From: Gemmatimonadota bacterium
Lineage (GTDB): Bacteria > Gemmatimonadota > Gemmatimonadetes > Longimicrobiales > Gaopeijiaceae
Assembly: GCA_007121455.1 (NCBI GenBank)
Contig: SKKN01000034.1
Location: 1 to 52,851, forward strand
Length of the DNA stretch: 52,851 nucleotides
Reading direction: 5' to 3'
A program made the position numbers and the translations under genes. Positions 1 to 52,851 of this stretch are shown one piece after another (the first letter of the stretch is position 1; each line of letters begins with the position of its first letter). The notes below the pieces were generated by a model. It made no database searches, was not told where the DNA came from, and was given only the letters and a program-made list of their open reading frames with translations.

Positions 1-440
1 AGCGCGGCCTCGAGCGCGGAACGAGCGGCGGCTCCCCCCACCCGCCCGAGCGCCCAGGCGGCGTGCCCCCGGACCAACGGCGCGGGACCGGAGAGGGCGT
101 CGGAGAGGACCGGTACGGCCTGCTCCGAGCCCCAGTTGCCGAGTGCGACGCAGACGTTCCGCGCGAACCCCGCCCGACCCGACCGCCGGATGGCCGACCC
201 GCGGGAGAAGGACTCCCAGGCGTCGGGGTCCAGCGCCATGCGGAGGAGGTCGGTGAGGGGCGGGCTGTCGGTGCCGGGATGGTGCGGGCTTCGCGTTTCA
301 GTTGAAACGTCTTCGTCCGGAAGCGCCTCCACCCCCACCGGTCTCTCCCCCGGCCCCCGCGCCGCGTACCCCGGCTCCGCCGCCTCCTCGGCGAACCTCA
401 CGTTGAACGGACACACCTCCTGGGAAATCTGCCGACTCAC
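1..440 (-). pseudogene. Remnant of the queG 3' part (copy A), cut by window start
   Basis: Read on the minus strand, positions 430-330 carry the CQEVCPFN-type iron-sulfur segment and following linker nearly identical to the intact queG at 9592-11004. An unbroken frame then runs to the window edge with a HEAT-like segment (SRGSAIRRSGRAGFARN, then VRGHAAWALGR). The catalytic cobalamin domain and first cluster are missing: homology stops near position 430, with an in-frame stop just upstream and only a fortuitous GTG at 440. The last cluster cysteine before QEVCPFN is replaced by serine. It is therefore a 5'-truncated duplicate. The frame stays open at the edge, so the true 3' end is not visible. 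Confidence 0.75.
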
Positions 441-537
441 CTGTTACGGGGTGCCGCTGCCGCATGGGAGGCGAAGTCAACGGCAGTAAGGAGGGGGAGT
501 GGTCGAATGGGGGATCAGGGGAGCCGACCTCGGCCAC

Positions 538-1878
538 TCACTCACCGGCCACCCGCACGAGAGCCTGCTCCATGAGGGCGAGCCCGACGTCTACCTCCTC
601 ATCGCTCAGAATCAACGGTGGGGAGAGGCGCACGGCGCTCGGCCCCGCCCCTAGCACCAGAAGGCCGCTCTCGAAGCAGGCCTGGACGAATCGGTCGCGC
701 AGCTCCCGGGCCGGCTCCCTGGACTCCCGGTCCAGCACGAACTCGACGCCGATCATGGCGCCCAGGCCACGCACGTCACCGATGGTCTGGAAGCGTCCCT
801 GCAGCGCGCTCAGCCCCGACATGAGGCGGGAGCCGATGCGGCGGGCCCGCTCCGTCAGCCCCTCCTGCTGGAAGACGTCCAGCGCGGCCAGGGCGGCGGC
901 CAGCACCACCGGATTGCCGCCGAGCGTATTTTCGTGCGTGTTCGGATCCCACTCGAGCAGCTCCGCGCGCGCCACGGTGGCGCCCATCGGCAGGCCGGCT
1001 GCGATGCTCTTCGACAGGCACACGATGTCCGGCTCGACCCCGAAGGCCTCGCAGGCGAACATGTGGCCGGTCTTGGCGAAGCCGGTCTGGACCTCGTCCG
1101 CGATCAGAAGGATGTCCCGCTGGCGGCAGATCCTCTCGATCCCTTGCACGAACTCCACCGGGGGCACGATGTAGCCGCCCGCGCCCTGGATCGGCTCGAG
1201 GATGATCGCCGCGCAGTCTTCGGCCGGGAGGACCCGGTCGAGCACGTGCTCCTCCAGGAAGCGTAGCGCACCGCGCGCCGCGTCCTCTTTGAACGGGTTG
1301 CGGTAGGGGTAGGCGAAGGGGGCGAAGGCCACGTTGCCCATCATCGAGCCGGCGTAGTGCCGCCGCGAGACGGGAGCGTTGGTGGTGAGCCCCAGCGCGC
1401 CCATGGTGCGCCCGTGGAAGGCGCCGGTGAAGGCGATCAGGCCCTGACGCCGGGTGTGGTACACGGCCGCCTTGATGGCCGCCTCGACCGCCTCGCTGCC
1501 GCTGTTGGAAAAGAAGACCCGCTTGGGAAAGGACCCCGGCGTAAGCCCCGTGATGCGGCGGGCGTACTCGACCTGAGGGAGAGAGAGGTAGTCGCAGGAG
1601 TTGACGTGGATCAGCTCGGCCGCCTGACGCTGAATCGCTTCCACGATGCGCGGATGGGTGTGGCCCATCACGGTCACCGAGATCCCCGAGCCGAAGTCCA
1701 GGAATGTGTTGCCGTCTACGTCCTCGACGTACGCTCCGTGCGCCCGCAGTCCTACGAGCTTGGCGGTGCGGCTGAGCGAGGTCGAGAGGTATGTACGGTC
1801 CTCCGCGATCACCTTGCGTGCCCGCGGACCAGGCGGTCGCACGACGATCTTGGGCCCTGGATGGGTTGGGGTCTGCAT
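538..1878 (-). CDS. Class III (PLP-dependent) aminotransferase, GABA/acetylornithine type
   Basis: Predicted cytosolic fold-type I aminotransferase of 446 residues, the usual length for 4-aminobutyrate/acetylornithine aminotransferases. Visible motifs are the phosphate-binding SNSGSEAVEAA, GAFHGRTMGALGLT, the cofactor-binding Asp in LLIADEVQTGF, the Schiff-base lysine in CLSKSIAAGLPMGA, and HENTLGGNPV. I chose the ATG at 1878 because a GAGGAG ribosome binding site lies 7 bases upstream; an in-frame extension to 2022 looks non-coding. The amino donor cannot be read from sequence: GABA, ornithine, lysine or a beta-amino acid are all possible. It is not a branched-chain aminotransferase (class IV), so it does not complete the ilv/leu pathway further on. 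Neighbours are remnants and give no context. Confidence 0.88.
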   Translation of the reverse strand: MQTPTHPGPKIVVRPPGPRARKVIAEDRTYLSTSLSRTAKLVGLRAHGAYVEDVDGNTFLDFGSGISVTVMGHTHPRIVEAIQRQAAELIHVNSCDYLSLPQVEYARRITGLTPGSFPKRVFFSNSGSEAVEAAIKAAVYHTRRQGLIAFTGAFHGRTMGALGLTTNAPVSRRHYAGSMMGNVAFAPFAYPYRNPFKEDAARGALRFLEEHVLDRVLPAEDCAAIILEPIQGAGGYIVPPVEFVQGIERICRQRDILLIADEVQTGFAKTGHMFACEAFGVEPDIVCLSKSIAAGLPMGATVARAELLEWDPNTHENTLGGNPVVLAAALAALDVFQQEGLTERARRIGSRLMSGLSALQGRFQTIGDVRGLGAMIGVEFVLDRESREPARELRDRFVQACFESGLLVLGAGPSAVRLSPPLILSDEEVDVGLALMEQALVRVAGE

Positions 1879-2110
1879 CGGGGATCTCCTCGGTGGATGG
1901 AGGGGGACGGGGCAGCTTGACGGAGCCTCCATGGCGGCGGGCAATGTGACCACCGGGCAGCGCCCGTTCAAGATGCCTCCTTCCTCCGACGGCGCCGTTC
2001 TCCAAGCCTGAGCTCCGCCCAAGCCGAGGCTGGTACGAAGGTCCTCGTTGATCGTGCCGCTCCCGCCGATCTTGCGTACACCATTCCTCGATCAGGTTCG
2101 GTGCAAGCTC

Positions 2111-2680
2111 ATGACCTACGTCTACATCTGGGACTTCGAAGTCGCACCCGGCTGCGTGCCGGAGTTCGAGCGCATCTACGGCCCGGAGGGCGAGTGGGTC
2201 GCCCTGTTTCGGAAAGCCGAGGGGTATCGATCCACCCGTCTCCTCTGGGATCACGAGCGTGCGACACGCTACCTCACCATCGATGAATGGGATAGCTCCG
2301 AGGCATTCCTGGCGCGGTTCTTCCAATCCCGGGCCCAGATGATCCTCAAACGAACGGGAAAGTGGCATGCCATAGCGGCGGGCTCTTCGGCCCCGAGGGG
2401 ACGTCGTACGACTATCCGGGAGACCTGCGGGGCACGCCGGCATACCTGGCGACCTCCGATCCGGACCTCTTCGTTCCGCGGGCGCGGGTGGAAGAAACCG
2501 CCCACCTGTCCCTGCGCATGGGCGCGCAGGTGGAGTTTCGTGTCCACCGGGAGGCGGGGCACGTCATTGTTCCGGACGACGTCTGAGCGGATTCAGTTGC
2601 GGATGGAAGCTCGCGCAAGAGCGACCCGAGGCCAGCCGCTCGTCGCCTCAGGAAACCGCCGGCCCAAGTCGCCCCGCTGA
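2111..2680 (+). pseudogene. Antibiotic-biosynthesis-monooxygenase (ABM) domain gene, 3' end replaced
   Basis: The first 70 or so codons (to about 2325) encode a small ABM/dimeric ferredoxin-like barrel: MTYVYIWDFEV, FERIYGPEGEWVALFR and TRYLTIDEWDS are typical of this roughly 100-residue family. After FLARFF the translation turns into Arg-rich low-complexity sequence to a stop at 2680, while another frame picks up an esterase tail from 2362. The original 3' end thus seems lost at a deletion junction near 2330-2365. An upstream in-frame ATG at 2048 has no family support. A short functional product cannot be excluded, but I read it as decayed. Confidence 0.6.
2362..2586 (+). pseudogene. Carboxylesterase/phospholipase C-terminal fragment
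   Basis: In a different frame from the ABM domain, about 70 residues match the C-terminus of alpha/beta-hydrolase carboxylesterases: GGLFGPEGTSYDYPGDLRGT, then an acid-residue loop ATSDPDLFVP and a final EAGHVIVPDD with the catalytic histidine. The nucleophile serine half is absent. The apparent GTG start at 2362 is probably accidental. With the preceding ABM fragment this marks a deletion that joined two once-neighbouring genes. Confidence 0.6.
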
Positions 2681-2807
2681 AGAATCCGGGAAGCGGATCG
2701 TCCAGTGCGAAGCCGGCCCAGCGGGATGTCAACCAGTCTCCTGCCCACTGGCCGCGGGTCAGGTCACCGTCGGTGGCGAGGGTCAGGAGGGGGTAGGGAC
2801 GAGCGGC

Positions 2808-3227
2808 TCACTCGGGTCCCAGGAAATCGGTCACACGCGTCACGTACTCCCGAACGTCGTCCAGCTCTCCCAGCGCCGCATGCACCCTCTCGCCGATCAC
2901 CTCGGCATAGGCGTGCGCCAGGAGGTTTCGGAAGCCCGCCATCCGCTCCAGGCGGTGGGAGAGGTCTTCGTCGATGATCCCCTCGCGAAGCAGCCCGCGG
3001 AAGACTTCCCGGTTCGTCTCGGGCAGAGGCGCCTGGAAATCGGCGAGCACGTGAAGGCCCAGGTCGATGCATGCCTGAATGCCGATCTCCAGGTTCCGCT
3101 CGACGATGTCCCGGAGGTCTGGGTCGTTCAGATACTCCTCGAGGGAGGATTCGGCCGCGCGCTCGAGCCTGGAGAGCCTCTGCTCGATGGTCTCCAGTAG
3201 CCGTCGGACGGTCGCGGCCTCAACCAC
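2808..3227 (-). CDS. hepT: HepT-like HEPN ribonuclease toxin
   Basis: 139-residue all-helical HEPN (DUF86) protein. The signature R-X4-H-X-Y is seen as RNLLAHAY near the C-terminus; in this family it forms the RNase active site, and its tyrosine is the residue AMPylated by the partner MntA. The GTG start at 3227 overlaps the end of the nucleotidyltransferase gene by 8 bases, which fits translational coupling and gives the family's usual length. A longer in-frame extension runs inside the partner gene and was rejected. Established knowledge: MntA/HepT pairs act as toxin-antitoxin modules. That this copy is active is inference. Confidence 0.85.
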   Translation of the reverse strand: MVEAATVRRLLETIEQRLSRLERAAESSLEEYLNDPDLRDIVERNLEIGIQACIDLGLHVLADFQAPLPETNREVFRGLLREGIIDEDLSHRLERMAGFRNLLAHAYAEVIGERVHAALGELDDVREYVTRVTDFLGPE

Positions 3228-3675
3228 CGAACGTGCCCTTGCGGATTCGCTCCCGCTGCTTTCGACCGAAGAGTGCACGGGCCGGAGCCATGTCGTAGTA
3301 ACGGCGGCCCGTGTCCACGTAGAACCGGCGCCTGGCGGAGACGTCTCGGGCATGGAGCGCGATCCCATGGGCGAGAACGTTGAAACGGAGCTCGAGCGGG
3401 GCGTCGTCGAGGACCACCACCTGGACCGAACGTCCCGCCGCGCTCTCCAGCGCCCCTTCCAGGTCGAGCGCGAAATTCACACGCTCAGCGGTCGATGCGC
3501 GCCCGCCGAGGTGAACCGCGACATCGACGTCGCTCGCCGCTCGGACCCGGCCTTTCGCAACCGATCCGAACAGATAGGCGAACGTCACCTCGGGAGCGTC
3601 CGAGAGAACGTCCGCGAGGATCTGGACGAGACGCTCGTCCGGCGGCGTGTAAGGGAGGGAATCAGAGTGGCTCAT
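3220..3675 (-). CDS. mntA: MntA-like minimal nucleotidyltransferase antitoxin
   Basis: 151-residue minimal nucleotidyltransferase. The motif G-S-X10-D-X-D is complete (GSVAKGRVRAASDVDVAV), so metal and ATP binding should be intact. In characterised systems this protein transfers AMP onto the HepT tyrosine to silence the RNase. It lies directly upstream of hepT and overlaps it by 8 bases, forming a two-gene operon. The ATG at 3675 was chosen because the sequence before it is proline/arginine-rich and unlike the family; its ribosome binding site is weak. The module lies among gene remnants, a setting usual for mobile toxin-antitoxin loci. Confidence 0.85.
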   Translation of the reverse strand: MSHSDSLPYTPPDERLVQILADVLSDAPEVTFAYLFGSVAKGRVRAASDVDVAVHLGGRASTAERVNFALDLEGALESAAGRSVQVVVLDDAPLELRFNVLAHGIALHARDVSARRRFYVDTGRRYYDMAPARALFGRKQRERIRKGTFGG

Positions 3676-3803
3676 CGGAAAGAATCTACCCCTGGAGGCG
3701 GGGTGGGGGCCAACGCAGGGCCTCGATCGGACCGTTGGACCGGGTGCGCAGCGCACTCGGGTCGAGGGCGGGTCGGCCGCGCGCACGGGGCCCCGAAAGG
3801 CCG

Positions 3804-3831
3804 TTGACATCCCCAAGCACCGCGGTAGAAT
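3804..3831 (+). promoter_or_regulatory. Sigma70-type promoter for the gene at 3972
   Basis: A perfect -35 TTGACA (3804-3809), a 16-base spacer and a -10 TAGAAT (3826-3831) point rightwards. Predicted transcription start is near 3838, leaving about 130 bases of untranslated leader. I recognised no riboswitch family in that leader. Confidence 0.65.
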
Positions 3832-3971
3832 TGGGGTAGGTGGCCACCGCGTGGCCTGGTCTTACCACCCCACCACGACGCTCTCTCGCAAACGCCGGGT
3901 GCCCGGAGTAACGCCTGCGGATCCCCCGCGGTGGACCCCAGCGGAACCACCTTTTCATGCGGGAGGGCATC

Positions 3972-4844
3972 ATGCTGCGGCGAATCGCATTTCCCATCCT
4001 GATCCTGGTAGCCGGGGCGGGTGTTGCCGCGACCCAGGCGTGCAGGGGAGCCGGAGGCAGTCCCCTGATCCTGGGCGCCGAGGCGAGGCTCGGTGACGGG
4101 GTCTTCACGAGCTACGTGGAGCTCGACGAGGACGGGGCCCCTACGGCCATCGGTCTGGTGTTTCCGTCGGAGGCCTTGAACACGCTCCCCACAGCCCGGT
4201 CGGACGAGCACCGCTGCCACGACCTGAACGGGAACGGGGCGATCGATCCGGACGCGGAGTGGCTGGCGTTCCACGAGCGGGTGATCCCGCTCCCGAGCGA
4301 GGTCGCCCGGCGTGACGACATCCCCTTCTCGTGGATCCTCCTCAACTGGAATCCCGAGGGCCACCTTCCTCCGGAGATCTACACAACCCCCCACTTCGAC
4401 GTGCACTACATGATGCAGCCCATCGAAGAGGTGTTCGCCATCATGCCCGGTCCTTGCGGCGACGAGCACGTTCGTTGCGACCCGTTCGGTCGAGCGGTGG
4501 TCCCGGTCCCGGAGCGGTACATGCATCGAGACTTCCAGGACGTGGGTGCCGTGGTCCCCGCCATGGGGAACCATCTGGTGGACCTCAGCGGCCACGAGTG
4601 CCACGGGCAGGACTTCGATCGGGCCTGGACCTACGGAGCGTACGACGGCCGGATCACCTTCTGGGAAGAGATGGTCACGCGGGCGTTCCTCCTTGGTCGG
4701 CCCGATACCTGCTTCGACATCAAGACGCCCGACGCGGTCGCGGTCTCGGCCTACTACCCGACCCGATCGTGCTACGGCCACAGCGAGGAGACCGGCGAGC
4801 AGCGGGTATCCCTCGAGGAATTCGTGTACCGCGAAGGGTCCTGA
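3972..4844 (+). CDS. Secreted protein resembling the TTHB210/DUF5602 family
   Basis: 290-residue protein with an N-terminal signal sequence (MLRRIAFPILILVAGAGVA) followed by a cysteine at ATQAC, possibly a weak lipobox. The mature part contains TTPHFDVHYMM and, further on, VPAMGNHLVDL with GHE, which resemble the histidine-bearing motifs of TTHB210-like secreted domains; six or more cysteines suggest disulfides. The ATG at 3972 is preferred over that at 3957 because GGGAGGG lies just upstream of it. It has its own strong promoter (3804-3831). Biochemical function is unknown. The family assignment rests on remembered motif similarity and is tentative. Confidence 0.65.
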   Translation: MLRRIAFPILILVAGAGVAATQACRGAGGSPLILGAEARLGDGVFTSYVELDEDGAPTAIGLVFPSEALNTLPTARSDEHRCHDLNGNGAIDPDAEWLAFHERVIPLPSEVARRDDIPFSWILLNWNPEGHLPPEIYTTPHFDVHYMMQPIEEVFAIMPGPCGDEHVRCDPFGRAVVPVPERYMHRDFQDVGAVVPAMGNHLVDLSGHECHGQDFDRAWTYGAYDGRITFWEEMVTRAFLLGRPDTCFDIKTPDAVAVSAYYPTRSCYGHSEETGEQRVSLEEFVYREGS

Positions 4845-5106
4845 CCGTCGGGTGTGTGGCCGCTCCCGAAGGCGGTGGGCTTCCTTCGACTGCCGATCGG
4901 GCGCGCGGGATGCTGGGGTGGGGTGAGGCGGGGCTCCCCCCCCTTGCCTCTTCCGGCCACGCCACGCTTGCCCTTCCAAGGTACCCGGCCACATCCTTCT
5001 TTCTCGGGTCGGAGGGCGTTTGAATCGCCTATCCGTACTGTCCACCGAGGAACCGGGGGTACCCGGTATCGGCTGGGGTGTGGCACACCGTCACCTGGGA
5101 GGTGGA

Positions 5107-6240
5107 ATGGGAGCTCGAACGATGAGCAGGGGGCGACTGCTCCGCTCCCGCTTCCTCGTGGGTCTGGTTCTCCTCGCTTGCGGATGCGAAACGCCGAGCG
5201 ACTTGGAGGAGGCGACGTTCGGTCCGGGTGAGGAGCTACTGGGAACCGAGCTCGCAGCGGGTTGGGCCACCACTTCTCCGACGTGGACCCCGGACGGGGA
5301 AGAGGTGGTCTTCCTCGACGAAGTGGACGAGGGGCTGGCCGTTCACGCGCTCACGGTGGCGACCGACGAGGTGCGCTCCCTGAGCGTCCCGGTGCCGCTC
5401 CTCTATCGCGACTCCAACACCACCGTCATCCCGCCGGCGACCGGAGCCCCGCTCTTCTCCGTGAGACACTCCGCGCTCCCCGACTCGGACGGGGTTCTCC
5501 CGATGCGGCTGTACCGGGTCTCCTCCCCGGCATCGGTTCCGGAGCTCGTCACCGACATGCGGGGGCCGTGGTTCAGCGTGTCGGAGGACGGCCGACACAT
5601 CGCCTTCCTGCGGGATTCCCTCGTGGTTCGCGACCGGGTCTCGGGGGAAGAGCGATCCGCTCGCGCAGGCCACCGGCGTCCCGGGAACCCCTTCTCCCTC
5701 TCGCCGGACGGGCGGTGGTTGATCTACGCCGACGAGTCGGTTTCCGGCTTCGGCCCCGTCAAGATGTTTTCGCTCGAGACGGAGGCGACATTCGATCTTT
5801 GGCCGGGAACGGAGGAGGTCGAGGATCGGCGTGCCTGGTCCCAGGATGTCCGGTGGCAGGGCGGCACGCCTCGGCTCCTGTTCGCGCAGCAGGAGGGCCC
5901 TCGCCGCTTCAGCGTCAACCGGATGGACGGCGCCACCGGGCGCGTCCACCGACTCGCGGAGATCCCGGATGCCGAGGCCCTCCCCCGCGTCATCGCCTGG
6001 TCCGAAGATGCATCGCGGGTGGCGCTCTGGGCTCCGATCGAAACGGCTCCGTGTGAGTGTGGCGTGAGCATCACGCTGGATCATCTGCGGCTCTATGTCT
6101 GGACCGCCGAGAGGGGCTGGGCGACTGCGGCCGAGGCGGTATCGATCCAGCACATCCCCGGGTGGCTCTCGTTCTCTCCGGACGGGACGACCCTGGGCTA
6201 CACCTTCATGAGCCGCCTGTACGTCGAGCGGCTCGATTAG
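5107..6240 (+). CDS. Lipoprotein with TolB/PD40-type beta-propeller repeats
   Basis: 377-residue exported lipoprotein. The N-terminus has a basic stretch, a hydrophobic core and a lipobox (LVLLACGC). The rest holds repeated propeller blades of the form S-P-D-G-x-x-(I/V)-x-(Y/F): TWTPDGEEVVFLD, VSEDGRHIAFLRD, LSPDGRWLIYAD, WSEDASRVALWA and FSPDGTTLGYTF, i.e. five to six blades of the WD40-like PD40 kind. The ATG at 5107 follows GGGAGG with a 4-base gap; a later ATG at 5122 would still leave the lipobox intact. No partner genes are nearby. Such proteins usually sit in the periplasm as binding scaffolds; the ligand here is unknown. Confidence 0.75.
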   Translation: MGARTMSRGRLLRSRFLVGLVLLACGCETPSDLEEATFGPGEELLGTELAAGWATTSPTWTPDGEEVVFLDEVDEGLAVHALTVATDEVRSLSVPVPLLYRDSNTTVIPPATGAPLFSVRHSALPDSDGVLPMRLYRVSSPASVPELVTDMRGPWFSVSEDGRHIAFLRDSLVVRDRVSGEERSARAGHRRPGNPFSLSPDGRWLIYADESVSGFGPVKMFSLETEATFDLWPGTEEVEDRRAWSQDVRWQGGTPRLLFAQQEGPRRFSVNRMDGATGRVHRLAEIPDAEALPRVIAWSEDASRVALWAPIETAPCECGVSITLDHLRLYVWTAERGWATAAEAVSIQHIPGWLSFSPDGTTLGYTFMSRLYVERLD

Positions 6241-6360
6241 GGCCCCGGCATTGCCTTTCCAGCGAGCTTCCCTCCACGTTTCGGCACATCGGATCCGGTT
6301 CCACCATCCCATGGCCGAGCCCATAAGCCTCTAGGCGGTCCGCACCGGAGGCCGCCCCTC

Positions 6361-6545
6361 CGCGGGGGGGCGTCGGGCTCCTCCCGGGGATCCCGGTCCT
6401 TCTTACCAATGCATTACTGAAGTTGGTCGAGGACGCCGACCTTCGAGCTCGAATGGGCCAGGCCGGAGAGTCGTTTGCGCGGAGCCGCGGTTGGCCGGTC
6501 ATCATGAACACGGTGATCGACGCATACGAGGACGCGACATCCTGA
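6361..6545 (+). pseudogene. Glycosyltransferase (GT4-like) C-terminal fragment
   Basis: A frame ending with TGA at 6543-6545 reads NALLKLVEDADLRARMGQAG followed by a short helix, which is the standard C-terminal end of GT-B family 4 glycosyltransferases. Just before it VGLLPG resembles the GLLVPPGD donor-site loop, apparently with a small indel. Nothing of the preceding 300 residues remains. It is a stub with no plausible start. Confidence 0.55.
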
Positions 6546-6779
6546 CCGAGCCAATCACTCGGAAAGCTCCGGGCCGGAATGGAAACGCCGAACGTCGCCG
6601 GAGACGCTCAGCCGAAGATCACGCTGCTGAGCCACAACATCGAACCGGAAGCGACCGGTGTGATGAAGTCGTCTTCCACCCGCCACGGAAGGCGTTCACA
6701 GTACGCAGACACACTGGAAGGGCTGCCACCGGACTCGAGGCCCGAGACCCGGAAGCCCTGGCGCGCACGGTGCAGCTGC

Positions 6780-7090
6780 ATCATGCTGATTCCGATGGGT
6801 GCGCCCTGACGGACCGGCAGAAGGAGGGGCTGGACCTCTTCCGGTCGGTAGGGTGCGCCGCGTGCCACTCAGGCCCTCTCCTGGGAGGGACCACCTACCA
6901 GCGCTTCGGTATCACCGTCGACCACTGGACCGCCACCGGTTCGGAGGTGGTGGACGAGGGGCGCCGGGCCATCACCGGGGAGGAAGGAGACCGCTACGTC
7001 TTCCGGACGCCCATGCTCCGGAACGTGGCCCGCACGCATCTTCCACATGGCCGCATGGAAGCGCTCCGGTACGTCCGCCATGGCGATCGG
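6780..7090 (+). pseudogene. Di-haem cytochrome c peroxidase (MauG/CcpA family) fragment
   Basis: About 95 residues match the second haem domain of bacterial cytochrome c peroxidases: LTDRQKEGLDLF, the haem c attachment site GCAACHSGPLLGG, TGEEGDRYVFRTPMLRNVART. The first haem domain, the signal peptide and the terminal helix are absent. The flanking parts of the same open frame (6491-7429) are Arg/Pro-rich and unlike the family. The match degrades just after the RNVART motif, where PYFHDG would be expected. I read it as a decayed gene. Confidence 0.65.
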
Positions 7091-7575
7091 CTCCCGGATC
7101 GGTGGTCAGGAGCGATGCCCTCCTCCGGCTCATCCACCCGTCCCGGGCCAGCAACTCCACCGAGGGGGGCTGCACCCGACCCGCCCATCCGCGACGACCT
7201 CGGGCTCGGCAAGCTTAACGCCCAGGAGCCCAGCGCCGTCCAAGAAGTCGTCATCGATGGCCGCGCCTGTATCGCCCAAGCGATCGGCCTTGAGGGCGAC
7301 AGCTACCGCGCCTGTCCCCATCCCGCGAAGACCGTCCCTCCCCCACCCCGGCACCGACGGAGGTGCCCAACCCCGACCTCGGATCGAACACTCAACCCAG
7401 GCCCCGACAGGAACGGGACACGCTCGTAGAGATGCCTGGGTCATGCGGGGGGAAGGGACACCATCACCGAGTCTCCGGCCGATTGCTCGGCCAGATCCCC
7501 CGCACTACCTTGCCTGCGCCCCCAAGAGGGCGTTTGGATTCCCGATTCTTAACCTGTAGAAGAGGAGTGATCAGA
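7091..7575 (+). other. 485 bases without a recognisable gene
   Basis: Open frames here are Pro/Arg-rich and match nothing I know. The stretch probably holds further decayed sequence behind the peroxidase remnant plus the promoter of the downstream ModA-like gene. I saw no clear -35/-10 pair and no terminator. Confidence 0.4.
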
Positions 7576-8337
7576 ATGCCCACTTGGTCGAAAGTGACCG
7601 CACTCGCCGCTGCCTGCGGCCTGACGGTATCGTTTGCAGGCGCTGCCGTCCCTGCTGCCGAGATCACCGTGGCCGTGAGCGGCGGTCCGGTTCCGGATAT
7701 CGTGAGCACGCTCGTCCCGATGTTCGAGCGCGAGACCGGAAACCAGGTCGATCTCGTCATCCGGCGGGGAGACGCGCTGGCCGAAGACATCCGACAGGGC
7801 AGCGTGGACTTGGTCATCGCTGACGCGGGTACCGTGGATGGGTTCGTCGAGAGCGGCGACATCTCGGCCGCGAGCAACACCCCGGTGATGATTTCGAAGA
7901 TCGGGCTGGCGGTGAAGGCGGGCGCCCCGAAGCCCGACATCAGCACCGCGGAAAATTTGCGGGACGCGCTTCTTGCGGCGGAGAGTATTGGCTACAGCCG
8001 TTTCGCCAGTGGCCAGATCTTCCTCAGGTCCGTCGAGCGCCTCGGCCTCACCGAGGCCGTCACCGCCAAGGCGGTCATCCCGGAGACCGGACCCGTGGGC
8101 GCGGTCGTCGTGAGCGGAGAGGCTGAGATCGGCGTGCAACAGGTGGCCGAGTTGCTTGCCGTCCCCGGAATTGACCTGGTGGGCCCGTTGCTCGACGATT
8201 TTCAGGAGTTCCTGCCGACTTCGGCTGGAATTCCCACCGAAGCCAGGAACGCAGAGGCCGCCCAGGCCTTCATCGCCTTCCTGCGCTCGGCACCCGCCCG
8301 GGCTGTCCTCGAAGAGATGGGGATGGACGTGCCCTGA
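7576..8337 (+). CDS. ModA-like ABC-type substrate-binding protein (orphan)
   Basis: 253-residue periplasmic binding protein with a signal peptide (hydrophobic core ALAAACGLTVSFAGAA, likely cleavage after VPA). The fold and the C-terminal motif GVQQVAELLAVPGIDLVGPL are those of molybdate-binding ModA-type proteins (type 2 PBP). The start has GAGGAG 8 bases upstream. No modB or modC permease/ATPase gene is in the window, so it is an orphan or works with a distant transporter. The ligand-binding residues are not clear enough to decide between molybdate/tungstate and another oxyanion or small molecule. Confidence 0.75.
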   Translation: MPTWSKVTALAAACGLTVSFAGAAVPAAEITVAVSGGPVPDIVSTLVPMFERETGNQVDLVIRRGDALAEDIRQGSVDLVIADAGTVDGFVESGDISAASNTPVMISKIGLAVKAGAPKPDISTAENLRDALLAAESIGYSRFASGQIFLRSVERLGLTEAVTAKAVIPETGPVGAVVVSGEAEIGVQQVAELLAVPGIDLVGPLLDDFQEFLPTSAGIPTEARNAEAAQAFIAFLRSAPARAVLEEMGMDVP

Positions 8338-8662
8338 TCCCGGACCCCGACCGCGGCTTGGTCGGAGGGGGAGTGGACCCGGCGGTCTCAAACGGTGGAT
8401 CCAACCTTCGGTGGAGACCTCCTTCCTGCGCTCGTACCGCTGCACGGACCTGTAGTCCCAGGCGAATCGCGGGAGTGCCAACGGATTCCGCGCCCACGCC
8501 GAGGTGATGTGAACCTAGACCGCCCCGGATTCCCTCACACGGGTGTACCGGGTCTGCGAGGACGAAGGGGCACACCGACGATCGCCATGGAGGCCCACTC
8601 CACCGGGATGGAGTCCCCCTTCGGGATCCGTTCAAAAGAACGGCGTTGTCTGCACCGGATCC

Positions 8663-8713
8663 CGCTCTACCTGCTCTTCGCCGCGCCTTGTCGCTCGCAG
8701 AGCAGGTAGAGCG
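8663..8713. repeat. 15-bp perfect inverted repeat
   Basis: Left arm 8663-8677 (CGCTCTACCTGCTCT) and right arm 8699-8713 are exact reverse complements, separated by 21 bases. There is no T-run, so it is not an obvious terminator. It lies in the 406-base gap between the ModA-like gene and the lipoprotein start at 8744. It could be a hairpin in the lipoprotein leader, a dyad operator or the trace of a mobile element. Confidence 0.6.
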
Positions 8714-8743
8714 TCGGGGTCGTGGTAAGGACGAAAAGAGTGG

Positions 8744-9445
8744 ATGACGCGCGTCAATTTTCGACTTGGAGCCCTTGCACTCCTCCTCTCCTTCAGCCTC
8801 ATGGCGTGTGGGGATCATGGCCCCACGCAGTCCGGTGACGCACTGTCCGAAGCGGACGCGGAGCCCATGATGGGGGCACTCACCCTCGCCGGAGGGATGG
8901 GATTCGTCCGGATGGAGTTCTCGGCCGATGACGTCTCGGTGATGAAGAAGACTCCCCCACGAGGCGAACCGGCTCTGCCCCCAAGTGGTCATCTCTCCCG
9001 AGATGGCAACGGATCCGCACCCCAGCAGTCGGAGGTGTCGTTGATCGGGATCGGACGCCCCCCCCTCTGCTTCCCCCTCCCGGACCGTCGCTCACGGGCG
9101 AGTCGCAGTTCCTCGACGACGGCTTCGTCCCTTCGGCCTCAAGTGCTGAAGAGAGAGCCTCCGTCGCTTCAGAGGAAGGGGCCTGGCCCAATGCCCACGC
9201 CGCGTGCGAGCCACTTCGGTTCGGAGTCAGCGAGGGCCAGACGAAGGACCGGAACCGCCGCCTCCGACCCCCCAGTTGCCGAGCCCAACACAGCCGTTCC
9301 GGGCAAATCCCGCCCTCCCCGCCCGGCGGATGGCCGAGCCGCGGGAGAACGACTCCCAGGCCTTTTCGTCCAGTGCTATGCGAAGGAGATCGGTGAGGGG
9401 CGGGCTGTCGATGCCAGGGTGGTGCGAGGCCCGCGTTTCAGCTGA
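8744..9445 (+). pseudogene. Lipoprotein gene, N-terminal part only
   Basis: The first 60 or so codons look real: a signal peptide with lipobox (LGALALLLSFSLMACGD) and an acidic, low-complexity mature start. After about codon 65 the frame becomes Arg/Pro/Ser-rich, and from about 9040 it reads antisense through the queG remnant B, so the 3' half cannot be original. I interpret it as a lipoprotein gene truncated at the junction with the duplicated queG segment. A short product may still be made, since the start region is intact. Confidence 0.5.
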
Positions 9446-9475
9446 GGCGCTTTCACCTGTCCGTGTTGTCATGCC
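9040..9475 (-). pseudogene. Remnant of the queG 3' part (copy B), frameshifted
   Basis: On the minus strand positions 9470-9280 read HHPGIDSPPLTDLLRIAL, SRGSAIRRAGRAGFARN and a GNWG motif, matching the C-terminal HEAT-like domain of queG. After a frame change 9200-9130 reads AWALGQAPSSEATEALSSAL, and a further shift restores AVVEELRLARERR. At least two frameshifts and the lack of everything upstream show that it is a dead fragment. It is closer in wording to copy A (1-440) than to the intact gene, for example SPPLTDLLR in both against GPSLVELLR in the intact one. Confidence 0.75.
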
Positions 9476-9591
9476 GCCACCGCCATCACGATCCAGCCGC
9501 ATGCTCGGCGACCGACGAACCGTGCCGGTTGTCCCTCCCCACAACCGGGGGTAACGTTCGAAGTACCGGAGCGACATGTGGCGTGGTAGGA

Positions 9592-11004
9592 TCACTCCCC
9601 CGCCGCGAGGACCAGTTCCTTTCGGACCCATGCGTGCTCCTCTGTCGAGGCGAAAGCGGACAGTTGGAAGCGTGCCTCATCGGTCGCGGCTCGCCCCAGC
9701 GCCCACGCCGCGTGCCCCCGCACCAGGGGCTCCGGGTCGGAGAGGGCCTCGACGAGCACCTCCACGGGCTCGGCTGGCGGCTCCGGTTCCCCCGCCAGCC
9801 AGTTGCCCATGGCCACGCACACGTTCCGGGCGAAGCCAGCCCGACCCGCCCTCCGAATCGCTGAGCCGCGCGAGAACGCCTCCCACCCTGCTTCCGAGAG
9901 CGCCATGCGGAGGAGCTCGACCAGCGACGGCCCGTCCGTGCCGGGGTGGGGATCCCTGCGGCCGTCGGACATGCGCCCGCCCTCTCGCACCCGCTCGTTG
10001 TGACGAGACGTTTCCGCTGAAGCGCCTCCCTTCGCCAAGGCGCCCCCCGTCCCGACGCTTTCCGAACCCGGTCCCGCAGGACCGCTCGCCTCGGAACCGC
10101 TCTCTTCGGGACCTCTCCCACCGGCCCCCGCCGGACCGGCTGCCTCCACCCCCACCGGTCTCTCCCCCGGCCCCCGCGCCGCGTACCCCGGCTCCGCCGC
10201 CTCCTCGGCGAACCTCACGTTGAACGGACACACCTCCTGGCAGATGTCGCACCCGTAGACCCGGTTCCCCATGAGCGGCCGGAGCTCGCGCGGGATGGGG
10301 CCCCGGTTCTCGATCGTCAGGTAGGAGATGCAGCGGCGCGCTTCCATGACCGGGGCGCCGTCCTCGTCCCGGCCCAGTAGCGCTCCGGTGGGGCAGGCGT
10401 CGAGGCACCGCCGACAGGTCCCACACCGATCCTCCTCGAAGGGGGCATCCGGGGTGAGTGGCAGATCGAGGAGGAGGACGGCCAGGAAGAAGTACGAGCC
10501 TCGGCGAGGATGGATGAGCATGGTGTTCTTGCCGAACCACCCGATTCCGGCCCGGGCCGCGAGCTCCCGCTCCAGGATCGGGCCGGTGTCGACGTAGGCG
10601 CGCGCATCCACGGACCGCCCCGTCTCCTCCTCCAGCCACCGGTGGAGCTGCCGCAGCTTCCGCTTGACCACCCGGTGGTAGTCGCGACCCCGGGCGTAGC
10701 GCGCCACGACACCGAGAGAGGGGTCCTCCGGGACACCTTCGGGATCGACCTGATGGTACTCGTGACCCACGACCAGGACGGAGCGGACACTCTCGAGGGT
10801 GAGGGAGAGGTCCTCCCGGCGGGAGACGGCGCTGTCGTCGGCGAGGTATCCCATCGCCCCGTGTCTACCCTCGGCGAGCCAGGCCCGGTAGAAGCCGCCG
10901 TGCTCCGAGGCGTCGGGGCACGCGACGCCCGCGACTTCGAACCCGATCGATCGGGCTCGATCCTTCAGGCGCGCGGAGAGGGTGTGGGGATCGACTGGTT
11001 CCAT
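9592..11004 (-). CDS. queG: Epoxyqueuosine reductase QueG
   Basis: Cobalamin-dependent Fe-S enzyme that reduces epoxyqueuosine to queuosine in tRNA, the last step of Q synthesis. The 470-residue protein has the N-terminal catalytic domain with VDTGPILERELAARAGIGWF, two 4Fe-4S clusters (CGTCRRCLDACPTGAL and YGCDICQEVCPFN) and a C-terminal HEAT-like module (GHAAWALGR). Family members have about 380 residues; the excess is a Gly/Pro/Ser/Glu-rich linker of roughly 70 residues between the second cluster and the HEAT module. The ATG at 11004 was chosen since upstream frame sequence is antisense to nothing known and Arg-rich; an ATG at 11043 is possible. queE lies 5 kb away. Confidence 0.92.
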   Translation of the reverse strand: MEPVDPHTLSARLKDRARSIGFEVAGVACPDASEHGGFYRAWLAEGRHGAMGYLADDSAVSRREDLSLTLESVRSVLVVGHEYHQVDPEGVPEDPSLGVVARYARGRDYHRVVKRKLRQLHRWLEEETGRSVDARAYVDTGPILERELAARAGIGWFGKNTMLIHPRRGSYFFLAVLLLDLPLTPDAPFEEDRCGTCRRCLDACPTGALLGRDEDGAPVMEARRCISYLTIENRGPIPRELRPLMGNRVYGCDICQEVCPFNVRFAEEAAEPGYAARGPGERPVGVEAAGPAGAGGRGPEESGSEASGPAGPGSESVGTGGALAKGGASAETSRHNERVREGGRMSDGRRDPHPGTDGPSLVELLRMALSEAGWEAFSRGSAIRRAGRAGFARNVCVAMGNWLAGEPEPPAEPVEVLVEALSDPEPLVRGHAAWALGRAATDEARFQLSAFASTEEHAWVRKELVLAAGE

Positions 11005-11168
11005 CGGGGGACGGGTCCGTGATGAGGGGCGTCCGTTCCGCATCGTGGTGACGGACCGCCGGGAGGACGGCGGGGCGGCCACCTGCACCGCACCGGGTTC
11101 CGGACGGTACAACCCCGGCCGGGGGACATGGGTGCCGTGTCGCAGCCGCGAGCCGGGTTCGCGGAGGG

Positions 11169-11948
11169 TCAGAGCAGGTACTGCCGCACTACCATGATGC
11201 ACCCCATCGCCAGACCCATCGTGACGACGACCCAGCGCAGGGTTTCCGGCTGCAGCTTCTGGACGAGGTATCCCGCGCCCCATCCCCCGATGGTCGACCC
11301 CACGAGCAGGACGATCGCGGCCCCCCAGATGATGCGTCCCTGAGCGATGAAGATCACGACGGCGACACCTTTGACGGCAACGGCCAGCATGTTCTTGAAC
11401 CCATTCGCCTGGTGGAGGTCCGGCATCCCCAGGAGGCTGAGGACGACGAGGATCAGGATGCCGATCCCGGCGCCGAAATACCCCCCGTAGAAGGAAGTGA
11501 GGAGCATCAGCCCGATCGCCACCACAGTCCCGTTTCCGGCCCCGATTCGGATGTGACGGCGGAGCACGGGGTCGGAAGCGACGAGGATCGCCGCGCCGAT
11601 CACGAGGAGGGGGGCGATCGAGGTGAACCACTCGGGAGGAAGGGCGAGCAGGAGCCAGGCCCCCAGCGTTCCACCCACCACCGCGGGCACGACGAGCCAC
11701 CACCACCGGGGATCCGTCTCCCGGATCCGCTTCCGGTAGCTCCATGCGGCGGCCACGGATCCCGAAGAGAGGCCCAGCGCGTTCGTCGCATTCGCTTCCA
11801 CGGCCGGGAGCCCTGCCCAAACCAGGATGGGAAAGGAGAGGTTCGTGCCGCCTCCGGCCACGGCGTTGCCCGCCCCTGCAAGAACGGCGGCGATGAAGAC
11901 GATCAGCACCTGTGACGGGTCGGCGAGTCCGAAGAGCATGGCAGCCAC
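11169..11948 (-). CDS. TauE/SafE family (UPF0721) membrane exporter
   Basis: 259-residue inner-membrane protein with seven to eight hydrophobic segments and the family's paired glycine-rich motifs, first near GAGNAVAGGGTNLSFPILV and again at SFYGGYFGAGIGILIL. Members export sulfite, sulfoacetate or other organosulfonates, but many are uncharacterised, so the substrate is open. The GTG at 11948 has GGAGGG 7 bases upstream, better than the ATG three codons later. It is followed by queG after 164 bases on the same strand; a functional link is not evident. Confidence 0.85.
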   Translation of the reverse strand: MAAMLFGLADPSQVLIVFIAAVLAGAGNAVAGGGTNLSFPILVWAGLPAVEANATNALGLSSGSVAAAWSYRKRIRETDPRWWWLVVPAVVGGTLGAWLLLALPPEWFTSIAPLLVIGAAILVASDPVLRRHIRIGAGNGTVVAIGLMLLTSFYGGYFGAGIGILILVVLSLLGMPDLHQANGFKNMLAVAVKGVAVVIFIAQGRIIWGAAIVLLVGSTIGGWGAGYLVQKLQPETLRWVVVTMGLAMGCIMVVRQYLL

Positions 11949-12026
11949 GGGTAATCCCTCCGGGGCCGAGGCGCCAGAGGACCGCTACGACGCGCCGATT
12001 CGGATGGCTGCGTGAGGGAGGCGTTC

Positions 12027-13223
12027 CTACGCTCCGCCCTCACCCAAATCGGTGACGGAATACGCCCGCCCCTTCCACTCGACACGCCTACCCCCGCGGA
12101 TCCAGCTCCGCGCGACGATCCAGGCCGCGACCAGGGCACCCAACGGGTAGCCTGCCCCGTAGACGGCGGGGATGGAGAGCCTGGTGGCGGCGCCCATCCA
12201 AAGGGCGAGGCCGATCGCCGTGGTGCTTCCGCTCCAGAGAAGAAGTGGAGCCCCCCCAGCGCCGGTCACGGATGCGACGAGGAGGGTGGTCGGCGGGAGC
12301 ACGCACAAGATCAGGAGGTGGAGCAGCATCGCAGGAAGCGCGAAGGGGCGAAGCGCCGGGCCGACGGTGTGCCGCACCCCGATCGCCACATTCTTCGTCC
12401 ACCCTTCGAGAATCTCCGGAAGGGAGCGATACATTCGGGTCGCGAGCTCGTCCACTGCCGAGCGTACGACGGGCGGAAGCCCCGCACGAGTCAGCTCCTG
12501 CGCCAGGCGGACATCCTCCACGACCTCGCCCCGCACGCTGTCGTGGCCCCCGATCGTCTCGTAGGCGACACGGCTCACGAGGATGTACTGACCGGCGGCC
12601 AGGGCGTCCCGCCACCGCTCGGGCGGCAGGGTCCGATGCCCCGCCCTCGGGAAGCGGAAGGAGAGGAGCACGAACATCTGGGGCTGGACCACCCGCTCCC
12701 AGAAGCTCTCGAGCCTCTGCCTCCCCACCACGGAGACCGCTTCGACCCCGGCCTTGAACGCACCTCGAACGGCTCGGTCGAGGAGGCCGGTACCGTGATG
12801 CGTATCCGCATCCGTGAAGAGGAGCCAGTCGCCGCTCGCCTCCTGCGCACCCTGGTGGCACGCCCACGGCTTCCCGAGCCAACCGGCGGGGAGCTCCGCC
12901 CCCTCCAGCACCAGGAGCCGGCGGGCGCTGCCGGCCCCGACCGCTCGCGCCAGGTCACCTGTTCCGTCCTCGCTGCGGTCGTCCACCACGATGATCTCGA
13001 AGTCCGGATAGTCGAGCGCTGCGATGGAGCGTACGCAGTTCTCGATGCTCACGGCTTCGTTCCGGGCGGGGATCACGACGGAGACGCTCGGGTGAGGCCG
13101 CTCGTTTCCCGACGGCGCCGTGAGACCTTCCCTCCCGGCCGGAGGAAGCGCAGGGGGGAGGCGGACGGCCACGACCAGGTAGACCGCCAGGACCAGCCAC
13201 GGGAGGGCGAGCGTGAGCGCCAT
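12027..13223 (-). CDS. Membrane-anchored family 2 glycosyltransferase
   Basis: 398-residue enzyme with an N-terminal membrane segment (LTLALPWLVLAVYLVVAV), a GT-A domain starting SVVIPARNEA, with IIVVDDRSEDGT, the metal-binding FTDADTHH and a C-terminal acceptor-site EVVEDVRLAQ, then three to four membrane helices. This layout is that of processive-type GT2 proteins such as carotenoid or lipid glucosyltransferases (CrtQ/CruC type); the acceptor is not determinable here. The ATG at 13223 lies 2 bases after the stop of the MazG-like gene, so the two are co-transcribed. Confidence 0.8.
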   Translation of the reverse strand: MALTLALPWLVLAVYLVVAVRLPPALPPAGREGLTAPSGNERPHPSVSVVIPARNEAVSIENCVRSIAALDYPDFEIIVVDDRSEDGTGDLARAVGAGSARRLLVLEGAELPAGWLGKPWACHQGAQEASGDWLLFTDADTHHGTGLLDRAVRGAFKAGVEAVSVVGRQRLESFWERVVQPQMFVLLSFRFPRAGHRTLPPERWRDALAAGQYILVSRVAYETIGGHDSVRGEVVEDVRLAQELTRAGLPPVVRSAVDELATRMYRSLPEILEGWTKNVAIGVRHTVGPALRPFALPAMLLHLLILCVLPPTTLLVASVTGAGGAPLLLWSGSTTAIGLALWMGAATRLSIPAVYGAGYPLGALVAAWIVARSWIRGGRRVEWKGRAYSVTDLGEGGA

Positions 13224-13225
13224 GG

Positions 13226-13552
13226 TCACTCTTCGGGTGCCTTCCTCGTCCACCGGTCCGAGTCGCGGGCGCGGTACTTGTCGAGCACTCGCTCGAGCGC
13301 CTCGGAGAGGTCGATCCCCTGCTCGTTCGCGATTGCGATCAACACGAAGAGGACGTCCGCGAGCTCGAGCGCCAGGTCCTGATCCGGCTCGTCGTGGCGC
13401 TTCGTCTTGGACCCGTAGCGGTGGTTCAACTCACGGCCGAGCTCTCCGACTTCCTCCACGAGACGGGCCAGGTTGACCAGCGGAGGCCAGTAGCCCTCCT
13501 CGAACTGGGAGATCCAGGCGTCGACGCGGTCCTGCGCTTCCCGAAGATCCAT
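13226..13552 (-). CDS. MazG-like nucleotide pyrophosphohydrolase
   Basis: 108-residue all-alpha NTP pyrophosphatase of the single-domain MazG-like type. The metal-binding signature E-x-x-E...E-x-x-D is visible as LVEEVGELGREL and ALELADVLFVLIAIA. Such enzymes hydrolyse (d)NTPs to monophosphates and act as house-cleaning enzymes. It is the first gene of a two-gene unit with the glycosyltransferase downstream. Length is normal and no residue is missing. Confidence 0.88.
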   Translation of the reverse strand: MDLREAQDRVDAWISQFEEGYWPPLVNLARLVEEVGELGRELNHRYGSKTKRHDEPDQDLALELADVLFVLIAIANEQGIDLSEALERVLDKYRARDSDRWTRKAPEE

Positions 13553-13603
13553 GGCGGTCGTGGGGGTGGGGGGTGAGGGAGATGATGGAGCGTGAGCGGT
13601 CTG

Positions 13604-14629
13604 CTACACCCGGACCAGGAGCTTGCCGAAGACGGCCCCTTCCTCCAGGAGCTCGTGAGCCCGGCGCACACCGTCGAGATCGAAGGTCTCGGTGATGACC
13701 GGCTCCACCGCCCCTTCGAAGACGAGCTCCATGACCGCGCGAAAGTCGGCCGGACTTCCCATCGTGGTCCCGAGGATGGAGAGCTGCTTCCAGAAGACGC
13801 GGCGAAGATCCGTCGGAGCGTCATGACCCGCCGTCGCTCCATACGTGACGAGCCGCCCGCCCGGCGCGAGGCATTTGAGGAGCGGCTCCCAGACGGCCCC
13901 TCCCACGGAATCGAGAACGAGGTCGACGCCGCGACGCCCCGTCGCCTCCCGCAGGAGCTTCCCCAGGTCGCCGGCCGTACGGTCGACCACGATGTCCGCG
14001 CCGAGGGCCCGGACCCGCTCGACGTTCTGGGATCCCGACGTGACCGCGAACACCATGGCACCGGCCCGCCGGGCGATCTGGACGGCCATCGTGGAGACCC
14101 CTCCGGAAGCGCCGGTCACGAGCACCCGGTCTCCGGGCCGGAGGCCTCCCCGCGTGACGAGTCCACGCCACGCCGTCACCGAGACGAGCCCCGCCGCGGC
14201 CGCGACGTCGAACGAGACTCCTTCCGGAACCTGCAGGAGGTTCTCGGCAGGAACGACGGCCTGCTCGGCGAAGCCGCCCTGCGTGTGCTCCCCGATCACA
14301 CGAAACTCCGGGTTCCGGAGCGACTCGCCGCGACGCACCCCTTCGTACCACTCCCAGTCCAGCGAGGGATCGACCACGACGCGCGTCCCCTCCTCGACCC
14401 CCTCCACCCCCGGCCCCGCCTTCTCCACCTCTCCGGCGATGTCGGAGCCTCCGATGTGCGGCATCGGGGTTCGGATCGGGAGCCCGCGCCGGACCCAGAG
14501 GTCCAGATGATTCACCGAGCTCGCCCGCACGCGGATCCGCACCTCGCCGGGCCCCGGCTCCGGGGTCTCCACTTCACCGACCCGAACGACGTCCGGCCCA
14601 CCGTGCTCCGAAAAGATTGCAGCTTTCAC
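13604..14629 (-). CDS. Zinc-type alcohol dehydrogenase / quinone oxidoreductase family
   Basis: 341-residue medium-chain dehydrogenase/reductase. Visible: GroES-like N-domain with GSDIAGEVEKAGPGV, then a Rossmann domain with VLVTGASGGVSTMAVQIARR binding NAD(P)H. The usual catalytic Cys of zinc enzymes is absent (RASSVNHLDLWVRRG), so it belongs with zinc-independent quinone oxidoreductase-like members despite common annotation as a zinc-binding dehydrogenase. The GTG at 14629 has GGGAGG 5 bases upstream, and the product then begins at the conserved KAAIF strand. It lies 51 bases upstream of the MazG-like gene. Substrate unknown. Confidence 0.82.
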   Translation of the reverse strand: MKAAIFSEHGGPDVVRVGEVETPEPGPGEVRIRVRASSVNHLDLWVRRGLPIRTPMPHIGGSDIAGEVEKAGPGVEGVEEGTRVVVDPSLDWEWYEGVRRGESLRNPEFRVIGEHTQGGFAEQAVVPAENLLQVPEGVSFDVAAAAGLVSVTAWRGLVTRGGLRPGDRVLVTGASGGVSTMAVQIARRAGAMVFAVTSGSQNVERVRALGADIVVDRTAGDLGKLLREATGRRGVDLVLDSVGGAVWEPLLKCLAPGGRLVTYGATAGHDAPTDLRRVFWKQLSILGTTMGSPADFRAVMELVFEGAVEPVITETFDLDGVRRAHELLEEGAVFGKLLVRV

Positions 14630-14881
14630 ACGATCCTCCCTGGGCTCTTGATGGCGCCCGCCCAACCACTCGCCCGGCAGGCTGCTCGGGCCGAGAGTGT
14701 AGACAGGACGAGAGGTGGGGGCAACGCGACCGCGCCGGCCCTCCAGGCTGCGCCCCGCGGTCCCCTACGGTACCCGGTCCTTCCTACCTTTCTCGTACCA
14801 CCCTTTCTACCTTTCGGATCGGATCGTGGGGCTCATCCGCAGGCTGGCGCCTCCCCCTCGAACCATCTCACGGAGTCACGC

Positions 14882-15301
14882 ATGAGCGACGGGACCGACG
14901 CCGACGAGCCGGACGCGCCCGATGTGGGGTCCGAACCGGGAAGGGGTGACGACCTGGAGGACGCGGATATTCACGGCACGGCCGACGCGACGCTCGCGGG
15001 CTACATCCGGGAGCACGACCGTCCCCCTGCGTTCGAGGGATCGGACGGGCAGCCGTACACCGTGTCGATCGAGGTCGAGAAGGTCGGGGACCTGAACGCC
15101 CCGTATGTGGGGTATCTCGTCTTTCCCCGGTGGGCCGAAACGGGCCTGGGGGTGATCGGGCACGTCGAGACCCCGCTGCTCCTCCGGGGACGGGATTCGG
15201 AAGAGATCGGGAAGCAGCTTGGGGACCTCTCGCTCCACCGCATCAAGCACCTCCTGGACGAAGCGATCGAGCGGCGCGAGGAGGAGGAACGTGCTCCGTA
15301 G
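14882..15301 (+). CDS. Conserved hypothetical protein, acidic
   Basis: 139-residue soluble protein. The first 35 residues are Asp/Glu-rich and likely disordered; the remainder (from TLAGYIREHDRPPAF) looks like a small alpha/beta domain ending in a charged helix (IKHLLDEAIERREEEE). No family is recognised. Its last 11 bases overlap the GTG start of the proline dehydrogenase gene, so it is the first gene of a coupled set with proline dehydrogenase and queE. The start is supported by length only. Confidence 0.65.
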   Translation: MSDGTDADEPDAPDVGSEPGRGDDLEDADIHGTADATLAGYIREHDRPPAFEGSDGQPYTVSIEVEKVGDLNAPYVGYLVFPRWAETGLGVIGHVETPLLLRGRDSEEIGKQLGDLSLHRIKHLLDEAIERREEEERAP

Positions 15302-16271
15302 GGGACTGCACCTCCTCGGAGGCTCGGAACGGGCGAAGCGTCTCGCCACCGGCACCTCGGTCACACGAGCGGTGAGCCGGAGGTTCGTACCGGGGGAGCG
15401 CATCGACTCCGTGGTGGCAGCGGCGGAAGCGGTGAATCAGCAGGGCCTCACGGCGACGATGAACTATCTGGGTGAAGCGGTCCGGACCGGTGCTTTGGCC
15501 CGAGCTGCCGCAGGCACCTATCTCGAGCTCCTCGACCGCATCCGGACCGACGGCCTCGACGCGAACATCTCGGTGAAGCCCACACAGCTCGGTCAGGAGA
15601 TCGACGAGCAGCTTCTCCTCGAGAACCTGGAAACGATCCTCGAACGGAGCCGTCCGGGCTCCATCTTCGTCCGTATCGACATGGAATCGTCACGCTATAC
15701 AAAGGGAACGCTCGCCGCCTTCGAGACGCTCTGGAGCCGGGGCCACCGGAATGTGGGAGTGGTCCTCCAGTCGGCGCTCCGCCGCACCGAAGGCGATGTC
15801 GGACGGATGATCGAGCTCGGGGCCCGCGTGCGCCTGTGTAAAGGTGCCTACGCCGAGCCCACCTCGGTCGCCTTCGACTCCACCCGGGAGATCCGCCGAA
15901 GCTTCTTCCGGTCGATGAAACGGCTTCTTCGAGAAGGGAGCTACCCCGCGATCGCCACGCACGACGAGGGGCTCATCCAGAGCGCGCGGAAGCTCGTTCA
16001 GCGCGAGGGAATACGACGCGACGCATTTGAGTTTCAGCTCCTCTACGGCGTTCGGCGGGACCTTCAGGAGGCGCTCGTCGCGGATGGTTATCGGGTCCGC
16101 GTGTACATCCCATTCGGAGAGATGTGGTACCCGTATCTCATGCGTCGCCTCGCGGAGCGGCCGGAGAACTTCTTCTTCCTGGTAGGAAATGTGCTCCGCG
16201 AGTCCCCACTCGGCGTGCTCTGGCCAGGTGGCAACTCTTCTCCACCTTCAAATCATGGAGGAAGGGGATGA
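15291..16271 (+). CDS. Proline dehydrogenase
   Basis: FAD enzyme oxidising L-proline to pyrroline-5-carboxylate, feeding electrons to quinone at the membrane. The 326-residue protein is the single-domain type (about 300 residues), not the bifunctional PutA. Family features are NISVKPTQLG, VRIDMESSRYT, VVLQSALRRTEGD, RLCKGAYAEP with the substrate-site Lys/Tyr region, and the C-terminal IPFGEMWYPYLMRRLAERP. The GTG at 15291 follows GAGGAGG by 4 bases and overlaps the preceding gene by 11. No P5C dehydrogenase is in the window. The stop overlaps the queE start (ATGA). Confidence 0.9.
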   Translation: MLRRGLHLLGGSERAKRLATGTSVTRAVSRRFVPGERIDSVVAAAEAVNQQGLTATMNYLGEAVRTGALARAAAGTYLELLDRIRTDGLDANISVKPTQLGQEIDEQLLLENLETILERSRPGSIFVRIDMESSRYTKGTLAAFETLWSRGHRNVGVVLQSALRRTEGDVGRMIELGARVRLCKGAYAEPTSVAFDSTREIRRSFFRSMKRLLREGSYPAIATHDEGLIQSARKLVQREGIRRDAFEFQLLYGVRRDLQEALVADGYRVRVYIPFGEMWYPYLMRRLAERPENFFFLVGNVLRESPLGVLWPGGNSSPPSNHGGRG

Positions 16272-17002
16272 GCCCGACCCCGCGCCCCGGAGCACCCTCG
16301 AAAGAGGGCCCGGCCCGCCCGCCGGCCCAAGACGCCCCCCCGCCCTTCCTGCGGGTGACGGAGATCTTCCATTCGATCCAGGGCGAGTCCACCTGGGCCG
16401 GAGCTCCCTGCACCTTCATCCGACTCACGGGATGCCCCTTGCGGTGCGTCTGGTGCGACACCGACTACTCCTTTCACGGCGGGACGAAGATGTCGCTGGA
16501 CGACATCATGGCACGGATTCGGGAGATCGGATGCCCGCTCGTCGAGATCACGGGTGGGGAGCCGCTCATCCACAGGAACACCTTCGTGCTGGCCGAGCGG
16601 CTGGTCGAGGAGGGGTACACGGTGCTCGTGGAGACATCCGGCTCGGAGGACATCTCTCCCCTTCCCGCCGAGGTCCACACGATTATGGACCTGAAGTGCC
16701 CGGGATCGGGGGAAGTGGCGAGGAACCGCTGGGAGAACCTGGAGCACCTGTCCGCGAGGGACGAGGTGAAGTTCGTGGTGCTGGATAGAGCGGACTACGA
16801 GTGGAGCCGGAAGGTCATCCGGGAACGGGGACTCGACCGAAGAGTGCGCGATGGGTCGCTCCGCGCCCTCCTGCTCTCGCCCGTCTGGGGCGACCTGGAG
16901 TGGAGGGAGCTCGCGGAGTGGGTGCTCGAGGACCAGCTCCCGGTCCGCTTCCAGCTCCAACTGCACAAGCTCATCTGGGGGCCTGACGAAAAGGGTGTGT
17001 AG
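16268..17002 (+). CDS. queE: 7-carboxy-7-deazaguanine synthase QueE
   Basis: Radical SAM enzyme converting 6-carboxytetrahydropterin to 7-carboxy-7-deazaguanine in queuosine precursor synthesis. The 244-residue protein has IFHSIQGES, the cluster motif CPLRCVWCD (C-x3-C-x2-C, the common radical SAM spacing), ITGGEPL, and VETSGS. A roughly 30-residue proline-rich N-terminal extension precedes the conserved core. The ATG at 16268 overlaps the proline dehydrogenase stop by 4 bases and has GGAGGAAGGGG before it. With queG, two genes of Q biosynthesis lie in the window; queC, queD, queF, tgt and queA do not. Confidence 0.92.
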   Translation: MSPTPRPGAPSKEGPARPPAQDAPPPFLRVTEIFHSIQGESTWAGAPCTFIRLTGCPLRCVWCDTDYSFHGGTKMSLDDIMARIREIGCPLVEITGGEPLIHRNTFVLAERLVEEGYTVLVETSGSEDISPLPAEVHTIMDLKCPGSGEVARNRWENLEHLSARDEVKFVVLDRADYEWSRKVIRERGLDRRVRDGSLRALLLSPVWGDLEWRELAEWVLEDQLPVRFQLQLHKLIWGPDEKGV

Positions 17003-17051
17003 AGCGGACGGCGTGCGGCACCGTCCGACGCGGACCGGGTACACCGGCACC

Positions 17052-17672
17052 ATGGATCCGATGCGCCCCATTCGCGACCCACGGCTCGAGGTTTCGATCC
17101 GGAACCTCGAACGAGCCCTGCGTCCCTACGGAGGGCCGCACGATGACCCGGAGCCCGAGCCGGGAGTCGTACAGGCAGCGGTGTCGCTCATCCTCCGGGA
17201 GGTCCCGGGGCCCGGAGTGCTCGTGGTCAAGCGGGCAGTCCTGAGCAGCGATCCGTGGTCCGGGCACATGGCCCTGCCCGGAGGGCGCAGGGACCCGGAG
17301 GATCCTTCCCTTCTCGAAACGGCCGTCCGGGAAACCCGGGAGGAGACCGCCGTGGTGCTCGACCCGGACCGGTCGCACCGCGGCCGGCTCGACCCGGTGG
17401 CACCTCGCAGCACGGAGCTTCCCGCGATCGCGATCACCCCGTTCGTCTTCAGCGCTCCGGACCCGGTCCACGCCCGAGTGAACTCGCAGGAGATCGCCGG
17501 AGTCTACTGGGTCCCCATCGCCCACCTCCTGGACCCCGCAGCCCGCGCTTCCCACGAGCTCCGGCTGAACGGGGCCCTCATGCGGTTTCCCGCGTTCGAG
17601 GTGGAAGGGGAGAAGATCTGGGGGCTCACCTACCGGATCCTGTCGAACCTTCTCGACCCGCTCGCCCGCTGA
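17052..17672 (+). CDS. NUDIX hydrolase, CoA-pyrophosphatase-like
   Basis: 206-residue NUDIX protein. The core reads ALPGGRRDPED followed by LLETAVRETREET, matching the NUDIX box with its metal-binding REx2EE; the following residue is Thr-Ala rather than the usual Gly, a mild departure. An upstream segment with SSDPWSGHMALPGG is typical of CoA diphosphatases (NudL/YeaB type), which cleave CoA to phosphopantetheine and 3',5'-ADP. The start at 17052 (MDPMRPI) is supported by the family length; the next ATG three codons on is equally possible. It lies 49 bases after queE and may be in the same transcript. Confidence 0.82.
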   Translation: MDPMRPIRDPRLEVSIRNLERALRPYGGPHDDPEPEPGVVQAAVSLILREVPGPGVLVVKRAVLSSDPWSGHMALPGGRRDPEDPSLLETAVRETREETAVVLDPDRSHRGRLDPVAPRSTELPAIAITPFVFSAPDPVHARVNSQEIAGVYWVPIAHLLDPAARASHELRLNGALMRFPAFEVEGEKIWGLTYRILSNLLDPLAR

Positions 17673-17740
17673 ACCCGAAGCCGGGCCGGGGTGAGGGGGC
17701 CCGCCGTCGGATCGAGTGAGGGGGCCGGCCGCCGGCTCCT

Positions 17741-18898
17741 TCAGATCGCGCGACGAAGAACCCTCACTCCCCGCTCCTCCAGGGCCCGCAGGTAGGGGCC
17801 GGCCGGGACCGCCTCGTCCGGGGTGTGGACTCCCGGCGCGATGTCTCCGCGCACCTGCATGAGCGCCGTCACCGCCAGCGAGAACCCCGTGCAGCGCATC
17901 ATCGCCGTGAGCCCCGATTCCTCGTCATAGAAGTCCATCAAGTCGAAGCGGACGCCCCGGTCCTCGCCTGCAGCCTTACCCCGCACCTCCACCCGGAGCA
18001 CCACCAGGTCGCGCGCGCCGGGGCGACGGAGGATCGGGGAGACGCGTTCGATGAAGAGGCGGCGGGGGGAAACGGCGACACCGTCCACGTCCACGGGCTC
18101 GGTGTCGAGGAGGCCGAGGTCACGGATTGCGCGCATGATGTCGGCGTGTCCGGGATAGCGAAGCGTCCTGTACTCCATCGTCGCGATCCGGCCCCGGTAC
18201 CGGTACGGGAGCGTGGAGGCTCCCCCCGCGGTGTAAAAAGCCTCGAGCGTGCCCGCCGGTTCGGGAAACTCCAGGCGCTCGAGCCCGCTCAGAGGCTCGA
18301 CCGCCCGGGGCTCCCCGCCGTCGAGCACGAGTCCAGGCGTCGTGTAGTAGTCGAGCACGCCCTCGAGCGAGTATACGACCTGGTAGTTCAGCGGTGGCAA
18401 CGGCTCCTGCGGCAGTCCCCCGACCCACATGTGCACGGAATCCGTCTCATCGAGCTCGTCGATCCCCCCCTGCGCGAGGATGTTGACCATCCCGGGAGCG
18501 AGGCCGCAGTCGGGGACCACGCTCACGCCCCGCCCCCGCGCCTGCTCGTCCATCTCCCGCTGCCGCTCCACGATCTCCGTGTTTCCGCCGAGGTCGCAGA
18601 AGTGCGCCCCGGATTCCACCGCGATCCGGCTCATCGAGAGGTTCAGGTAGTAGGGGAGGGCGCAGAGCACGGCGTCCATGCCCTCCATTTCCCGTCGCAC
18701 CGAATCTTCATCGGCCGCGTCCATCGAACGGAAGCGGAGCCTCTTCCCGGCGAACCGCTCGAGGGCTGGAGGAGGCCCGCTCGCAGCTCGATCGGCCACC
18801 ACCACCTCCGCGACCTCCTCCCTTTGCAGGAGGTCGTACGCGGCGGCCGTCCCTTGTGCGCCGCGACCCAGAACCAGGATTCGCGCGGATCCGCTCAT
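17741..18898 (-). CDS. Saccharopine dehydrogenase family protein (lysine dehydrogenase-like)
   Basis: 385-residue Rossmann-fold enzyme. The N-terminus ILVLGRGAQGTAAAYDLL binds NAD(P); ALPYYLNLSMSRIAVESGAH, DLGGNTEIV and DCGLAPGMVNILA are hallmark segments of the saccharopine dehydrogenase/L-lysine 6-dehydrogenase group. Members act on saccharopine, lysine or related dicarboxylic amino acids; the exact substrate cannot be decided. It is convergent with the NUDIX gene and lies 19 bases downstream of gyrA on the same strand, so it may be read from the gyrA transcript. Confidence 0.82.
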   Translation of the reverse strand: MSGSARILVLGRGAQGTAAAYDLLQREEVAEVVVADRAASGPPPALERFAGKRLRFRSMDAADEDSVRREMEGMDAVLCALPYYLNLSMSRIAVESGAHFCDLGGNTEIVERQREMDEQARGRGVSVVPDCGLAPGMVNILAQGGIDELDETDSVHMWVGGLPQEPLPPLNYQVVYSLEGVLDYYTTPGLVLDGGEPRAVEPLSGLERLEFPEPAGTLEAFYTAGGASTLPYRYRGRIATMEYRTLRYPGHADIMRAIRDLGLLDTEPVDVDGVAVSPRRLFIERVSPILRRPGARDLVVLRVEVRGKAAGEDRGVRFDLMDFYDEESGLTAMMRCTGFSLAVTALMQVRGDIAPGVHTPDEAVPAGPYLRALEERGVRVLRRAI

Positions 18899-18917
18899 AC
18901 CCTCTGCCCCCTGCTGC

Positions 18918-21524
18918 TCACCCCTCGTCCGGAATCAACTCGAGCTGTCCCTCTCCGTCGCTCTCCCCTTCCGGGTCCGCAGACGCTTCGACTGCGGCCC
19001 CTTCGGTTTCGCCGGGAGCTTCGGCAGCAGCCCCTTCCGCAGGCTCCTCCGCCCCTTCGCGCGAGCGGGCCGGATCGCTCTTCTTTGACGTCTCCTCGAT
19101 CCCGCTGGTCACCTCCACCACCCGGTCCTCCTTCTCCAGCGTGATGAGGCGCACACCCCGCGTCCGCCTCCCCTGGGATGGCACCTCCGCGACCGGAAGG
19201 CGGTGCACCTTCCCCCCCGCCGTGACGATCATGACCTCCTCCTCGCCGAAGACCTCGAGGGCACCGATCACGGGATCCTCCTCCGCCCCCGCCGGTGCAG
19301 CCAGGGTGCCGAGCCCGCCCCTCTTCTGGAGCGGAAACTCCGAGAGGTCGGTCCGCTTTCCCTTTCCACGTTCCGTCACGCTCAGGATCGAAGCCTCCCT
19401 CCGGACGGAAATCATGCCCACCACGCGGTCATCGTCCCGCAGGTCGACCCCCTTCACACCCCGCGCCGTCCGTCCCATGATCGAGACCTCCTCCTCCGGG
19501 AAGCGGATCGCCCTCCCCCTCCGAGTGAGGAGCATCACTTCGGAGCTGCCATCGGAGAGGGCCACGTCCAGAATTCGGTCCTCGCCCTTCACCCCGGCGC
19601 CGATCACTCCTCCCGCCCGCGGGTTCGAGAACTCCGTGAGCCGCGTCCGTTTCATGATGCCGGATTCGGAGACGAAGATCAGATATCGCTCCGCCTCGAG
19701 GTCGTCCACGGGGAGGAGCGCGACGATACGGTCGCTCCTGTCCGCGCCGAGGAGGGCGTAGCACGACTGGCCCCGGGATGCCCGACTCCCCTCCGGCACG
19801 TCGAGGACGGAGAGGAAGTGTGTGTGGCCGCCCGCCGTGAACGCGAGGAGCCATCCCGTCGTCCGCGCGACGAAGACCCGTTCGAGGAAGTCGTCGTCAT
19901 ACCCCTCCATCCCCGCCAGGGCCTTTCCGCTCGAGGTCCGCCGCCGATAGAGGTGCATCGGAATCCGCTTTACGAAGCCTTCGTGACTCACCGTGATCAC
20001 GACCTCCTCGTCCGCGACCTGGCCCTCCACGACGGAGCCGTGCTCCTCCGCATCGGCGAGAATTTCGGTGCGCCGCTCATCTCCGAACTTCTCGACGACC
20101 TCGTCGAGCTCCTGCAGCACGACTTCGAGCTGCCGCGCCTCGCTCCCGAGCAGGGTCCGCAACTCCTCGATGGTCGCTGCGAGCTCGTCCCGCCGTCTCC
20201 GGAGCTCCACCCCCTCGAGCGCGGTGAGTCTCGCGAGCCTCATGTTCAGGATCGCATCGGCCTGGGGCTGGCTCAGACCAAGCCGGTCCTGGAGCGTAGC
20301 CGACGCCTCCTCCCGGTCGTCCGAGGCCCGGATGATCCGGATGACCTCGTCGATCGCGTCGAGGGCCGCGAGGAGCCCTTCCACGATGTGACGCTCCGCC
20401 TCCGCCTTCTCCAGGTCATGGCGGGAGCGCCGCTGGATCACCTCGATCCTGTGGTCCCTGTACTCCTCCAGGAGGCCCTTGAGGTCGAACTCGTGGGGTT
20501 CCCCGCGGTCGAGGGCCAGAAGGATCGCACCGAAGGTCGACTGGAGGTACGTCTTCCTGAAGAGGGTCTGGAGCACCGCTCCCACGTCCGCGCCTCTCTT
20601 CAGCTCGAGGACGAGGCGCATTCCGTCCCGGTCCGACTCGTCGCGAACGTCGGACACCTCATCCAGACCCCCCTTCCGGGAGACGGCGACGATCTGCTCG
20701 ATGACACGGGACTTGGAAACCGCATAGGGCAGCTCCGTCACCACGAGCTGCTCCTTCCCGCCGCGGAGCGCCTCCTTCACCACCCGCGCGCGCATCACGA
20801 TCCGCCCGCGACCGGTGGCGTACATGTCCCGGATGCCCTCGTCCCCGACGATGTAGCCGCCCGTCGGAAAGTCGGGGCCGGGAACCCGTTCCACGAGCTC
20901 CTCCACCGTGCACTCGGGCTTCTCCGCCAGGAGGTGGAGCGCCGAGGCCACCTCGCGCAGATTGTGCGGGGGGACGTTCGTGCTCATGCCGACGGCGATG
21001 CCGCTGCTTCCGTTCACGAGCAGGTTCGGAATGCGCCCCGGAAGCACCGAGGGCTCGCGCAGGCGATCGTCGAAGTTCGGAACGAAGTCCGCGGTGTCCT
21101 TGTCGAGGTCCTCCAGGAGCTCCACGGCCACGGAGGCGAGACGCGCTTCGGTGTACCGGTATGCCGCGGCCGAATCGCCGTCGATCGAGCCGAAGTTCCC
21201 CTGCCCGTCGACGAGGGGATAGCGGAGGGAGAAGTCCTGCACCATTCGGACGAGCGCGTCGTACACCGCCACGTCCCCGTGCGGGTGGTACTTCCCGAGC
21301 ACTTCGCCGACGACCGACGCGCTCTTCTTGTACGGCCGGTCCGGAAGCAGACCCAGCCCGTGCATTGCGTAGAGGATCCTCCGATGCACCGGCTTGAGAC
21401 CGTCCCGAACATCGGGAAGGGCACGCTGGACGATTACGCTCATCGAGTAGTCGAGAAACGAGTCGCGCATCTCTTCCTCGATCAGCCGGGGCAGGATGCG
21501 CTCCCTTTTCTGCGCCATCGTCAT
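18918..21524 (-). CDS. gyrA: DNA gyrase subunit A
   Basis: 868-residue type II topoisomerase breakage-reunion subunit, partner of GyrB (not in the window). Visible: [16 protein letters not shown], the active-site tyrosine in AYRYTEARL, the long coiled-coil gate region and a C-terminal beta-pinwheel. The GyrA box reads QKRGGLG, marking true gyrase rather than topoisomerase IV. In the quinolone pocket the serine expected after HPHGD is valine ([10 protein letters not shown]) while the aspartate four residues on is kept. The ATG at 21524 has AGGAG 5 bases upstream. The acidic tail after the pinwheel (about 60 residues rich in Glu/Ala) is longer than in many species. Confidence 0.96.
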
Positions 21525-21731
21525 GTTCACTCCTGGAGCTCTAACGAGGGTACGGTGGGGCCGGCTTCGGGAGGGCATCGACCGCCTCCAGAAGTGTCAT
21601 CGGGCCCGTGGACCATGCGGGAGCGGACGGTATCGCCCGGGCGGGGGATCCGCCAGGGCAGCCGGAGCCCTCGTGGCTCCAGTGAAGGTGGGGCTCCTCG
21701 TCCAGGGGAGAGATCGGGCCGGAGGCGCGGC

Positions 21732-22043
21732 TCAGCTCCAGTCTTCGAGAACCTCCTCGAACTCCTCCGCCATCGTCGGGTGACCGTGTCGCTCGGCTGC
21801 TTCCACACCCTTCCGGTAGGCCTCCCGGGCCTCCTCCTCGCGGCCGAGCTCACGTAGTGCGTGCCCGAGCCGGCCCCACGCATTCCCCTCGTCGTCTGTC
21901 CCGGCGAGGTAGCGTTGGAGCTCCTCCACTCCCTCTTCGAGCCGGCCCCGGCCGAGGAGCTCGAGAGCCACTCCAAAGCGAAGTCGTGGCTCATCCGGGT
22001 TCTTCTCGAGCATCTTGCGCAGCGCCGCCAGGCGGTCTCCCAT
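21732..22043 (-). CDS. Small TPR-repeat protein
   Basis: 103-residue soluble protein made of about two and a half tetratricopeptide repeats: LRFGVALELLGRGRLEEGVEE, then AWGRLGHALRELGREEEAREA with the usual Gly/Ala/Pro spacing. Likely a protein-protein adaptor; the partner is unknown. The ATG at 22043 has GGGAGAG upstream; an earlier ATG at 22091 falls inside the terminator hairpin of the preceding gene and was rejected. It lies 207 bases upstream of gyrA on the same strand. Confidence 0.75.
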   Translation of the reverse strand: MGDRLAALRKMLEKNPDEPRLRFGVALELLGRGRLEEGVEELQRYLAGTDDEGNAWGRLGHALRELGREEEAREAYRKGVEAAERHGHPTMAEEFEEVLEDWS

Positions 22044-22080
22044 CGACTCTCTCCCTTTCGGGTGGTTCTCATGTGCATGC

Positions 22081-22113
22081 AAAAGGGGCACCGGAATGTT
22101 TTCCGGCGCCCCT
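22081..22113 (-). terminator. Rho-independent terminator after the gene at 22144-22566
   Basis: On the minus strand a 13-bp stem with one G-U pair (arms 22113-22101 and 22096-22084, loop 4 bases) is followed by TTTTGC at 22084-22079. It lies 30 bases past the stop of the upstream minus-strand gene and before the TPR gene start, separating the two transcripts. Confidence 0.75.
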
Positions 22114-22143
22114 CACGTCATCCTGACTCGATCCCTCGATCCC

Positions 22144-22566
22144 TCAGTCCGGGAAGCGAAACTCGCGCTCCATCCTCTCGGTGGGAGGGCGGCCCGTCAT
22201 CACTTCGATCATCGCGCTCATCTCGTCGCCCATCTCCCGCACACGGCTGAGCACGGAGAGCGCGTGGGCGAAGCCGAAATACGCTGCGACGGCATCCTCG
22301 TCCGCCGCGTGACTCGCCACCACAGAGGTCTCCAGCTCGAGCCTGAGGTGCTCCACGATCAGTTCGAGCGCCTCCTGGACCCGCTTCTGGACGGCAAGCG
22401 TCTCGATCGAGAGATCGCCTTCGAGCCGAGGCACGAGCGCCTCCACCGCCGCCCTCGCTTCGGAGGGCGCCGCGACGGCCCGCTCATCGGTGGATTCCTC
22501 CTCGAGGAATGCACGGGCGCCGTGGGCCAGGGCGGTGACTTCCTCGTAGTTGCAGTAGAGGATCAT
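22144..22566 (-). CDS. Hypothetical alpha-helical protein
   Basis: 140-residue, acidic, almost wholly helical protein beginning MILYCNYEEVTALAHGARAFL. No known domain is recognised; heptad-like spacing of Leu/Val in the middle suggests helical hairpins. It is followed by a clear intrinsic terminator, which supports a real transcription unit. Start is at the only ATG that keeps the conserved-looking N-terminal strand, with GAGAACG just upstream. Confidence 0.6.
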   Translation of the reverse strand: MILYCNYEEVTALAHGARAFLEEESTDERAVAAPSEARAAVEALVPRLEGDLSIETLAVQKRVQEALELIVEHLRLELETSVVASHAADEDAVAAYFGFAHALSVLSRVREMGDEMSAMIEVMTGRPPTERMEREFRFPD

Positions 22567-22677
22567 CGTTCTCGTCCGGATGCCGACGGGTGAGCAGTTC
22601 TGGGATGCGGCCTGCTCTACCTTGTACTACTTGAATCTCGTCCGGATTGTTTCGCCACACGAGGATCGGTGGCCGAG

Positions 22678-23094
22678 TCACGCCTGGGAGCGAGGCGCCT
22701 TGTTCTGGACCAGATTCAACGGAATCGATGTGAAGAGTTCACCGTCGACGAGGACTTCGAAGGTGTACGGTCCGGGTTCCTCGAAGACGAGCCCATCGAG
22801 ATTCAGCACCCGAGGGACTTTTACCCGACCGCCACTGCTCGCCGGTCCGGCGCCCAACTTGATCGATCCGTTGAGTCCGACGACCTCACCTCCGGAGGGA
22901 TCGCGCAACCGAATCGCGAGCTCGTGCTTTCCCGCGTCCTCGAGACCGGCGGAGAAGCGAAGCACGAGGCTCACCCGCCCATGCTTCGCCGGAAACTCCG
23001 CTGCCGCGATCCGGTCGAAGACTCCGAGGACATTGAGCTTTCCGGACGCGTCGATGGTAGCGGCGTCGGCGAGGAGTGCGAGGTCTACATCCAT
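22678..23094 (-). CDS. DUF6941-like conserved protein
   Basis: 138-residue protein starting MDVDLALLADAATIDASGKL with a following LGVFDRI, a pattern I associate with the DUF6941 family: small beta-rich proteins of unknown function found in many phyla. The C-terminal half, LDGLVFEEPGPYTFEVLVDG, looks like a beta-sandwich strand pair. The ATG at 23094 fits the family; the longer form from 23127 adds residues without support. It lies 48 bases after the CPBP protease gene on the same strand. Confidence 0.65.
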   Translation of the reverse strand: MDVDLALLADAATIDASGKLNVLGVFDRIAAAEFPAKHGRVSLVLRFSAGLEDAGKHELAIRLRDPSGGEVVGLNGSIKLGAGPASSGGRVKVPRVLNLDGLVFEEPGPYTFEVLVDGELFTSIPLNLVQNKAPRSQA

Positions 23095-23142
23095 GAAGCC
23101 GGACCCTATCGCAGGACCCTGGCCCACGCAAGTCGCATCGGT

Positions 23143-23949
23143 TCAGGCGCTTTCCGTGCCCACCTCCATCCACCGAGGGCCGAGCACCAGCCCACCGACG
23201 AGATCGATCGTGACATGGGCGATCATGGCCGGCCAGAGCGACCCTGTTGCCAGGAAAGAGACGGCGAGGATGAAGCCGAGGAGCCCCGTCCGCACGACCC
23301 CGATCCGGCCCTGGTACGCGTGCAGGTAGCCGAAGGCGACCGACGAACCCACCGCGGCGAGGACGGGGGAGAGGCCGGTCGCGACGAGCGCCACGATGAC
23401 GTATCCGCGGTACGCCACCTCCTCCCCCGTACCCGCAGCGAACGACAGGCCGGCGAAGGCCGCCCTCTCCCTTCCGGTCCGGGGCATGAGCTGTCGGAGG
23501 ATCTTGCTTCCCGCGGTGCCCCGCGAGACCTCCACGCGGTGGAATACCCACATGATGCCGATGCCGGCCGCGGAGAGACCCACGGACCAGGAGAGCAGGA
23601 CGCCGCCCGGAGGGAGGAGGAGCCCCAGCTCGGCCGGCCCCGCCAGGCGAAGTCCCAGCGCCGCGCTCGCGAGCCCGAGCACGAGGATCCCCGCCGCAGA
23701 GCCGAGGTACGCAGGAATCCGTTCGACCTCCTCGTTCTCGACGAGCGGGAGCTGCGCGACCGCGAGCGCGGGCAGGAGGAAGAGTAGCGCAGGTAGAAAA
23801 AGGAGATCGACCACGGGCAGGTCGGATCCGAACCCGAAGCCCACGAGCCCGACCACATACAGGAGTCCGCCCATTCGGAGGCTCCGCTGCACCTCGGTCC
23901 TTCTCCCCTCCACATCGACCTTCGGTTCCACGCTGTCGTCTCGGTCCAT
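23143..23949 (-). CDS. CPBP family intramembrane glutamic endopeptidase
   Basis: 268-residue multi-spanning membrane protease of the CAAX/CPBP (ABI) family. All three catalytic motifs are present: EEVAYR (E-E-x3-R), FGYLH (F-x3-H) and HVTID (H-x3-N/D). Seven to eight hydrophobic helices are visible. Bacterial members process peptides or act in bacteriocin immunity and regulation; the substrate here is not known. The ATG at 23949 was chosen because the sequence upstream lies in the divergent promoter region shared with the gene at 24029. Confidence 0.82.
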   Translation of the reverse strand: MDRDDSVEPKVDVEGRRTEVQRSLRMGGLLYVVGLVGFGFGSDLPVVDLLFLPALLFLLPALAVAQLPLVENEEVERIPAYLGSAAGILVLGLASAALGLRLAGPAELGLLLPPGGVLLSWSVGLSAAGIGIMWVFHRVEVSRGTAGSKILRQLMPRTGRERAAFAGLSFAAGTGEEVAYRGYVIVALVATGLSPVLAAVGSSVAFGYLHAYQGRIGVVRTGLLGFILAVSFLATGSLWPAMIAHVTIDLVGGLVLGPRWMEVGTESA

Positions 23950-24028
23950 TGACTCGCTCGCCGTATGCTCCTTACTCTTTCCGACGCTCACGTGCAACGG
24001 GAGCGTCCTCCAAAGCGAACAGGGGCCC

Positions 24029-24373
24029 ATGGTATCCGATACGGCGGCGCGGGGACAGAGCGGCAATACGGTCTTCCAGGTCATCGACAGCCTCGATCAT
24101 CCCCACGGAGGGAAGATCCTTCGGCTCAAGCTGAAGACGGGGTCCGTACCGCCGCTGAAGGAGCTGCGGGGAGCCGAGCTCGAGGCCGTCTCGCCGGATG
24201 GATCGGAGCGCCGGGTCGTGAGGACGGAGGGGTTCCCCGTGTTCGGAGGGAAGCCGTCCGACGCACGAGTGCGCCGGACCGGCCGCGTCGACCTTCATGT
24301 CTTTGCGCAGAACGGTCAGGGCATCCTTCCCATCAACACGCGATGGACCGTCTCCCTTCGTCGGGGACGCTGA
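24029..24373 (+). CDS. Hypothetical small basic protein
   Basis: 114-residue protein beginning MVSDTAARGQSGNTVFQVID. Its middle HPHGGKILRLKLKTG and C-terminal TGRVDLHVFAQ suggest a small beta-barrel or OB-like fold, but I recognise no family. It is divergent from the CPBP gene and convergent with the lipoprotein at 24383, with 9 bases between the stops. The ribosome binding site is weak, so the start is provisional. Confidence 0.5.
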   Translation: MVSDTAARGQSGNTVFQVIDSLDHPHGGKILRLKLKTGSVPPLKELRGAELEAVSPDGSERRVVRTEGFPVFGGKPSDARVRRTGRVDLHVFAQNGQGILPINTRWTVSLRRGR

Positions 24374-24382
24374 ACCCCGCCG

Positions 24383-25072
24383 TCAAGAGGCAGACACCTC
24401 CGGCGTGGGAGGATCGCGGTTGAAGGTGTCCTGGAACCACTCCCGGAACGCCTCCTGCTCCTCCTGCTGCTCCTCCTGCCACTCCTCATGCCGCTCGCTG
24501 AACCGGTCGGACTGGGCCGTCAGGATGTACGCATCCAGGTAGCCGAACTCCCGGCTGTAGAGGAGTTCGTCCAGGGGTCCGTACGCGAGCGTGTCGTAGA
24601 TCGAGCGGCCGAGGAGCCACGCATCTGCGATGCGGTCGAGAATCGCGCGCTCGAGTTCGAAGCCTTCCGCTTCGTATGCCTCGGGAAGCCAGGGCTCCAA
24701 CTCGTCCCGGTCCGCCATGAGGTGGAAGTGGGCATAGAGGAGGAAGGGCGTCTCCGCATCCGTCGCGGCTGCCTCCATGGCGATCCGGGCTGTATCGCCT
24801 TCGATGACGAGGGTTTCCCACGGCCGGACCTCCCGCTCTCCCCGGTGCAGTTCGATCAGGAAGGACGGATTCTGCTCGATGTCGTTCAGTTGCGCCCGCA
24901 GCCATTCGTCGACTTCGTCCATCTCCTCGGAGTCCGCCTGTACCCGGACTCCGCTGAAGACGATCACGGACCGGGGTGAAGGAAGGTCCGCCTGGGGAGA
25001 GCAGCCACCCAGCACGAACAAGAACAGAAGCATCGCGCCCAATGGTTCCTTGAACAGCACCTTCGGCGTCAT
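24383..25072 (-). CDS. Lipoprotein of unknown function
   Basis: 229-residue protein with a clear lipoprotein signal (LLFLFVLGGCSP). The mature part is acidic and contains a Glu-rich helix (WQEEQQEEQEAFREW) near its C-terminus; YAHFHLMADRDEL in the middle carries two histidines. No domain is recognised. The ATG at 25072 has AAGGAC upstream and places the signal peptide correctly; the frame extends further but without coding character. Divergent from the gene at 25287. Confidence 0.7.
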   Translation of the reverse strand: MTPKVLFKEPLGAMLLFLFVLGGCSPQADLPSPRSVIVFSGVRVQADSEEMDEVDEWLRAQLNDIEQNPSFLIELHRGEREVRPWETLVIEGDTARIAMEAAATDAETPFLLYAHFHLMADRDELEPWLPEAYEAEGFELERAILDRIADAWLLGRSIYDTLAYGPLDELLYSREFGYLDAYILTAQSDRFSERHEEWQEEQQEEQEAFREWFQDTFNRDPPTPEVSAS

Positions 25073-25286
25073 TCGCACACGTCCTTGATGAAGTCGATCG
25101 CACTCGCTCGGGCACGGTGCCGGGTCCGTTTTCCTGGTGATCACGTGTTCCCGGTTCGATAGATCTTGCCATGTCCTTCGAAATATGGAGTATTGTACCG
25201 TTCGCTGCCTCTGCGGATCCGAGGACCACGAATCCGGGACCTCCGTGACCATAGATCAGATCGAGGGCTTCACTGCCCCGAAGACC

Positions 25287-25808
25287 ATGACGCCCGAAGA
25301 GCTGGGGGATACCCTGGCCCGCCTGGTGTGGGAGACTTTCTCCGACTTCCTTGCCGATGGAGAGGCGGTGAGGATTGCGGACGAGGTGGGAGTATCGATC
25401 GAGAAGGGCCTTCCTTCCGAGAAGATGACTGAGGAAATCCTCATCTTCTTCCTCTGGAGCCACACCCGGGCGCTCCAGCTCGCCTTCTACGGGCGGGCAT
25501 CGGAAGACCTCCTCCGACAGGGACTCGATGCGCTCCATCGCGCCGTCTTCGACGATCTTGCCGAGCAGGGGACCCCGCGTGCCCAGCTACCGATCCTCGA
25601 GCAACGGATGGCTGCCCGCTATGCGGAGTATTACCGGGCCGCGGAGAGCTCCGACGACGAGGTGGGGAAAACGGCACTTCGATACTTCGCGCGGAAGGAT
25701 CTGCCACCGGCGTCCAGGGGTCCTCTCGCCGCGCTGCTCACCGCACGGGCGATCCAGGCAGCTAAACCGCTGACCGACTTCCTCGGAGACGTGACGCTGG
25801 TCGCTTAG
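25287..25808 (+). CDS. Hypothetical helical protein
   Basis: 173-residue helical protein (MTPEELGDTLARLVWETF at the N-terminus, ILIFFLWSHTRALQLAFYG in the centre). No family is recognised. The frame is open from 25137, with in-frame starts at 25137 and 25185, but a possible promoter (TTGCCA near 25167) and the Cys-rich odd leader argue for a later start. A GTG at 25245 is also possible. It ends 42 bases from the convergent paa-like operon. Confidence 0.5.
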   Translation: MTPEELGDTLARLVWETFSDFLADGEAVRIADEVGVSIEKGLPSEKMTEEILIFFLWSHTRALQLAFYGRASEDLLRQGLDALHRAVFDDLAEQGTPRAQLPILEQRMAARYAEYYRAAESSDDEVGKTALRYFARKDLPPASRGPLAALLTARAIQAAKPLTDFLGDVTLVA

Positions 25809-25850
25809 GAGCAGCGGCGGAAGAGGCGCTTCTCGAGCTCCTTCAGATGG

Positions 25851-26132
25851 TCACCCACCGGAGTCGTCGCGACGATCCGGTGGCGAGTCACCCCACCGCA
25901 TGAAGTCGAAAGGGCTGCGGCAGGCGTTGCACCAGTAGGTCGAAATCGATGCGTGCCCGCCGAAGGCGCTCATCAGCTCCGTGTCCGTTCCCTCGCAGAA
26001 GGGGCAGGGCGGCGCCTCGGGAAGTCCTCCCGGAGTCCTGGGCCGGTCCTCCCCCTTTCCCTTCGACTCCCCAAGGGAGGACCGGTCGGATCGGGGGGCG
26101 CTCATTCGCCGGTCGGGCCTCGAATCGCTCAT
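25851..26132 (-). CDS. Zinc-ribbon protein matching the PaaD C-terminus
   Basis: 93-residue protein with one four-cysteine zinc ribbon, CPFCEGTDTEL and YWCNACRSPFDF. This is the same ribbon that forms the C-terminal third of E. coli-type PaaD (CNAC-R-PFD). Here it is a separate gene, the last of the operon, overlapping the paaC stop by 4 bases; its first 40 residues are disordered and charged. Established: PaaD is needed for maturation of the phenylacetyl-CoA epoxidase. Inference: this protein and the DUF59 protein at 27234 together replace one full-length PaaD. Confidence 0.75.
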   Translation of the reverse strand: MSDSRPDRRMSAPRSDRSSLGESKGKGEDRPRTPGGLPEAPPCPFCEGTDTELMSAFGGHASISTYWCNACRSPFDFMRWGDSPPDRRDDSGG

Positions 26133-26923
26133 TCCACGAAGAGCGCGCGGTTCCGGTCTCCCCTCGCACGCTCGACCGCCTCCTCGTCCGGATGGCCCGG
26201 TCCGCGACCACGAACAGGATCCCAGTCGCCGGGGGGCTCCGTGTCCACCGGGACCTCCGCACCCACGAGCGACAAGAGCTCAGCCGTCTCGTCCCGGAAC
26301 CGTTCCCGAAGGAGCGTCGAGGCGGGAAGCACCCCCGCCTCCACGAGCCGTTCCTGAGCCGTGTCCAGGGGGAAGAAGGCGTCGAGCGTCGGAGGGAGCA
26401 TGCCCGCCACCTCGGCGGTGAGTCGCTCCCTCCCTTCGCCCCGGGAATCCGCCAGGCGCCGAAACCACGCGGACCCCAGGTCCCGGTGATACTCCTCTTC
26501 GGCGAGCATCTTGGCGACACGTCCGGAGAGGGCCTGATGCGCTCCCTCGCCGAGCCCCCGGAGGAGCACCGTCAGCGCTCCGTCCACCACGACGATGCCT
26601 GCGGTGACGGCCGCCCAGTCCGGGAACGGATGGTCGAGCGGGTCTGCGGAGCAATACTCGTGCGAGGAGCGTTGGTGCTCCAACTCGAGCGGGTCCTCGT
26701 CGAATTCCTTCAAGATCGAATAGACGAGCCGAGCGTGCCCCCACTCGTCCTGGGCCAGGGACGAGGCGGCGATCCCGGCCTCGATCGAAGGTGCGCCCAG
26801 GAGCCAGTCGCTGTAACGGATTCCGAGGAGGCGCTTCGAGTCCGCAATGGAGAGGATGAGGCGCCGGAACGCCTTTCGGGTGGACGGCTCCAGGTCGGCT
26901 GCGGTTTCGATCAGCTCGGTCAT
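26129..26923 (-). CDS. paaC: PaaC-like epoxidase subunit, ferritin-like
   Basis: 264-residue four-helix-bundle protein of the PaaA/PaaC superfamily. In enteric PaaC, the structural subunit, I recall metal ligands being lost; here two E-x-x-H-like motifs remain (SLAQDEWGHARLVY and LAEEEYHRDLG), so it could bind iron itself. The start overlaps the paaB stop by 4 bases (ATGA type). In the known complex PaaA and PaaC form the core that epoxidises the ring of phenylacetyl-CoA, with electrons from PaaE; no paaE is present here. Confidence 0.82.
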   Translation of the reverse strand: MTELIETAADLEPSTRKAFRRLILSIADSKRLLGIRYSDWLLGAPSIEAGIAASSLAQDEWGHARLVYSILKEFDEDPLELEHQRSSHEYCSADPLDHPFPDWAAVTAGIVVVDGALTVLLRGLGEGAHQALSGRVAKMLAEEEYHRDLGSAWFRRLADSRGEGRERLTAEVAGMLPPTLDAFFPLDTAQERLVEAGVLPASTLLRERFRDETAELLSLVGAEVPVDTEPPGDWDPVRGRGPGHPDEEAVERARGDRNRALFVE

Positions 26924-27159
26924 GCCCCTCCCTCCCTCCCGGCGGTCTCACGATTCGCGGCGAAGGGCCCGTCCTCCCGATTCACGGCGATGATCGCGCT
27001 TCGAGGAACGATGATCATCTCGAACCACCTCTCCTCGTCGTAGGTCTTCCACGCATAGACACGGGCGAGCTCGTCGTCGAGCGCCTCGAGGTACCCGATA
27101 TGCGCCAGGGCGTCACCCCGGCCTTTCCGCGCGAAGACGTCGTAGGTTCGTTCGAGCAT
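26920..27159 (-). CDS. paaB: PaaB-like epoxidase subunit
   Basis: 79-residue small subunit. TYDVFARKGRGDALAHIG and ARVYAWKTYDEERW correspond to the N-terminal and central parts of PaaB (about 95 residues), followed by MIIVPRSAI. The ATG at 27159 places the conserved Y-(D/E)-V-F strand at the N-terminus as in the family and has GGAGA upstream; an in-frame ATG at 27210 gives 96 residues and cannot be excluded. Established: PaaB bridges PaaAC heterodimers in the enteric complex. Confidence 0.8.
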   Translation of the reverse strand: MLERTYDVFARKGRGDALAHIGYLEALDDELARVYAWKTYDEERWFEMIIVPRSAIIAVNREDGPFAANRETAGREGGA

Positions 27160-27233
27160 GCTCTCCAGGTCTCCTGGCTCGTCCTTCGTTCCCCTGCGGA
27201 CGGGTCCCATCGGACGGACCCGACTCGACGACC

Positions 27234-27653
27234 TCAGACGCCCACGCCGAGCGTCCTCAGCTCCCTTCGTCCCTTCTCGGTGATCCGCTCCCGGGTCCAG
27301 GGCGGGTCCCAGACCACGCGGAGGTCGACGTCCCGGACCCAACGCTCCTGTAGGAGCCGGTCCCGGATGTCCTCCTGGATGAACTCCATGCACGGACAGG
27401 CGGTTGCGGTGAAGGTCAGATCCACCTGCACGACCCCATCCTCCACCGAGAGGTCGTAGACGAGCCCCAGGTCGACGACGGAGATGGGGAGCTCCGGATC
27501 CAGGACCTCCTGCAGACAGGCGCGCGCGGCGGACACCGGATCCTTCGGGGACTCCGACAGCGGCGCGGACCACAGGTCGCGGCCCCCGCTGGCATGGGAG
27601 ACCACATGCGCCGGAAGGGCGTCGCTCGAGGAGGGCGGCCCCACGACGGGCAT
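27234..27653 (-). CDS. paaD: PaaD-type DUF59 (MIP18) assembly protein, lacking zinc ribbon
   Basis: 139-residue protein with one DUF59/MIP18 domain: LDPELPISVVDLGLVYDL, VDLTFTATACPCMEF and DPPWTRERITEKGR. The conserved cysteine region (ACPCME) is intact. Full-length PaaD continues into a zinc ribbon; this one stops at the DUF59 end, and the ribbon is encoded at 25851-26132. The first 40 residues are poorly conserved and may include an overlong start; AGGAGG touches the ATG at 27653. It lies 53 bases after paaA. Confidence 0.82.
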   Translation of the reverse strand: MPVVGPPSSSDALPAHVVSHASGGRDLWSAPLSESPKDPVSAARACLQEVLDPELPISVVDLGLVYDLSVEDGVVQVDLTFTATACPCMEFIQEDIRDRLLQERWVRDVDLRVVWDPPWTRERITEKGRRELRTLGVGV

Positions 27654-27706
27654 CCTCCTGGACTCTCCTCCTGGCCCGGACGACCGAACGCCAGTCGAGG
27701 CCGTGC

Positions 27707-28645
27707 TCAACTCAGCCACGCTGCCGTCTGGTTGCGGGAGCGCCTGAGCGACTCGACGTAGATCTCGTTCATCGGACCGCGTCCCTTCCACCGCTCGAAG
27801 ACGTCGTCCCAACTGATCTGACCGTCCTCGAACTGCCACCGCTTCTCTTCGGCGTCGTACGCGCAGGGGAAGGGGTAGTCGAGCACATAGGCTCCCGTCT
27901 CCTCGTCGCGGTGCGCCGGCACGTCGACCCCGATCGATTCGCAAAGGGGGACCGTCGCGGCCATCCAGGTCTGCCGCAGCTCGTCGTTCGTCTTACCCTT
28001 CAGACGGTACTCGAGCTGCCCGGAATGCCGCTTCATGTGATCGGGGAGCCCGAACCACTCGACCGTCATTGGGAACATCCAATCGACGGCCTGTTGAAGC
28101 ATCTCCTTGGCTTCCCCCCCGGCTTTCGAGAGCCGTCGCATCCAGACCTCGCCGTGGCGGAGGTGGAAGGTCTCCTCCATGTCGATCTTGACGAGCGCCC
28201 GCTTGAGTGGACCGTACGAGGTGTTCCGATGGACGTCCGACAGGAGGGTGATGCCGGCGCGGTCGTAGAAGCCGTTCGCCACGACCAGCTCGGCCCAGTT
28301 CTCGAGAGGCTGATCGAAGCCATAGGGATGCTTGAACTGGTGCGGCTCGCGGCCGTACACCAGCCACTCCTTCGACACCCCCAGGTCTTCGAGGAGCCGG
28401 TAGGCGATGTTCGCATGCGCGAGTTCGTCTTGGATGATCGCGTGTGCGCTGACCTGGGTGTTCGTCGATGGAGCGTGGCGGGCCGCCATCCAGTAGGCGG
28501 GGGCGCTGATCAGCTCCGTGTCCGCCTGAACGGTGAGCTGCACAACGAGGGCCTTCCGGTATCCCTCGGTCATCTCCTCGAGCGACTCTACGATGTAGCC
28601 GTCCTGGACCTGCCGCTTGAGTTCATCGTCGGTGAAAGGAGGCAT
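27707..28645 (-). CDS. paaA: PaaA-like catalytic subunit of 1,2-phenylacetyl-CoA epoxidase
   Basis: 312-residue di-iron oxygenase subunit. Ligand motifs are seen at IQDELAHANIAYRLLEDLG and IDMEETFHLRHGEVW, and the C-terminal TNDELRQTWMAATVPLCES is shared with E. coli PaaA. Reaction by homology: O2- and NADPH-dependent epoxidation of phenylacetyl-CoA, the entry to aerobic hybrid phenylacetate degradation. It heads the operon paaA-paaD-paaB-paaC-ribbon, with a promoter and PaaR-like operator upstream. The protein is divergent from the enteric type, so another aryl- or acyl-CoA substrate remains possible. Start has AGGAG 10 bases upstream. Confidence 0.85.
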   Translation of the reverse strand: MPPFTDDELKRQVQDGYIVESLEEMTEGYRKALVVQLTVQADTELISAPAYWMAARHAPSTNTQVSAHAIIQDELAHANIAYRLLEDLGVSKEWLVYGREPHQFKHPYGFDQPLENWAELVVANGFYDRAGITLLSDVHRNTSYGPLKRALVKIDMEETFHLRHGEVWMRRLSKAGGEAKEMLQQAVDWMFPMTVEWFGLPDHMKRHSGQLEYRLKGKTNDELRQTWMAATVPLCESIGVDVPAHRDEETGAYVLDYPFPCAYDAEEKRWQFEDGQISWDDVFERWKGRGPMNEIYVESLRRSRNQTAAWLS

Positions 28646-28686
28646 GAAGTCACATCTCCTGCGCGAGACTGGTGAGCGGCCCCGTT

Positions 28687-28741
28687 CGAACGCTCGTTAG
28701 AATTTCTGAAAAATCGTAGGGCCGTGGGTGTGGCCTGTCAA
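28687..28741 (-). promoter_or_regulatory. paa operon promoter with PaaR-like operator
   Basis: On the minus strand: -35 TTGACA (28741-28736), 17-base spacer, -10 TACGAT (28718-28713), predicted start near 28706. Just downstream of it, 28700-28687, lies a dyad AACG-N2-CGTT within the frame C-N-AACG-N2-CGTT-N-G. As I recall, this is the published consensus for the TetR-family repressor PaaR of Thermus thermophilus. Its place over the start site suits repression relieved by an acyl-CoA. No tetR-type gene is in the window. Confidence 0.6.
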
Positions 28742-28751
28742 TGGAATCCCT

Positions 28752-28778
28752 CCGCCCGACCCCCCGGGGGTCGGGCGG
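28752..28778. repeat. GC-only 27-bp palindrome, possible terminator
   Basis: Arms of 13 bp (CCGCCCGACCCCC and its exact complement) separated by a single C. It lies between the stop of the DUF59 gene at 28812 and the -35 box of the paa promoter at 28741. A strong hairpin in both strands, without a T-run; it may end the upstream transcript or insulate the promoter. Confidence 0.55.
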
Positions 28779-28811
28779 GGAAGACTCCGGACCCGGTACC
28801 CCCTCAGCGCC

Positions 28812-29111
28812 TCAGAGCCCGAGAGAGGAGCGGATCAACGGACTGATCCTCTCCGGCGTCCATGGGGGATCGAAGGTGAGCTGGACCTTCGCGCTCTCGA
28901 CGCCTTCCACCCCCAGAATCGCCTGCTCCGCGTTCTCGACGATCTGCTCCGCGACCGGACACATCGGTGAGGTGAGGGAGATGCGGGTGTCGACATGGCT
29001 CCCTTCGACCTCGATGTCGTAGACGAGACCGAGCACGACCAGATTGATCCCCAACTCCGGGTCCTTGACCGTCTTGAGGGCCTCCCGGACCTGCTTCTCC
29101 GTCACCGCCAT
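28812..29111 (-). CDS. DUF59/MIP18-family iron-sulfur assembly factor
   Basis: 99-residue single-domain protein: VKDPELGINLVVLGLVYDI, then LTSPMCPVAEQIVENAE with the conserved Cys, and LTFDPPWTPERIS. It is the typical size of SufT/PaaD-like scaffold or targeting factors for Fe-S or metal clusters. It is a paralogue of the DUF59 gene in the paa operon and lies just upstream of that operon on the same strand, but a GC palindrome and a separate promoter divide them. The ATG at 29111 matches the family's N-terminus; ATG at 29180 would add a low-complexity tail. Confidence 0.8.
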   Translation of the reverse strand: MAVTEKQVREALKTVKDPELGINLVVLGLVYDIEVEGSHVDTRISLTSPMCPVAEQIVENAEQAILGVEGVESAKVQLTFDPPWTPERISPLIRSSLGL

Positions 29112-29289
29112 GGCTCCGCTCCGTTGGGGTCTTGCGACCGAGTCCGCATCCGCGGCGACCGAGTCCGTCTCCGCAGCCATGTCGTAACCCGAGCTCGTCG
29201 GCACGTTCCTGGCGAGGAGGGGCCGCGTCGCGAACGGCTGGAGCCCGGGAGCCGATGCGACGAGCACCGCGTCTCGGGGCGGCAAGGTT

Positions 29290-29317
29290 TTGCCCCTCCG
29301 CGCTCACGGATTAAACT
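29290..29317 (+). promoter_or_regulatory. Possible promoter for pfkA
   Basis: TTGCCC (29290-29295), 16-base spacer, TAAACT (29312-29317) in the 276-base gap between divergent genes. AT-rich in an otherwise GC-rich stretch. Moderate match only. Confidence 0.35.
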
Positions 29318-29387
29318 AATGCTGGGCCCGCGCCGACGCATCGCCGTCTCCTGTCCCCGTACCCGTCCTCCGGAGACCGAACCACCA

Positions 29388-30530
29388 ATGGAAGCTTCTT
29401 CGAGCACGCACCCGTCCCGGTCGGGGTTACCTTCGAGCGGTCGCCCGCTCCGGATCGCGATCAACACGGGAGGCGGGGACGCTCCGGGTCTCAACGCCGT
29501 CATCCGCTCCGTGGTCCTCTCGGCCCTCAACCTCGGATGGGAGGTGTACGGGATCCGACGGGGCTACGAAGGCCTGTTCCAAAAGGACGGCGTGATGCGT
29601 CTCGATCCGAAGTCCGTTCAGGGGATCACTCGCCTCGGCGGCACGATCCTCGGCACGACGAATCGAGGGAATCCCCTGGAGTGGCCCGTCACGCACCCGG
29701 ATGGGTCCGTCGAGACCGTGGACCGGTCCGGCGAGATCGTCGACGCTTTCCGGGAACACGGCCTCGACGCCCTCGTGGCGATCGGCGGGGACGGCTCCCT
29801 GAGGATTGCGAGCGCGTTGCATGAGCGGGGACTGCCCGTGATCGGAGTGCCGAAGACGATCGACAACGACCTGGAGGCGACGCAGTTCACCTTCGGCTTC
29901 CACACTGCGGTGCAGACCGCGACGGACGCCCTCGACAAGCTCCACTCCACCGCGGAGGCGCACGGACGGGTTATGGTGGTCGAGGTAATGGGCCGTCACA
30001 CGGGATGGATCGGACTGTACGCGGGCATCTCCGGGGCGGCGGACGTCATTCTCGTCCCCGAGGTTCCGTACGATATCCAGAAGGTCGTCGAGCGGATCGA
30101 GAAACAGTACGAGGATGGCAAGCCCAACTATTCCATCGTCGTCGTCGCCGAAGGGGCGAGCCCCGCGGACGGGAGTCCGGTCTACCAGGAAGTGGCGCGT
30201 CCGGGAGCAAACGAGCGCTACGGCGGAATCGCGGACCGGTTGGCTCGGGAGATCCAGGAGCGGGCCGGCCATGAGAGCCGCGCCCTCGTTCTCGGGCACC
30301 TCCAGCGGGGTGGCCAGCCGACGGCGTACGACCGCCTCCTTGCTCTGGAGTTCGGAGCCGCCGCCATCGACCTGATCGAAGACGGCTCTTTCGGATGCAT
30401 GGTCGCGCTCCAGCCTCCCCACATCCTCGCCGTTCCGATCAGCGAGGCGGTCGATAGGGTCAAGGCGGTTCCGGTGGACGGGGACGTCGTGCGAACGGCG
30501 CGCCGCCTGGGGATCAGCTTCGGAGACTGA
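29388..30530 (+). CDS. pfkA: 6-phosphofructokinase
   Basis: 380-residue PFK-A family enzyme phosphorylating fructose 6-phosphate, the committed glycolytic step. Visible: NTGGGDAPGLNAVIR, IGGDGSLRIA, PKTIDNDL with the catalytic Asp, and EVMGRHTGW. At the two positions that separate donor use, it has Gly (GGDGS, E. coli 104) and Lys (PKTIDND, E. coli 124). ATP enzymes have Gly/Gly and pyrophosphate enzymes Asp/Lys, so this is the mixed type seen in some actinobacterial ATP enzymes. An unconserved N-terminal tail of about 18 residues precedes the core. CGGAGA lies upstream of the ATG at 29388. Convergent with the transporter gene. Confidence 0.92.
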   Translation: MEASSSTHPSRSGLPSSGRPLRIAINTGGGDAPGLNAVIRSVVLSALNLGWEVYGIRRGYEGLFQKDGVMRLDPKSVQGITRLGGTILGTTNRGNPLEWPVTHPDGSVETVDRSGEIVDAFREHGLDALVAIGGDGSLRIASALHERGLPVIGVPKTIDNDLEATQFTFGFHTAVQTATDALDKLHSTAEAHGRVMVVEVMGRHTGWIGLYAGISGAADVILVPEVPYDIQKVVERIEKQYEDGKPNYSIVVVAEGASPADGSPVYQEVARPGANERYGGIADRLAREIQERAGHESRALVLGHLQRGGQPTAYDRLLALEFGAAAIDLIEDGSFGCMVALQPPHILAVPISEAVDRVKAVPVDGDVVRTARRLGISFGD

Positions 30531-30593
30531 CCGCCCGACCTCGGCGGAGCCCCGGCCGCGCGCCGAAATAGGGCCTCTCCTCTCCCGACGCGC

Positions 30594-31967
30594 CTACCCC
30601 ACGAAGAAGGCCTGGACGTTCTCGATCGTTTCCAGGATCGAGAACCAGAGCACGATTCCAATGACGACGGGAAGCACGTAGCGGACCAGGAAGACGACGC
30701 CCGGCACGTACCGTTCGAAGGCCGGCGATGCCCCCCTCTTCATCTCCCCCGCGACGTTCGGCATGACCCACCCCACCACGATCGCCATTCCGAAGGCACC
30801 GATCACGAGGAAGAGCTCCCCCGCGATGGCGTCCATCAGCCCGAGGGCGTCGAGCGAGAGCGCGGGGATGATCCCCACGGCCGCGATGAGCACCCCGAGA
30901 CCGAGCGCCGCCTTCCGCCGGGAGATTCGCAGCTCATCGATGATCGACGACGTCACGACCTCGAGGAGGGAAAGCGCCGAGGTCAGAGCTCCGACGGCCA
31001 GGGCGACGAAGAACAAGATCCCCACGATGCGCCCGATCCCGCCCATCGCTTCGAATGCGCCGGGGAGGGAGATGAACAGGGCACCCACCGCGCTTTCCCC
31101 GACCTGATCCTGCAGGCCGAGCGCCGCGATCACCGGAAAGACGACGAGGCCCGCGATGAATGCCACGAGGAAGTCGGACAGAGAAACCGTCACGGCCTCC
31201 TGGTTCAGGTCGGAGTCACGGGAGAGATAGGAGGCGAAGGTGAGCATCGCGCCCATCCCCAGGCTGAGAGAAAAGAAGGCCTGACCCGCCGCTCCTGTCA
31301 GAACCGCCGGATCCATCAGTTCCGCGAGCGAAGGTTGGAGGTAGAAGGCGTATCCTTCTCGGGCGCCCGGGAGAGTCGCTGCCCACACGGCGAGACCGAG
31401 CAGGATCAGGAAGAGGATCGGCATCAGGATGAGCGCGGCCCGCTCGATGCCTCGCTGAACGCCGTTCATGACGATCCCAATCGTGATCGTCATGAAGACC
31501 AGGTGGTATGCGATCGCATCCCAACCGGTCGCCACGCTCTCGAAGTAGACCCCGGGATCACCCGCGAATCCACCCAGAATCCCATCCAGCGAGTACCGGA
31601 GGGTCCATCCGGCGATCACGGCATAGTAGGACAGCACGAGAAAGCCGGTCAGCACATAGAGCACCCCGAGAGGCACCCACCTCGAGCCCGCCACCTGGCG
31701 GATCGCCCCGATCGGCGAAAGGTGGGTCCGTCGGCCAACCGAGAACTCGGCAAGCATGAGCGGGATGCCGATCAGCGCGATCAGCGCGACGTAGAGAATG
31801 AGAAATGCTGCCCCACCCCCCTCCGACGCCACATAGGAGAACCGCCACATATTGCCCAGGCCGACGGCGCTTCCCACCGCAGCGAGCACGAACCCGAGCC
31901 GGGTTCCCCACACCTCCCGGCCGCCGGATCCCTGGGACTTTGGGTTCATCTTGGTCGGCTGAGCCAC
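30594..31967 (-). CDS. Sodium-dependent transporter, SNF/NSS family
   Basis: 457-residue inner-membrane symporter with 11 to 12 helices. The N-terminal signature WGTRLGFVLAAVGSAVGLGN with the unwound TM1 sodium/substrate site and following WRFSYV is diagnostic of the LeuT/NSS family; bacterial members usually carry amino acids with sodium. The GTG at 31967 (VAQPTK) has GGGGGAGG 7 bases upstream and was preferred over longer frames. A helix break at the TM6 equivalent (FFSLSLGMGAML) is visible. Substrate unknown. Convergent with pfkA, 63 bases between stops. Confidence 0.9.
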   Translation of the reverse strand: MAQPTKMNPKSQGSGGREVWGTRLGFVLAAVGSAVGLGNMWRFSYVASEGGGAAFLILYVALIALIGIPLMLAEFSVGRRTHLSPIGAIRQVAGSRWVPLGVLYVLTGFLVLSYYAVIAGWTLRYSLDGILGGFAGDPGVYFESVATGWDAIAYHLVFMTITIGIVMNGVQRGIERAALILMPILFLILLGLAVWAATLPGAREGYAFYLQPSLAELMDPAVLTGAAGQAFFSLSLGMGAMLTFASYLSRDSDLNQEAVTVSLSDFLVAFIAGLVVFPVIAALGLQDQVGESAVGALFISLPGAFEAMGGIGRIVGILFFVALAVGALTSALSLLEVVTSSIIDELRISRRKAALGLGVLIAAVGIIPALSLDALGLMDAIAGELFLVIGAFGMAIVVGWVMPNVAGEMKRGASPAFERYVPGVVFLVRYVLPVVIGIVLWFSILETIENVQAFFVG

Positions 31968-32424
31968 GCTTGATCCTCCCCCTGCGGGTTGCTCCACCAG
32001 CGGCGAGTCATCTTCCTGCACCGTCGGAAACGCCGGAGCGGCGCCACGACCGATCGGCCGAAAGAGACGTATGCGCCTCTTCGGAGTCAAGCACGCCGCC
32101 CCCGCCCGCCCCACTCCTCGACCCGAGCGACGATCCGGAGGGGGACCTCCCTCGCCACCCTGGAACTCATGCTCCGGCCGGAAAAGCTCCGAGCAGAATC
32201 GGTGTAGCCTTCATCGGGACAACGATCGTAGACTGTATCATCTGTGCACCTTCTGCCGAGTACGGGGTAGTGTTCTCGTGCGATCCGCACGCCGTCCCGA
32301 AGCCGGAGAACCGGCACCACCGCGGAGAGAACGGCTGCATGCTTCACCATGTTCGGCTCCGTGTCGAGGAACAGGAATCTGCAGAGGGCGGCAGCCCTCC
32401 AGAACCGTCAACCCACGGGATCCG
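31968..32424. other. 457-base divergent intergenic region
   Basis: Lies between the minus-strand transporter and plus-strand hydratase genes and should hold both promoters. The frames crossing it are Arg/Pro-rich and look non-coding. I found no convincing -35/-10 pair, dyad or riboswitch. Confidence 0.4.
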
Positions 32425-34554
32425 ATGATCGAAGACCTCCTCACCCGGGATACTCCCAAACGGCCACCTCGAATCCGCATCGATGGTCGGGTCCTCCTCC
32501 TCCTGGATGACGAGGAGCTCATGGAACGGCAGCTCTGCCAGCGGGAGGACCTCGAGCTCACGGCGGATGTGAAGGAGAAGCTCCGGGACCAGATCTCCAC
32601 CGATGAGATCACGCCCGCGTACATCTGCTACTTCTACGACGAAACCCTCGGCGACTTTCCCTACCTTGGGCTTCGCGCTCGGAACCGGGACACCGGAGAG
32701 GACGCATTTCCGGTGAAGAGAGGCAGCGTGAAGAGTGGCGGCTTCGTCTGCTCGGTGGCAGGTAAGCGGAGGGGAAAGGGGTCGAGCCGGGAACAGAGCC
32801 CGTACGCGGAGCTCATGGCGGGGATCCGGGTCGTCGTGGCGGAAAGCATCGAGCGGATCTACAACGAGAACTGCCAGAACCTGGGGATCGTCACGACGAC
32901 CGACTTCGGTGTGATCGAGCGGATCCGTCGAGGCGAGGAGATCCTCCTGGAGGAGTTCACCCGGGGTAAGGACACGATCACCCGGGAGATCATCGAATAC
33001 GGCGGGCTCTTCGAATACAACGTCGCGAGGCTCCAGGGAAAGGTCTCCGCGCTCCTGCCGAAGTCGCTGGAAGAGACGGATGGAGAGGCTCACGGAGCCG
33101 CGTCCGACGCCACCCTCCCCGACACGAAACCCATGACGCTCGCGGAGAAGATCTTCGCGAACCACTGGGTGGTCGACGCCTCGGCCGGAAATGTCGGGGT
33201 TCCCTGGGTCGTTCCGCAGGAAGCCGGCTTCTTCCGGACGGATGTCCGCTTTTCGCACGAGTACGTGACCCCGATGGCGGCAATCTTCTTCGAGGAGAAG
33301 GTCGGCCTGGACGGAAGCGTCGTGGATACGGACTCCGTTCTCTTCTTCCGGGATCACCTCACCTTTCTCCACAAGGTGATGAGCCAGGAGCGGATCGAAG
33401 AGGGGCTCCTCGAGGTGGCGAACGAGCTGGAGGCAAAGCAGCGGGAGTTCTCCCAGCGGCAGGGAATCCGCCTCTACGGCGAGCAGATGGGCCAGAGGAT
33501 GGGCTCGGAGGCGATCTGCCACTCGAAGATCCTCGAGGAGTACGCCGAGCCGGGTATGCTCATCATCGGGTCGGACTCGCACACCCCGCATGCGGGGGCG
33601 ATCGGATGCGTGGCCTTCGGGGTCGGGACCACCGCGATCTTCAACTCCTGGATCACCAAGGACGTGCGGGCGAGGGTTCCCGCATCCTTCAAGGTCGTGG
33701 TCTCGGGAACGCCGCCCGCGAACGTGACCGCGAAGGACTACATGCTGGAGATCCTGCGCGGCCCGTACATTCGGGACGGACACGCGATCGGGCAGGTCAT
33801 CGAGTACGCCGGAGACGCGGTCGAGGCGCTTTCCGTGGACGAGCGGGCAACGATGACGAACATGGCCGCCGAGGTCGGGGCCTTCACCGGGATCGTCGCA
33901 GCGGACGAGCGGACGGTGGAGTACCTGGTGACGGAGCGGGGCATGGACCGGGCTCGTGCGGAGAAGCTCTGCGAGTGGATGCAGTCGGACCCGGAAGCCG
34001 AGTATGTGAAGGTGATCGAGATCGATGCGTCCCGGATCCGGCCGATGGCGGCGCTCCCCGGAGACCCGGGCAACGGGGTTCCGATGGCGGAGCTCGAAGA
34101 CCGGAGAATCGCGATCGACATCGCCTACGCCGGCTCCTGCACGGCCGGGAAGAAGGAGGACATGGACATGTACGCCACGGTCTTCCGGACGGCATACGAG
34201 GAGTGGGGACTCAAGGTGCACCCGAACGTGCGGTGCTACATCCAATGCGGCTCGCTCGAGGTGCGGAACTACTGCGAGCGGAAGGGATACCTCGAACTCT
34301 TCGAGAAGATCGGTGCCGAGTTCATCGAACCAGGATGTGGAGCGTGCATCAATGCAGGCCCGGGGGTGACCGCCTCTCCGGACGAGGTTTCGGTCTCGTC
34401 CCAGAACCGCAACTTTCCCGGGCGCTCGGGCCCAGGACAACTCTACCTCGCCTCCCCCTATTCGGTTGCGGCGAGCGCGCTCACCGGCTATCTGACTGCC
34501 TGGGAACCAGGGCGCCGGATCGAGCCGGCGGAAGCGCCGCCGGTCCTGGCGTGA
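32425..34554 (+). CDS. Aconitase-family hydratase with N-terminal swivel domain
   Basis: 709-residue protein. Residues 1-240 contain the swivel domain normally at the C-terminus: STDEITPAY is like the Leu[11 protein letters not shown] segment, and GKGSSREQSPYAEL is like the Leu[14 protein letters not shown] substrate loop. Residues 240-709 form the catalytic domains 1-3: MTLAEKIFANH, IGSDSHTPHAGAIG, and cluster cysteines in GSCTAGKKED and PGCGACINAGP. This swivel-first order is as in AcnB but without its HEAT domain. Likely reaction: hydration/dehydration of citrate, methylcitrate or homologues on a 4Fe-4S cluster. The canonical leuC/leuD in the window make isopropylmalate unlikely. Stand-alone gene, followed after 37 bases by the amidohydrolase. 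Confidence 0.82.
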   Translation: MIEDLLTRDTPKRPPRIRIDGRVLLLLDDEELMERQLCQREDLELTADVKEKLRDQISTDEITPAYICYFYDETLGDFPYLGLRARNRDTGEDAFPVKRGSVKSGGFVCSVAGKRRGKGSSREQSPYAELMAGIRVVVAESIERIYNENCQNLGIVTTTDFGVIERIRRGEEILLEEFTRGKDTITREIIEYGGLFEYNVARLQGKVSALLPKSLEETDGEAHGAASDATLPDTKPMTLAEKIFANHWVVDASAGNVGVPWVVPQEAGFFRTDVRFSHEYVTPMAAIFFEEKVGLDGSVVDTDSVLFFRDHLTFLHKVMSQERIEEGLLEVANELEAKQREFSQRQGIRLYGEQMGQRMGSEAICHSKILEEYAEPGMLIIGSDSHTPHAGAIGCVAFGVGTTAIFNSWITKDVRARVPASFKVVVSGTPPANVTAKDYMLEILRGPYIRDGHAIGQVIEYAGDAVEALSVDERATMTNMAAEVGAFTGIVAADERTVEYLVTERGMDRARAEKLCEWMQSDPEAEYVKVIEIDASRIRPMAALPGDPGNGVPMAELEDRRIAIDIAYAGSCTAGKKEDMDMYATVFRTAYEEWGLKVHPNVRCYIQCGSLEVRNYCERKGYLELFEKIGAEFIEPGCGACINAGPGVTASPDEVSVSSQNRNFPGRSGPGQLYLASPYSVAASALTGYLTAWEPGRRIEPAEAPPVLA

Positions 34555-34591
34555 AGCCGGCTCTCATCCGAAACCCCCTGCCGACCCGGAC

Positions 34592-35404
34592 ATGACACCG
34601 ATGGCGCTCGCCGTGGCTCTGGCCCAGTACGCCCCCCGGGCAGGAGCCGTCGCCGAGAACATGCGCCAGGCGTCCCTCTGGATCGAGCGTGCGGCAGGAG
34701 GCGGCGCTCGTCTCGTCGTGCTCCCGGAGCTCGTGGACACCGGGTACGAGATGGGCGCCGTTCGGGAGCATGCGGCGGGCTGGGAGGACGGTCCCGCGGT
34801 AGAGATCGCGCGACTGGCGGAACGCCACGGGGTGTTCATCGCCGCAGGGCTCTCCGAGCGCACGGCGGGCAGCATCCACAACTCCGTCGGGGTCTTCTCG
34901 GACCGGGGCGAGATGGTGGGGCACTACAGGAAGGCCCACCTCTTCTCCTTCGGGGGTTTCAACGAGAGGACCGTGCTCACGGCCGGAGACGACGCGGCCA
35001 CGATCCCCGGACCGGACGTCACGCTCGGCGTGATGGTCTGCTACGATCTCCGGTTTCCCGAGCTCGCGCGAAAGTTGACGCTCGACGGCGCCCGAGTGCT
35101 CGTGGTCCCCGCCGCCTTTCCCAATCCCCGGGACCGCCACTGGCGGACCCTCCTCGCCGCTCGCGCGATGGAGAACCAGGTCTTCGTCCTCGGGGCCAAT
35201 CGGGTGGGAGCGGACGGGGATCTCGATTTCTGCGGGCACAGCACCGTGCTCGATCCGTGGGGGGAGGTCCTGGCAGCTGCGGACGGGACGTCGGAGGGGC
35301 TCGTCACGGCCACGCTCGACCTCTCCGTGCTCGACGAGGCGCGGCGGACGATGCCGGTCTGGCGAGACCGCCGTCCCGAGTTGTACGGAGGGGGTGAGCG
35401 ATGA
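34592..35404 (+). CDS. Nitrilase-superfamily carbon-nitrogen hydrolase
   Basis: 270-residue amidohydrolase with the complete Glu-Lys-Cys triad: LPELVDTGYE, YRKAHLF and VMVCYDLRFPE, plus a second structural Glu region after AARAMENQVF. Length and motifs fit small-molecule amidases (omega-amidase/YafV or N-carbamoyl-type); the substrate is undecided. ATGs at 34592 and 34601 are both possible; I use the first. The stop overlaps the histidine kinase start (ATGA), so the two genes are translationally coupled. Confidence 0.87.
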   Translation: MTPMALAVALAQYAPRAGAVAENMRQASLWIERAAGGGARLVVLPELVDTGYEMGAVREHAAGWEDGPAVEIARLAERHGVFIAAGLSERTAGSIHNSVGVFSDRGEMVGHYRKAHLFSFGGFNERTVLTAGDDAATIPGPDVTLGVMVCYDLRFPELARKLTLDGARVLVVPAAFPNPRDRHWRTLLAARAMENQVFVLGANRVGADGDLDFCGHSTVLDPWGEVLAAADGTSEGLVTATLDLSVLDEARRTMPVWRDRRPELYGGGER

Positions 35405-36606
35405 GCCGGCGGACGTCGCGCACGGACCCGTTCCCGGAAGCGAACCCGTCGCCGCTCGATACCTCCTCCGGCGACCGTGACCGCGACCTCGACGCCCGTC
35501 TCTCCCTCCATACCCAAATCCTCGATGCGATCGGACAGGCGGTTCTCGCCACGGACCCGGAGGGACGGATCATCTTCTGGAACCGTGCGGCAGAGGAGCT
35601 CTACGGGTGGAAGAAGGAGGAGGTGATGGGCGCCTCCGTCCTCGACGTGACCCCTGCTCCCGGGCGGGTGTCCCACACAGACGAGATCAGGGAACAGCTC
35701 CGGCGGGGGAAGCCGTGGTCCGGGGAGTTCCTCACCCGCACGAAGGATGGGGAGCGGTTCCCGGTCGAGGTCATCGATACGCCGGTATTCGACGCGTCCG
35801 GCCGGCTGCAGGCCATCGTCGGCATCTCCAGGGAGCTCACGGGCCAGAAGCGCCTGGAGCGACAGGTCCGCCAGGCACAGCGCATGGAAGCCGCGGGGAA
35901 GCTGGCCGGAGGGGTGGCCCACGACTTCAACAATGTCCTCACGGCGATCGAGGGCCACCTCACCTTTCTCGAAGATGCGGTTCCCGCCGATACCCCGGAG
36001 AGGACGGACCTCGAAGCGATTCGGAAGGGCGCCTCACGTGCGGCTCATCTGACGGAGCAGCTTCTGGCATTCAGTCAGCGTCAGGTCCTCCGCCCCCGAC
36101 GCGTCGATCTTCGCGAGGTCCTTCGGGGCACCCGCGCGGTCGCCCAGGCGCTCGTCGGTCCGCAGATCCAGCTCGAAACCCAATTCCCCGAGGGGGCGGT
36201 CCACGTCCGGGCGGATCCGGAGCGTATCGAGCAGGTGATCCTCGATCTCGTACAAAACGCCGCGGATGCCACTCCCGGCGACGGTTCGATCACGATCATG
36301 GTCACCTCCACCCGGATCACGCCCGAAAGCCCCGAGAAGCGGCCCGAGATGCCGGACGGGGAGTACGGCGTGATCGCGGTGGCGGATCATGGCGTGGGCA
36401 TGAGCACGGAAGTGCTCGAACGGGTCTTCGAGCCCTTTTTCAGCACGCGCCCCGCGTGGGAGGCTTCGGGCCTCGGGCTCAGCACCGCGTACGGCATCAT
36501 CAAGCAAAGCAGGGGCTTCATCTACGGGGAGAGCGAAGAGGGCTCGGGCAGCGTTTTCCGCATCTACCTCCCCCTCCTGCCCAAATCCGAAACGGACCCA
36601 GCTTGA
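35401..36606 (+). CDS. PAS-domain sensor histidine kinase
   Basis: 401-residue soluble kinase without membrane segments. Residues about 35-150 form a PAS domain (ILDAIGQAVLATDPEGRI, FWNRAAEELYGW), followed by a HisKA domain with phospho-acceptor in GGVAHDFNNVL and a HATPase domain with N box (LVQNAADATP), G1 (VADHGVGM), F box (FEPFFSTR) and G2 (GLGLSTAYGI). No receiver domain and no response regulator gene is adjacent, so it is an orphan. Coupled to the nitrilase gene by a 4-base overlap. Its stop codon lies inside the -35 box of the leu/ilv promoter. Confidence 0.9.
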   Translation: MSRRTSRTDPFPEANPSPLDTSSGDRDRDLDARLSLHTQILDAIGQAVLATDPEGRIIFWNRAAEELYGWKKEEVMGASVLDVTPAPGRVSHTDEIREQLRRGKPWSGEFLTRTKDGERFPVEVIDTPVFDASGRLQAIVGISRELTGQKRLERQVRQAQRMEAAGKLAGGVAHDFNNVLTAIEGHLTFLEDAVPADTPERTDLEAIRKGASRAAHLTEQLLAFSQRQVLRPRRVDLREVLRGTRAVAQALVGPQIQLETQFPEGAVHVRADPERIEQVILDLVQNAADATPGDGSITIMVTSTRITPESPEKRPEMPDGEYGVIAVADHGVGMSTEVLERVFEPFFSTRPAWEASGLGLSTAYGIIKQSRGFIYGESEEGSGSVFRIYLPLLPKSETDPA

Positions 36607-36631
36607 CACCCGCCCTCGGGGAACGTATATC
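36603..36631 (+). promoter_or_regulatory. Promoter of the leu/ilv operon
   Basis: Perfect -35 TTGACA (36603-36608), 17-base spacer and -10 TATATC (36626-36631). The -35 box contains the stop codon of the histidine kinase gene. Transcription should start near 36638, placing the leader peptide and attenuator hairpin inside the transcript. Confidence 0.75.
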
Positions 36632-36710
36632 AGTTCGATCACGACACGCTGGGGGCGTCGGGTGCGCAGGCACTTCCCCCGGCCGGACCTGACCGAGCGG
36701 CGATCACGAC

Positions 36711-36818
36711 ATGACCTCGATCCTTCAGAGCGTAACCGGGCTCATTATCGAGCTTTCCGGCTTCCGAGTACTCGGGGGCCGGGGAGAGAGAGTCCGCTTG
36801 CGAACTGGACCGGGATGA
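36711..36818 (+). CDS. leu/ilv operon leader peptide (35 residues)
   Basis: Short frame beginning MTSILQSVTGLIIELSG and ending in TGA at 36816. Eleven of 35 codons specify Ile (3), Leu (5) or Val (3), most within codons 4-21. Codons 15-26 lie in a 16-bp hairpin (36753-36786, with G-U pairs), and the tail carries GAGAGAGAG (36784-36792) able to pair with CTCTCTC in the terminator stem. This is the arrangement of ribosome-mediated attenuation: stalling at scarce branched-chain aminoacyl-tRNAs would favour readthrough. The ribosome binding site is weak. Peptide expression is inferred, not shown. Confidence 0.65.
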   Translation: MTSILQSVTGLIIELSGFRVLGGRGERVRLRTGPG

Positions 36819-36845
36819 TCTGACCGGAAACGGAAAAGCAGGTGA

Positions 36846-36883
36846 ACGGGCTCTCTCGCTAGCGGGAGGGCCCGTTTTCTTTT
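36846..36883 (+). terminator. Attenuator (rho-independent terminator) before leuA
   Basis: Stem of 13 bp with two G-U pairs (ACGGGC at 36846-36851 with GCCCGT at 36870-36875, continuing inward), CTAG loop, then TTTTCTTTT at 36875-36883. It lies 28 bases after the leader stop and 66 bases before leuA, so all eight operon genes depend on passing it. Confidence 0.8.
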
Positions 36884-36948
36884 GCTTTCGAGCCGGAGAC
36901 GGTCCACCGCTCGTGCGGGTCAGAGCGCTCACAACCCCGAGGAAATGA

Positions 36949-38508
36949 ATGATGGAACGCATCGAGATCTTCGACACGACGTTGCGGGATGGAGAGCAGT
37001 CGCCAGGGGCCACGATGACACCGAGCGAGAAGCTCCGGGTCGCCCGTGCCCTCGACGACCTGGGGGTCGACGTCGTGGAGGCTGGATTTCCGATCAGCTC
37101 GCCGGATGATTTCCTCGCGGTTCGGAAAGTCGCACGGGAGCTTCGCCGGCCGACGGTGGCGGCCCTCGCTCGAACCACCTCCGGTGATGTGCTGAGAGCC
37201 GCCGAAGCCCTCGAAGAAGCAGCCCGGCCGCGGATCCACACCTTCATCGCCACGTCCCCGATCCATCTCGCTCAAAAGCTGAAAATCAGCGAGAACGAAT
37301 GTGTGGACAGGGCTGCGAACGCGGTGACGGAGGCGAGACGATACGTCGACGACGTCGAATTCAGCGCGGAGGACGCGACCCGGACCCCTCTCGAGTTCCT
37401 GATGAAGGTCGTCTCCGCCGCCGTCGAAGCGGGCGCCACGGTCATCAACCTCCCGGATACCGTGGGCTACGCGTACCCGGACGAGATCCGGAGGATGGTC
37501 ACGACCCTCCGGAAGGCGATCCCGGAGCTCCGCGACGTCACCCTCTCCATCCACTGTCACGACGATCTCGGCCTCGCGACGGCGAATACGCTCGCGGCAC
37601 TCGAGGCGGGCGTGCGCCAGGTCGAATGCACGGTGAACGGGATCGGGGAACGGGCCGGAAATACCGCCCTCGAGGAGGTGGTCATGGCCCTCTTGGTGCG
37701 CCAGGACCTCTCCAACCTCCGGACCCGGGTCCAGACGAACCGGATCTATCCGACCAGCCAGCTCCTCTCCCGCGTCACGGGCATCTACCCCCAGCCGAAC
37801 AAGGCGATCGTGGGAAAGAACGCCTTCGCCCATGAGGCGGGCATCCACCAGGACGGGATGCTGAAGGAACGGACCACGTACGAGATCATGGATCCGCAGG
37901 TCGTCGGGGTCCCGCGAAGCCGGCTCGTGCTCGGGAAGCACTCCGGGCATCACGCGCTCGAGGCCCGATACAAGGACCTCGGCCACGAGCTCACGAAGGA
38001 GGACCTGGAGCGGGCCTATCGCCTCTTCAAGCTGCTCGCCGATCAGAAGAAGGCGATCCTGGACGAGGACCTGCTGGCGATCCTCCATCACGGAGCGTTC
38101 AAGGAAGTACCGCGTCACTTCCGGCTCGAGGGGCTGGAGGTGACCTGCGGAGGAAAGTGGTCGACCGCGCGGGTGGCGATCCGGACGGACGACGGTCCGC
38201 CCCGATCGGCCACGGCGCGTGGGGACGGCCCCATCGCCGCTGCGTTCACGGCACTCACCGAGCTCGTGGGCAAGGACATCGAGATGGAGGACATGACGAT
38301 CCGGACGATGACCCCGGGCAGTGATTCGGTGGGAGAGGTCTTCCTGCAGGTTCGGGTGGGCGACCGGAGCTTCTCGGGCACCGCGGCCTCGACGGACGTG
38401 GTGGATGCTGTGGTGCGCGCATGCCTCCACGCCCTCAGCAAGGGGCAGCGCGCGGTCGAGATGGAAGCGCAGGCTCTGGACACCGCCGGCGAGTTGTGGG
38501 GGGTCTGA
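36949..38508 (+). CDS. leuA: 2-isopropylmalate synthase
   Basis: 519-residue enzyme condensing acetyl-CoA with 2-ketoisovalerate, first step of leucine synthesis. Visible: IFDTTLRDGEQSPGATM with the metal-binding Asp, SIHCHDDLGLATANTLAAL with both metal histidines, CTVNGIGERAGN, and the C-terminal regulatory domain ending near LHALSKGQRAV. Presence of that domain suggests leucine feedback inhibition. Start: ATG at 36949 behind GAGGAA; the neighbouring ATG at 36952 is equally placed. First gene of the operon; leuB follows after one base. Confidence 0.95.
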   Translation: MMERIEIFDTTLRDGEQSPGATMTPSEKLRVARALDDLGVDVVEAGFPISSPDDFLAVRKVARELRRPTVAALARTTSGDVLRAAEALEEAARPRIHTFIATSPIHLAQKLKISENECVDRAANAVTEARRYVDDVEFSAEDATRTPLEFLMKVVSAAVEAGATVINLPDTVGYAYPDEIRRMVTTLRKAIPELRDVTLSIHCHDDLGLATANTLAALEAGVRQVECTVNGIGERAGNTALEEVVMALLVRQDLSNLRTRVQTNRIYPTSQLLSRVTGIYPQPNKAIVGKNAFAHEAGIHQDGMLKERTTYEIMDPQVVGVPRSRLVLGKHSGHHALEARYKDLGHELTKEDLERAYRLFKLLADQKKAILDEDLLAILHHGAFKEVPRHFRLEGLEVTCGGKWSTARVAIRTDDGPPRSATARGDGPIAAAFTALTELVGKDIEMEDMTIRTMTPGSDSVGEVFLQVRVGDRSFSGTAASTDVVDAVVRACLHALSKGQRAVEMEAQALDTAGELWGV

Positions 38509-38509
38509 G

Positions 38510-39595
38510 ATGTCGTCGACGAGGCGCGTCGCGGTTCTCCCGGGAGACGGAGTGGGTCCCGAGGTGACCCGCGCAGCGGTCCTCGTGCTGGAGGCGGCTG
38601 CCGAGGTGTTCGACCTGCGGATTCGGCCGGAGGAGCATCCGGTGGGCTGGGCCGCCGTCCAGGCCGATGAGGATCCCCTGCCCGCCTCCACCCTCGCGGC
38701 CTGCACCGACGCGGACGCCGTCTTTCTCGGTGCCGTCGGCCATCCCGACGCCGTCGGGGTGTCGCCCGAGAAGCGGCCCGAGGCGGGCCTCCTCCGACTT
38801 CGCACCGAGCTTCGCTGCTACACGAACCTGCGTCCGCTGCGACTTCCCGACACCCTGATCGGGGTCTCGCCGCTACGCGAAGAACGGATCCGGGGGGTCG
38901 ACCTCGTCATCGTTCGAGAGCTTGCCGGCGGGCTCTACTACGGCACTCCCCGAGGAGTGGAAACGAGGGAGGGGGAGCGAAGCGCCCACAATACCCTGCG
39001 ATACGGCGCAAGCGAGATCCGCCGCGTCGCCCGGGCGGCGTTCCGGTTGGCCGAGGGCCGGGGACGCAGGCTCCTCTCCGTGGACAAATCGAACGTCCTC
39101 GAGACCTCTCGCCTGTGGAGGGAAGTGGTCGAGGAGGTGGCCCTCGAGCATCCGACGGTGGCCCTGGAGCACATGCTGATCGACCGCGCCGCTCTGGAGC
39201 TCGTCCTCCGTCCGAATACCTTCGACGTCATCCTGACCGAGAACCTCTTCGGAGACATCCTGAGCGATGAAGTCGCAGGAGTGGCGGGCTCTTTGGGTCT
39301 TCTTCCCTCCGCGAGTCTCGGAGATGGGACGCCCCTCTTCGAGCCGGTGCATGGTTCCGCACCGGCTCTGGCGGGAGAGGGGACGGCGAATCCGGTAGGG
39401 GCAATCCTCTCCATGGCGATGCTTCTGGAGCATGCGCTGGACGCCCCGGAGGCGGCGAGGGCCGTAGGGCGGGCCGTGGAGGAGTGCTTTGCGTCCGGGC
39501 TCCGCACGGCCGACCTCGCCGGACCCGGAGAGAAGGTGGTGGGCACGGACGCGTTCGCGAAGGCTGCAGTCCAAATCATTGCGACAGAGGGATGA
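38510..39595 (+). CDS. leuB: 3-isopropylmalate dehydrogenase
   Basis: 361-residue NAD-dependent beta-decarboxylating dehydrogenase converting 3-isopropylmalate to 2-ketoisocaproate. Motifs: VLPGDGVGPEVT, RTELRCYTNLRPL with substrate arginines, VRELAGGLYYG, VDKSNVLETSRLWREV, TENLFGDILSDE with metal-binding aspartates, and EPVHGSAPALAGEGTANP for the NAD loop. The protein is of normal length. It starts one base after the leuA stop and ends 22 bases before ilvB. Confidence 0.95.
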   Translation: MSSTRRVAVLPGDGVGPEVTRAAVLVLEAAAEVFDLRIRPEEHPVGWAAVQADEDPLPASTLAACTDADAVFLGAVGHPDAVGVSPEKRPEAGLLRLRTELRCYTNLRPLRLPDTLIGVSPLREERIRGVDLVIVRELAGGLYYGTPRGVETREGERSAHNTLRYGASEIRRVARAAFRLAEGRGRRLLSVDKSNVLETSRLWREVVEEVALEHPTVALEHMLIDRAALELVLRPNTFDVILTENLFGDILSDEVAGVAGSLGLLPSASLGDGTPLFEPVHGSAPALAGEGTANPVGAILSMAMLLEHALDAPEAARAVGRAVEECFASGLRTADLAGPGEKVVGTDAFAKAAVQIIATEG

Positions 39596-39617
39596 GTCGC
39601 AACCCGAGGAGAGACCG

Positions 39618-41393
39618 ATGAATGACCGACCGACCAACGGCGCCGAATGGATCTGCGACAGTCTCGTGGAAGAAGGCGTCCGGATCCTGTTCGGACATCC
39701 GGGAGGGGCGATCCTCCCCTTCTACGACGCGCTGCACGGTCGGCCCGAGCTCCGGCACGTACTGGTTCGGCACGAGCAGGCCGCGGCGCACGCGGCGGAT
39801 GGATACGCCCGGGCGACGGGGAACGTCGGTGTATGCCTCGCGACGAGCGGACCGGGTGCGACCAACCTCGTGACGGGTCTGGCCACGGCGGCGATGGACA
39901 GCGTCCCCCTCGTTGCACTGACGGGACAGGTCCCGACGAATGTCATGGGGACGGATGCCTTTCAGGAGGTGGACGTCCTCGGCCTCACGATTCCGGTCAC
40001 GAAGCACGGTTTCCTGGTCGAGTCCTTCGAGGACATACCGGACGTCATGAGAGAGGCGTTCCGGGTGGCACGGTCCGGACGCCCGGGACCGGTGCTGGTG
40101 GACCTGCCGAAGAACGTCCAGGCGGCGGCGGTGCCCGCATACTGGAGGAACCGCCCGGCATCGGTGCCGCCTTCGGAGAACGGCACGAGGCCCGCACCGA
40201 CTGACCCGAGGCTCTATGAGGTGCTCGGGCAGGCAGCGGAGCTCCTCGACAATGCACTCCGACCCGTCATCATGGTCGGCCGGGGCGTGGTGGCGTCCGA
40301 AACCTCGGAGTGCGTTCGGGCGCTGGCGGAAGCCCACCGCCTCCCGGTCATCACGACCCTCCTGGGCCTCGACGCCTTCTCCAGGAACCATCCTCTCTCG
40401 CTCGGCATGCCCGGCATGCACGGGACGGCCCGAGCGAACCGTGCGATCCAGGAGGCCGACCTCATCCTCGGCTTCGGGCTCCGGTTCGATGATCGCGTGA
40501 CCGGGCCGGTGGCCTCGTTCGCTCCTGCGGCGCAGATCGTCCTGTTCGAAGTGGACCCGGCTGTCGTGGGGCGCACCGTGAAGCCGGACCTCGCGGTAGT
40601 GGGAGACCTTCGGACCACGCTGCCCGCCTTTCGAGGCCGAACCCGGAGCCGCGCACATCGGGGAGAGGAGTGGTGGGGCCGGCTCCGAACATGGTCCAGG
40701 GATCCGTCATCCACGGTATTCGATGCGGCCGGTGAAGGGAGTCCGTTCGGCGGGCTCGAGGATCAGCCGCCCACGGGCCGGGAGGCGGCACGGGCCCTGG
40801 CCCGGCAGATCGAGGGAGCCGGGGGACAGGTGTCGACGGACGTGGGCCAGCACCAGATGTGGATGGCCCAGGAGCTCAAGGAGGGTGCTCCCGCCACCCA
40901 TTTCACTTCCGGCGGACTCGGCACGATGGGATACGCCCTCCCCGCCGCGATCGGAGCCGCATTCGGTCGAGCGGACCGGGCAACCTGGGCGGTCGCCGGA
41001 GACGGAGGGTTCCAGATGACGCTCCAGGAGATGGCGACGGTGGTGCAGGAAGACCTTCCCGTCCGAATCGTCGTGGTCAACAACGGCTACCTGGGGATGG
41101 TGCGGCAGTGGCAGGAGCTCTTCTTCGAGGGACGGTACTCCGCGAGCAGGCTGTCGGGGCCGGACATGTCCGCGGTCGCCCGGGCGTACGGCATTCCCGC
41201 CCGGACCGTGACCCGGCGGGACGAGCTGACGAGCGCGCTCCGGTGGGCGGACGCCGCCACGGGCCCCGTCTTTCTCGAAATCCGCGTGGTGAACGAAGAA
41301 AACGTCTATCCCCTCGTCCCGCCGGGCGCCCGACTGGACGAGATGGTCGAGGAGCCGATCCCTCCGGCGCCGGAGCCGGCGACCCTCCCATGA
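39618..41393 (+). CDS. ilvB: Acetolactate synthase large subunit
   Basis: 591-residue thiamine-diphosphate enzyme forming acetolactate or acetohydroxybutyrate. Seen: LFGHPGGAILPFYDAL, the catalytic Glu in VRHEQAAAHAADGYARATG, LATSGPGATNLVTGLA, the FAD-binding middle domain, and the ThDP motif GDGGFQMTLQE with NNGYLGMVRQWQELFF. A CGAGGAGAG ribosome binding site precedes the ATG at 39618. The stop overlaps the ilvN start by 4 bases. FAD-domain linker around residues 340-390 is Arg-rich. Confidence 0.95.
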   Translation: MNDRPTNGAEWICDSLVEEGVRILFGHPGGAILPFYDALHGRPELRHVLVRHEQAAAHAADGYARATGNVGVCLATSGPGATNLVTGLATAAMDSVPLVALTGQVPTNVMGTDAFQEVDVLGLTIPVTKHGFLVESFEDIPDVMREAFRVARSGRPGPVLVDLPKNVQAAAVPAYWRNRPASVPPSENGTRPAPTDPRLYEVLGQAAELLDNALRPVIMVGRGVVASETSECVRALAEAHRLPVITTLLGLDAFSRNHPLSLGMPGMHGTARANRAIQEADLILGFGLRFDDRVTGPVASFAPAAQIVLFEVDPAVVGRTVKPDLAVVGDLRTTLPAFRGRTRSRAHRGEEWWGRLRTWSRDPSSTVFDAAGEGSPFGGLEDQPPTGREAARALARQIEGAGGQVSTDVGQHQMWMAQELKEGAPATHFTSGGLGTMGYALPAAIGAAFGRADRATWAVAGDGGFQMTLQEMATVVQEDLPVRIVVVNNGYLGMVRQWQELFFEGRYSASRLSGPDMSAVARAYGIPARTVTRRDELTSALRWADAATGPVFLEIRVVNEENVYPLVPPGARLDEMVEEPIPPAPEPATLP

Positions 41394-41716
41394 ACAAGGG
41401 ACGGACGGATGGGACGGAGAGGCCCGAGGTCGAGACCTGGATCCTGCGGCTACGCGACCGCCCGGGGGCGCTGGAGCGCGTACTCTCCCTACTCCGGCGA
41501 CGCCGGGTGGGGCTGGAGGGGCTCTCCTTCGCCAAAGCAGGAGAGGACCGACTGGATGTGGAGCTCCATGTGGGAGTCACCGTCGTACAGCGTGAGAGGA
41601 TCCAGGTGGAGCTCGCGGGCCTGGCCGATGTGGAAGCGGCAGAAGGCGAGGAGCCGGTCGGCCTCCGTCGACTGGATTCATTCAACGAGAACGAGGGGAC
41701 GAACGATGGAACGTGA
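41390..41716 (+). CDS. ilvN: Acetolactate synthase small (regulatory) subunit
   Basis: 108-residue ACT-domain protein: [20 protein letters not shown] and [20 protein letters not shown] give the valine-binding fold, followed by a second short strand set. It is shorter than the 160-residue common type and has a single ACT domain, like E. coli IlvN. Overlaps ilvB by 4 bases and ilvC by 11 bases. Role: activates the large subunit and probably confers feedback inhibition by valine. Confidence 0.87.
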
Positions 41717-42779
41717 CACGATTTCAGCCGAGGCGGAGCAGGCGGCCCCGGTACTCGAGGGCCGCCGGATCGCAATCGTCGGTTACGGAAGCCAGGGCGC
41801 GGCCCACGCGCAAAATCTGAGGGACAGCGGCATGGAGGTACGGGTGGGACTCCGCCCCGGCAGCGCCTCCCGTGCACGGGCCGAGGCGGCGGGCCTCGAA
41901 GTCTCCGATGTGGCGGACGCCGCCGAGTGGGCCGACATCGTTGCGGTCCTCATCCCCGACACGGCCCAGCCGCGAGTCTACCGGGAATCCATCGCACCCC
42001 ATCTCCGGCCCGGAAACACGCTGCTCTTCGCCCACGGATTCAATGTCCACTTCGGAGCGATCGACCCGGATCCCGAGGTGGATGTCGTGCTCGTGGCGCC
42101 CAAGTCTCCCGGCCCGATGCTCCGGCGGGAATACGCCCTCGGAAACGGCGTCCCGGCCCTCGTTGCGGTCCACCAGGATGTGACCGGGGATGCGCGGCGA
42201 AAGACGCTCGCGTATGCATATCATCTCGGCTCGGCTCGAGCCGGCCTCCTCGAGACGACGTTCGCGGAGGAGACCGAGACCGATCTCTTCGGGGAGCAGG
42301 CGGTCCTCTGCGGCGGCTTGACCTCCCTGATCCAGGCGGGGTTCGAGACGCTCGTGGAAGCGGGCTACCAGCCGGAGGTGGCCTATTTCGAGTGCCTCCA
42401 CGAGATGAAGCTCATCGTGGACCTCGCGTACCAGGGGGGGCTTTCGGGAATGCGTGCAAACGTCAGCGATACCGCGGAGTTCGGTGACTATGTGAGCGGA
42501 CCGAGGGTGATTGGGGAGGAGAGCCGGAAGGCCATGCGCGAGATCCTAGACGAGATCCGCTCCGGAGCGTTCGCCAGGCGGTGGATCCACGACTCGGAGA
42601 ATGGCAATCCGGAGTTCAGCCGATTCCGGGAAGAGGGTGCCCGCCACATCCTGGAGCCGGTGGGACTGGGGCTCCGGCGACAGATGGCATGGCTGGCCGC
42701 GGACGCGGCCGGAGGAGCGTCCGGAAACGGGGGGGCGCCCACCCCCGAGGCGACGAGCGCTGCGAAGGGAGCATCGTGA
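41706..42779 (+). CDS. ilvC: Ketol-acid reductoisomerase
   Basis: 357-residue class I enzyme isomerising and reducing acetolactate to dihydroxyisovalerate. Cofactor motif [18 protein letters not shown] is followed by the loop [15 protein letters not shown], whose serines are of the NADPH-preferring kind. Catalytic domain: [23 protein letters not shown] and [12 protein letters not shown] with the Mg-binding Asp/Glu. The last 25 residues are an Ala/Gly/Pro tail beyond the family core. Overlaps ilvN by 11 bases and ilvD by 4. Confidence 0.95.
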
Positions 42780-44473
42780 CAGCGGGCCGACGCCGGAGCC
42801 GCACCCTGCTGGAGGGTCCGGATCGTGCCCCGGCTCGTGCCATGCTCCGGGCGGTCGGATTCGAAGATGAGGACTTCGAAAAACCCCTCGTAGCGGTAGC
42901 GAACACCTGGACCGACGCGACCCCCTGCAACGCGCACCTCAGGGAGCTCGCCGAACGGGTGAAGGAAGGGGTCCGGGAAGGGGGTGGGGTGCCCCTCGAG
43001 TTCAACACGGTCGCCGTCTCGGACGGCATCACGATGGGTACGGAGGGGATGCGGGCGTCCCTCGTGAGCCGTGAGGTCGTCGCGGACTCCATCGAGCTCG
43101 TCGGGCTCGGGTACATGCTGGACGGCGTGGTGGCGCTTTCGGGGTGTGACAAAACGATTCCGGGAACGGTGATGGCGCTCGCGCGCCTCGGTCGGCCGGG
43201 ACTTATGCTCTACGGCGGATCGATCCTCCCCGGTTCGCACGACGGCCGGCCCGTCTCGATCCAGGATGTCTTCGAGGCGGTGGGCGCCCGAGCGGCCGGA
43301 CGGATCACCGACGAGGAGCTGACCCGCCTCGAACGCAACGCGTGTCCGGGGGCGGGAGCCTGCGGAGGGCAGTTCACTGCCAATACGATGGCGATGGTCT
43401 TCGAAGCCATCGGGATTTCGCCCCTCGGGAGCGCGTCCCTGCCCGCGCTCGAGCCCGAACGGGACGAGCTCGCCCGGCGTTCGGGCCGCCTCCTGATGGA
43501 GCTCGTCCGCCAGGAGCGGGGGACGGGCGAGTTTCTGACCCGTCCCGCAATCGAGAACGGGATCCGGGCGGCGCTTGCCACTGGAGGATCGACGAACGCC
43601 GTGCTCCACATCCTGGCCGTTGCACGGGAAGCGGGGGTGCCCCTCTCCATCGACGACTTCGATCGTCTGAGTCGCGAAACGCCCGTCGTGGCGGATCTCA
43701 AGCCGGGCGGTCGCTACCTCGCCTACGACCTCCACCGGGCCGGGGGCACGGGGCTCGTGCTCCGGCGCCTCTCCGAGCTCGGCCTCCTCCACGGAGACGT
43801 GCCCACGGTCACCGGAAGAACCCTGGCGGAGGAGTTGAACGACGTTCGGGAGACGGAGGGCCAGGAAGTCGTGCGGCCGGCACGCGATCCGATCAAGCCG
43901 ATCGGTGGGCTCGTCATCCTGCGGGGCAATCTCGCACCGGACGGATGCGTCCTGAAGGTAGCCGGGCACGAGCGGATGCATCACCGAGGCCCGGCTCGGG
44001 TCTTCGACGTCGAAGAGGATGCCTTCCGTGCCGTGCAGGAAGGCCGGGTCCGGCCGGGCGACGTGCTCGTCATCCGGTACGAGGGTCCGCGGGGCGGACC
44101 CGGGATGCGAGAGATGCTCGGCGTGACCGCGGCAGTCGTGGGCGCCGGCCTGGGAGACGACGTAGCGCTGGTGACGGACGGGCGATTCTCCGGAGCGACT
44201 CACGGGCTGATGACCGGGCACGTGGCCCCGGAAGCAGCCGCTGGAGGGCCGATCGCCGCCGTCGAGGAGGGAGACATGGTGGTCTTCGACCTGGACGGAA
44301 GGAGATTGGATGTGGAGGTGCCCGTCGAGGAGCTCGAGCGGCGGTTGAGGGCGTGGACTCCACCTCCGCCGAGGGTCGCGGGCGGCGTTCTCGGGAAGTA
44401 CGCGCACCTCGTATCCTCCGCGAGCGTCGGAGCGGTGACCGGGGTCCTCGACGGGCGTGAGGTGGCGCCGTGA
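42776..44473 (+). CDS. ilvD: Dihydroxy-acid dehydratase
   Basis: 565-residue Fe-S dehydratase common to valine, isoleucine and leucine synthesis. Cluster cysteines: [25 protein letters not shown] and [18 protein letters not shown]; the conserved C-terminal [17 protein letters not shown] is intact. The GTG at 42776 overlaps the ilvC stop by 4 bases and has GAAGGGA upstream. The product lacks any long N-terminal extension. Overlaps leuC by 4 bases. Confidence 0.95.
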
Positions 44474-45924
44474 CCGAGCCCTCGAACGCCCCTACGAACG
44501 GCGCCCCGGTCGGACCTCCACGCACGCTTTTCGAAAAGGTCTGGGAGGAGCACGTCGTGCACCGGGAGGACGGCCAGCCGGACCTCCTCTACATCGACCT
44601 CCACCTCGTCCACGAGGTCACCTCTCCCCAGGCGTTCGAAGGCCTTCGCCTCGCCGGCCGCCCGGTTCGGTCCCCGGACCGAACGGTCGCGACGGTCGAC
44701 CACAACGTACCGACCTGGCCCCGCTCCCTCCCGATCACGGACGAGATCGCCCTCCGACAGATCGAGGCGCTTCGGTCGAACGCTGCGGAGCACGGAATCA
44801 CGCTGTACGACATCGATGACCCCCGCCAGGGCATCGTGCACGTCATCGGGCCGGAGCTCGGGCTCACCCGGCCGGGGATGACGATCGTCTGTGGAGACAG
44901 CCACACCTCGACGCACGGTGCATTCGGCGCGCTCGCCTTCGGAATCGGCACCTCGCAGGTCGAACACGTGTTGGCGACCCAGTGCCTCCGAATGAATCTC
45001 CCCCGCACCATGCGCGTGGACGTGCCGGGCTCCCTTCCGCACGGAGTCACCGCCAAGGACGTGATCCTCGGCGTGATCGGGCGGATCGGTGTGGGTGGGG
45101 CCCGAGGATACGTGATCGAGTACACGGGTGAGGCGATCCGCTCCCTCTCGATGGAAGGGCGGATGACCGTGTGCAACATGTCCATCGAGGCCGGGGCCCA
45201 GGCGGGGATGATCGCTCCGGACGACACGACCTTCGACTACCTCCGGGGCCGTCCGCATGCACCGCCGGATGAGGAATTCGATGTCGCAGCCCGGGGCTGG
45301 GCCCGGCTCGCCACCGATCCCGGAGCCGAGTACGATCGGACGGTGGTCGTTCCGGCCTCGGAGCTCTCCCCCCAGGTGACCTGGGGCACGAACCCGGGCA
45401 TGGTCGCTCCTGTGAGTGGGGAGGTGCCGGATCCGGATGGGCTTTCCGAAGCCGGGGACCGCGAAGCCGCTCGGAGGGCCCTCGAGTACATGGCGCTCCG
45501 GCCGGGAACTCCGATCGAGGAGATCGAGATCGACCGGGTATTCATCGGCTCGTGCACGAACGCCCGCTTGGAGGATCTTCGCACCGCCGCCGCGGTCGTG
45601 CGGGGCAGGCGCGTTCATGCCGGGGTCCGTGCCATGGTCGTCCCGGGCTCCGCGGCGGTGAAGCGGTCGGCGGAGGAGGAGGGACTGGACCGGGTCTTCC
45701 TCGAATCCGGGTTCGAGTGGAGAGAGGCCGGCTGCAGCATGTGCCTCGGCATGAATCCGGACGTGCTCGGAGCCGGCGAGCGGTGCGCCTCCACCTCGAA
45801 TCGGAATTTCGAGGGCCGTCAGGGCCGGGGAGGTCGCACCCATCTCGTGAGCCCCGCAATGGCGGCGGCGGCCGCGGTAGCCGGGCGATTCGTGGACATC
45901 CGGAGCTGGGAGGAGAACGGATGA
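44470..45924 (+). CDS. leuC: 3-isopropylmalate dehydratase large subunit
   Basis: 484-residue aconitase-family protein; with LeuD it isomerises 2- to 3-isopropylmalate. Motifs: [40 protein letters not shown], and 4Fe-4S ligands in [11 protein letters not shown] and [25 protein letters not shown] near the C-terminus is the usual substrate loop. GTG start at 44470 overlaps ilvD by 4 bases, and its own stop overlaps leuD by 4. Confidence 0.95.
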
Positions 45925-46514
45925 AGCCGCTTCGCAGGGTCGAAGGCTCAATCGCTCCCCTCGACCGCGTCGACGTGGACACCGATCAGATCATCCCGAA
46001 GCAGTTCCTCAAGCGCATCGAGCGGACCGGGTACGGCGAGATGCTCTTCCGGGACTGGCGTTTTCGAGACGAGGGAGAACTGGATCCGGAGTTCGTCCTG
46101 AACGAGGAAGCCTATCGCAGCGCGCCCATTCTGGTCGCGGGGCGGAATTTCGGGTGTGGCTCCTCGCGGGAGCACGCCGCATGGGCGCTCACCGACTTCG
46201 GGTTCCGCACGGTGATCGCCCCGAGCTTCGCGGACATCTTCCGAATGAACGCCTTCCAGAACGGGCTCCTCCCGGTCTCCCTCTCCGAGGAGGAGGTTCG
46301 GCACCTGATCGAAACCGCTCTGGAGAGCCCCGGCTACAGCGCGGTCGTGGACCTGAAGGCGTGTCTCGTCACGGCGGACGACGGGTTCGAGGCGCGGTTC
46401 GAGGTCGACCCCTTCCGGCGGCGCTGCCTTCTCGACGGGACGGATGACATCGACCTGATCCTGCGGCACGAGAACCGCATCCTCGAATACGAGCGGAGGC
46501 AGGAGCCGAGATAG
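45921..46514 (+). CDS. leuD: 3-isopropylmalate dehydratase small subunit
   Basis: 197-residue swivel-domain subunit. [38 protein letters not shown], and [17 protein letters not shown] are family hallmarks. The ATG at 45921 follows GGGAGGAGAA. Last gene of the eight-gene operon; convergent with the stomatin-like gene 22 bases away and without a visible terminator. ilvA and ilvE are not in the operon. Confidence 0.95.
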
Positions 46515-46536
46515 CCGCGTCCGGGCTCGACCGGGC

Positions 46537-47325
46537 TCAGCCCTTCCCGGAGCTCCGTCCGTCCGCGTCGTCGAGCCCCGGGATCAAGCCCCGCACCATG
46601 TCCATCGGGAAGGGGAAGACGATCGTCGTCCCCCGCTCTCCTCCCGCAATGTCCTGGAGCGCGGAGAGGTAGCGAAGCTGCATCCCCTGTGTTTCCGTCG
46701 CGAGGATCTTGGCCGCCTCGGCGATTTTCTGGGCCGCCTGCTGTTCCCCCGTTGCGTTGATGACCTTCGCGCGTCGGATCCTCTCCGCCTCCGCCTGCTT
46801 CGCGATCGCACGGACCATGGAGTCGTCGAGATCCACATGCTTGATCTCCACATTGGACACTTTGATGCCCCAGCGGTCCGTCTGGCTGTCGAGGATCTCC
46901 TGGATGTCCCGGTTCAGCTTGTCCCGCTCCGCGAGCATCTCGTCCAACTCGTGCTTTCCGAGGACGGAGCGGAGGGTCGTCTGCGCGAGCTCGCTCGTCG
47001 CCTGAGCAAAGTCCTCGACCTCCAGGATCGCCTTCTGCGGATCGAGCACCCGAAAGTAGATCACCGCGTTCACCCTCACCGAGACGTTGTCGAGGCTGAT
47101 CACGTCCTGGGTCGGCACGTCCTGCGTGATCGTCCGGAGATCCACTCGCACGATCTCCTGCACCACCGGAATGAGGAGGATGAAGCCCGGGCCGCGCACG
47201 CCCGTGAACCGTCCGAGCGTGAAGACGATCCCCCGCTCGTACTCCCGCAGGATATTGATCGCGGCGGCGAGGAGGGAGATCAGGACCGCGGCGATGACCA
47301 GACCGACCAAGATGTTCAGCTCCAT
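46537..47325 (-). CDS. SPFH/band 7 slipin (stomatin-like) protein
   Basis: 262-residue membrane protein: one N-terminal anchor (ILVGLVIAAVLISLLAAAI), then the SPFH domain (EYERGIVFTLGRFTGVRGPG, DVPTQDVISLDNVSV) and a helical tail (AEAERIRRAKVINATGEQQA). These proteins form oligomeric membrane microdomains. It starts 3 bases after the stop of the NfeD-type protease gene, the classical pairing in which the protease cleaves the stomatin tail. The cleavage-site region near LSALQDIAGG is preserved. Confidence 0.9.
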   Translation of the reverse strand: MELNILVGLVIAAVLISLLAAAINILREYERGIVFTLGRFTGVRGPGFILLIPVVQEIVRVDLRTITQDVPTQDVISLDNVSVRVNAVIYFRVLDPQKAILEVEDFAQATSELAQTTLRSVLGKHELDEMLAERDKLNRDIQEILDSQTDRWGIKVSNVEIKHVDLDDSMVRAIAKQAEAERIRRAKVINATGEQQAAQKIAEAAKILATETQGMQLRYLSALQDIAGGERGTTIVFPFPMDMVRGLIPGLDDADGRSSGKG

Positions 47326-47328
47326 CGT

Positions 47329-48795
47329 TCAACTCCGGCGTTCCTGGATTGAATCCGTCGCCTCGATTGGGCTGACGGTGAGGAGGAGCCCCTTCACGTC
47401 GTCCACGCGAACGAGCTCGCCCACGGACACTTCCTCCGGCCCCTCCGCATTCCACCACTCCCCATCCAGAAGGATCATGCCCTGCCCGTGCGCCCACTCC
47501 TGGACCTTTCCGACCCGTCCCACGAGCAAGCCCGCTTCTCCGCTGGCGATCGGCCGGCTCTGCGCCCGCAGGAGATATCCGACGAGGAGGATGAGGATGA
47601 GGCCCGTCATCGCCGTCACGCCGGCCACCGTCCAGGGAGAGAGCTGGAAGGCCGGGTCGTCGATCTCGAAGAGCATCAGGCTCCCGAGCCCGAACGCCGC
47701 GAGTCCGCCGATGCCGAGGACACCGAAGGAGGGCACGAACGCCTCCCCCACCATCAGGGCCACGCCGAGGAGCAGGAGGCCGAGGCCCGCGTGGTTGATG
47801 GGAAGCACGTTCAGGGCGTAGAGGGCGATCAGGAGGGAGATTGCGCCCATGACTCCCGGAACCATCGCACCCGGATTCGCCAGCTCGAAGAAGAGGCCAT
47901 AGACGCCCAGCATCATGAAGATGAAGGCAATGTTCGGGTTCGTGATGATCGCGAGCAGCTCATCGACCCAGTCCGGAGGCCTCCGCTCGATCTCCGCGCC
48001 CGCGGTCGCGAGCTCGACTTCCCGCTCGTCCTCGCCGATCGTCACGGTCCGGCCATCGATCTGTTCGAGGAGATCGGGAATGTTCCTGGCGCGGACGTCA
48101 ACGATGTTGTCCTCGACCGCTTCCCGGTCCGTCACCGTCGCCGCCTCGCGCACGGCTCGCTCGGCCCAATCGGCGTTCCGACCGCGGAGTTCGGCAAGGG
48201 ACCGCATGTACGCGACCGCGTCCTCGAGCATCTTGTCCTGGAGGCCGACAGACCGGCCCGGGGCCTCCTCCGCCTCCTCCGCCTCCTCTTCATTCTCCCC
48301 CTCGTCCCCGAAAGGTGACCCGTCGTCACCGCCGATCTGCACCGGGGTCGCCGCGCCCATCGTCGTGCCGGGCGCCATCGCCGCGATGTGGCTCGCGTAG
48401 ACGATGTACGTGCCCGCGCTGGCGGCGCGGGAGCCGGAGGGTGAGACGTAGGTGGCGACGGGGATCGGAGACCGGAGGATCCTGTCGATGATGTCCCGGG
48501 TCGTCTCCACCAGCCCGCCGGGGGTATCGAGCTCGATGACGATGATTTCCGCGCGCTCTTCCCGGGCCGCCTGGAACCCCTTCTCCAGGTAGTGGGTCAC
48601 GGCCGGCCCGATCGGACCATCGACTTCGAGCACGATCGCTCGTGGTCCCGCTGCCGCCTCGTCACCGGCCTGGGCGAGGGAGCCCGCCGAGAAGGCGAAC
48701 GAGAGCAAACCGGCAACGAGAAACGCGAGCCACAGACCGAGCCGAAGGGCACGCGAGGGTCGTGCGCGGAGTACGAGTTCTTGTATACCGGCCAT
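47329..48795 (-). CDS. NfeD1b-type membrane serine protease (stomatin partner)
   Basis: 488-residue protein: signal/anchor (LWLAFLVAGLLSFAFSAG), ClpP-like serine protease domain with IVIELDTPGGLVETTRD, the catalytic-serine region SRAASAGTYIVYASH and a downstream lysine candidate in GLQDKMLEDAVAYM, then four to five membrane helices and a C-terminal OB-like NfeD domain (LVGRVGKVQEWAHGQG). An acidic insert (Glu/Ala-rich, around residue 165) interrupts the protease domain. AGGTGAAGG precedes the ATG. First gene of the two-gene unit with the slipin. Confidence 0.87.
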   Translation of the reverse strand: MAGIQELVLRARPSRALRLGLWLAFLVAGLLSFAFSAGSLAQAGDEAAAGPRAIVLEVDGPIGPAVTHYLEKGFQAAREERAEIIVIELDTPGGLVETTRDIIDRILRSPIPVATYVSPSGSRAASAGTYIVYASHIAAMAPGTTMGAATPVQIGGDDGSPFGDEGENEEEAEEAEEAPGRSVGLQDKMLEDAVAYMRSLAELRGRNADWAERAVREAATVTDREAVEDNIVDVRARNIPDLLEQIDGRTVTIGEDEREVELATAGAEIERRPPDWVDELLAIITNPNIAFIFMMLGVYGLFFELANPGAMVPGVMGAISLLIALYALNVLPINHAGLGLLLLGVALMVGEAFVPSFGVLGIGGLAAFGLGSLMLFEIDDPAFQLSPWTVAGVTAMTGLILILLVGYLLRAQSRPIASGEAGLLVGRVGKVQEWAHGQGMILLDGEWWNAEGPEEVSVGELVRVDDVKGLLLTVSPIEATDSIQERRS

Positions 48796-48949
48796 CCTTC
48801 ACCTGAAACGCTGGGAAGTGGCGAGAGCTACCTTGAATTCCTACCTCCGAGCGCGTCCATTGCTCCATGGGGCGGTGAGGAGGGTGGTGAGCCTGGTCCG
48901 GGACGCACGCTTCCATTCGCGAGATCGATCGAGCATCCAAGGAGCCACC

Positions 48950-50056
48950 ATGCTGCCCTTTCTCTATCAGCGCCTTTTGAAGCCCGTACTCTTCCGATTC
49001 GATCCGGAGCGGGTGCATGACTGGTTCGTCGCGCTCGGAGACGGCATCGGTCGGGTCGGCGCGGGGCGCGGTCTCGTCTCCGCAATGTACGGCCGTGGGG
49101 ACGGGGAGGCCTCCGTCATCGTGGATGGCCTCCGCTACCGCGCGCCCGTCGTCCTGGCCGCCGGCTTTGACTACAACGGACGCCTTCTCCGCATCCTGCC
49201 GAGCGTTGGATTCGGAGGTGTCGAGGTGGGATCGGTCACCGCACTTCCCACGGAGGGGAATCCGCCGCCTCGACTGAAGCGGCTCGTCCGGTCCCGCGCG
49301 ATCGTCGTGAACAAGGGGCTCAAGAACGAAGGCGTGGAGAAGATCGGGGACCGGCTCGCCGCGACGCAGACCCCCGAAGACTTCGTGGTGGGGGTGAGCA
49401 TCGCGCGGAGCAACCGTGAGGAGGCAGCCACGGAGGAGGGGGGCATCGAGGATTATGCTCGTTCGCTCGAACACCTCGTGCGGATGGGGATCGGAGACTA
49501 CTACACGATCAACATCTCCTGCCCGAACGTACATGGTGGGGAGAGCTTCGCCGATCCCGCGCGCCTCCGGCCCCTCCTCGACCGACTCTCCCGCGTCGAG
49601 CACGACCGGCCGGTCTACGCGAAGATGCCGATCAATCCGCCGTGGGACGAGTTTCGCCGGCTCGCGGACGTGATCGAGGCCGCCGGTTTGCACGGGCTCA
49701 TCGTCGGTAACCTGAACAAGGACTACGCCAGCGTGGAGCATCCGGCGGAGGCGCCGCCCGAGTACCGCGGCGGCCTCTCCGGGCTTCCCTGCCGGGGCCC
49801 ATCCACGGAGCTGGTGGCTCGGACCCGCGAAGCGTACGGCGACCGGTTCACGCTGATCGGGTGCGGCGGTATCCTCTCGGCCGAGGATGCGCTCGAGAAG
49901 CTCCGTGCAGGCGCAGACCTCGTCCAGCTCATTTCAGGGATGATCTTCACGGGGCCGCACCTGATGGGAGAGATTGCCGACGCCTACGCCCAGGAGCGGC
50001 GCCCCACCCGACCGGAACCCCCGGTCCTCGACCGGAGCCAGGCCACACGCAGTTGA
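48950..50056 (+). CDS. pyrD: Dihydroorotate dehydrogenase (quinone-type)
   Basis: 368-residue FMN enzyme of pyrimidine synthesis. The N-terminal amphipathic part (LYQRLLKPVLFRFDPERVHD) is that of membrane-associated class 2 enzymes that pass electrons to quinone. The active-site loop reads NISCPNVHGG, with cysteine at the base position where class 2 enzymes normally have serine. Other motifs: GLIVGNLNKD, GGLSGLPC, IGCGGILS, VQLISGMIFTGP. The ATG at 48950 has AAGGAG 6 bases upstream; the longer frame from 48818 was rejected. Divergent from the nfeD-slipin unit. Confidence 0.9.
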   Translation: MLPFLYQRLLKPVLFRFDPERVHDWFVALGDGIGRVGAGRGLVSAMYGRGDGEASVIVDGLRYRAPVVLAAGFDYNGRLLRILPSVGFGGVEVGSVTALPTEGNPPPRLKRLVRSRAIVVNKGLKNEGVEKIGDRLAATQTPEDFVVGVSIARSNREEAATEEGGIEDYARSLEHLVRMGIGDYYTINISCPNVHGGESFADPARLRPLLDRLSRVEHDRPVYAKMPINPPWDEFRRLADVIEAAGLHGLIVGNLNKDYASVEHPAEAPPEYRGGLSGLPCRGPSTELVARTREAYGDRFTLIGCGGILSAEDALEKLRAGADLVQLISGMIFTGPHLMGEIADAYAQERRPTRPEPPVLDRSQATRS

Positions 50057-50287
50057 CCGCGCTACCTCCGCCTCGACGGCGTCGAGTTCGCGCACCTGGG
50101 CGATTCCGGACCTCCGGGCACACCCGGGAACTACTTCTCGGACGTGGAGGCGAACCGGAACCTCCAGACGACCGAGGCGGAAGGTTGGGGGTGGGTTCCG
50201 GGCGCTGACATCACCGCCCTCCATGTATGGGTGCATTGGAACAACCCGAAGGGCGTGTTCCACCCGACGAACCCGACGATCCCGTAA
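50057..50287 (+). pseudogene. Tail of an unidentified gene
   Basis: Directly after and in frame with the pyrD stop, 76 codons without a start encode a coherent protein end: RLDGVEFAHLGDSGPPG, then ALHVWVHWNNPKGVFHPTNP to a TAA at 50285. Trp/His/Pro-rich wording is unlike random frames in this genome and suggests the C-terminus of a secreted or cupredoxin-like protein. No N-terminus exists. I regard it as a gene fragment; readthrough of pyrD is possible but less likely. Confidence 0.4.
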
Positions 50288-50291
50288 GGTA

Positions 50292-50313
50292 GAAACGAGC
50301 GGACGCTCGTTTC
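50292..50313. repeat. 10-bp inverted repeat with 2-base spacer
   Basis: GAAACGAGCG and its exact complement, separated by GA, 5 bases after the stop of the gene tail at 50287. The right arm ends in TTTC without a longer T-run. Either a terminator hairpin or a dyad operator for the membrane protein gene at 50459. Confidence 0.55.
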
Positions 50314-50458
50314 ACTCATATGAAGAGGCCTCTTCGGTGACTCCGTAGAGGGTTCTTCGTTTGGGATTCCTCCTCCCGAGAGGGTCGGTCCGGAACCCCT
50401 CGACGGGCGTTGGTTTCCAGAGGGGGGTGTGTACCGGCCCCCCCGGACCGGAGGCGAA

Positions 50459-51613
50459 ATGTCAGACCCGGAGCCGAGCGAACGGTATTCGCCCGAACCG
50501 AACGTCCTGGAGCGGAAGGCAGCCGAGTACCTTTCCCGGCTGAATGAAGGCCATGAGGACGAATGGCGGGAGCGAACCGACTCCGAAGTCGCCGAGATGG
50601 AGCGCATCATCCGGTGGTCGGTCGCCTATGCCGCGATCGCCGGGATCATTTCCGGCGGGATCATCGGCGGAGTGGAAGTCTGGATCCGGCTCGGGATCTT
50701 CGACGGTCAGATGGATCAGGTGGGATGGCGCGAGCAACTGCCGTATTGGGTCGGATTCTTCGCGGTGGCAGGCGTAATCAGCGCGATCGAGATCGCCGCC
50801 CTCTACGCGACCGCCATCCGAGGCGTTGGGAAGCTGTCGAACACCTCGGGCATCGGGCTTCGCACGGCCGGCCATTCCGAACTCCTCAGCCGAGGACTCG
50901 CGAGGGCGGCCCTCGAGTTTCCAAACCCCCGCGTTCACGTGTACGGCATCGATCCCTATGCCTACATGTCGAACTGGTGGATCATGGCTCGGAGCGTCGC
51001 CTACAAGATGAAAGTCGGGGTGACCAGCTTTCTCCTGCGCGTCTTCCTGCGGCGGGTCCTGGCGCGCATGGCGATCCGGGGTATCGTTCCCCTGGTCGCA
51101 GGGCCGCTCTACGCGCTCTGGAATGCCATCATCGTATGGCGGATCATGCACGAGGCGCGCCTGCGGGCGCTCAGCCCTTTCGCAGTGGAGCAACTCGTCG
51201 GACAGATATCCAGCGAGACGAAGCGGCCCGGACCGAGGGCCGTTGAGGTGATGATGCATGGGGTCGGAGAGATGTTCATGCGGGGCCACGATGCCCACCC
51301 CAATCAGGTGCTTCTGATGTCCCGCCTGCAGGAGGAGCTCGGCTTCGAAAGCGACACCGTCGAAGTCGATTGGGAGGCCCGGTTGGAGGATCTCCGTGCC
51401 CTCGGCCCCCATGAACAGGAGGCCGTACTGAAGGTCCTGACCCTCTCCTCGATCCTGGGTAGCAAGACCTACAAGCAGCAGAAGGAGCTGTTACACGAGG
51501 CCCACGAGGCGTCTGGATTCAAGTTCGACACGGACGAACTCGAGCGTCTGCGCAAGCAGCTCAAGAAGGGCCGCGGGGTCAGCCCCGACGACCACGCTTC
51601 GGTTCGGCGGTGA
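50459..51613 (+). CDS. Membrane protein, putatively LBF_2804-like
   Basis: 384-residue protein. A charged N-terminus (about 60 residues) is followed by two hydrophobic helices (SVAYAAIAGIISGGIIGGVE and WVGFFAVAGVISAIEIAAL), a cytosolic segment, and a third hydrophobic region (AIRGIVPLVAGPLYALWNAI) followed by WRIMHEARLRALSP. The C-terminal 130 residues are helical and charged. The layout resembles the LBF_2804 family of unknown function; this is recalled, not searched. GGAGG lies upstream of the ATG at 50459. Confidence 0.65.
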   Translation: MSDPEPSERYSPEPNVLERKAAEYLSRLNEGHEDEWRERTDSEVAEMERIIRWSVAYAAIAGIISGGIIGGVEVWIRLGIFDGQMDQVGWREQLPYWVGFFAVAGVISAIEIAALYATAIRGVGKLSNTSGIGLRTAGHSELLSRGLARAALEFPNPRVHVYGIDPYAYMSNWWIMARSVAYKMKVGVTSFLLRVFLRRVLARMAIRGIVPLVAGPLYALWNAIIVWRIMHEARLRALSPFAVEQLVGQISSETKRPGPRAVEVMMHGVGEMFMRGHDAHPNQVLLMSRLQEELGFESDTVEVDWEARLEDLRALGPHEQEAVLKVLTLSSILGSKTYKQQKELLHEAHEASGFKFDTDELERLRKQLKKGRGVSPDDHASVRR

Positions 51614-51764
51614 GGGTCAACTCCTCGACCGCTTGGACGAGGTCCGGATCGCGGTCGGCCTGGAGACCGAACCCTCTCCTCTCGCGGCTGGTCGGGGACC
51701 GAGGCCCGACCGGGCCGAGCCCTGGGGACGCTCAGGGATCGGGCCTCAGGAACGAGCCTGAGGG

Positions 51765-51826
51765 ATCCGAGACAGATCTCGTAACCGAAGGGTGGTCTCG
51801 GATCGGGATCGAGATCTGTCTCGGAT
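51765..51826. repeat. 17-bp perfect inverted repeat
   Basis: ATCCGAGACAGATCTCG (51765-51781) and its exact reverse complement (51810-51826) are separated by 28 bases. The right arm contains GAGATCTGTCTCG, which recurs in variant form at 51873 and 51934, spaced 62 and 61 bases. A second short dyad lies at 51871-51905. The 512-base gap holding these (51614-52125) shows no gene. Confidence 0.7.
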
Positions 51827-52125
51827 AGCGGGCCAAATTTCGATCGCGACCGTCCGTCGGGGCGACCGCTTCGAGATCCGTCTCGATTTCCGAGCGAGAT
51901 CTCGATGTCGTGCCGCAGGTGGTGGTCGATTACGAGATCCGTCCCGCTTCGGATCACCGCCGCGCCTCTCCGCGTCCCGCGGTCGGAGCAGCGGCCGGCA
52001 CCCCACTCCGCGCCGCAGCCCGGAGCCAGGTCTTCGGGCGACGGACAGCCCGACCCCTTCCACGACACCGGTTCTCAGGCTGATCAGGAAAACCTGGAAT
52101 CGACCGAAGGGAGCCTCGGGTCAGG

Positions 52126-52851
52126 TCAGGCGTTCCGGTCCGGTGGAGAGACCCTCTCGCGGATGAGTGTCTCGAGGAGGTCGGGGTCCACCGGCTTGAC
52201 GAGATGGTCGTCGAAGCCGGCCTCCCGCGCTCGGTCCCTGTCCTTCTGCTGGCCCCATCCGGTCAGCGCGAGCAGCAGCACATCGCCTCCCCACGGCCGC
52301 CCGCGTATCCTCTGCGCGACTTCGTAGCCATCGATCCCGGGAAGTCCGATGTCGAGAACGATGACATCGGGACGGAACTCCTCAGCCACCTCCAACGCCT
52401 CCTCGCCCGTTTCGGCCGTGCGGACGCGGTGGCCCTTGAACTCGAGCAGAACCCGCATCGGCTCCAGCGCGTCCGGGTAGTCGTCCACGAGCAGCACCCT
52501 GCCTCCACTCGGCGGCTCGGGAGCGCCGGCACGGGGGTCTCCGGGGTCGTCACGGCTCACCGGGGCTTCCCTCTCGGCGGGATCCGCCAGCGGCAACCGC
52601 ACCGCGAACTCGGTTCCCTGTCCCGGACCTTCGCTTTTTGCGAGGATTGTGCCCCGGTGCATCTCGACCAGCGACCGGGTGAGGGGGAGACCAATGCCGA
52701 GCCCACCGGCGGACTCGCCCCTTCCCTCCCCAAGCTGTGTGAACATATCGAAGATGCGGGCGAGGTTGTCCTTCTCGATTCCGATGCCGGTGTCCCGGAC
52801 GCGGATCACCGCCTGATCGTCCTCTCCCTGGAGGCTAACCCGAATGTGGCC
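52126..52851 (-). CDS. Hybrid sensor histidine kinase, C-terminal part (cut by window end)
   Basis: The visible 241 residues start inside the ATPase domain: RDTGIGIEKDNLARIFDMFTQ (G1/F region) and GGLGIGLPLTRSLVEMHRG (G2), then a linker and a full receiver domain: VLLVDDYPDALEPM with acidic pocket, phospho-acceptor in IVLDIGLPGIDGYEVA, LALTGW, and HLVKPVDPD with the conserved Lys. The frame is open to the last base, so the sensor and HisKA parts lie outside. CheB/CheR-type fusions often end this way. Stop at 52126. Confidence 0.9.
   Translation of the reverse strand, partial: GHIRVSLQGEDDQAVIRVRDTGIGIEKDNLARIFDMFTQLGEGRGESAGGLGIGLPLTRSLVEMHRGTILAKSEGPGQGTEFAVRLPLADPAEREAPVSRDDPGDPRAGAPEPPSGGRVLLVDDYPDALEPMRVLLEFKGHRVRTAETGEEALEVAEEFRPDVIVLDIGLPGIDGYEVAQRIRGRPWGGDVLLLALTGWGQQKDRDRAREAGFDDHLVKPVDPDLLETLIRERVSPPDRNA

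Follow-up and report, generated by a model that had tools for sequence, protein, structure and literature searches.

The two domains of PaaD are encoded as separate proteins, a DUF59-only protein and a PaaD-type zinc ribbon, in many Gemmatimonadota, some haloarchaea and Thermus, where they belong to a distinct branch of epoxidases. We studied this arrangement in a Gemmatimonadota contig (the window, the whole 52,851-nucleotide stretch of DNA analyzed). On the minus strand of the window, the gene order is paaA, a DUF59-only gene, paaB, paaC and a PaaD-type ribbon gene. PaaD is listed in reviews as a protein of unknown function (PMC4498308, PMC9493321). In our judgment, the two proteins are probably a two-part PaaD maturation factor that serves a distinct lineage of PaaA-PaaB-PaaC-type aryl-CoA epoxidases. 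The features of the operon and its upstream neighbor are:

28812..29111, minus strand: SufT-like DUF59 protein 5' of paaA (99 aa; PF01883, 78.9 bits)
28713..28741, minus strand: promoter-like site TTGACA-N17-TACGAT in the interval between the SufT-like gene and paaA
27707..28645, minus strand: PaaA, catalytic di-iron subunit (312 aa; PF05138, 207 bits)
27234..27653, minus strand: DUF59-only half of PaaD (139 aa; PF01883, 62.4 bits; motif TACPC)
26920..27210, minus strand: PaaB-like bridging subunit, divergent (96 aa; PF06243, 23.1 bits)
26129..26923, minus strand: PaaC (264 aa; PF05138, 131 bits; ligand positions KEHDEH)
25851..26132, minus strand: ribbon half of PaaD (93 aa; PF23451, 51.8 bits)

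Two halves of PaaD in one operon

The first-pass annotation had placed the DUF59 and ribbon genes correctly, and its description of them as separate PaaD halves in one operon is borne out by their complementary, non-overlapping matches to TIGR02159, the canonical PaaD model (146 positions, cut-off 108 bits). The DUF59 protein matches positions 1-88 (69.4 bits) and the ribbon protein matches positions 103-144 (35.4 bits), so there are two chains instead of the single chain over 108 bits that is a full-length fused PaaD. Two genes, about 1.1 kb, lie between the halves. ATGA overlaps are present at the PaaB/PaaC and PaaC/ribbon gene junctions, suggesting translational coupling. The PaaB-like gene is slightly under the PF06243 cut-off of 27 bits, and its position is kept in 116 loci.

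As had been claimed, the DUF59 protein stops before a ribbon: it ends at the end of the DUF59 domain, and no ribbon was found in it. Its PF01883 score is well over the cut-off of 23.5 bits and it carries the conserved Cys-Pro site. The 93-residue protein that closes the operon is likewise a member of the PaaD ribbon family, PF23451 Zn_ribbon_PaaD (E 6e-14, cut-off 27 bits). A better fit to another family had been named beforehand as evidence against this assignment, but the second-best Pfam family scores 18.9 bits, and these scores rule out membership in another family. For the ribbon protein, AlphaFold predicts a disordered N-terminus followed by a three-stranded zinc ribbon, CPFC...CNAC (strands 51-56, 63-68, and 73-78; pLDDT of the block 75-91).

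A second full-length PaaD elsewhere in the genome would also have spoken against the two-part reading. The assembly (3.53 Mb) is 95.6% complete, and a profile search of it found neither a second PaaD ribbon nor a full-length PaaD. PF23451 has a single match, the operon ribbon, which excludes a hidden full-length copy within the 95.6% of the genome covered. There are three PF01883 matches, namely the operon DUF59 protein, the SufT-like gene 5' of paaA, and a 389-residue frame on contig 51 that is probably Mrp/ApbC. In a tree for which SufT-like rows were the chosen outgroup, the operon DUF59 protein groups with the DUF59 domain of PaaD, apart from the SufT-like upstream gene.

The SufT-like gene probably has its own transcript. 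Its placement on the paaA transcript was considered and rejected because of the strong promoter-like site between the two genes. No other site of this kind lies within the 4 kb searched, and shuffled sequences would give 0.1. The feature is not general, as only 18 of 119 related loci have a site upstream of paaA with 9/12 or more matches. In the window's family, a second DUF59 gene was seen 5' of paaA in 79 complete loci, where two DUF59 genes lie side by side. None was seen there in the remaining 37 complete loci, of which some stop at a contig edge.

Distribution and the relation of unfused and fused forms

The first-pass annotation had proposed a genome survey for split and fused versions, and the survey gave 116 complete unfused loci and 30 fused loci. 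The PF23451 ribbon is present in 198 of the 298 Gemmatimonadota genomes and is of two kinds. The first kind, in families f4 and f5, gives strong matches in long frames, and DUF59 and ribbon are in one frame after paaC in all 30 loci read. The second kind, mainly in families f1, f2, f3, f7, f8, and f9, gives weaker matches, many of them in short frames. Complete loci, in which the contig extends past paaC, were collected from ribbons of the second kind and their relatives from genome contigs. All 116 (100 distinct) have the order paaA, DUF59, paaB, paaC, ribbon, and none is fused. Four loci have DUF59 and PaaC and lack a ribbon, and each of them stops at a contig end. In the 100 distinct loci, the DUF59 protein ends 0-5 residues past its last glycine. 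Among 13 Gemmatimonadota genomes checked (11 with two PF23451 matches and two more of family f4), none has both a fused PaaD and the separate pair. Both in haloarchaea and in this part of Gemmatimonadota, the unfused order is the usual one, and it is not the local oddity that it might seem from a single contig.

The closest named relatives of the operon are from MAGs called Gemmatimonadetes, Gemmatimonadales or Longimicrobiales. Four loci from MAGs titled Gammaproteobacteria (L091, L093, L096, L100) and one titled Rhodospirillaceae (L142) encode a PaaA about 80% identical to those of Gemmatimonadota operons. L100 is the same contig as that of a genome assigned to the window's family, and these MAGs are probably mislabelled or misbinned.

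Outside the phylum, the five-gene order is found on plasmids of the haloarchaea Haloterrigena, Haloarcula, Halalkalicoccus, Haladaptatus, Halobaculum, and a Natrialbaceae archaeon, and also on Thermus thermophilus pTF24b and two Agrobacterium plasmids. Haloferax volcanii likewise has a PF23451 match. The ribbon gene in these operons is often annotated as hypothetical or is unlisted. Unlisted ribbon genes lie right after paaC in Agrobacterium pAtCG920 (L161, about 8250-8444) and pAtLMG292b (L180, about 7250-7444), and in Haloterrigena turkmenica pHTUR01 (L159, about 9300-9473). On Thermus thermophilus pTF24b (L160, 8244-8626), two small genes lie between DUF59 and paaC; one of them is PaaB-like, and the other is PaaB-like by eye only. 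The 65-aa Thermus gene after DUF59 was considered as a ribbon and rejected, since it is PaaB-like and the Thermus ribbon comes after paaC. The chromosome of Thermus strain HB8 has a separate paaABCD operon (PMC6651687). For haloarchaea, the split is already catalogued through separate NCBIfam models, NF041868 (PaaD) and NF041869 (ribbon, named PaaE). A search of a partial literature library found no paper describing separate PaaD halves, whether in bacteria or in haloarchaea.

Fused and separate forms differ in their cysteines. An extra cysteine in the motif FGSTACK is present in 14/14 fused ribbons and 0/60 separate ribbons; the window ribbon has FGGHASIST, without the canonical-type extra cysteine, and its cysteine spacing is 3,22,3 versus 3,16,6,3 in fused ribbons. 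The DUF59 site has one cysteine in fused proteins (YSGCPA, 14/14) and two (CPC or CxxCP) in 50 of 55 separate proteins. Because these differences track the two clades, they amount to about one evolutionary contrast, not dozens. The window pair is therefore not a canonical PaaD simply cut in two, as its cysteine content differs and the accompanying PaaA and PaaC belong to another lineage.

PaaA and its paralogue PaaC were placed in one tree, in which each serves as root for the other. Fused PaaA formed one clade and fused PaaC formed another (100/100), both on long stems, and long branches meet at the root among unfused groups. The DUF59 tree also grouped the fused rows in one clade (99) beside haloarchaeal unfused rows (88). 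The fused clades lie outside or beside the unfused rows. One fusion fits these data and many fissions do not. We lean towards a single fusion in the ancestor of the canonical PaaABCDE clade, which would be a simpler reading than many fissions, and the unfused state may be ancestral. The word "split", if taken to mean a broken PaaD, may thus mislead, because all fused operons fall in one clade and the unfused arrangement could be the older.

Proposed function of the two proteins and putative metal sites of the unfused lineage

If the two proteins are a maturation factor, the DUF59 protein would handle iron, or a cluster, on behalf of the oxygenase. The conserved Cys-Pro site of this protein is similar to the one in SufT, a DUF59 relative described in two reports as serving Fe-S protein maturation (PMC4982691, PMC9045647). 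The ribbon would dock the DUF59 protein to the PaaAC body or hold its shape, and the two might associate non-covalently, which production from a single transcript would favor. PaaABCE requires PaaD in vivo and does without it in vitro (PMC4498308, PMC9493321), which fits a maturation role. The occurrence of the same two domains in one frame after paaC in the 30 fused loci indicates that the pair and the fused protein are interchangeable in this gene context. Among the first-pass claims, a two-part assembly factor remains the most economical reading, given separate genes in one operon and a ribbon of the PaaD family, but the statement that the arrangement shows that the domains can act in trans was too strong. 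Linkage, co-conservation and homology suggest that the halves may act together in trans, and two independent accessory proteins would also account for proximity and co-conservation taken by themselves.

In that second case, the DUF59 protein would be a general SufT-like Fe-S factor and the ribbon an accessory structural subunit of PaaABC, with no joint work. DUF59 proteins do also act alone as SufT, according to one report (PMC4982691), and paaB and paaC always intervene between the two genes, which are never adjacent. However, NF041868 gives the operon DUF59 protein 100.8 bits, a higher score than the 79 bits or so from SufT models, the genome has a SufT-like gene of its own, and sister families fuse the same two domains. 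We consider separate roles unlikely.

The di-iron ligands of PaaA, in E. coli numbering, are E42, E72, H75, D126, E155, and H158 (PMC4498308). All six are present in the window PaaA, and in the alignment they are kept in both fused and unfused types, single rows excepted. The substrate-lining residues K103 and F108 are also conserved. At the lysine-bridge positions (E. coli E49 and K68), the window PaaA has Y and I, and the bridge is missing across the unfused lineage: E49 is replaced by Y in 29/33 rows and K68 by I, V, A or T in 33/33. This absence agrees with a missing PaaE. The genome encodes no PaaE near the curated cut-off, the best match being 70.9 bits against 420.8.

These observations raise another reading of the ribbon, as an iron-binding, rubredoxin-like electron carrier that replaces the missing PaaE and is not half of an assembly factor. 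Besides the absence of PaaE from the genome, it would account for the name PaaE that NCBIfam gives the haloarchaeal ribbon, for two CxxC knuckles that could hold iron, and for the lack of a lysine bridge that has been proposed to participate in electron transfer from PaaE (PMC4498308). Yet canonical PaaD has this ribbon family joined to DUF59, with PaaE as another protein, and most of the listed fold neighbors of the ribbon are zinc ribbons of structural or nucleic-acid type, with weak E-values throughout. Moreover, haloarchaeal operons of the unfused type already adjoin a separate PaaE-like 2Fe-2S protein, which makes another electron donor plausible. An electron-carrying ribbon is, in our opinion, quite improbable.

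The last reading, a recent fission or damage of a full-length PaaD (frameshift, rearrangement or assembly error), deserves almost no credence: the arrangement is rare in well-studied proteobacteria, but it is kept in 100 distinct loci with a closely similar DUF59 end and is found in other phyla, and its halves are two genes apart, so the survey of loci rules out a sequencing error or fission.

PaaC of the unfused lineage has its own distinctive site. At the six positions of the PaaA ligands, the window PaaC has Lys followed by E, H, D, E, H, and KEHDEH is found in most of the 33 unfused PaaC rows (K at position 42 in 33, E72 in 31, H75 in 32, D/E126 in 33, E155 in 31, and H158 in 33). In fused PaaC, the same positions are mostly R/L/Q/D/variable/H. 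The E. coli PaaC is called structural. Class Ie ribonucleotide reductase R2, which is metal-free, likewise has Lys at a ligand place. The AlphaFold model of the window PaaC (pLDDT 94.6) was best matched by PaaC structures (VIA-align versus 1otk, Z 25.8, rmsd 2.5, 235 aligned), and among solved structures its sequence profile scored PaaA (69.8 bits) slightly above PaaC (64.9 bits). It is possible, though doubtful, that the unfused operon is an older aromatic-CoA epoxidase with a near-complete PaaC metal site and PaaD as two interacting proteins, and that the canonical branch fused PaaD, lost the PaaC site and gained the PaaA lysine bridge. If the unfused form is older, the two-part factor may serve a complex whose PaaC also binds metal.

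The canonical 1,2-phenylacetyl-CoA epoxidase is represented by the models TIGR02156-TIGR02160, and the window has no set of PaaA, PaaB, PaaC, and PaaE over their cut-offs. PaaA has 137 bits against 280 (TIGR02156), PaaC has 93.6 against 133 (TIGR02158), and PaaB has 21 against the canonical equivalog cut-off of 85. No window subunit reaches the cut-off of its canonical PaaA-D equivalog in NCBIfam, so the substrate and even the reaction could differ. An aryl-CoA substrate is likely. There is no PaaK match in the genome and the PaaK cut-off is reached in 0/58 genomes of the window's family, so the substrate may be other than phenylacetyl-CoA. With the PaaD domains separate in one lineage, each can be deleted, purified or swapped individually, and a comparison of lineages could reveal the role of PaaD, the purpose of the lysine bridge, and the change from a catalytic to a structural subunit.

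Comparison with known systems

In the canonical PaaABCDE system (E. coli type, and families f4 and f5 in Gemmatimonadota), PaaA, PaaB, PaaC, DUF59, and ribbon are homologous to those of the window, and PaaA shares the iron ligands, K103, and F108. The canonical PaaD, however, is one protein in an operon with the order A-B-C-fused PaaD. There the PaaC ligands are lost and the PaaA lysine bridge is present; the unfused lineage keeps five of the six PaaC ligand positions and lacks the bridge. One unfused operon of family f4 (L078) is followed by genes that by eye are enoyl-CoA hydratase-like and 3-hydroxyacyl-CoA dehydrogenase-like (6365-7297 and 10214-11071). These neighbors resemble PAA clusters, whereas none such was noticed in the window.

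SufT, like the operon DUF59 protein, has a lone DUF59 domain that bears a conserved Cys-Pro site, and the solved DUF59 structures 5ird, 2cu6, 3lno, and 1uwd are relatives. SufT and the operon protein differ in that the operon protein groups with the DUF59 domain of PaaD.

The haloarchaeal Paa operon has the same domain split and the same order of A-DUF59-B-C-ribbon, and for most haloarchaeal plasmid hits PaaA identity is 56-59% along most of the protein. In contrast, the window proteins are below the cut-offs of the haloarchaeal models (100.8 bits against 180 for DUF59 with NF041868, and 26.3 against 100 for the ribbon with NF041869). The cysteine motif of DUF59 is CPC in the window and CxxCP in haloarchaea. 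Unlike in the haloarchaeal operons, no ferredoxin or GNAT neighbors were noticed in the examined part of the window.
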